From: an uncultured Hyphomicrobiaceae bacterium
GTDB lineage: Bacteria; Pseudomonadota; Alphaproteobacteria; Rhizobiales; CALHAX01
Length of the DNA stretch: 33,539 bases
Assembly (NCBI GenBank): GCA_937931785.1
Contig: CALHAX010000055.1
Location: forward strand, 1 to 33,539
Reading direction: 5' to 3'
Below the pieces are notes generated by a model. The model saw nothing but the letters and a program-made list of their open reading frames with translations, made no database searches and was not told where the DNA came from. The position numbers were made by a program, and so were the translations under genes. Shown one piece after another: positions 1-33,539 of the stretch. How positions within the stretch are numbered: the stretch's first letter is position 1; each line of letters starts with the position of its first letter.

Positions 1-219
1 TGGCCGCAATTGCCGCTGCAGAAGAAGCGGAACGCGAGCGGCAGGAAGCTGAACGCCTTCGTGTCATTGCCGAAGAAAAAGCCGAACAGGAACGCAAGCG
101 CCTGGCCGCAATTGCCGCTGCAGAAGAAGCGGAACGCGAGCGGCAGGAAGCTGAACGCCTTCGTGTCATTGCCGAAGAAAAAGCCGAACAGGAACGCAAG
201 CGCCTGGCCGCAATTGCCG
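1..219 (+). repeat. Perfect 102-bp coding tandem repeat (34 aa unit)
   Basis: The unit starting at base 1 recurs at 103 and begins again at 205, where it diverges after about 15 bases. The two full copies are identical at the nucleotide level. The length is 34 codons, so copy-number change keeps the frame. The unit encodes an Ala-rich stretch followed by alternating Glu/Arg/Lys, as in coiled-coil or stalk regions. The array continues beyond the left edge, so total copy number is unknown. Confidence 0.95.
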
Positions 220-1154
220 CCACCAACGAGGCTCGCCGCCTGCAACTGGCGCAACGCAACGCAAGACGAAAAGATTATCGCTTGGTCGCGGAGTATAATG
301 GCACACCGTTGGAACTGTGGGAAGAACGTAAAAAAGTGCGTGCAGCAAATAAGGACCTTTCAAAAATTGACGAAGCACGCTTCGCAAAACGAAAGTCTGA
401 CAGTCGCGGTCGGGTTATCCTGTCAGGCAAAGTCGCATCACCACAAATGCGGATCGCATTGCGTCGCCATGCCCGTGCGCAATTCGACGGCGATGTTGTG
501 GATCGCCTTGAGGTCATTGATGGGGCCGAAGATCCGGAATGGCAGGCGGCAGCAGTGCATGGAATTGATGAACTCTCGCGCCTGCGCAATGGCGCAGCAC
601 TTGTAACCCAGAGCGACGTTGATCTTTACGGCGACGCTGTAAGCAACGATGCCGCGCAGGCGGTTCGGGCCGCGATCGATCGCAAGACACCCTCACGCTT
701 TGAGGTTTCATCCCTCATAATAGCTCCAAAAGCTCTTGAAAAAACAGCCGTAGAAGAGGTCCTGGAAAAGGATGCCCCCGTTAACGCGGGCGAATGTGGA
801 AACCTTATGAATTCGGTCGCCACGTTTGCGCCCATCCGCTTTGCCTCCGAAAAAGCGGAGATCCGCAAATCCGATACCCCAACACTCGACAAACTCGCAG
901 TGATTGCCGAGAAATGCCCACGTACGAAAGTCAGGGTCGCAGGACATACGGATTCACGCGGACCTGAAGCTTACAATCAGAAACTCTCCGAACAACGTGC
1001 CGAAGCAGTGTTGGATTATCTCGCCAAAAAGGGCATCGCACGCAACCGCATGAGGGCGCGTGGTCTCGGCGAAAGTCAGCCGTTGGTCAGCAACGCAACG
1101 CGCGCTGATCGCACGAAGAACAGACGCATCGAATTCACAGTGACCGAACAGTAA
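1..1154 (+). CDS. OmpA-family outer-membrane/peptidoglycan-linking protein, 5'-truncated by window edge
   Basis: The frame is open from the first base, so the true start lies left of the window. The visible N-terminal part is an Ala/Glu/Arg-rich, charged helical region built of 34-residue repeats and likely to form a long coiled coil. A middle segment (about nt 410-750) looks like a BON-type fold (inference). The C-terminal 110 residues are an OmpA-like peptidoglycan-binding domain: the block GHTDSRG (about nt 943-963) is followed by an N-x-x-L-S-x-x-RA helix, which carry the Asp and Arg that bind diaminopimelate in this family, and it ends with a typical NRRIEFTV strand. The family anchors the outer membrane or an envelope complex to the cell wall. 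Stop TAA at 1152-1154 is followed directly by a second TAA. The repeat region is the odd feature. Family assignment is secure; the particular role is unknown. Confidence 0.88.
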   Translation, partial: AAIAAAEEAERERQEAERLRVIAEEKAEQERKRLAAIAAAEEAERERQEAERLRVIAEEKAEQERKRLAAIAATNEARRLQLAQRNARRKDYRLVAEYNGTPLELWEERKKVRAANKDLSKIDEARFAKRKSDSRGRVILSGKVASPQMRIALRRHARAQFDGDVVDRLEVIDGAEDPEWQAAAVHGIDELSRLRNGAALVTQSDVDLYGDAVSNDAAQAVRAAIDRKTPSRFEVSSLIIAPKALEKTAVEEVLEKDAPVNAGECGNLMNSVATFAPIRFASEKAEIRKSDTPTLDKLAVIAEKCPRTKVRVAGHTDSRGPEAYNQKLSEQRAEAVLDYLAKKGIARNRMRARGLGESQPLVSNATRADRTKNRRIEFTVTEQ

Positions 1155-1216
1155 TAAAGGGGCGCACCGTACGAAGATGCGGACGCACCTCGTCAAGAGA
1201 CGAACGGAGAACAAAC

Positions 1217-1318
1217 GTGTTGTACCTGCTGCAAGCCTTGATGCCTTATGTCGTACTGTCCGTGATACTTGGTTTCGTTGTCGGTTGGTTCGCCTGCGGA
1301 CGAGAAGACGAAAGATAG
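1217..1318 (+). CDS. Putative 33-aa single-pass membrane micro-protein
   Basis: A GTG start with CGGAGA six bases upstream opens a 33-codon frame ending TAG at 1316-1318. The product is almost all one hydrophobic helix, followed by a short charged tail (REDER). Its core, MPY-x-VL then LGF-x-VGWFAC, closely matches the first 25 residues of the protein beginning at 1382 (MPY-x-VL then LG-x-x-FVGAWFAC). This suggests a real coding sequence that arose by partial duplication, or shares a membrane-anchor motif, with that gene. It sits 62 nt after the OmpA gene and 63 nt before the larger gene on the same strand. No function is known. The resemblance is visible in the sequence; expression is inference. 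Confidence 0.5.
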   Translation: MLYLLQALMPYVVLSVILGFVVGWFACGREDER

Positions 1319-1337
1319 AAAACACCAAGTCTGGCAC

Positions 1338-1356
1338 GTGATGAAAGGTTCATCAC
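1338..1356. promoter_or_regulatory. Perfect inverted repeat upstream of the HhH-domain membrane protein
   Basis: GTGATGAA and TTCATCAC are exact reverse complements separated by AGG. The repeat lies between the micro-ORF and the Shine-Dalgarno AAGGAG of the gene at 1382. There is no T-run, so it is not an intrinsic terminator. It could be an operator for a dimeric regulator or an RNA hairpin that modulates translation of the downstream gene. Confidence 0.45.
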
Positions 1357-1381
1357 AACCGCCTGAAGGAGACTGTTTCGC

Positions 1382-3391
1382 ATGCCTTACTTCGTGCTCT
1401 ACACAGCGCTGCTCTTGCTGGGTTCTTTCTTTGTCGGCGCTTGGTTTGCGTGCGTCATGCGCAAGATATTCAACTTTGGTGCGCGTCCCGTACTGCAAAC
1501 AGCAGGGGCTGCTGCAGGTGCTGGAGCGGTCGCTACGGCAGACGTGGTCGCGCGTTCGAAACCCGACGCAGTTCCCTCAGCGGCTGTAGCGTCTGACAGG
1601 TCCGCAGAGACCACTTTGTTTGGCGATCGCAACGCCGCCGAGCAGGCCGTTCTGGACAGTGAGGCACACCGCGACGACCCAGTGTTAGCCCCCGGGGCTG
1701 CTCAAATCACTGAAACACAAACCCCAGAACCTATACCTGCTCCAGAGCCGATTGAGCCAGATGCAAACGCTCCCGTTGCAAAGGATAAAAAAGAACCTGC
1801 TGGTGATCATGCCGCATCCAGGATCGAAGAACCAACAACAGATCATGTCGGCGAAATTTCGAACATCGCAGAAACGACCGCACCGACGGATGTCGCGAGC
1901 GCTGTCGCAGCCGCAAGCGCAGCAGCAGCCGCAGCGATTGCCGCCGCCAAAGCGGGAAGCGCGGCCATCCAGGAACCTATTACGGATGCAGCACCAGTAC
2001 AAGAATTCAACGATATTCTCCCATCACCGGACGAGGATGGTTTTGAGTTCATCTCTCCACCTGTTGCAATAAAGGAATCGGCCGCAATAACACCGATCGA
2101 AACATCCAGTCGCGAAGACAATGCGGAAGTCGCGGTGGACAACGACATACAAGAACCCGAGCCTGTCCCCGCTTACGCGCCTGAGCATACTTCGCAAACG
2201 GAGTCTCAGGCAGAACACCATGCAACAGAGCACCAACAGATTGCAGATACAAACCAGCACCCCGGGCACAGCAAGAGCGACGAGCAGGTTGAAACCTCTG
2301 AGGTAGATCACACACCGCAACCTGACATGGAAACGGCTGCAATTGCCGCTTCAGCTGCAGGCGCCACCGCGCTGGCAACCCAGAACATGCAACCTGCAGA
2401 AGAAACTGCATCTATTCCAGAACCAGCCACGGGTGAAATAGACTCCCTCCCCTTCGCAGAAGCCGATCCAGACGACCTTATGCGTATCAAAGGCATCGAT
2501 CAGGAAACACAAGACACATTGAACGGATTGGGTATCCACCGTTACGAGCAGATTGCACAATTTTCATCAGAAAATGTTGCAGAACTCGATCATCAACTCG
2601 GCGCACCAGCACGCATCTCACGTGAAGGTTGGATTGAACAGGCCACAATCTTGTCGCGCGGGAACGAAACTTACTTTTCAGGTCGCCAGTACCGAAACAG
2701 AAGAACATCGTCACACGCATCTGCCACAAAGGGCGTGACCACCGCTGGAACCGATGCAGCGAGCACGATGCCAGCAGCAGCGACCGGAGGCCTTTCTGGT
2801 GCCACCATCACAGCGGCGGTTGTCGGCCGTGCGTCTTCCAACATCGCGCATGAAGAACCGTCAGGTCGCACCACTGATGCAATCTCAAGTTTTCACGCTC
2901 AAAGCTCAGGAAAAACCCAGGCAACTGAAGAAAATACACTTGCAGAACGACAGGACCGCGAACCCCGTGAGCCACGCGCAGACCGCGAACCCCGTGAACC
3001 ACGCGCAGACCGCGAGCCGCGCGCAGAGCATGAGACCGGCGCGACTGAACGTAGCGAAAGCACCCTGGGATCAGCAACACGCTCACGTCCGGGCGCAGCA
3101 CGTGTTGGCCGCAGTATACCAGGGGTCGGCAATCCGGAAAGCCGCCGCATCGGAGCCAGCGGCGGCGGACAAATGCTTCAGTCATCAGAAGCGAACGACC
3201 TCAAACGCATTCGTGGCGTTGGCGTCGTCATCGAGAAAAAACTCAACGCGATGGGCGTTCACTCCTACGCTCAGATTGCAGCGTGGACGGAACCCGATAT
3301 CGACCAGGTCAATTCCATCCTGGACTTCAGTGGTCGGATAGAACGTGAAAACTGGATCGAACAGGCAAAGGTTCTCGTTAAAAAGACATAA
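1382..3391 (+). CDS. Membrane-anchored Ala/Pro/Glu-rich protein with two helix-hairpin-helix-like domains
   Basis: 669 residues. Start ATG has a good AAGGAG seven bases upstream. Residues 3-24 form one membrane helix ending WFAC. A long low-complexity region rich in Ala, Pro, Glu and Gln follows, including an almost pure Ala run (about 171-195). An HhH-like domain lies at 363-424 and a second at 604-667, joined by a disordered stretch with REP/RAD repeats (525-548). Both domains read L-x-x-I-x-G-[IV] near the start, a Leu-Gly/Met-Gly turn, a QIA helix, a Gly/Ala-x-x-Arg-Ile loop and end WIEQA-x-x-L. The same domain ends L21 in this window and, from memory, NuoE of Rhizobiales. The topology implies a tethered cytoplasmic tail whose tip domain could bind a protein or nucleic acid. 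No catalytic motif is seen. Function unknown. Confidence 0.85.
   Translation: MPYFVLYTALLLLGSFFVGAWFACVMRKIFNFGARPVLQTAGAAAGAGAVATADVVARSKPDAVPSAAVASDRSAETTLFGDRNAAEQAVLDSEAHRDDPVLAPGAAQITETQTPEPIPAPEPIEPDANAPVAKDKKEPAGDHAASRIEEPTTDHVGEISNIAETTAPTDVASAVAAASAAAAAAIAAAKAGSAAIQEPITDAAPVQEFNDILPSPDEDGFEFISPPVAIKESAAITPIETSSREDNAEVAVDNDIQEPEPVPAYAPEHTSQTESQAEHHATEHQQIADTNQHPGHSKSDEQVETSEVDHTPQPDMETAAIAASAAGATALATQNMQPAEETASIPEPATGEIDSLPFAEADPDDLMRIKGIDQETQDTLNGLGIHRYEQIAQFSSENVAELDHQLGAPARISREGWIEQATILSRGNETYFSGRQYRNRRTSSHASATKGVTTAGTDAASTMPAAATGGLSGATITAAVVGRASSNIAHEEPSGRTTDAISSFHAQSSGKTQATEENTLAERQDREPREPRADREPREPRADREPRAEHETGATERSESTLGSATRSRPGAARVGRSIPGVGNPESRRIGASGGGQMLQSSEANDLKRIRGVGVVIEKKLNAMGVHSYAQIAAWTEPDIDQVNSILDFSGRIERENWIEQAKVLVKKT
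2468..2653 (+). other. HhH-like domain, copy A (internal, degenerate)
   Basis: Encodes residues 363-424 of the anchored protein. It keeps the L-x-x-IKG-I entry, the LNGLGI turn, the YEQIA helix and the closing REGWIEQA, but the middle loop has GAPARIS where the other two copies have F-x-GRI. It is the most diverged of the three copies in the window. Confidence 0.8.
2954..3025 (+). repeat. 27-bp coding tandem repeat (DREPREPRA unit)
   Basis: Two nearly identical 27-bp units at 2954-2980 and 2981-3007 differ at one visible position (gag/gaa). A partial third follows to about 3025. The unit encodes nine residues that alternate acidic and basic with Pro. It forms a flexible charged linker ahead of the last domain. 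Confidence 0.9.
3191..3388 (+). other. HhH-like domain, copy B (C-terminal)
   Basis: Encodes residues 604-669 minus the last codons. It begins NDLKRIRGVG, has the LNAMGV turn, the YAQIAAW helix, the DFSGRIERENW loop and ends WIEQAKVL. It is close to the L21 extension at 31380-31565 over the whole length without gaps. Confidence 0.85.
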
Positions 3392-3442
3392 GGCAAACTC
3401 GGAAAGTTCGAATCCCCAATGTTTGAATGTCTATAGCGCGTC

Positions 3443-3459
3443 TGATTCAAATGGAATCA
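3443..3459. promoter_or_regulatory. Inverted repeat whose arms contain GANTC sites, in a GANTC-rich gap
   Basis: TGATTC and GAATCA flank AAATG. Both arms contain a GANTC sequence, the target of the alphaproteobacterial cell-cycle methylase CcrM. Further GANTC sites lie at 3410-3414 and 3518-3522, so four occur in about 113 bp. The gap separates two convergent genes, so an ordinary promoter role is not obvious. The role is unknown. Confidence 0.35.
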
Positions 3460-3521
3460 TGACGCAATGGTCCAAGTCGCTCCACTGGCATCCCAATGTC
3501 TCGAGGTAAACCTGAAAGACT

Positions 3522-4424
3522 CTAGTCTGTGTCTCGCGCCAGAAACGCAACGATCGCCTCGATCGTTGGCGCATCTCTCAACAAGGGCGCATGTCCCTGT
3601 CCCTTTACATCAACCCGAACAGTGCCGGGATGTAACCGGCACATCTTGTCGAGCGTTGCAACGCTAAGAATGTCCGAGTTTTCACCCCGGATAACCATCA
3701 AAGGAAAGCGGCGCAACGCATTGAACTGGGGCCAGAGTTCAGGTGGTGCACTATCGAGGTCCACATTCGTCACAGCACGCGCAATCGCCTTGTCGTACCC
3801 TGAGACCGGTTGACCATTCACATCATTGAACCATTGTTCCGCAACGACCCGCCATTCCGACTCATCGATGTCGGGAAAGTCCCGTTGCCCTATATCCTTG
3901 ACGATCCGCGTGGCATCATTCCAATCAACCGGATCCGGAATGCGTCCGGCATATCCTGTAATCCGCGCCAGACCATCCGCCTCTATCACGGGCCCTATGT
4001 CATTCAGGACAACGGACATCAAAGCGGTTGGTCGCATAGCACCAAGAATCATCGCGATCAGCCCGCCGCGGGACGTCCCGACAACATGGGCTTTGTGAAC
4101 CATTTCACGCGCCATCAAATCCGTCAGGTCTAGCGCCTCCATAAACGGAGAATAATTTTTCCAGTCCGTGTCGTGATCGGATTGTCCGCGGCCGCGGTAG
4201 TCGACCGCGAGGACGCGATGCCCAGCGGCACACAACGCGTCGCAGAGCATCTCGAAATCACGAGCATTGCGGGTCAGCCCCGGCAAGCAGACAACCGGAT
4301 AGTTAGTGACCACCTCAGGGTCGTAAGAGCGCGCATGAAGCCGCAAGCCATCGCGGGACGTGAAGAAGACATCACGCCATAAAGACGCGTCCTGCAGATC
4401 AGTCTTAACGTTCACGGCCTGCAT
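3522..4424 (-). CDS. Alpha/beta-fold hydrolase
   Basis: 300 residues from ATG 4424, chosen because GAGG lies five bases upstream. An in-frame ATG at 4505 adds 27 unconvincing residues and has no clear ribosome site. The chain shows a hydrolase core: LPGLTRNARDF (oxyanion loop region), the DYRGRGQS turn, the nucleophile elbow GTSRGG with Ser118, a GENSDIL segment likely carrying the acid, and GQGHAPLL with the catalytic His. The arrangement resembles epoxide-hydrolase/esterase-like enzymes with a cap domain. The substrate cannot be named. It follows the lytic transglycosylase on the same strand after about 105 nt, so the two may be co-transcribed. Confidence 0.85.
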   Translation of the reverse strand: MQAVNVKTDLQDASLWRDVFFTSRDGLRLHARSYDPEVVTNYPVVCLPGLTRNARDFEMLCDALCAAGHRVLAVDYRGRGQSDHDTDWKNYSPFMEALDLTDLMAREMVHKAHVVGTSRGGLIAMILGAMRPTALMSVVLNDIGPVIEADGLARITGYAGRIPDPVDWNDATRIVKDIGQRDFPDIDESEWRVVAEQWFNDVNGQPVSGYDKAIARAVTNVDLDSAPPELWPQFNALRRFPLMVIRGENSDILSVATLDKMCRLHPGTVRVDVKGQGHAPLLRDAPTIEAIVAFLARDTD

Positions 4425-4529
4425 ATGCCTCGGTGCCTCATCCTCGTGTTGTAGAGACGCGCTATATCGCACTGACCAACAGATCGCCAGCATGCAGCGC
4501 CACAACTGTCAGCGAAACCGGGCCAATGC

Positions 4530-7115
4530 TCAGAAGGTGCCGCGCTGGATATCCTTGGTGATCTGCAGCGCGGTATCCGGCTTGCCGAGGCGGGCACGAT
4601 AGACTTGAAGGTTTGCCATGACCTTCTTCACATACTCGCGTGTTTCCTCAAGATGGATCAATTCGATCCAGTCAATCGGATCGATACTTCGATCACGTGG
4701 ATCACCACTCTTCCCAATCCAGTATCGCGCACGACCAGGCCCGGCATTATATCCGGCATAGGCGAGAATATACGAACCACCGAATTCCTGGAGGCGACCA
4801 GTAACGTAAGCACTGGCGAGTGTCGCATTATAGGCCGGGTCGCTGGACAGACGACGGCTGAGTGCACGCCGCGACCCACATCGCAAACCATGCTCACGGC
4901 ATACGCCATGCGCCGTGGCGGGCATCACCTGCAACACACCACGTGCACCAACAATGCTCTTGATCAGCGTATTGAACTCACTCTCCTGCCGCGCAAGTCC
5001 ATACAGCATGGCAGGCTCCGGCGGATCGACAAGCGGTTTGAACAAGGGAAACGCGTGGGTTGGATAAGCGTATTCGTATAACGGTATGCCATGGAACAAG
5101 GCGGATTTGCCCAGGCGAACGGACATCTGCGTATCACCGGTCGATTTCGCAAATTCGGCGGCGAGATGGAAGATGTGTGCCTCTTGTTTTGATTTCTGAA
5201 TCGCCCGCAGGAACCGCCGCACAATTGCACCGTTGCCAGATAGCCGCGCAAACCGAAGTGCCTGCAATATATCACTGTTCTGAGCGTCCTTGATCCGCTC
5301 CCGCGTCAGTTCAGGAGGTTTCGGAAGCGACAGCTTAACAAGGTCGGGGCTCAACTTCTGCTGGGCCAATTGTCCATAAAAAGTTTGGGGCTCTTTCGCA
5401 GCCTGAGTATAGCTGCGGGTTGCACCGCCCACATCACCCATTACGTCGTAAACCCGCCCGAGCCAGTAGTGCGATTGCGCGCGCGTGCGTGGCCCATCTG
5501 CAGATGCCGTGAAAGCCTTGAAATGCTCCAGCGCCGGTTCCAGTTCGTTGAGAAATCGAAACGCAATCCATCCGGACATGAAAAGCGACTGATTACGCGC
5601 ATTTACGCTCAAGTCGCCGCCGGGTTTTACCGCAAGCTGATATGCCGTGCGGTAAGATTTTTTATACAACGCATTGAAGATATTGACGCGACGCTCTTCC
5701 CACCACCCATCGGGATTGACGAGTTGATCTGTCTCTGCGGGCGTCTGCAGCAACCTGTTCCATGCTTCACCATCACGGCCTTGCCGTCGCAGCAACTGCG
5801 TTCGATGGAACTCATATGGCCAGTCTACGATCGTAGCGGGAACCTTCTTGTCCGCAGAAGAAGCAATCGAAGATGTCGAGGCCGCTACAGTGGGAGCAAT
5901 CTCTCCACTATTTTTTTCCTCTTCACTCGAAGATTCAGAGCTCTTTATTACTTCAGCAAGTTTCGGTTTGCGAACCGGTAATGCGATGTTCTGCGCCGCC
6001 GCTTGCGCCGACTCTTTCTTCTCAATTGCAGCGATCGCTCGAACCGCCCCATTTAACCGTCGCTTGCTGCGGCTTCGATATGAGCGCCACACACGCAGCC
6101 GTGCGTTGGCCTTGGCGGCTGCATCTGGCCCAAGCTGCGCAATCATCCGCTTGATCGTTGCAAGACGACCGGATCGCCCGTAACGATCGTCATCCAGCAT
6201 ATACTGATCAAGCCGCCATTTGATGTCGTCTTCCGTCAAGATCGTTTTGAAACGCGCCAGAAACTGCTGCTCCACAGACACACCGAAGTTCCCCTCGCGC
6301 CATGCCTCGCGGACCCGCTTCTCCGCAGCGTGTGCCTTGCCTTCAGACCGTTCCAGTGCAGCCAGGGCAGCATGCCCCGCAGATGTTTCGGGTACACTGT
6401 CCTTGAAGAACCTGCGAACCTCCCCTGCACGCGCATTCTGGAAGAAAAGTGCTTCTTCTGCCCGGCGTCGCAGAAGATCATTTTCTGGCCATGACGGATT
6501 TGCCACCCGAAACGCTTCAATCGTTTGCGCATCGATACCAGAACCACCTCGGCGGTAGGCGAACCATTCGACAAGCTTGCGCGCCCCCGGATTCGATACA
6601 GTTCTGGCCTGCGCAAGTGCCTCAGACATCCGTCGTCCACCAACGTTCACCAAGGCACGCCGCACAACCTGAACATCCTGCGTATCATTACCAACCGACA
6701 GCAGCGGCGCGACCGCTTTTTCAGCAACCGTCTTTATGCGTTCAGGCGGGCCAAAAACGGGGGTTACAACCACCTTCGGCAAAGACGATCCGCGTAATGC
6801 AACCGGATCAGGAGGCGCAAATCTTACCTTTCGTGCGCGATCGCTGGTCAGCGTGGTAACGGGAGCTATGGGGTCTTCACCCTGCGCTGTGCGGTCGCTG
6901 TGATGTCCCGCCTGAGGCACGGCACTGGCTGCAAGCATGCCGGCAATCAAGATCATGAAAACGCTCGAACCACCCCAGATCAACCAGTCTCCAACGGAAG
7001 CCCGTGCAGGATTAGGCTTCGCCAATGCGGACACCTCGGCATCTTCGTCATGGGGCTGATCAAGGGGTTGTGTCACGTCAAGGTCCGTTTTACCGGGCCG
7101 CATGAGCGCGACCAC
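4530..7115 (-). CDS. Slt-type lytic murein transglycosylase
   Basis: 861 residues from GTG 7115, which has TAAGG seven bases upstream; ATG 7103 is an alternative. A single membrane helix at about 44-66 makes it an inner-membrane-anchored periplasmic enzyme. The middle is a long helical superhelix region with TPR-like pieces (WLGRVYDVMGD near 560). The C-terminal SLT domain (about 700-845) has the catalytic Glu711 in ARQESEFN, then GVLQVMPATA and the AGYNAGPGRA block. The family cleaves the MurNAc-GlcNAc bond and forms 1,6-anhydroMurNAc ends, which serves wall turnover or insertion of envelope machines. A low-complexity Ser/Glu patch near residues 395-425 is unusual but looks like a linker. 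It is divergent from dapA across 186 bp. Confidence 0.92.
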   Translation of the reverse strand: MVALMRPGKTDLDVTQPLDQPHDEDAEVSALAKPNPARASVGDWLIWGGSSVFMILIAGMLAASAVPQAGHHSDRTAQGEDPIAPVTTLTSDRARKVRFAPPDPVALRGSSLPKVVVTPVFGPPERIKTVAEKAVAPLLSVGNDTQDVQVVRRALVNVGGRRMSEALAQARTVSNPGARKLVEWFAYRRGGSGIDAQTIEAFRVANPSWPENDLLRRRAEEALFFQNARAGEVRRFFKDSVPETSAGHAALAALERSEGKAHAAEKRVREAWREGNFGVSVEQQFLARFKTILTEDDIKWRLDQYMLDDDRYGRSGRLATIKRMIAQLGPDAAAKANARLRVWRSYRSRSKRRLNGAVRAIAAIEKKESAQAAAQNIALPVRKPKLAEVIKSSESSSEEEKNSGEIAPTVAASTSSIASSADKKVPATIVDWPYEFHRTQLLRRQGRDGEAWNRLLQTPAETDQLVNPDGWWEERRVNIFNALYKKSYRTAYQLAVKPGGDLSVNARNQSLFMSGWIAFRFLNELEPALEHFKAFTASADGPRTRAQSHYWLGRVYDVMGDVGGATRSYTQAAKEPQTFYGQLAQQKLSPDLVKLSLPKPPELTRERIKDAQNSDILQALRFARLSGNGAIVRRFLRAIQKSKQEAHIFHLAAEFAKSTGDTQMSVRLGKSALFHGIPLYEYAYPTHAFPLFKPLVDPPEPAMLYGLARQESEFNTLIKSIVGARGVLQVMPATAHGVCREHGLRCGSRRALSRRLSSDPAYNATLASAYVTGRLQEFGGSYILAYAGYNAGPGRARYWIGKSGDPRDRSIDPIDWIELIHLEETREYVKKVMANLQVYRARLGKPDTALQITKDIQRGTF

Positions 7116-7301
7116 ATTGCAACCTTATCATAGCGCGGTGTGTCATGAATCCGGCAAATTCGTGTCAACGCTCGACTGGCCGGGCAACATACGTCTGTTC
7201 GTGCGCTTCAAATCTGCAACAAAGCCCGTCTTGCAGCCCGGTGCGACACACCATATGGTCCGCGCCGACTGCATATCGCGCACATCAAAGGAAATTTCGG
7301 C

Positions 7302-8183
7302 ATGTTCAAGGGCTCCTTCCCCGCACTCGTCACCCCGTTCAAGGACGGGGAGGTCGATGAGAAGGCGATGCGCGATCACATCGAATGGCAGATCACCGAA
7401 GGGTCACATGGTCTCGTACCTGTCGGCACAACCGGTGAGTCACCAACGTTGTCCCACGAAGAGCACAAGCGCGTGGTGGAATTGACGATCGAAGCTGCTG
7501 CAGGCCGTGTGCCGGTCATTGCAGGTGCCGGTTCGAACAACACCATCGAATCTGTCGATTTTGCGCAACATGCGGAAGGGGCAGGAGCCCAGGGTGTGCT
7601 CGTTGTCACCCCATATTACAATAAACCAAACCAGGACGGCATGTATGCGCATTTCTCGACCGTCGCGAAATCCACATCCCTGCCGATCATCATCTACAAT
7701 ATCCCGCCACGCTCCATCATTGACATGTCGGACGATACGATGGCGCGGCTCTACAACGATTTTGACAACATCATAGGGGTCAAGGACGCCACAGCAGACA
7801 TCACACGCATTTCGCATATGCGCGGGTTGGTCGACCGAAGCTTCAATTTCCTTTCAGGCGAAGACGCAACAGTGCTTGGCTTCATGGCACACGGCGGGCA
7901 TGGCACGATCTCGGTCACTGCGAACGTTGCGCCACGGCTCTGCTCCGAGTTTGTTGACGCCTGTCTGGCTGGTGATTTTGCAAAAGCCCTGGACTATCAG
8001 GACCGTCTCATGCCGTTGCACACAGCCATGTTTTGCGAACCAAGCCCGGGGCCCGCAAAGTACGCGCTGTCCTTATTGGGTCATATGACTCCGGATGTTC
8101 GCTCACCAATCGTCGGCTTGTCTGAGGGTGCCAAAGAGCAGATAAAGGCCGCACTCGTACACGCCGGCCTCAGCAACGCCTAG
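7302..8183 (+). CDS. dapA: 4-hydroxy-tetrahydrodipicolinate synthase
   Basis: 293 residues, normal for the family; start ATG with AAAGGA upstream. It condenses pyruvate with aspartate semialdehyde in the first committed step of lysine and meso-diaminopimelate synthesis in the cytoplasm. Visible active-site elements are the GTTGE motif (Thr43/Thr44), the YYNKP segment, Tyr132 and Arg137 in IYNIPPR, and the Schiff-base Lys161 in GVKDATAD. The neighbour smpB starts 31 nt later, an order common in Rhizobiales. The DAP supply links it functionally, though not necessarily by regulation, to the wall enzyme transcribed away from it. Confidence 0.97.
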
Positions 8184-8214
8184 TCCATCGTCGAAGGATT
8201 GAAAGACACCCGCC

Positions 8215-8691
8215 ATGGCGAAGAAGGCCGATGACGGCCGCAAGATCATTGCAGAGAATCGCAAGGCGCGGCACGAATTCCATATCGAAGACGTTTTCGA
8301 GGCCGGCCTGGTTCTAACCGGCACCGAGGTCAAATCACTGCGCAATGGCAAGGCGAACATCGCGGAGTCGTATGCGTCCGCCGAGGATGGCGCAATCTAC
8401 GTGATCAACTCGAACATTCAGCCCTACCAGAAGTCTGGAAACTTCGACAATCACGAACCAACACGTCGGCGCAAGCTCCTGTTGCACGCTCGCGAAATTA
8501 CACGACTGACAAGTGCTGTTCAGCGTGAAGGCATGACGTTGATCCCGTTAAAACTCTACTTCAACGACCGTGGACTTGCAAAAATCGAAATCGGGTTGGC
8601 GAAGGGCAAGAAACTGCACGACAAGCGCCAGACCGAGAAAGATCGTGACTGGCAGAGAAGCAAGGCACGATTGCTGCGTGACAGAGGCTGA
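8215..8691 (+). CDS. smpB: SsrA-binding protein SmpB
   Basis: 158 residues, the expected length. It binds tmRNA and brings it to stalled ribosomes for trans-translation. Seen are [12 protein letters not shown] at the start, the [19 protein letters not shown]-fold block, [12 protein letters not shown] and the basic tail KDRDW-x-RSKAR that enters the decoding centre. GAAGGA lies about 16 bases upstream of the ATG, rather far; the start is fixed by family length. No tmRNA gene is visible nearby. It is probably co-transcribed with dapA. Confidence 0.97.
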
Positions 8692-8698
8692 CACACCC

Positions 8699-9571
8699 AT
8701 GCCCGCGCCTCCGACATCTCATCAATTCCGCTCCCAACGACTTGATCTCACTTACGCAAGCTGGGGCAATCCGGAAGCCCCTCCGCTTATACTCGTGCAC
8801 GGTTTGCGTGATCATGGTCGCGCCTGGGACCCGGTCGCAGAATCGTTCGCAAGCGACTGGCATGTAATCGTGCCCGACCTGCGCGGCCACGGCGACAGTG
8901 GCTGGCCGAGCGATGGCAATTACGCCATGTCCGGATTCGTTTTCGATCTGTCGGAGCTCATCGCACACCTGCAATTGGAAACGGTTGATCTCGTCGGACA
9001 CTCGCTCGGTGGCAACATTTCACTCCGCTATGCCGCTGCGTTCCCGGAGCACGTAAGGAAACTTGTCGTCATGGAAGGCATCGGCGCTGCACCTGATGTC
9101 GCGGAAAATTCTGAGGCTGTTCCGATATCACAACGCATGCGCAAATGGATTGAAACCCGACGCAAGGCCCTGGATCGTATGCCGCGCACCATGGGGACTC
9201 TTGAAGAGGCTACGACACGATATCACAAGGCAAACCCGCATCTGACAGTCGAACTGGCCGACCACCTGACACGACATGGAACGAGGCCGGTCGGCGATGG
9301 TCTCACATGGAAATTCGATCCCTTGTTGCAAGCCATGGCGCCCGAAGACTTTTCTCAGGAACTGAAGATGGCCATGATGGGCGACATCGAAGCCCCCGTT
9401 CTCCTGATCTATGGAGATGACAGTTGGGCCTCAAACCCCGCAAACGATGGCCGCATGGACCGTTTTCGTGATGTCCAGCTCGCCACCTTCCCAAACGCCG
9501 GTCACTGGATCCACCACGACGCACCGGCTGCGTTCGTTACAAGGGTTTCGGAATTTCTTGACGTGCCCTGA
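8699..9571 (+). CDS. Alpha/beta-fold hydrolase
   Basis: 290 residues from ATG 8699, seven bases after the smpB stop. GTG 8678, overlapping smpB, is an alternative start. The fold is clear: ILVHGLRDHGRAW, the PDLRGHGDS turn, the nucleophile elbow GHSLGG with Ser102, IYGDDSW with a likely acid, and NAGHWIHHD with the catalytic His. It resembles haloalkane dehalogenase/epoxide hydrolase/esterase relatives; the substrate is not predictable. The tight spacing suggests a dapA-smpB-hydrolase operon. Confidence 0.87.
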   Translation: MPAPPTSHQFRSQRLDLTYASWGNPEAPPLILVHGLRDHGRAWDPVAESFASDWHVIVPDLRGHGDSGWPSDGNYAMSGFVFDLSELIAHLQLETVDLVGHSLGGNISLRYAAAFPEHVRKLVVMEGIGAAPDVAENSEAVPISQRMRKWIETRRKALDRMPRTMGTLEEATTRYHKANPHLTVELADHLTRHGTRPVGDGLTWKFDPLLQAMAPEDFSQELKMAMMGDIEAPVLLIYGDDSWASNPANDGRMDRFRDVQLATFPNAGHWIHHDAPAAFVTRVSEFLDVP

Positions 9572-9779
9572 CAGTATTGCTGCGTCCACAAAGAAGCTCC
9601 ACGTCTCACATATGCATTTTGCACACACTGCACCAGCAGTCAGAACAAGAAGAGCAAGCACCATATACGCGAACACTTGCCATCCATGATGTCAGATCGT
9701 TCAATAAGTTATATCGGGATAATATTGATATCTGCTGTTCTCGATAGAAATCATGTCTGGAGTCATGGGTCGTCACAAC

Positions 9780-11522
9780 TCAACCAGCATTGCCTTTGTC
9801 CAGCTCACGCCCACCCTTTCCTTGCAAACTCCACAACTCCTTGATGATTACGAACAACTCATCATCGCGTGCATCTATGGTTGCTGCATCCCAGTCATTG
9901 CATTCGGAAATCAAATTCGTGAGTGCGTAAGAGGTTGGTTGATATTTTTTCTCAGGGTTAAAGTAAAAAATTCCATCAATCTTGCGCACGAAATCAAAGT
10001 TTTTGATGCGTTCGTTGATGTGCTTTGGCAACGGCACCATGTTGGCAAATCGTTTGAAGCAACGTTGCATCTCAGCCAGTGATTCATAGTGCGTGGTCCA
10101 GGTTTTGTTGTCATTCACATGGCGTGGCAGGACATGCTCGATCGTAAGGTCAGCCGGAATCTCGCGCGTCAATGTCTTGCCAATCACATCCGAGACACGG
10201 ACCAGAACCAGTTTGCATGCACGCCCACCTTTATGTTGAAAATCGTTCGACAAACGAAAGAGCACCCGTGCCTGTTCTTTTTTGTTCAGATCCAGTGCAG
10301 AGCCAGAGTCGCGCACGCCATTCGACGAAATTTCATCCAGAACGCGCTTGAAACGTCGCGCCCGCTCATTGACGCTGACACTGTTGATCAGCAGACAGAA
10401 GGCCAGTCGATCAATACGGCGCAGAAAATCGATCGTCGCCGCATCGTCGTTCGGCCCAAGCTGGAACCACTTTATGACAGGGCCAACCCAGTCACTGTCC
10501 CGCAACCAGTTGAGATAGGTCAGATATTTCCGCACCTCGGGATGATCTTCCCCCTTCCCGTTGGCGGCATCGACAATCCGCATATATCCAGTCACTGCGG
10601 GTCGGACAATCTCTTCCAGGTACGGTTTGCACCCACCGACCTTTTGGATGATTTTTTCATTCTCGAGCGCGATCGGTTTGCTGCCCGGACTGTGAATGGC
10701 GCGCAAGATGCTGAACAACCGATTGAACCGGAGAATCGTAAGCTTGCGCTCCCAATCGTCCCATTCTTCAGCAAGAGCATCGATTGTCTGATCGCCCTCA
10801 GGAGTACCACGAAAAGCCAGCGTCTTGATGTGACTGCTGAGTTGCAACGCCAAACCTGAATGGTTCAGCGCCTCATAAATCTGGTTGGCGTCGTCATGAT
10901 GGTCCGCCTCGATCATCGCAATCTGACAATGATCCAGCAGGTAGAGGCCAAAATCGTACAGGTCGTCCTCTTCGTTGTCGTTAAGTCGATTGATGCCGTC
11001 GCGCAACAACCGGCGGTTGGTCATCATGTTACGTGCGGTATCGGACGTCGTGTCGACATCAGGATCTTCTCGGGTCGCCCCGCGTGTCTTTGCAACGCGC
11101 TCAAACAGTTCTTCGTCCACGCGTCGCAGCGTCAATCGCCAGGGAATATCTGCCGGGGCCGAACCGGCAATGGCCCGATCAATCGCAGTCTGTTGCCGCC
11201 CTGTCAGCAGATCACGCACGATGCAAAGCATTAAAGTCAGTGTGATCAACCGCTGTTGACCATCAATGATGTCGAATTCACGCCGACCAAGAAGGCGATC
11301 ACGAGGACCCGGTGTGGCGGATTGAATAACGATGATTGCGCCTAGAAACGTTGTGCGCGGTCCACCATCGGGCGCTTCTTCGGCGCGTGCATTTTTCAGA
11401 TCATCGAAAAGCTTGGTGACAACCTGATCCGTCCACGCGTAATGGCGCTGGAATCGCGGCAGTCTGAAGTGATATTGTCCCGCAAGAAGCTTGCGAAGCG
11501 AAAGTGGCCTGGCTTTGAACAC
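9780..11522 (-). CDS. GmrSD-type single-chain restriction protein (DUF262 + DUF1524)
   Basis: 580 residues from GTG 11522. The open frame extends to ATG 11678 (632 residues), but the family fold begins just after 11522, and the longer start would leave only six bases to the divergent gene. The N-terminal DUF262 part has PRFQRHYAW (22-30) and DIIDGQQR (84-91), the ParB/Srx-like nucleotide-binding motif. The C-terminal DUF1524 part has IEHVLP with His463, FANMVPL with Asn494 and HINERI with Asn503, matching the His-Me-finger nuclease pattern. GmrSD enzymes are type IV restriction systems for modified phage DNA; SspE and BrxU share the architecture. No modification genes (dnd, ssp or brx) are visible. 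It stands alone between housekeeping genes, which suggests transfer. Confidence 0.85.
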   Translation of the reverse strand: MFKARPLSLRKLLAGQYHFRLPRFQRHYAWTDQVVTKLFDDLKNARAEEAPDGGPRTTFLGAIIVIQSATPGPRDRLLGRREFDIIDGQQRLITLTLMLCIVRDLLTGRQQTAIDRAIAGSAPADIPWRLTLRRVDEELFERVAKTRGATREDPDVDTTSDTARNMMTNRRLLRDGINRLNDNEEDDLYDFGLYLLDHCQIAMIEADHHDDANQIYEALNHSGLALQLSSHIKTLAFRGTPEGDQTIDALAEEWDDWERKLTILRFNRLFSILRAIHSPGSKPIALENEKIIQKVGGCKPYLEEIVRPAVTGYMRIVDAANGKGEDHPEVRKYLTYLNWLRDSDWVGPVIKWFQLGPNDDAATIDFLRRIDRLAFCLLINSVSVNERARRFKRVLDEISSNGVRDSGSALDLNKKEQARVLFRLSNDFQHKGGRACKLVLVRVSDVIGKTLTREIPADLTIEHVLPRHVNDNKTWTTHYESLAEMQRCFKRFANMVPLPKHINERIKNFDFVRKIDGIFYFNPEKKYQPTSYALTNLISECNDWDAATIDARDDELFVIIKELWSLQGKGGRELDKGNAG

Positions 11523-11684
11523 AAGTGCCCCCCACTGGCACGCTGAACGACGAACGCATTGAACACGTGGGTGGTACGGAAATATGTCGTGCTCACCATA
11601 ATCGACACGCGAAGTTAGCCGATCGATCAGCGCCAGACAATTATCAATGTCTACCAGATTGAGATTAAATTGAGACAAGACGAT

Positions 11685-12044
11685 ATGGCAGCGACGGTCT
11701 TCAAGGTTTTACGAACATCGGAATACAACGAGTTTCAGGCGAGTGGACGTTACGCCGGCTCAGCGGATGATCTCCGCGATGGCTTCGTACATCTCTCAAC
11801 GGCAAATCAGATCCATGGCACTCTGGAGCGGCATTTCTCCAACGCAAACGGTGTGGCCGAAACGGGATTGAGTCTCGTTCGGTTTGATGCCGCAACTTTG
11901 GGCGAAGCTCTGAAATGGGAACCCTCCCGCGGTGGGGCTCTATTTCCACACTTCTACGGTGTGTTGACGCTCGACCTTGTGACAGACATCGTCCCACTCT
12001 CCGTGTCAGATGATGGACGCCATATTGTGCCAAAAGGACCTTGA
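11685..12044 (+). CDS. DUF952 family protein
   Basis: 119 residues from ATG 11685; an in-frame ATG at 11670 adds five residues. The family pattern is visible: VFKVLRTSEY at the start, GSADDLRDGFVHLSTA, HF, then LKWEPSRGGALFPHFYG near the end. The biochemical role of DUF952 is unknown; the fold has been likened to ADP-ribosyl-related enzymes, which is only a suggestion. It ends three bases before the pyrD ATG (AAAGGA sits in its last codons), so the two are translationally coupled. This gene pair is common in Alphaproteobacteria. Confidence 0.85.
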   Translation: MAATVFKVLRTSEYNEFQASGRYAGSADDLRDGFVHLSTANQIHGTLERHFSNANGVAETGLSLVRFDAATLGEALKWEPSRGGALFPHFYGVLTLDLVTDIVPLSVSDDGRHIVPKGP

Positions 12045-12047
12045 GTG

Positions 12048-13151
12048 ATGCGCGATCGACTGTTTCAACTTGTACGCCCAGCACTCTTCGCACTCGAAGC
12101 TGAAAAGGCTCATGATGCGTCCCTCCGCGCGCTGGAGTTCGGCATTCACCCCCGCCAGAGCAACGCAGATGATCCAGCACTGTTGCAGAACATCTGGGGT
12201 ATGGAGTTCACAAACCCGATCGGAATCGCAGCAGGTTACGACAAGGATGCACGCGCCCCCGATGCACTACTTGCCATGGGTCTGGGGTTCGCAGAAATCG
12301 GTACGGTCACACCACGCCCGCAATCGGGAAACCCTAGACCACGTGTATTCCGTCTGCCGGAAGCACGTGCAGTCATCAACAGACTGGGGTTCAACAACGC
12401 GGGCCATGCGTCAGCACTCGCACGTTTGCGTGCACGCAAACGCTCTACAGACAAAAGCATCGTCGGCGTGAACATTGGTGCGAACAAGGACAGTGAGGAT
12501 CGCGCAGCGGACTACGTCACGGGCGTCGAGACGTTCGCAGATGTCGCCTCGTACTTCACAGTGAACGTGTCCTCACCCAACACCCCCGGCTTGCGCGACC
12601 TTCAGGCACCGGACCAGTTGCGCGGCCTTCTTCGCCGGGTCATGGACGCGCGCAACGCAGCAGCGGACACATCGGGGCGTTCCATACCGGTGATCGTAAA
12701 ACTTGCACCAGACGTGGCGCTGGACGATCTTCCCGCAATTGTGGCCTGCATCCAGGAGTGCGGTGCCGATAGCATTTGCGTCTCCAACACAACCTTGACG
12801 CGTCCCGGTGTCGCCCACCTTCCGAACGAAAAAGAAACAGGCGGCCTCTCCGGCGCACCGCTGTTCGAGCTGTCGACAATGATGCTGGCGCGCGTGTTCC
12901 AGTTGACCGAAGGAAAAATCCCGCTGATTGGTGTTGGCGGCATTCATTCCGGAGAAACAGCCGTCACCAAGATCGAAGCCGGCGCATCCCTGATCCAGCT
13001 TTATACGGGCTTGATCTACGGTGGACCGGGGCTGATTCAGGAGATGAAATCCGCCATCTCACAGGCCATACAAGATCACGGCGCGAATAATATCAGCGAT
13101 CTTGTTGGAACGAAATCCAAAGAATGGGCATCGCGCAACGTTACGACTTGA
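12048..13151 (+). CDS. pyrD: Dihydroorotate dehydrogenase (quinone), class 2
   Basis: 367 residues from ATG 12048; the GTG directly before it (12045) could also serve. It oxidises dihydroorotate to orotate in pyrimidine synthesis and passes electrons from FMN to membrane quinone. The N-terminal helical segment (RPALFALEAEKAHD) is the membrane-association part of class 2 enzymes. The core shows NPIGIAAGYDKDA, NRLGFNNAG, GVNIGANKD, the catalytic Ser in NVSSPNTPGLR, and IGVGGIHSG plus QLYTGLIYGGP at the FMN phosphate site. It converges on the MATE gene with 12 bp between stops. Confidence 0.97.
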   Translation: MRDRLFQLVRPALFALEAEKAHDASLRALEFGIHPRQSNADDPALLQNIWGMEFTNPIGIAAGYDKDARAPDALLAMGLGFAEIGTVTPRPQSGNPRPRVFRLPEARAVINRLGFNNAGHASALARLRARKRSTDKSIVGVNIGANKDSEDRAADYVTGVETFADVASYFTVNVSSPNTPGLRDLQAPDQLRGLLRRVMDARNAAADTSGRSIPVIVKLAPDVALDDLPAIVACIQECGADSICVSNTTLTRPGVAHLPNEKETGGLSGAPLFELSTMMLARVFQLTEGKIPLIGVGGIHSGETAVTKIEAGASLIQLYTGLIYGGPGLIQEMKSAISQAIQDHGANNISDLVGTKSKEWASRNVTT

Positions 13152-13163
13152 AGCGTGCTGCCC

Positions 13164-14498
13164 TTATGTCGAAACAGAACCAAAACTGACTCTCAGGATC
13201 TTCGGGTACAGCGCACCCAGTGTCACGGTCCGTGCCACAAACAACACCAAGAGCGAAGCCCAGAGACCGTGGTTGCCGAATGCTGGCGTTAGTGCTGCCC
13301 AGGCCACCAGATAAATCACGACACTGACGAATGTCGCATTTCGCATATCGCCCGTACACGTGGCACCAATAAAAATTCCATCCAGTTGAAAGCAGGCGAA
13401 CCCGAACACCGGCGTCGCCGCAGCCCACAGGAGATAGATCCGCGCCGTTGCACGCACCTCCTCGCTGACTGTGAGGAGATCAATAAACAGGCCCCCAAGG
13501 AGCCAAAACAGCAAGCTGATCACGACGCTCAACACGCCAGCCCATAGCGATGACAGCCGCACAGCCCGCATAAACCGCTCTCTCTTGCCCGCCCCAACAG
13601 CGTGGCCAACCAGAGCTTCGGCGGCGTAGGCAAACCCATCCAGCACATAGGCCGACAAGCTCATCAAATGATACAGGATCGCGTTTGCCGCCAAAATGAT
13701 GTCGCCACCTTTTGCCCCCTCGTTCACAAAAAATGCGAAAGCCGACACGAGGATCACAGTACGCAGCATGATGTCCCGGTTCACCCGAAAGACGCGTACC
13801 AGTTTTTGACGATTGAAAACCTCGCTTACCGCCGGCATGGCTTCGCGCCGCATCAACTCACGACGCACAATCCACAGCCCGACACCAACCGCAATCACTT
13901 CAGCCGCAAGCGTTCCATATGCGACCCCCTCGATTTCCATCCCGAAACCGGACACCAGAACAATGTCAAAGATGATGTTCAATCCGTTGATCAGCAGCTG
14001 GAGCAGGAATGCAAGTTTGGTTTGTCGCAGACCGATCAGCCATCCCAACATCACGAAATTCAGCAGCGCAGCAGGCGCACTCCAGATCCGGATGGTTAGG
14101 TATGTGTGCGCCGCCTCCTCAACCGCAGGCGATCCCTGCAAGACATAAAGCGCAAGCCCACCGATCGGCCTTTGCAGTAAAATCAGAACAACACCCGCAC
14201 CAGCGGCAATCGTCAGCGCCTGCAGGAGCGTCGTTGCAACAGTGTTCTGATCTCCTGCTCCATCAGCTTGCGCCGTGAGCCCCGATGTCCCCATCCGCAG
14301 AAAACTGAACAACATGTAGATCATTGAAAAAATCGTTGCGCCGAGCGCAACGGCACCAACCAGCGACGGCTTGTCGAGCTGACCAAGCACCGCTGTGTCG
14401 ACGATACCGATCAGCGGCTCGGTCGCATTCGACAGGATGATCGGGATCGCAATCGCAAGAACTTCGCGATGGGTCACCGGCGGGTGAGGTTGCGTCAT
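13164..14498 (-). CDS. MATE-family multidrug/sodium antiporter (DinF-like)
   Basis: 444 residues from ATG 14498; a TTG four codons earlier (14510) is the only longer start. About twelve hydrophobic helices are arranged in two halves. The first half has the family segment SNATEPLIGIVDTAVLGQL, and an acidic residue plus Gly-rich turns follow at GTSGLTAQADGAGD. MATE proteins export cationic drugs or metabolites in exchange for Na+ or H+ at the inner membrane. The sequence resembles the DinF branch more than NorM. The substrate is unknown. The DUF6460 gene precedes it on the same strand with about 54 nt between. Confidence 0.93.
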   Translation of the reverse strand: MTQPHPPVTHREVLAIAIPIILSNATEPLIGIVDTAVLGQLDKPSLVGAVALGATIFSMIYMLFSFLRMGTSGLTAQADGAGDQNTVATTLLQALTIAAGAGVVLILLQRPIGGLALYVLQGSPAVEEAAHTYLTIRIWSAPAALLNFVMLGWLIGLRQTKLAFLLQLLINGLNIIFDIVLVSGFGMEIEGVAYGTLAAEVIAVGVGLWIVRRELMRREAMPAVSEVFNRQKLVRVFRVNRDIMLRTVILVSAFAFFVNEGAKGGDIILAANAILYHLMSLSAYVLDGFAYAAEALVGHAVGAGKRERFMRAVRLSSLWAGVLSVVISLLFWLLGGLFIDLLTVSEEVRATARIYLLWAAATPVFGFACFQLDGIFIGATCTGDMRNATFVSVVIYLVAWAALTPAFGNHGLWASLLVLFVARTVTLGALYPKILRVSFGSVST

Positions 14499-14552
14499 GG
14501 GGTCAATCAATCCTGGCGGCTACGCCTTCCGACAAAGAATGCCAGATTAACG

Positions 14553-14861
14553 TCAGCTGGACTTCTTGCCGGATTTGAACATTCGCGAAAGCAACCAGAC
14601 CGGAATGACGATCACCGCCCCCAGAAGGAAGTACTGGAAGGCCCAGTCAAAGGCATCAAAGCCCATATCGTAGATCCGGATAGCGAGGCGTTGCAGCCGC
14701 TCGATCAACTCCAGCGGGCTCAGGCCAAACGCCGCAAGTACAATTCCAACCACAACGGACATCACGATCAGCTTGAACACCACCGCAACGGGATTGCCGC
14801 CAAAAAATCGTTCCATCGTCTCGTTCCCATCTGTCGCAGGTATCAGCTTCTCACCCGCCAT
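14553..14861 (-). CDS. DUF6460 family small membrane protein
   Basis: 102 residues from ATG 14861. ATG 14816 (MERFFGGNP) also has a fair ribosome site (GGGA) and may be the true start. Two membrane helices are visible: VVFKLIVMSVVVGIVLAAFG and a second around YFLLGAVIVIPVWLLS. Between them is an amphipathic segment. The tail is basic. It matches my recollection of the DUF6460 family, confined to Alphaproteobacteria and without a known role. It is divergent from lhr across 52 bp. Confidence 0.75.
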   Translation of the reverse strand: MAGEKLIPATDGNETMERFFGGNPVAVVFKLIVMSVVVGIVLAAFGLSPLELIERLQRLAIRIYDMGFDAFDWAFQYFLLGAVIVIPVWLLSRMFKSGKKSS

Positions 14862-14913
14862 ATAGTCCGATTAGAGTGTGGCGTGAACCAGTCAACAGAT
14901 AAGACGGGCATTT

Positions 14914-17499
14914 GTGGTGGGATGTGTTGCGCGGACAAAGCGAGCCAAACCGGCCCCCCGGAAACGGGGAAGCGGCAAGGTGTGCCCACCGCCCGTTCTG
15001 CCGAAACCCTTCGCACAATGGTTCGCAAACCGTGACTGGACGATAAGAGAACACCAGGCCGCCATGATCGCGGCATTCGAAGCCAGGCATTCGACGCTGC
15101 TGATCGCTCCAACCGGCGCTGGCAAAACGCTCGCCGGATTCCTGCCCAGCCTGATCGCACTGCACGGTGAGGGGCCGGAACGCAAGAAAGCCGGTCGCGA
15201 CGTTCACACCCTCTATATCTCCCCACTCAAAGCGCTAGCCGTGGACGTTGCGCGCAACGTGATCACACCAGCCGAAGAAATGAACCTCAACCTGAAGATT
15301 GAAACCCGGACAGGCGACACCCCACCAGCCAGACGTCAGCGCCAACTCCGCACCCCACCCGACATTCTTCTGACGACACCGGAACAAGTCGCGCTGCTCC
15401 TCTCACACCCAAGCGCCGCGACGTTCTTTGCCGACCTGCAAACGATCATACTGGACGAATTGCACGCCCTCGTCACCTCCAAGCGCGGTGATCTGTTAGC
15501 GCTTAACCTGGCACGCCTGCGTACCATCGTTCCCGACGTTGTGAGTTTCGGTTTGTCCGCCACCGTTGCACGGCCCACGGAATTACAAGCCTACTTGATG
15601 GGACAATCTGATCCCGAACAGAAAATCAATCTGGCGCGCCGCCACTTTGTGTCTGAAAGCACAACACCTGACATAAAAATCCTCGAATCCAGCGAGCGCC
15701 TTCCCTGGTCTGGGCATTCATCACGTTATGCCTTTCCCGAAATCTATCGTGCAATCACGGACCATAATCTGACGCTGGTGTTTGTGAACACGCGCTCACA
15801 GGCGGAAATGGTGTTTCAGGGACTGTGGGAAGCAAATGACGCAAATTTGCCCATCGCACTTCATCATGGCTCGTTGGCCGTGGGGCAACGTCGAAAGGTT
15901 GAGGCCGCAATGGTGGCCGGTAAACTGCGTGGTGTCGTGTGCACCTCGACGCTCGACCTTGGTATCGACTGGGGCGATGTTGACCTGGTCATCAATGTCG
16001 GTGCGCCCAAAGGTGCGAGCCGCCTGGCACAGCGCATCGGGCGAGCCAATCACCGCTTTGACGAACCGTCCCGCGCATTGCTCGTTCCCTCAAACCGCTT
16101 CGAGGTGATGGAGTGTCGCGCTGCTTTGGATGCAGCAACCGCCGGCGATCAGGACACCCAAATCGTTCGGCCTGGCGGACTCGACGTTCTGGCGCAGCAT
16201 ATCATCGGTACGGCCTGTTCCGGTCCGTTCGACACTGAAGACCTGTTCCGTGAGGTGCGATCTGCCCTGCCCTACAGCGAACTCACCAGAGACCGGTTCG
16301 ACCGCATCATCGCCTTTGCAGCTACCGGCGGATATGCGCTGAAAGCCTATGACCGCTTCGCCCGTCTTCGCAAGAATGAGGAGGGTTTGATGCAACTGAC
16401 GCATTCGCGTTTCGCGCAACAGTACCGCTTGAACGTCGGCACCATCATCGAGGCCCCTATGCTCAAGGTTCGCCTTGGCAAACCGAAGAAAAGCGGCAGT
16501 ACGGCTGGGCTGCGCGGCGGGCGCATGCTCGGTGAAATCGAAGAATGGTTCATCGAACAACTGACCCCCGGCGACACATTTGTTTTTGCCGGCCGGATCC
16601 TGAGATACGAGGGCATGCGAGATACAAACATCTTCGTATCTCGCGCCAAGGCTGAGAACCCAAGTATACCGTCGTATCAGGGAGGAAAATTTCCACTTTC
16701 GACACATCTTGCGAATCGCGTGCGTCACATGTTGAGCGACGCGTCATCCTGGAAAAATCTCCCGGAACAGGTCGAAGAGTGGCTCCAGATCCAACAGAAA
16801 AAATCAATTGTACCATCACCACAGGAAATTTTAATCGAGACATTTCCACGTAGCGCGAAGCACTACTTCATCTGTTATCCGTTTGAGGGGCGCCTTGCAC
16901 ATCAAACACTCGGTGTACTTCTGACGCGTCGGCTCGATAGACTAGGAGCGCGCCCCATGGGCTTCGTCGCAAACGACTATGCCATCGCAATCTGGGGCTT
17001 GCGGGATATGTCCGAAATGGTCACCACTGGATCGATTGATCTTGATGCATTGTTTGAGCCGGACATGCTCGGTGATGATCTCGATGCATGGCTTTCGAAT
17101 TCCATGATGATGAAGCGGACCTTCCGCAATTGTGCTGTCATCGCGGGTTTGATCGAACGACGTTTTCCACGCGCTGAAAAATCTGGCCGGCAAGTCACTT
17201 TTTCATCCGATCTGATTTACGATGTACTTCGCGAACACGAGCCCGATCACATTCTTCTGGAAGCCGCCTGGGCCGACGCCGCAACCGGATTGCTTGACCT
17301 TGGCCGTTTGAATGATTTCCTGACTCGCATCAATGGAGAAATTCGTCATATCGCACTCGAGCGCGTCTCCCCCCTCGCGGTACCTGTTCTATTGGAAATT
17401 GGCCGTGAACGTGTTCCCGGCATTGATCCCGACGACCTTTTGCGGGATGCGTCCAACGATTTGATCAAGGACGCCATGGGCAGACAGTCCTCAACATGA
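14914..17499 (+). CDS. Ligase-associated DNA damage response DEXH helicase (Lhr family)
   Basis: 861 residues from GTG 14914. The N-terminal 25 residues are basic and the start is uncertain, because several in-frame GTG codons follow. Motifs appear in order: Walker A APTGAGKT (65-72), YISPLKALAVD, TTPEQ, the DELH box (181-184), GLSATVA, then VFVNTRSQAEM, CTSTLDLGIDWG and QRIGRANHR in the second RecA domain. The C-terminal Lhr-core region follows. This branch is encoded next to a PdeM phosphoesterase and often an ATP-dependent ligase and exonuclease, and is thought to act in DNA repair. Only PdeM is present here, overlapping by four bases. Confidence 0.93.
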   Translation: MVGCVARTKRAKPAPRKRGSGKVCPPPVLPKPFAQWFANRDWTIREHQAAMIAAFEARHSTLLIAPTGAGKTLAGFLPSLIALHGEGPERKKAGRDVHTLYISPLKALAVDVARNVITPAEEMNLNLKIETRTGDTPPARRQRQLRTPPDILLTTPEQVALLLSHPSAATFFADLQTIILDELHALVTSKRGDLLALNLARLRTIVPDVVSFGLSATVARPTELQAYLMGQSDPEQKINLARRHFVSESTTPDIKILESSERLPWSGHSSRYAFPEIYRAITDHNLTLVFVNTRSQAEMVFQGLWEANDANLPIALHHGSLAVGQRRKVEAAMVAGKLRGVVCTSTLDLGIDWGDVDLVINVGAPKGASRLAQRIGRANHRFDEPSRALLVPSNRFEVMECRAALDAATAGDQDTQIVRPGGLDVLAQHIIGTACSGPFDTEDLFREVRSALPYSELTRDRFDRIIAFAATGGYALKAYDRFARLRKNEEGLMQLTHSRFAQQYRLNVGTIIEAPMLKVRLGKPKKSGSTAGLRGGRMLGEIEEWFIEQLTPGDTFVFAGRILRYEGMRDTNIFVSRAKAENPSIPSYQGGKFPLSTHLANRVRHMLSDASSWKNLPEQVEEWLQIQQKKSIVPSPQEILIETFPRSAKHYFICYPFEGRLAHQTLGVLLTRRLDRLGARPMGFVANDYAIAIWGLRDMSEMVTTGSIDLDALFEPDMLGDDLDAWLSNSMMMKRTFRNCAVIAGLIERRFPRAEKSGRQVTFSSDLIYDVLREHEPDHILLEAAWADAATGLLDLGRLNDFLTRINGEIRHIALERVSPLAVPVLLEIGRERVPGIDPDDLLRDASNDLIKDAMGRQSST

Positions 17500-18227
17500 C
17501 CGCAGCACCACAACCAAACGACAACACCGAACAAGCCGACGTATATTTTAACGTCGCGGAACAAACGTTCGTCGCCGACGTGTCAGGCGCACTGTGGTGG
17601 CCAGAAACCGAAACGTTGATCGTTGCCGACCTCCACCTTGAAAAAGGATCCGCTTACGCAAGGCGCGGTGCATTCCTCCCGCCCTACGACAGCCGCACTA
17701 CGTTGCGCCGTCTTGAAGCAACAATGCAGCGGCGAGCTCCAAAGCGGATGATTTTGCTTGGTGACAGTTTTCACGACCTTGACGCGATGCATCGCCTTCC
17801 AAAGGCGGAGCGCGAACACGTGTGTAGACTGCAAGCGCAGTGCGCATGGATCTGGATTACCGGAAATCATGATCCCGCCATTTCAGAACGCCTTGGGGGT
17901 GACGTGTGCGAGGATTATGCCGAAGCAGGTTTGACGTTACGCCATGAACCCGGACCACTCGAAACCACGGGCGAGATTGCAGGACATCTTCATCCTGCAG
18001 CCCGCATCGTTCGGCATGGTCGAAGCCTTCGCCGCAAGTGCTTTATTGCAAACGACACGCGCGTCGTCATTCCAGCCTTCGGAGCTTATACGGGTGGATT
18101 GAACGTATGTGATGAAGCGTTCACAAAAATATTCCTCACCCCGGGAACACAGAACGGCCCACGTGTCTGGATGGTTGGGGAAAACGGAGTTTATAGTGTG
18201 GCTGCGAAAGATTTGCGCGGTGACTGA
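17496..18227 (+). CDS. pdeM: Ligase-associated DNA damage response endonuclease PdeM
   Basis: 243 residues. Its ATG overlaps the lhr stop (ATGA), which shows translational coupling. It is a calcineurin-like metallophosphoesterase: the metal ligands are visible in VADLHLEKG, LGDSFHD, TGNHD and GHLHP, and a late conserved FGAYTGGLN block ends the core. Family members are Mn2+-dependent nucleases or phosphodiesterases found with the ligase-associated helicase. It ends 25 bp before the convergent PodJ-like gene. Confidence 0.93.
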   Translation: MTAAPQPNDNTEQADVYFNVAEQTFVADVSGALWWPETETLIVADLHLEKGSAYARRGAFLPPYDSRTTLRRLEATMQRRAPKRMILLGDSFHDLDAMHRLPKAEREHVCRLQAQCAWIWITGNHDPAISERLGGDVCEDYAEAGLTLRHEPGPLETTGEIAGHLHPAARIVRHGRSLRRKCFIANDTRVVIPAFGAYTGGLNVCDEAFTKIFLTPGTQNGPRVWMVGENGVYSVAAKDLRGD

Positions 18228-18252
18228 AATCCCACGACAAAACTCTCAGTTA

Positions 18253-21200
18253 TCAGATGCGACCAAGTTTTGCAGCTTTCTCGCGCACGGCTGATTCAAT
18301 GCGCTCGATCAAGGCATGATCGACAGCCCCGGTAGGAATCATGCCATTCTGTGTCTGGAACGATTTGATTGACGTTTTGGTTTTCCCGCCAACGCGCCCA
18401 TCCGGTGAACCGACATTGAAACCAAGTCCGTTCAATAACCGTTGAACTTTCTTGACCTCGTCCTCGCCAATCTTGCCTGGCGTGACGATGGCCTTGGTCG
18501 CGGGCACAGGGTCAAACGTTGCTGCCACTGGTCGCACAACACGCTCTACGGATTTCGGTTGCCATGACACAGTCTTGTTCGCTTCTTCACTGGCCGGTGT
18601 GGCACGCCAGTTTTTCACAAGATCCCTGGCCGCCGCAAGTTCGGATGCACTCAGTTGTGAGGTCACGCTCTTGAGACGACGCACCGCCTCCTGATCGCCC
18701 TGCTTGGCGGCAAGGGAAAACCATTTGTATGCAGTGCGTCGGTTTTTCGCGACACCCAATCCGTTGAGATAGAGAATTGCAACATTAAATTGGCTGTCCG
18801 CGAGACCATGATCTGCAGCCCGCTCGAACCATTGCGCAGCGTTGACATAGTTCGGTGATCCCGCAGCCTGACCGGCGTAAAGCACAGCCAGATTATGCAT
18901 CGCCTTGACGTTGCCCTGCTGGGCCGCGCGCGTATACCAGATTTTCGCCCGCCCCGTGTCTGTCGCAACACCGACCCCACGCTCATAGAGTGCTGCAAGG
19001 CGGTACTGCGCGCGCGCATGACCCGCAGAAGCGGCACGCGTGTACCACTTTACAGCAGCAACCGTATCCCGCGGCACACCGTTCCCCTGAGCAAGTCGCG
19101 ATGCAACTTCGAATTGCGCCGCAGTATCACCGCTTGCAGCCGCCATACGAAGTGACAATGGCCCCGTTGCTAGAGGCGGTAATTCCAGCTTTGATCCCCC
19201 GGAAACAGTCCTGTTACCAGATAGATCTTGTGGGTCGGGCGTGAGCGCCGCCTTCTCTACTGGCGGGCCGGTATTTTCAAGGTCAGGAAAACCCTCAAGA
19301 GGATTATTCACTCCAGACATCGGCTTTACAACGCCAGCAGTTCGCACTGCGTTCGCCGTTTCCGAAGACATCGGTTTCGTCGAGTGCGTGACATCAGAGG
19401 GCAACGCCGTAACGTCCGTTCCCCGAGTTGTCGTCCGATCAACCAAAGCCGTTTGTGTCAGCCTGTCGTTTCCGTCACCTGAAATTGCATTCCACAAAAG
19501 CAACCCACTAAGGATCGTGGCAATTCCAAACACCAGAACCAACGCAGCCGGACTTCCGTCTTTCAGATTTTGAAAGAGCGACCTGCGCAAATTGCTGATC
19601 GACTGTGACGATAAATCTTCTTGTTCATCAAGGTAGCCGGACTGGGCCGCAGGGTGCTGCCTGTTGTCAGCAGCGGGAGATAACGGCGCGTGTTGCACCG
19701 CCTCCGTAAACCCGGTTTCAGGCAACGGCGTCTCAACCACTTGCTCTTGCATTTCTTGTTGCTCTATCGGTGCCTCGGCGCGTTTGCCTCGTCGTGCAAG
19801 TGCATTCCCGACAGGCGCGAGGCGCTGCAAAACCGACTGTTTTGCCTGCTTCATGCGCCCCTCGTGAGCAACCACATTCTCCTGAGGTTCAACAGCTGGA
19901 AGCGGTGATTGTGATGCAGCCACAGGGGCCGGGACAACAATCGGAGCCCTGCGTGAGTCCGGTGTGAGCCGATCGTCAAGCAGGTCATGGAGCTCATCAA
20001 TCCGCCGGTTGACTTGAGTATCTGCACTCTTGAATTGTTCTGCAGCCTGAGCAGCGGCCGCTTTTGCAGCCTGTTCAATCAGGCTTGGAATTTCCGTACG
20101 TGTCTGATCGAGACCAGACTCAATACGCTCCACGCTGTTTGTGACACTGTCCAGCTGTCGCGTCAGCCGCTCGATTTCGCTCTTGAAATCAAGGCCATCA
20201 TCCGTCGAATGTTGCGCGGACAAGTCTTCATTTTTTTCTGGTATTGCCGCAACCATGTCTGTCGCATCTGGCGTGTCTTTGTAAACGACCGGTTCCTGCA
20301 CACTGCTCTCTGCCGTTTTCGCCTTGCCGGAGAGAACCTGCTCAAGCTCCGAGCGTAACGAACCAATCGACAGGTCGTCGTCCTGCACAATGTCTTTGGA
20401 GAAAATTTCCTGTTCTTTCGAAAGTGAGTTTAAATTCTCCGAAGCTTGATGCAACGGAGCGAAATCATTCGCAATGCTCTGCTCCGGATCAGCAGTATCC
20501 AGCTCTCCTTGAGGAACTTCACTTGTGTTCACGTTTTCAACTGGAACAAACGGCGAATGGAAGTCTGCTTGCGCTTCAAAATCAGGAGAAGCGGCCACGG
20601 AAGGATGATAAGCGAAGATGCGGTCATCCGCGCTCTCACCTGCTGCCATTGCGGAAGCACGGGCCTGTTCGGCACGATCCGCGGCCACTGCATCTTCGAA
20701 TGTCAGATCGGATTGCCGTGTCAACGCACCAAGGTCCGGTCGGTCCAATTGCGGCTGCGACGGAGGCGGTGCGCCAATCGGTTTTTCAGCAGATCGAGAA
20801 AATGCAGTCTCATCGTGTGGTGTTGGCAGGCCTTGCGGCTCTGGTAAGTTGCCTGGCGCCAGATACGTCGCCCGTGCTGCAACCGGTGGTACTGGCGCAG
20901 AGGGAACAGCACCGAATGCCTGTTGTTGCGGACTGGCAACTGGGTGAGGAGCCGCTGCCACGACAGGAGCCGGTCCTGGTGCGGGGGCGGGTGTCGACAC
21001 CCCCGTGCGAATAGCCAATGACGTTAATTGTGCATCAAACAGAGCGAGATGGCGATCAAGATCCGGTGTTGCCGTGCCCGCAACCATAGACTGATCCAGA
21101 TAGCGCAAACGGTCCTGGAGTTGCGCAACCACATCGCCGTGACGGTTTCCAGTGGATTGCAGGTGATGCGCGATACGGCCAAGCAGCTCTTCAAGGTGTT

Positions 21201-21282
21201 GAAGTCGTGATGCTCTCATTGCGATTTGGTCCGGGTGTCCTGCCACCCTGTTCCCATGCTGTGCTGCAGTTCCGTCACTCAT
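18253..21282 (-). CDS. PodJ-like polarity protein: coiled coil, membrane helix, Sel1 repeats, peptidoglycan-binding domain
   Basis: 1009 residues from ATG 21282; a TTG four codons upstream is less likely. From N to C: a short helical head (about 18-90), a Pro/Ala-rich linker (about 95-180), an acidic disordered region, a coiled coil (about 362-432), one membrane helix (about 578-598), four Sel1-like repeats (about 720-866; motifs such as A-x-x-WY-x-x-AA-x-x-G and LY-x-x-G-x-GV), and a peptidoglycan-binding-1 domain near the end (about 942-996). This order matches PodJ of Caulobacter and its Rhizobiales relatives, which mark the new or growing pole; the Sel1 and wall-binding parts are periplasmic. 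It converges on pdeM and diverges from a secreted protein across 327 bp. Confidence 0.85.
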   Translation of the reverse strand: MSDGTAAQHGNRVAGHPDQIAMRASRLQHLEELLGRIAHHLQSTGNRHGDVVAQLQDRLRYLDQSMVAGTATPDLDRHLALFDAQLTSLAIRTGVSTPAPAPGPAPVVAAAPHPVASPQQQAFGAVPSAPVPPVAARATYLAPGNLPEPQGLPTPHDETAFSRSAEKPIGAPPPSQPQLDRPDLGALTRQSDLTFEDAVAADRAEQARASAMAAGESADDRIFAYHPSVAASPDFEAQADFHSPFVPVENVNTSEVPQGELDTADPEQSIANDFAPLHQASENLNSLSKEQEIFSKDIVQDDDLSIGSLRSELEQVLSGKAKTAESSVQEPVVYKDTPDATDMVAAIPEKNEDLSAQHSTDDGLDFKSEIERLTRQLDSVTNSVERIESGLDQTRTEIPSLIEQAAKAAAAQAAEQFKSADTQVNRRIDELHDLLDDRLTPDSRRAPIVVPAPVAASQSPLPAVEPQENVVAHEGRMKQAKQSVLQRLAPVGNALARRGKRAEAPIEQQEMQEQVVETPLPETGFTEAVQHAPLSPAADNRQHPAAQSGYLDEQEDLSSQSISNLRRSLFQNLKDGSPAALVLVFGIATILSGLLLWNAISGDGNDRLTQTALVDRTTTRGTDVTALPSDVTHSTKPMSSETANAVRTAGVVKPMSGVNNPLEGFPDLENTGPPVEKAALTPDPQDLSGNRTVSGGSKLELPPLATGPLSLRMAAASGDTAAQFEVASRLAQGNGVPRDTVAAVKWYTRAASAGHARAQYRLAALYERGVGVATDTGRAKIWYTRAAQQGNVKAMHNLAVLYAGQAAGSPNYVNAAQWFERAADHGLADSQFNVAILYLNGLGVAKNRRTAYKWFSLAAKQGDQEAVRRLKSVTSQLSASELAAARDLVKNWRATPASEEANKTVSWQPKSVERVVRPVAATFDPVPATKAIVTPGKIGEDEVKKVQRLLNGLGFNVGSPDGRVGGKTKTSIKSFQTQNGMIPTGAVDHALIERIESAVREKAAKLGRI

Positions 21283-21609
21283 CCTCAATCCCAACCCGTT
21301 GCATTGTCACATCATCGGCTCAAGGCACTCGGATCTACGAGACCGGCACGACAAAATCGAAAAGGAACGCTAACGACACACTGATTTCGGGTCGCAGAGC
21401 TCGCATACGCAACGCATAATGGGGCGAACTGAGGCGGCCGATCAGACGCAACACTCATCTGAGTCGGTTACTTGCAGTTTAATTTAAGAAGTGATTGCCG
21501 TAAACTTTTGAGGCCTATCGACTTGTAATTGGTCGAATTTCCCCCAGATTTCATCTGTACCGTCATTTTTGTGACAAATATGTCTTACGGCAACCCGCAG
21601 GAGTTTGAA
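21283..21609. other. 327-bp divergent intergenic region
   Basis: It must carry the promoters for the PodJ-like gene and the secreted coiled-coil gene. The centre (about 21470-21560) is clearly AT-richer than its surroundings, with TTTAATTTAAG near 21478. I see no clean -35/-10 pair, no hairpin and no convincing ORF. The longer in-frame extension of the right gene (ATG-like start at 21529) lacks a ribosome site. Confidence 0.5.
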
Positions 21610-22080
21610 ATGAAACCAGTTTCTGGTCAGCGAACAGCACGAGTTGCTGCGGCAATGCTGTTGCCTCTCATGATGACCGCGGCGCCTGGCTCAGCGGCGG
21701 ACGCAGCGGGCCGGTACACGATGCAACAAACCGACAATGGCATGTTGCGCCTCGATACACTGACGGGGGCGATGTCGCTTTGTAATGCACGCAATGGGGC
21801 CTGGGCTTGTGCGCGCATTGAAGACGACAGCGCAGGTCTTGAGAGCGAACTACGCGATCTCAAGCGTGAAAACAGGAGCTTGCGCAACCGGATTGCACAA
21901 CTGCAGACTGGATCAGGAGATCTCCCGACGAAAGGCGCAGCAGGTGTCGGCGGCATATCCGAGCTCCCGAGCGAACAGGATGTCGACAGAGCTTTCACCT
22001 TTCTTGAAGGGATTATCCGACGCTTCAAGGGGTTAGCTGAAGAACTACAGCAAAACAAACCCAACGGAACACCACTGTAG
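21610..22080 (+). CDS. Small secreted coiled-coil protein, unknown function
   Basis: 156 residues from ATG 21610, chosen for CAGGAG six bases upstream and because it begins a clean signal peptide (basic RTAR, then a hydrophobic run, then AAPGSAADA as a likely cleavage region). The mature part has two Cys separated by eight residues (SLC then WAC), a charged coiled coil (SELRDLKRENRSLRNRIAQL), a Gly-rich linker and a C-terminal amphipathic helix (FTFLEGIIRRFKGLAEEL). It is probably a periplasmic, disulfide-containing structural or assembly factor. I do not recognise a named family. The divergent arrangement with the PodJ-like gene may hint at a shared envelope role. Confidence 0.8.
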   Translation: MKPVSGQRTARVAAAMLLPLMMTAAPGSAADAAGRYTMQQTDNGMLRLDTLTGAMSLCNARNGAWACARIEDDSAGLESELRDLKRENRSLRNRIAQLQTGSGDLPTKGAAGVGGISELPSEQDVDRAFTFLEGIIRRFKGLAEELQQNKPNGTPL

Positions 22081-22122
22081 ACCTCCGCGTGCGCAGTGGA
22101 ATCTTTCGGCTGCGTTACGGTC

Positions 22123-23970
22123 TCAGGATCGGTTCTGATTGAGAGCGATCCGCAACTCCCGGTCTGCGATCGTCTCTCCACCCGGAATGCGCAGGTCACG
22201 AACAAACTCCAGCAAAGTTTGTTGTGGCGCAGGACTGGCAAGACTTGCCAAGATAGTGGTCAAGATGCTTGCCGGAAGCCCGAACATTGCGGCAAGCAAA
22301 TCGTCGTTACCTAACAGTGTCGGTGTAACACCCTGAGCAGCCAGTATGATGAATAGAAGCGTGACAGTGAAACCGACAACCATGCCCAATAATGCCCCGT
22401 AGCCTGTAATGCGCTTCCACCATATCGACATCACCAGACACGGAAATAGCGTCGCTGACGTGAGTGACAATCCCCAGCAAAACAAGCGTAGCGGATCGAC
22501 TGAAATTTGAAGCGCGGTCACGCCTCCAGCTACAATGGCAACCGACACAAACAAGCGTGCAGTAACCAGCCGCGGCAAATCTGCTGGCGGTAAATCTTGC
22601 GCACCGAAGACAAGATCATCGGTCAGCATGTTGGCAAGTGCCAGCGCATGAGCCGTCGTCGCAGCAACGATGGCAGCAAGCGCTCCTGCAACCGCCAGAA
22701 AGACCACAGCAGTCGGCAACCCGGTTGCAACGGCAAATCCACCAAACACACCATCGCGCACAAAGCGTACGTTTTCGATTGTCAGAACATTCACATCGCC
22801 GTCCACAATGATGAACCCGGATTCGATAAGCGCACGCACCCAAACAGGCGCTTCAGTAACGCTTGTGCCAATCACTGTATCAAAAAGAATGAAGCGAAAA
22901 TAAACGGCAATCGCAGGCAAACTGAGCATGACAAGCCCGACGAAAAAAACTGTCCATCCCATGGATTTTCGCATGTCATAGACGCTGCGAGTGGTGCCAG
23001 AGCGAACAAGCAGCGCCGGCATCGTTGCAATACCGGCCATGATCACCAGCGCCGTAATGACAAATCCCGTTGCACTCATGGCGCCAAACGCCTCGACGAA
23101 CGGTTTCTCGAGCAATGTTGCCTCAAGCCCTGGAAGCGTGAGACTGGCCGGGCCTGCGTCCGCAGCCCGTTCCAGAAGTCCGTTGCTCAACTCACGCAAT
23201 CCCAACCGGTCGAACATGAGCCCATATGTCATTTGTGGGAATGGAAGATTGGTGTAAGTCAGCGAAACAGCTGTCAGAGGAATTAAAATTCCACACAGCG
23301 CGGTGATCGCCTGAGCGCAGTTGGACCACGTGAGACCAAACATCCCACCAATCGATACGATGCAAAACAGCAGGACAGCTCCAGTGGCAATTGTCTCACC
23401 AAGCGATTGATCGGCAAACTGAGTCAGGAGGATGCCTGCAATTTTCATTTCAGCAGCCATAACCAGAACAATGCCAGGAATAAGAAAAAGTGCAGCCGCG
23501 ACACGCAACGTTCGGCTGGCAAAACGGCGCCCGAGGTAGCCAGGAACAGTCGTCGCCCCATACTTCCTCAAATAGGGAGCCAGAAGGATACCCAGCACCA
23601 TCAGGCCAAGCATCCAGCCAATCGCAAATGCAAATGCATCATGACCGATGAAGAAGAACAGCCCAGTCAAAGTAACAACACCAACGCCACCAAGACATGT
23701 GATGCTCATGGCCAGGCCGTTCAGCAGAGCTGGCACACCTCGCCCTGCCGAGAAATACTCTCCCGCGTCCGTTGCATAGGCGAGGAGGGCAACCATGAGA
23801 TACAGCCCGAGCGGAACCACGATCATTGTGGTTTTCACCATTGCGGTCGTCGAACCCAACTGTTCCATGATCATAAGAATGAACAACAAGCTGATCAGGG
23901 CACTGGTGAAGATGCCAAGATACACACCGATACGCGGCGCGAGCGTTCGTCGTTTGACCTGCGGCTGCAT
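22123..23970 (-). CDS. Sodium:solute symporter, large subunit (VC_2705-like)
   Basis: 615 residues with about thirteen to fourteen hydrophobic helices. The SSF signature region is visible around DAGEYFSAGRGVPALLNGLAMS and the helix after it. The gene follows the DUF4212 small subunit by 45 nt on the same strand; this two-gene symporter is the TIGR03647/TIGR03648 pair, often linked to acetate or other small carboxylates. It carries an internal insertion near residues 240-290 compared with ActP-like members, as I recall them. Placement next to a CrbR/CrbS-like pair supports uptake of acetate or a related acid. The substrate is inference. Confidence 0.9.
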   Translation of the reverse strand: MQPQVKRRTLAPRIGVYLGIFTSALISLLFILMIMEQLGSTTAMVKTTMIVVPLGLYLMVALLAYATDAGEYFSAGRGVPALLNGLAMSITCLGGVGVVTLTGLFFFIGHDAFAFAIGWMLGLMVLGILLAPYLRKYGATTVPGYLGRRFASRTLRVAAALFLIPGIVLVMAAEMKIAGILLTQFADQSLGETIATGAVLLFCIVSIGGMFGLTWSNCAQAITALCGILIPLTAVSLTYTNLPFPQMTYGLMFDRLGLRELSNGLLERAADAGPASLTLPGLEATLLEKPFVEAFGAMSATGFVITALVIMAGIATMPALLVRSGTTRSVYDMRKSMGWTVFFVGLVMLSLPAIAVYFRFILFDTVIGTSVTEAPVWVRALIESGFIIVDGDVNVLTIENVRFVRDGVFGGFAVATGLPTAVVFLAVAGALAAIVAATTAHALALANMLTDDLVFGAQDLPPADLPRLVTARLFVSVAIVAGGVTALQISVDPLRLFCWGLSLTSATLFPCLVMSIWWKRITGYGALLGMVVGFTVTLLFIILAAQGVTPTLLGNDDLLAAMFGLPASILTTILASLASPAPQQTLLEFVRDLRIPGGETIADRELRIALNQNRS

Positions 23971-24015
23971 CAGTTCCGTATCTCTCGTGGCATGATCTTC
24001 ACCTTGTCCGGGGGA

Positions 24016-24276
24016 TCAGATATCTTCATGAGCCCCGTGCCATCGATCCACAGCATCCTGCCGCCCAACGAAATGAAACACGGCCACCATTGCAAAAACG
24101 ATCGTTCCGTGCGTTGAAATGAGATATCCTAGAGGAAACCCGGCAAGCATTCGCGTATTGAGTGCATCAACATAAAGCGGCGTAGCCAGCATGATCACCG
24201 CAGGCAGTACCAGACTTGCAAGAATCTGAAACTTGGTCCGCTTCCAATATGGCCGCCGTCGGCGAAACTTGATCAT
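24016..24276 (-). CDS. Sodium:solute symporter, small subunit (DUF4212)
   Basis: 86 residues from ATG 24276; ATG 24291 adds five residues and cannot be excluded. A basic head (KFRRRRPYWKRTKFQ) precedes two membrane helices. The PLGYLISTHGTIVFAMVAVFHF segment with a late Tyr/His-rich end is typical of the family. It is needed with the large subunit for Na+-coupled solute uptake in characterised relatives. It is first in a two-gene operon and divergent from the response regulator across 155 bp. Confidence 0.87.
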   Translation of the reverse strand: MIKFRRRRPYWKRTKFQILASLVLPAVIMLATPLYVDALNTRMLAGFPLGYLISTHGTIVFAMVAVFHFVGRQDAVDRWHGAHEDI

Positions 24277-24431
24277 TTCAAAAGCCCCCATTCAACTGCA
24301 ACAAACGCATCTAGTGATACCACATGAATTGGTTGCCATCGAAAACGGCGTTTTAACGACAGTGACAGCAATCAACACGTACATCCTTCGTCGCGTTGCA
24401 CTGACATGTTCTTTGCAGTTAGATTCGGACC

Positions 24432-25103
24432 ATGACCAGCAAAACCATTGTAATTGTTGATGATCATCCGATTTTCCGCGGCGCGCTCAGCCAGTCGTTG
24501 AGTGCCGGGCCACATAGCGGATTAGGCGAGGTTGACATCCTTGAAGCCGGATCACTCACTGATCTCACAGCCGTACTGCAAGATGCGGGTGATGTTGATC
24601 TCATTCTGCTGGATCTGACAATGCCCGGTGTGCGGGGCCTTTCGGGCCTGATGCTGCTTCGTGCACAGCATCCCGAAATTCCTGTCATAATCGTGTCGGC
24701 GCGCGAAGATCCTCAAACAGTGCGTAAATGCATCGAAATTGGCGCTTCAGGCTACGTCCCGAAATCACTCTCTGTTGACGATATTCGCCATGCGGTCCGC
24801 TCTGTCCTCGGAGGGGACGTGTGGGTCCCTGACGACTATGATCTGACTGCCGAAGACGACGCGGGAACAGACGATGTTCTGGCCCGGGTCGCCAAACTCA
24901 CTCCGCAACAATTGCGCGTGCTCGTTATGCTGGGTGAAGGGCTGCTGAACAAGCAGATCGCATTTCAGCTCGGTGTGTCAGAGGCAACCGTCAAGGCTCA
25001 TGTCTCTGCGATTTTGCAGAAGCTTGACGTGGACAGTCGTACACAGGCCGTCATTGCAATCAACAGTGTTGATCGCAGCGAATGGCAACCAGCGCCCGTT
25101 TGA
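24432..25103 (+). CDS. NarL/LuxR-type response regulator (CrbR-like)
   Basis: 223 residues. The receiver domain (1-125) has the acidic pair Asp10/Asp11, the phosphoacceptor Asp61 in ILLDLTMPG, and Lys111 in YVPKS. A LuxR helix-turn-helix follows (about 155-215; LTPQQLRVL, NKQIAFQLGVSEATVKAHVSAILQKL). In Vibrio and Pseudomonas the homologous CrbR, activated by CrbS, turns on acetyl-CoA synthetase. Here the gene sits between the symporter pair and the kinase. Its stop is only three bases from the stop of the convergent kinase gene. There is no strong ribosome site before the ATG (CGGACC). Confidence 0.9.
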   Translation: MTSKTIVIVDDHPIFRGALSQSLSAGPHSGLGEVDILEAGSLTDLTAVLQDAGDVDLILLDLTMPGVRGLSGLMLLRAQHPEIPVIIVSAREDPQTVRKCIEIGASGYVPKSLSVDDIRHAVRSVLGGDVWVPDDYDLTAEDDAGTDDVLARVAKLTPQQLRVLVMLGEGLLNKQIAFQLGVSEATVKAHVSAILQKLDVDSRTQAVIAINSVDRSEWQPAPV

Positions 25104-25106
25104 ATT

Positions 25107-28100
25107 TTACTCCGCGGCGACCAGCTGCTGGCGCTGCTGGTAGATTGCCGCGCGAAGGGCCGCCGGGCGTACAGGTTTGCGCATTAAGGTCAGGCCGAGT
25201 TCCATGATATCGTTTTGAACATCAACGGATCGATCTGCTGTGATCATGATCGCTGACACCGGTTCGCCAACGATCGCACGCACAGATGCCACGACGTCCG
25301 TTCCGAGATTCTCAGCGAGATGATAGTCGGCCAGAATGACATCCGGTTTAACCGACGCATTGCGAACTTTGGCACACGCCTCATCTTCACTTTCAGCAAC
25401 AATGACATGGCACCCCCATCCAGCCAGAAGAATTTCCATGCCGCGAACAATCTCAGGTTCATTGTCGACAACAAGAACCACGGTACCGTTAAGGTTGTGT
25501 CCGAGCTTACGTCCGGCACTGTCTTTGATCGGACGAACAACAGGTGCCTTAACCGGAATGCGTACCGAGAACGCAGTTCCGTGATCAATAACCGATTCCA
25601 TCGTCACCGGATGTTCAAGAACGCTGGCAATACGTTGCACGATAGATAAGCCGAGACCCAACCCCCGCACTTTGCGTGCGTCCTTCTCAAGACGCTGAAA
25701 CTCCTTGAAGATCGTGCCACGATCATCGTCTTCAATACCCTTACCTGTGTCGACAACCTGTATGTTCAGATGATCTCCGTCTCGACGGGCACCGACCAGG
25801 ACTTTTCCCTCATCCGTGTATTTAATGGCATTCGAGATCAGATTCTGCAGTACACGGCGCAGCATGCGGCGATCGGACTGAATCCATGCCTCCGTCATCA
25901 CAAACCGAAGCTTCAGTCCTTTGGCACTGGCGAGAGGTTCGAATTCCAGACGCAATCTCTCGAACATCTCAGCCACTGGAAACACGCTGAATTCCGGTTC
26001 CATCGCCCCGGCGTCCAATCGCGAAATATCCAACAGTGCGCCAATAATCTCCTCAACCGCTTCCAGCGATGCGTCGATGCGCTGCGCAAGATCGTCCGCG
26101 CTGGTGCCACGTGCGCGTTCCGACAAACTACTCGTGTAAAGTCGGGCAGCATTCAAAGGCTGCAGAATATCGTGGCCGGCAGCAGCCAGAAATCGGGTCT
26201 TGTCGAGGTTCGCTTCGTCGGCTTTGAGCTTCGCTTCACCAAGTGCTGTGTTGGCATGCGTGAGCTGCGCTGTTCGCTCGTTGACACGGCGTTCCAACGA
26301 CTCATTGGCGCGTGCCAGTGCCTCCGCGGAGGTCACACGGTCGGTGATGTCCGTGTAGGTTGTCACGATACCGCCTTGCGGCATGGCACTTGTGCCAATC
26401 TCCAGAACGCGATTGTCCGTTACGTTCGTATCCTGAAAAGTTTCCTTGGTCAGCGCGATCCTGTTGACCTGCTCGGCCACCCAGGTCTTTACATTGACAG
26501 GTCCATAATGACCCGCTTCCGCCTTATATTGAATGATCTTGTCCAGCGGCACTCCGACGGCGCCAAATTCGGGAGGTAAATCCATCATCTGTCGAAATCG
26601 TCGGTTCCAGCAGATCAATTGCAGGTCTTCATCAAATACACTGATGCCCTGGCCCATTTGATCCAACGCAGATTGTAGAAGATCGCGATTATACTGGATT
26701 GCCTCGGACGCATCATCGAGAAGTTTTAATGCCGATCGTTCTCCAACATTCTGACGTCGCAAGAGCAGCGACAGGACCAGCCGAGACGAAGCGGCACCAA
26801 TGGCACTGGCCAGCAACCGCTCCGTAAACCGGATAAATTCAACATCAGCATCCCCACCAGGATCGAGGGGAACATTCTCGCGCGCAGCGTATTGTTTGAA
26901 ACTCCGCTCCGCACGCTCCGTCCCAACATAACGCCCAGCCGTACGCATAAGGTCTTGAACGGTGATTGAGGTGCGCCATAGACGGAATGCCGGAGATGGG
27001 CCAGTAACAACGCCCTCCGTTTGGAGAAAAATATTGGCCTGAAGCCGTTCAACCGGCGATGGCTGTCGCATCAATGAAACCACCACGAACGCAACGACAT
27101 TGGTGCTGAGACTCCAGAACACGCCGTGCACAAGCGCGTTCATCTCCAGCCCGAAAAGGGCTTCTGGGCGCAAAATCGAGTAGCCCCAGGGTCCGTTCTG
27201 CAGAATTTGTTTCGACACCCAGCCTGCTTCTGCAATCCATGGAAGAAACATTGTGTAACTCCAGACTGCAAAACCAATAAGGATTCCAGCAATGGCACCG
27301 GCGGCAGTGCCACGTCGCGAGAAAAGACCAGCAAAAAACGCCGGAGCGAACTGCGCAATTGCAGCGAATGAGAGCAGGCCAATAGACGCCAACGCCTGAC
27401 TCTGTCCGATTGTTCTGTGAAACCCGTAGGCCAGCATCAGAACTAGAAAGATCGTCACCCGTCGAATATTCAGCAGCAAGGGCCCGATCTCTGCGTAATC
27501 GTCTGAGTCAGGGCTCCGTGTTGCTGCACTGCGCAGCATGAGCGGAACAATGATTTCGTTGCACACCATGATTGCCAGCGCGATGGAGGCAACGATAACC
27601 ATCGCCGTTGCCGCCGATAATCCACCGACGAACGCAAACATGGTCAGCGCCGTTGCTCCTTCAGAAAGCGGCAGCGCGAGCACAAACATGTCTGCATCCA
27701 CCTGACCGGCAGGAAACGTCAGAAGGCCAGCAAGTGCAATCGGGAGAACAAAGATATTGATCAGGACGAGATAGATCGGGAACAGCCATGCAGCGGTACG
27801 GACGTCCCCCTGAGATTGGTTCTCCACCACGGCAACATGAAATTGCCGCGGCAGCAGTACGATACACGTGAAGCTCAGGAGCGTAATAGTCAGCCATCGA
27901 CTGGCAGAAAAACCTTCATTCACAAGACGATCGATCAAACCTGCCTGAGATGCCCGGCTCCACAGATCCGCGAACCCGTCAAACATCCAGTACGTAACGA
28001 AAAACCCGACCGACACGAATGCAAAGAGTTTGACGATCGACTCCGTTGCAACCGCCAACATCAGCCCACCCTGATGCTCGGTCGCATCAATGTGGCGAGT

Positions 28101-28637
28101 CCCGAACAGGACAGCAAAAATAGCCATCGATATGGCAATCGTAAATGCAATGTCTCCTGCAGGCGTCAGCGCCGCCGTGTTGCCCCCCACCGGTCCGAGC
28201 AATACCTCCACCGACAACGCGGCAGCCTTCAGTTGCAGAGCGATATACGGGATCGTACCCGCCACCGCGATGATCGTCACAAGCGCCGCAAGGAGTTGGC
28301 TTTTACCGTAGCGCGCTGCAATGAAGTCTGCAGTCGAAGTGATGTTCTGCGACTTCGACAACCGAACAACGCGCGTCATCAATGGCGCGCCCAGGCCAAT
28401 CATGATGATTGCACCCAGATAAACTGGTATAAACCCGAAGCCTGATGTCGCAGCCAGACCCACACTGCCGAAGAACGTCCACGAAGTGCAGTAGACGGCA
28501 AGCGACAGAGAATAAATCAGTGGCCGACCATGAATTCCCGACCGCTTCTTTTCTCGGTTATCACCAAGGTGCGCAATGATAAACAGTAGGCCGACATAGC
28601 CAAACGCGGCACCAAGTATGACCCAGCCATCGATCAT
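25107..28637 (-). CDS. SSF-fused hybrid sensor histidine kinase (CrbS/CbrA-like)
   Basis: 1176 residues from ATG 28637 with GGAAGGGG upstream. From N to C: a sodium:solute-symporter-like domain with about thirteen membrane helices (1-500), a STAC-like linker (about 525-570), a helical linker, a PAS domain (about 665-775), a coiled coil, HisKA with His822 in AAAGHDILQPL, HATPase_c (Asn936 in the N box, DTGKGIED, GLGLGLSI), and a receiver domain with Asp1104 in ILADYHL. CrbS and CbrA share this layout and respond to acetate or to amino acids. It presumably senses or transports a carboxylate and signals to the adjacent regulator. The receiver suggests either phosphate storage or a partner phosphotransfer protein. 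Confidence 0.92.
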   Translation of the reverse strand: MIDGWVILGAAFGYVGLLFIIAHLGDNREKKRSGIHGRPLIYSLSLAVYCTSWTFFGSVGLAATSGFGFIPVYLGAIIMIGLGAPLMTRVVRLSKSQNITSTADFIAARYGKSQLLAALVTIIAVAGTIPYIALQLKAAALSVEVLLGPVGGNTAALTPAGDIAFTIAISMAIFAVLFGTRHIDATEHQGGLMLAVATESIVKLFAFVSVGFFVTYWMFDGFADLWSRASQAGLIDRLVNEGFSASRWLTITLLSFTCIVLLPRQFHVAVVENQSQGDVRTAAWLFPIYLVLINIFVLPIALAGLLTFPAGQVDADMFVLALPLSEGATALTMFAFVGGLSAATAMVIVASIALAIMVCNEIIVPLMLRSAATRSPDSDDYAEIGPLLLNIRRVTIFLVLMLAYGFHRTIGQSQALASIGLLSFAAIAQFAPAFFAGLFSRRGTAAGAIAGILIGFAVWSYTMFLPWIAEAGWVSKQILQNGPWGYSILRPEALFGLEMNALVHGVFWSLSTNVVAFVVVSLMRQPSPVERLQANIFLQTEGVVTGPSPAFRLWRTSITVQDLMRTAGRYVGTERAERSFKQYAARENVPLDPGGDADVEFIRFTERLLASAIGAASSRLVLSLLLRRQNVGERSALKLLDDASEAIQYNRDLLQSALDQMGQGISVFDEDLQLICWNRRFRQMMDLPPEFGAVGVPLDKIIQYKAEAGHYGPVNVKTWVAEQVNRIALTKETFQDTNVTDNRVLEIGTSAMPQGGIVTTYTDITDRVTSAEALARANESLERRVNERTAQLTHANTALGEAKLKADEANLDKTRFLAAAGHDILQPLNAARLYTSSLSERARGTSADDLAQRIDASLEAVEEIIGALLDISRLDAGAMEPEFSVFPVAEMFERLRLEFEPLASAKGLKLRFVMTEAWIQSDRRMLRRVLQNLISNAIKYTDEGKVLVGARRDGDHLNIQVVDTGKGIEDDDRGTIFKEFQRLEKDARKVRGLGLGLSIVQRIASVLEHPVTMESVIDHGTAFSVRIPVKAPVVRPIKDSAGRKLGHNLNGTVVLVVDNEPEIVRGMEILLAGWGCHVIVAESEDEACAKVRNASVKPDVILADYHLAENLGTDVVASVRAIVGEPVSAIMITADRSVDVQNDIMELGLTLMRKPVRPAALRAAIYQQRQQLVAAE

Positions 28638-28865
28638 CTAACCGTGTCCCCTTCCGCAAACGTCCTGAGTTCGCTTGTTTACTAACAGATGGAATGCGGA
28701 AAACCGAATGTTCCAGACGAGAGAGACTTGGAATAATTTGTCATAAGCGTTACCGATGATTCGCGTACTGCCTGATTTTGTTATTGGGCGCTCCGTATCG
28801 TACTGCTTTTAGCCGAACAGTTGTGTGGTACGCGAACTCAATTTGAAAAATAGGGAGACCCTTTC
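28638..28865. promoter_or_regulatory. Divergent promoter region between the hybrid kinase and mscL
   Basis: 228 bp without a gene. It must hold outward promoters for the kinase (-) and mscL (+). The stretch near 28730-28780 is relatively AT-rich. No clear consensus pair, operator palindrome or ncRNA is seen. One GANTC site lies near 28760. Confidence 0.4.
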
Positions 28866-29276
28866 ATGGGTATGCTAGACGAATTCAAGGATTTTGCACT
28901 CAAGAGCAACTTTCTGGACATGGCGACAGGTATCGTAATTGGTGCTGCCGTTGGAACGGTCGTCAAGTCCTTGGTGTCGGACATCGTCATGCCGCCAATC
29001 GGGATGCTGATGGGCGGCGTGGATTTTTCGGACATCAAGATTACGCTCGCAGAAGCGGTGGGCGACACCGAAGCCGTTGCCATCAACATCGGCACGTTCA
29101 TAAACAACATCATCACGTTCCTGATCATCATGGCCGCGATCTTCATGATCATCAAAGGCTTCAATGCCATGAAAGCTAAGATGGCCGAAGAAGAAGCAGC
29201 GGCTCCTCCGCCAGAACCATCGGAAGACGTACTGCTGCTGCGCGAAATTCGCGATAGCCTGAAAGCCAACGGCTGA
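28866..29276 (+). CDS. mscL: Large-conductance mechanosensitive channel MscL
   Basis: 136 residues, normal length; start ATG 28866 with GGGAGA upstream (ATG 28872 is possible). The family landmarks are present: FKDFALKSNFLDMATGIVIGAA (cytoplasmic head plus pore helix TM1, Gly/Ala packing), the VSDIVMPPIG turn, a periplasmic loop, the second helix IGTFINNIITFLIIMAAIFMIIK, and a C-terminal bundle with the LLREIRDSL helix. It opens under membrane tension and releases solutes on osmotic downshock. The transcript ends at the strong terminator 29299-29332. Confidence 0.97.
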   Translation: MGMLDEFKDFALKSNFLDMATGIVIGAAVGTVVKSLVSDIVMPPIGMLMGGVDFSDIKITLAEAVGDTEAVAINIGTFINNIITFLIIMAAIFMIIKGFNAMKAKMAEEEAAAPPPEPSEDVLLLREIRDSLKANG

Positions 29277-29298
29277 TCATTCGATCAATCAGGGTCTT

Positions 29299-29332
29299 AA
29301 AAAAGGGCGTTCCTTCTGGGGCGCCCTTTTTT
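29299..29332. terminator. Bidirectional intrinsic terminator between mscL and the SDR gene
   Basis: GGGCG at 29305-29309 pairs with CGCCC at 29322-29326, flanked by six A and six T, so it can act on both strands. It lies 22 nt past the mscL stop, and its T-run overlaps the stop codon of the convergent SDR gene. Confidence 0.9.
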
Positions 29333-30080
29333 ATCCTCGACCGACAAACGGCATGTTCGTCGCCATCAGCGTCATGAACTGGACGTTGGCAGACAACGGC
29401 AACGCTGCCATCTGCGCAACCGCATCTCCAACATGGCGGACATCCATGATCGGCTCGGCAGCGATCGTGCCGTCTGCCTGCTGGATTCCCGATGCAATGA
29501 CCGTCGCAATATCCGTGTCAGCATTGCCAATGTCGATTTGACCACAGGCGATATTGAAAGGCCGGCCATCCAGTGAAATGGTTTTCGTCAACCCGGTGAT
29601 CGCATGCTTGCTTGCAGTGTACGGAGCGGAACCTGGCCGTGGCGTATGCGCAGAAATCGAGCCGTTGTTTATAATCCGCCCCCCCATGGGCTGCTGTTGC
29701 CGCATCAAACCAAACGCACGCCGCGCGCAAAGAAATGTCCCTGTCAGATTGACATCAATGATCTTGCGCCACGCGTCTGGTGCAATTTCGTCGATTGTTG
29801 CACTCGTCAAACCCAACCCGGCATTGTTGAACAAGACATCCAACCGGCCAAATCGGTTCTCGATTGTATCGAACAAGGTATCAACATCGTCATCACGCGA
29901 CACATCACACCCGATGGCCAAAGCATTCTCTTCCGTTGCACCAATATCAGCGATGGCGTCTTCGAGCACGTTCGCACGACGGCCCGCGAACACAGTCTTA
30001 AATCCGATATCAAGCAATGCGCGCGCAGCAGCTTTGCCGATCCCTGATCCGGCGCCAGTTACAAGGGCAATCTTGTTCAT
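29331..30080 (-). CDS. Short-chain dehydrogenase/reductase
   Basis: 249 residues, a classical SDR. The cofactor motif TGAGSGIG is at 8-15, an Arg pair in AGRRANV follows (which favours NADP but does not prove it), NNAG is at 85-88, and the catalytic set is Asn111, Ser141, Tyr154 and Lys158 (PYTASKHA). It ends FVGRG. Substrate unknown. The stop codon lies inside the bidirectional terminator shared with mscL. Start ATG 30080 is supported by the family N-terminus. Confidence 0.92.
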   Translation of the reverse strand: MNKIALVTGAGSGIGKAAARALLDIGFKTVFAGRRANVLEDAIADIGATEENALAIGCDVSRDDDVDTLFDTIENRFGRLDVLFNNAGLGLTSATIDEIAPDAWRKIIDVNLTGTFLCARRAFGLMRQQQPMGGRIINNGSISAHTPRPGSAPYTASKHAITGLTKTISLDGRPFNIACGQIDIGNADTDIATVIASGIQQADGTIAAEPIMDVRHVGDAVAQMAALPLSANVQFMTLMATNMPFVGRG

Positions 30081-30199
30081 GGTGTTCCATCCCGTACTGA
30101 GCTTGCGTCATAAGAAGCACCGGTAGCTCTATTGCGCGAACGGAACAATTGCGTTCAACACCAAAGGGCATTGTGGGTCGTAAATCACCTTGCAGGGAT

Positions 30200-30592
30200 T
30201 TAGTCGGTTGCCTGAACAGCGATCGTTCCAACAACCGTGCTTTTGAGGGTCGGCAAGGGGGGGATTTCGCTCGGAGGCGGCTGAATGACGAGACGACCCG
30301 ACGCATAGTCGCTGAAGTCGATCTCAGGTCCGAGATTTTGCAACGCCGTCTGGCAGGCCCAGTTCTTGCCCCACTGCTTTGCCGCATTTTTGAAGATGCG
30401 ACGCCCATCACGAAAACGCGACGAGCGCTTTAGTCTGCGTGTCGCTTCAAACGTCGCAACCATTTGGGAACAGTTCTCGACCGCTTCATGGGCATATCCC
30501 GCGTCTTCAAGGGTCGGGATCAATCCCGACGCCATGGAAGGAGACGCAACGGCAAGACTGAGACAGAAAGAAAGGAAGGTAGCGGTCTTCAT
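30200..30592 (-). CDS. Small secreted protein, unknown function
   Basis: 130 residues. A signal peptide is clear (MKTATFLSFCLSLAVAS, cleavage about PSMASG). The mature part has two Cys (VENCSQM and NWACQTA), a basic helical middle (RRLKRSSRFRDGRRIF) and a Pro-rich end. The two Cys could form a disulfide in the periplasm. I do not recognise a named family. It is on the same strand as the SDR with about 119 nt between, and divergent from rplU. The ribosome site is weak. Confidence 0.75.
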   Translation of the reverse strand: MKTATFLSFCLSLAVASPSMASGLIPTLEDAGYAHEAVENCSQMVATFEATRRLKRSSRFRDGRRIFKNAAKQWGKNWACQTALQNLGPEIDFSDYASGRLVIQPPPSEIPPLPTLKSTVVGTIAVQATD

Positions 30593-30793
30593 TGGCGTCG
30601 ACTTACTCGGAACAGGGCGGCAACCATATGGCCCAGCCAGTCAATCGTTAACGGGCGTTAAGGACTGCAACTGCGCTGACATGAGCAATAACTGTACCGA
30701 CATCGACCAGCCGATCACAGGCAAAGCCATACCGCATCGTAAATTTCCGCACGCCTAGTGTGCTTTTCGCCATGCTTTCAAGCGTTTCACCAC

Positions 30794-30822
30794 TTGTCGA
30801 ACCGGAAACGACAGCGTATATC
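30794..30822 (+). promoter_or_regulatory. Candidate sigma-70-type promoter for rplU-rpmA
   Basis: TTGTCG and TATATC are 17 bases apart and each matches four of six consensus positions. Transcription would begin near 30829 and give a leader of about 134 nt that includes the hairpin at 30907-30925. This is pattern-based only. Confidence 0.4.
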
Positions 30823-30906
30823 GTTCGCCTAACACGCGTGCAGCAAGCACCCGTGCAAAAGGCGCTGCCCGAGGCCATCCTGTCAGTTCATCTGGCAATT
30901 CAAAGT

Positions 30907-30925
30907 CCGCACTTTCGAAGTGCGG
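30907..30925 (+). promoter_or_regulatory. Leader hairpin upstream of rplU
   Basis: CCGCACTT and AAGTGCGG form a perfect 8-bp stem with a 3-base loop, 37 nt upstream of the rplU ATG and without a T-run. Its position in a ribosomal-protein leader makes an autoregulatory or translational role possible; that is inference. Confidence 0.5.
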
Positions 30926-30962
30926 CGCCACAGGGCGCGAATGAAAAGAGAAGGAATACACG

Positions 30963-31577
30963 ATGTACGCTGTCATCAAGACAGGCGGCAAGCAGTACCG
31001 GGTTGCTGCCGACGACGTCCTCAAGATTGAAAAAGTTACCGGCGAAGTGGGCGAAACCATTTCGTTCGCCGACGTTCTCATGGTCGGCGGCGACACGCCA
31101 ACGATTGGAACACCGACCATTGACGGCGCTACGGTTGCTGCCGAAGTGGTAGATCAGGGCCGCGCCCGCAAGATCATCGTTTTCAAGAAGAAGCGCCGCC
31201 AGAACTATCGCCGCAAGAAGGGGCATCGTCAGGAACAAACGACGATCCGCATTACTGACATTATCATGGGCGGCAAGAAACTCGCGACTGGCGCACCTGC
31301 GAGCGAAAAGCCCGCCAAGGCTCCAGCAACAGCAGGCAGCGACCTTCCGCAGCTCTTTACCGCGCCAGCAGGCGATGGTGATGATCTGACAAAAATCAAC
31401 GGCGTCGGTCCGGTTCTCGTCGAGAAGCTCAACAAGATGGGCATCACAACATTCGCACAAGTCGCGGCATTCACGCCGGAAGATGTCGCGAACGTGGACG
31501 ATGCACTGAGCTTCAAGGGCCGCATTGATCGCGACAACTGGATCGAACAGGCCAAGACACTGGCCGAGGAAGCCTGA
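30963..31577 (+). CDS. rplU: Ribosomal protein L21 with C-terminal HhH-like extension
   Basis: 204 residues; ordinary L21 is about 103. Residues 1-103 are standard L21 ([14 protein letters not shown] start, [20 protein letters not shown] end) that binds 23S rRNA near L20. A Lys/Ala/Pro linker follows (104-139), then an HhH-like domain (140-201) with [32 protein letters not shown] and WIEQAKTL. Long L21 proteins are known in Rhizobiales. The same domain ends the anchored protein at 1382-3391. GAAGGA lies before the ATG. It is co-transcribed with rpmA, 76 nt downstream. Confidence 0.97.
31380..31565 (+). other. HhH-like domain, copy C (L21 extension)
   Basis: Residues 140-201 of RplU. It aligns without gaps to copy B in the anchored protein and shares its GVG, LN-x-MG, QxAA, F-x-GRI-x-R-x-NWIEQAK framework. 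Such a domain on a ribosomal protein would be exposed at the particle surface; its ligand is unknown. Confidence 0.85.
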
Positions 31578-31606
31578 GCGCAGCGCACAGCGATTTTGAA
31601 ATGTAT

Positions 31607-31633
31607 TGCGCACGTCCCGCCGGGCAGTGCGCA
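31607..31633 (+). promoter_or_regulatory. Hairpin in the rplU-rpmA gap
   Basis: TGCGCAC (31607-31613) pairs with GTGCGCA (31627-31633). Inside, CCC pairs with GGG around a GCC loop, with a 2x2 internal loop between the stems. It lies 20 nt before the rpmA ATG, with no T-run. It might stabilise or process the two-gene mRNA, or tune L27 synthesis. Confidence 0.45.
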
Positions 31634-31653
31634 CCTGAAGGAAGGACAAGACT

Positions 31654-31965
31654 ATGGCTCACAAGAAAGCAGGCGGCTCATCACGGAACGGTCGCGATAG
31701 TGCAGGACGCCGGTTGGGCGTAAAGAAATTTGGTGGCGAAGCCGTCATTCCCGGCAACATCATCGTCCGCCAGCGCGGCACGAAATGGCACCCGGGAACT
31801 GGCGTCGGTATCGGCAAGGATCACACGATCTTCGCCACGATCGATGGTCAGGTGCAGTTTGCCAAGAAAGCCAATGGCCGGACATATGTGTCCGTACTGG
31901 AAGACGCAGAATTCAAGGCCTACCAGGCTGTCAAGCAAACTGCAAAAGCCGAAGCCAGCGCCTGA
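31654..31965 (+). CDS. rpmA: Ribosomal protein L27
   Basis: 103 residues, somewhat longer than the usual 85-90 because of an Ala/Lys-rich tail ([11 protein letters not shown]). The N-terminus [16 protein letters not shown] is the standard type that reaches the peptidyl-transferase centre, without a Firmicutes-style cleavable leader. [18 protein letters not shown] and GKDHTIFA are conserved blocks. Strong GAAGGAAGGA site. It is followed by the intrinsic terminator 31993-32022. Confidence 0.97.
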
Positions 31966-31992
31966 CACAACGTCCCATGCATTTTGTATGAG

Positions 31993-32022
31993 GGGGAGAT
32001 GGGCGACCATCTCCCCTTTTTT
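31993..32022 (+). terminator. Intrinsic terminator after rpmA
   Basis: GGGGAGATGG (31993-32002) pairs perfectly with CCATCTCCCC (32007-32016) around a GCGA loop, followed by six T. It is a strong terminator, 27 nt past the rpmA stop, and its T-run ends only three bases before the ATG of the next gene. Confidence 0.92.
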
Positions 32023-32025
32023 GTT

Positions 32026-33539
<1,514 letters not shown>

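Follow-up and report, generated by a model that had tools for sequence, protein, structure and literature searches.

The micro-ORF of the window (the whole stretch of DNA analysed, 33,539 nucleotides long) lies between a BON/OmpA-type gene and the gene of a membrane-anchored helix-hairpin-helix (HHH) protein. As judged from sequence comparison, it is a real, functional and conserved gene. Its product is probably the detached first helix of the neighbour's membrane domain, which would pack with the anchor of the HHH protein, and not a leftover copy of that anchor. The features concerned are collected in Table 1.

Table 1. Positions of the micro-ORF and of its neighbouring features in the window.
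Feature	Position	Strand	Description
BON/OmpA-type gene, 3' part	1..1154	+	Frame open from contig start; N-terminus missing here
OmpA domain of the upstream gene	about 837-1124	+	Pfam OmpA, E 1.6e-22
GGAG, likely ribosome-binding site of the micro-ORF	1206..1209	+	From sequence; seven bases before GTG
Micro-ORF	1217..1318	+	33-aa single-helix membrane protein; GTG start, TAG stop
GGAG before the HHH gene	1368..1371	+	From sequence
HHH protein of 669 aa with membrane anchor and extended middle region	1382..3391	+	Two HHH-type domains
N-terminal anchor helix of the HHH protein	1382..1456	+	Pattern related to the micro-ORF at family level
HHH-type domains of the 669-aa protein	about 2468-2653 and 3188-3379	+	Domain matches

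The micro-gene, its neighbours and its conservation

The initial annotation had described a 33-codon frame with a plausible ribosome site that encodes a single membrane helix. Both parts of this description were confirmed. The start, the stop and the GGAG are in place, and the translation of 33 residues contains one hydrophobic stretch. The GTG start corresponds to Met1 of the family alignment, and a gap of 63 nt separates the micro-ORF from the ATG of the HHH gene. No sigma-70 promoter was found in a scan of window positions 1000-1500. Chance coding, which had been called unlikely, is excluded by the conservation of the micro family.

The upstream gene is truncated in the window, and its BON match (E 0.0018) is under the Pfam cut-off. 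In its full-length relative L128, BON, BON_like and OmpA are all over the cut-off, and a hydrophobic stretch is recognised by eye at the N-terminus. A perfect 102-bp tandem repeat of 2.2 copies (window 1-220) lies inside the OmpA gene and codes a charged alanine-rich stretch. The repeat stands at the very start of the contig, and the assembly break may have been caused by it. The HHH protein of the window shows one hydrophobic stretch at its N-terminus, also by eye. Its gene holds a 27-bp tandem repeat of 2.3 copies (window 2954-3015) coding an Arg-Glu-Pro-rich stretch. Downstream of the HHH gene, genes of an alpha/beta hydrolase and an SLT transglycosylase are located on the (-) strand (window 3522-7115). 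At its C-terminus, ribosomal protein L21 (window 30963-31577) is extended by an HHH region of the type found in the HHH protein.

When the single peptide was searched against 61 genomes from the order to which the window belongs, 36 of them had a match at E<=1. Thirty loci were fetched from this search and 27 were judged to be related, most of them being short ORFs in the same place. The matches L026, L028 and L031 have different gene surroundings and were discarded as chance hits. The micro profile A1 was built from 20 of the 27 related loci, with the exclusion of seven with unclear starts or N-terminal extensions. At E<=1e-5, this profile had matches in 149 of the 397 genomes searched in the order, fused copies included, and in 66 of 141 genera; in two of the listed places (G295 and G361) a stop lies inside the match. 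The other 248 of the 397 genomes gave no match at this threshold. The micro-protein is therefore not a general requirement of the order. In a sample of 289 genomes drawn from the class, five matched: that of the window itself, one from the order with a fused locus, and three belonging to a single genus outside the order. In a search of the phylum at E<=0.1, the matches outside the order were mostly partial ones in long frames.

The gene order was compared in 61 loci, i.e. the window and 60 loci hand-picked for a micro match. An OmpA frame is present within 900 nt upstream in 52 of them and an HHH gene within 4 kb downstream in 53. Among the eight loci without a detected HHH gene, L126 and L153 end at or near a contig edge, L157 and L175 have a short anchor-only ORF instead, and in L139, L163 and L173 the following frame contains a helix resembling the anchor; L172 is the last of them. 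The start codon is ATG in 57 loci and GTG in four, including the window. The micro-protein is about 28-46 aa long, and its distance to the HHH gene ranges from a 4-nt overlap to 383 nt. The hydrolase was found in 34 and the transglycosylase in 30 of the 61 loci, counting the window, and in every case the gene is oriented opposite to the micro-ORF. Eighty named loci were also reached via the neighbouring transglycosylase, and 33 of these have a micro match of >20 bits (21 with OmpA, 22 with HHH). The cultured Taklimakanibacter lacteus SYSU D60012 (L232), for example, has all three genes in the split form. The remaining 47 have an OmpA frame in no case and an HHH frame in one. They look like another site and are thus uninformative on the absence of the micro-ORF. 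The check that had been proposed for the micro-ORF, conservation of the gene and its frame in relatives, turned out in its favour, as the intact frame is found across many families of the order.

An SD-like 4-mer precedes 71 of 91 micro-ORFs, whereas shuffling gives 37.9 of 91, and random ATGs have one in 360 of 1820 cases. Some named loci are the same record as an unnamed one (for example L198 = L128, L224 = L175), and this set of 91 and the set of 82 micros used below may therefore include duplicates or near-copies. The pooled pN was 0.12 and the pooled pS 0.57 (pN/pS 0.21) over 108 non-independent pairs of micro-ORFs, and several close pairs have a pN of 0 at a pS of 0.3-0.6. Nine of ten pairs differ more in the spacer between the micro-ORF and the HHH gene than in the micro gene itself, three of them by a margin of <0.05; the pair L146/L207 shows the reverse. 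The micro family is under purifying selection.

Likeness of the micro helix and the anchor helix

The micro-ORF had initially been read as a near-repeat of the first residues of the HHH protein. A likeness does exist, and it is a specific, ungapped one at the family level; the register noted at first needs five gap positions in the window pair. The pattern common to 61 micros and 53 anchors runs from Met1 and consists of L4, A15, F/Y16, G19 and G/A23. Position 24 is W in the micros and C in the anchors, and Y3 is found in 53 of 61 micros and in a minority of the anchors (13/53). HHalign of the micro family versus the anchor family gave 93% in local mode (E 2.9e-7, one comparison), aligned from Met1 to Met1 with no gaps, and 61% in global mode.

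The register was examined over 13 offsets. Offset 0 was the best over the 42 of the 53 pairs in which both sequences have G19, a selection biased towards this offset; the result was reached by 0/10000 full and 3/10000 core column shuffles. It was also the best over all 53 pairs with no filter, reached by 0/2000 shuffles and likewise by 0/2000 when column 19 was left out. With the micro profile, 36 of 51 anchors score higher than the 95th percentile of a control set, which consists of 201 other helix starts at N-termini in these loci; this control, with several starts per ORF, still contains a few unrecognised anchors (L163, L173) and is therefore conservative. The micro and anchor sequences are related, so these statistics of likeness are not independent tests.

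A raised identity between a micro and the anchor of its own genome was not seen. Same-genome pairs share 5.36 of 26 positions versus 5.26 in the others (53 pairs; value reached by 1656/5000 permutations), and the 42-pair set gave 6.10 versus 6.10. Therefore, there is no sign of recent copying, nor of pairwise co-adjustment. Tests for recent duplication and for concerted evolution gave no sign of either, the same-genome pairs being no more alike than the cross-genome pairs. A remnant of duplication in this genome, one of the two readings suggested by the initial annotation, is not supported, given the purifying selection, the presence in many families and the own-pair identity that is not raised. 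A very old duplication of an anchor is a possible origin of the micro-gene.

In the family register (Met1 to Met1, ungapped), the window micro and its anchor have 3 identities in 26 positions, Met1 excluded. A gapped local alignment of the same pair contains 13 identities in 19 aligned residues, and its score was reached by 1/2000 shuffled anchors. BLASTP of the window micro versus the anchor gave nothing at E<=100. The correspondences of MPY to MPY and of GWFAC to AWFAC in the window look like a lineage-specific coincidence over a real family-level likeness.

Natural fusions, reduced loci and the choice of partner

Twenty further regions were fetched where the micro profile matched long frames. 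In 14 loci (family codes f42, f19 and f52; three other families), a single ORF encodes a micro-like helix and then an anchor-like helix. The fused ORF begins 10-46 nt after OmpA in all of the 14. HHH was detected in 11 of the fused ORFs and not in L264, L268 and the contig-end L274. A simple hydropathy scan called three helices in ten fusions and two in L266, L267, L268 and L275. The fused proteins were divided into three pieces and each helix was scored separately. With the micro profile, helix 1 obtained 20.8-49.4 bits and was the top helix in 14/14, while helix 2 reached at most 13.1 and helix 3 at most 8.8 bits; the fused loci were chosen for this match, and only the likeness of helix 3 is an unselected observation. 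Helix 3 obtained 10.1-26.9 bits with the anchor profile and was the top helix there in 14/14, with near-ties to helix 1 in L266 and L267. Since helix 2 lies between them, helices 1 and 3 of the fusions would point the same way. A quick OmpA tree contains four changes between the fused and split labels; its strong branches are compatible with a single origin of the fusion, and long branches meet in it.

Among the other regions, L273 and L280 are split loci. In the membrane proteins encoded by L270 and L271, the helix is followed by a charged stretch; no OmpA was found there, and one of them has an HHH match. L279 has OmpA and a micro helix with a long tail. Outside the order, L272 (G506:C2) has OmpA and then a 172-aa membrane-HHH protein with no separate micro-ORF, and the anchor of this protein resembles the micro helix. 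In L283-L285, from one genus outside the order, a micro-like helix after the OmpA gene (~1500) continues into a coiled-coil-like tail. The tail of L283 gave a weak crescentin-rod match under the cut-off.

Reduced loci were also found. Nine of them (L157, L175, L215-L218, L222, L223 and L239) have a micro and an anchor-only ORF of 44-62 aa, with no HHH detected. In L175, L215 and L216, a hydrophobic stretch is recognised by eye at the N-terminus of the upstream gene product, in which no OmpA domain was detected.

The fusions imply, at the level of sequence, that the micro and anchor helices work together. A partner that pairs with the anchor helix was the other suggestion of the initial annotation. 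It gains indirect support in two ways, as helices of both types share one ORF in the 14 fused loci and as the nine reduced loci keep the micro with an anchor-only ORF. Alternatively, the micro-protein could be real and have the BON/OmpA helix or another membrane complex as its main partner, with the likeness to the anchor being a convergence on a packing pattern. The genus of L283-L285 would fit this explanation, since the micro helix follows BON/OmpA there and heads another protein with no separate HHH anchor seen. The best non-anchor control helix (10.5 bits, L156, 741-aa frame) is the start of the OmpA frame in that locus, and weak Pfam LapA_dom matches of 4/20 members at E<=0.01 indicate that such helices are common. 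However, the micro helix joins the anchor and not OmpA in the 14 fused proteins, and the nine reduced loci keep the micro and the anchor without a detected HHH, several of them also without a detected OmpA. We therefore consider the alternative unlikely.

It is very improbable that the micro-ORF acts as a leader peptide or a translational-coupling ORF, where translation and not the product controls the HHH gene. A small ORF with its own ribosome site directly before the HHH gene would suit such a role, but its amino acids are kept against silent change, its distance to the HHH gene varies widely, and its peptide is the first helix of a protein in the fusions. A functionless decaying fragment of a duplicated anchor, with which the family likeness would be compatible if the duplication were old, can hardly be upheld against the purifying selection, the intact frame and ribosome site across many families and the own-pair identity that is not raised, by which this reading was already contradicted.

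Related systems and a proposed envelope complex

The micro profile had no match among PDB chains at E<=1, and 0 of 20 micro members matched NCBIfam at E<=0.01. Four Pfam models were matched by micro members at E<=0.01, the best at 0.00032. The window peptide itself passes no Pfam cut-off, with 12.6 bits versus 28 for LapA_dom (PF06305) and 18.6 and 19.6 bits versus 27 for NADH_oxidored (MNLL, PF08040). No account of the micro-protein was recognised in the open-licence literature searched.

CydX, KdpF and AcrZ are small bitopic accessory subunits of <50 aa with one helix, which are encoded beside or work with a larger membrane partner. The micro-protein shares with this class that it is short, single-helix, conserved and co-encoded with its probable partner. 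It differs from them in that the partner is no known enzyme or transporter, and the natural fusion and the likeness to the partner helix are special here.

The order of a BON/OmpA protein, a small membrane protein and a larger anchored protein resembles that of arfABC (Rv0899-Rv0900-Rv0901) of Mycobacterium tuberculosis, in which we take ArfB and ArfC to have the corresponding make-up. The likeness lies in the first gene, which is a BON/OmpA gene of the Rv0899/ArfA type. In contrast to arfABC, the third gene of the window ends in HHH domains, and the phylum is different. The best PDB match of the window OmpA part was Rv0899 (E 2.8e-21). Ranks 1 to 4 were 2lca, 2kgw, 2l26 and 2lbt, and 2kgw, titled Outer membrane protein A, would also be Rv0899. 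The upstream gene product thus has the features of Rv0899-type proteins, which combine BON and OmpA in the inner membrane, with BON over the cut-off only in L128. Passages of three reports tie Rv0899 to acid tolerance or ammonia secretion (PMC6151718, PMC3816664, PMC4885829), and one of them ties Rv0901 to these tasks as well (PMC4885829).

The HHH profile, made from the window domain and 11 related domains, matches chain O of 8yy9 with an E of 4.8e-29. This chain is protein-O of the RC-LH1 complex of Dinoroseobacter shibae; its membrane part, made of two helices, packs inside the complex, and its role is described as unknown (PMC12079452). Protein-O and the window HHH protein are alike in having an N-terminal membrane part, a flexible linker and a C-terminal HHH-type domain. 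The two-helix membrane part of protein-O is closed by a disulfide, whereas the window has one anchor helix and a separate one-helix protein beside BON/OmpA; the window protein thus has the C-terminal HHH-type domain and lacks a two-helix N-terminal membrane part. The HHH profile also matches a chain named complex I subunit (PDB 9wqv chain a). With this chain and 8yy9 chain O as examples, the HHH family may often ride on membrane complexes. The predicted model of the C-terminal HHH domain has a pLDDT of 81.9, and Foldseek listed RadA, DNA polymerase and NusA chains for it, all at E above 0.9, with a best E of about 1 and none significant.

From these data we infer that the micro-protein belongs to an envelope complex as a bitopic subunit. 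In 69 of 71 anchors and in 51 of 82 micros (7 opposite, 24 ties), the helix is followed by more basic residues than precede it, the charge bias of the micros being weaker. By the positive-inside rule, this excess would orient both helices N-out/C-in, with the HHH domain on the cytoplasmic side. The micro-protein would accordingly be inserted in the inner membrane in this orientation and would pack laterally against the HHH anchor helix, both running in the same direction; this parallel arrangement depends on the presence of three helices in each fusion, and the hydropathy scan called all three in only 10/14. The packing face would be a small-xxx-small-xxx-small one at positions 15, 19 and 23. 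All three positions are occupied by small residues in 64 of the 82 micros and in 54 of the 71 anchors. Such a face is suited to close helix packing, but small residues with this spacing are common in membrane helices.

From what is known of its family, the OmpA domain should bind peptidoglycan in the periplasm. The micro, the anchor and the inner-membrane helix of the BON/OmpA protein would together make up a complex that extends from the peptidoglycan, contacted by the OmpA domain, into the cytoplasm, where the HHH domain would lie. As a more tentative and rather doubtful proposal, a detached helix 1 of a three-helix domain, about 30 aa long, could dock in trans and thereby tie the cytoplasmic HHH domain, whose fold is a nucleic-acid-binding one, to peptidoglycan via the ArfA-type BON/OmpA protein. 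If this is true, the split form of some lineages and the fused form of others could be swapped experimentally.

The present analysis adds a small-protein family, unnamed in the NCBIfam and Pfam searched here, to an envelope gene cluster that is common in one order. The natural split and fused forms make the partner and the orientation of the micro-protein directly testable. The cluster also connects the BON/OmpA proteins of the ArfA type, whose task is disputed, with the membrane-HHH proteins, one of which was recently found in a photosynthetic complex.
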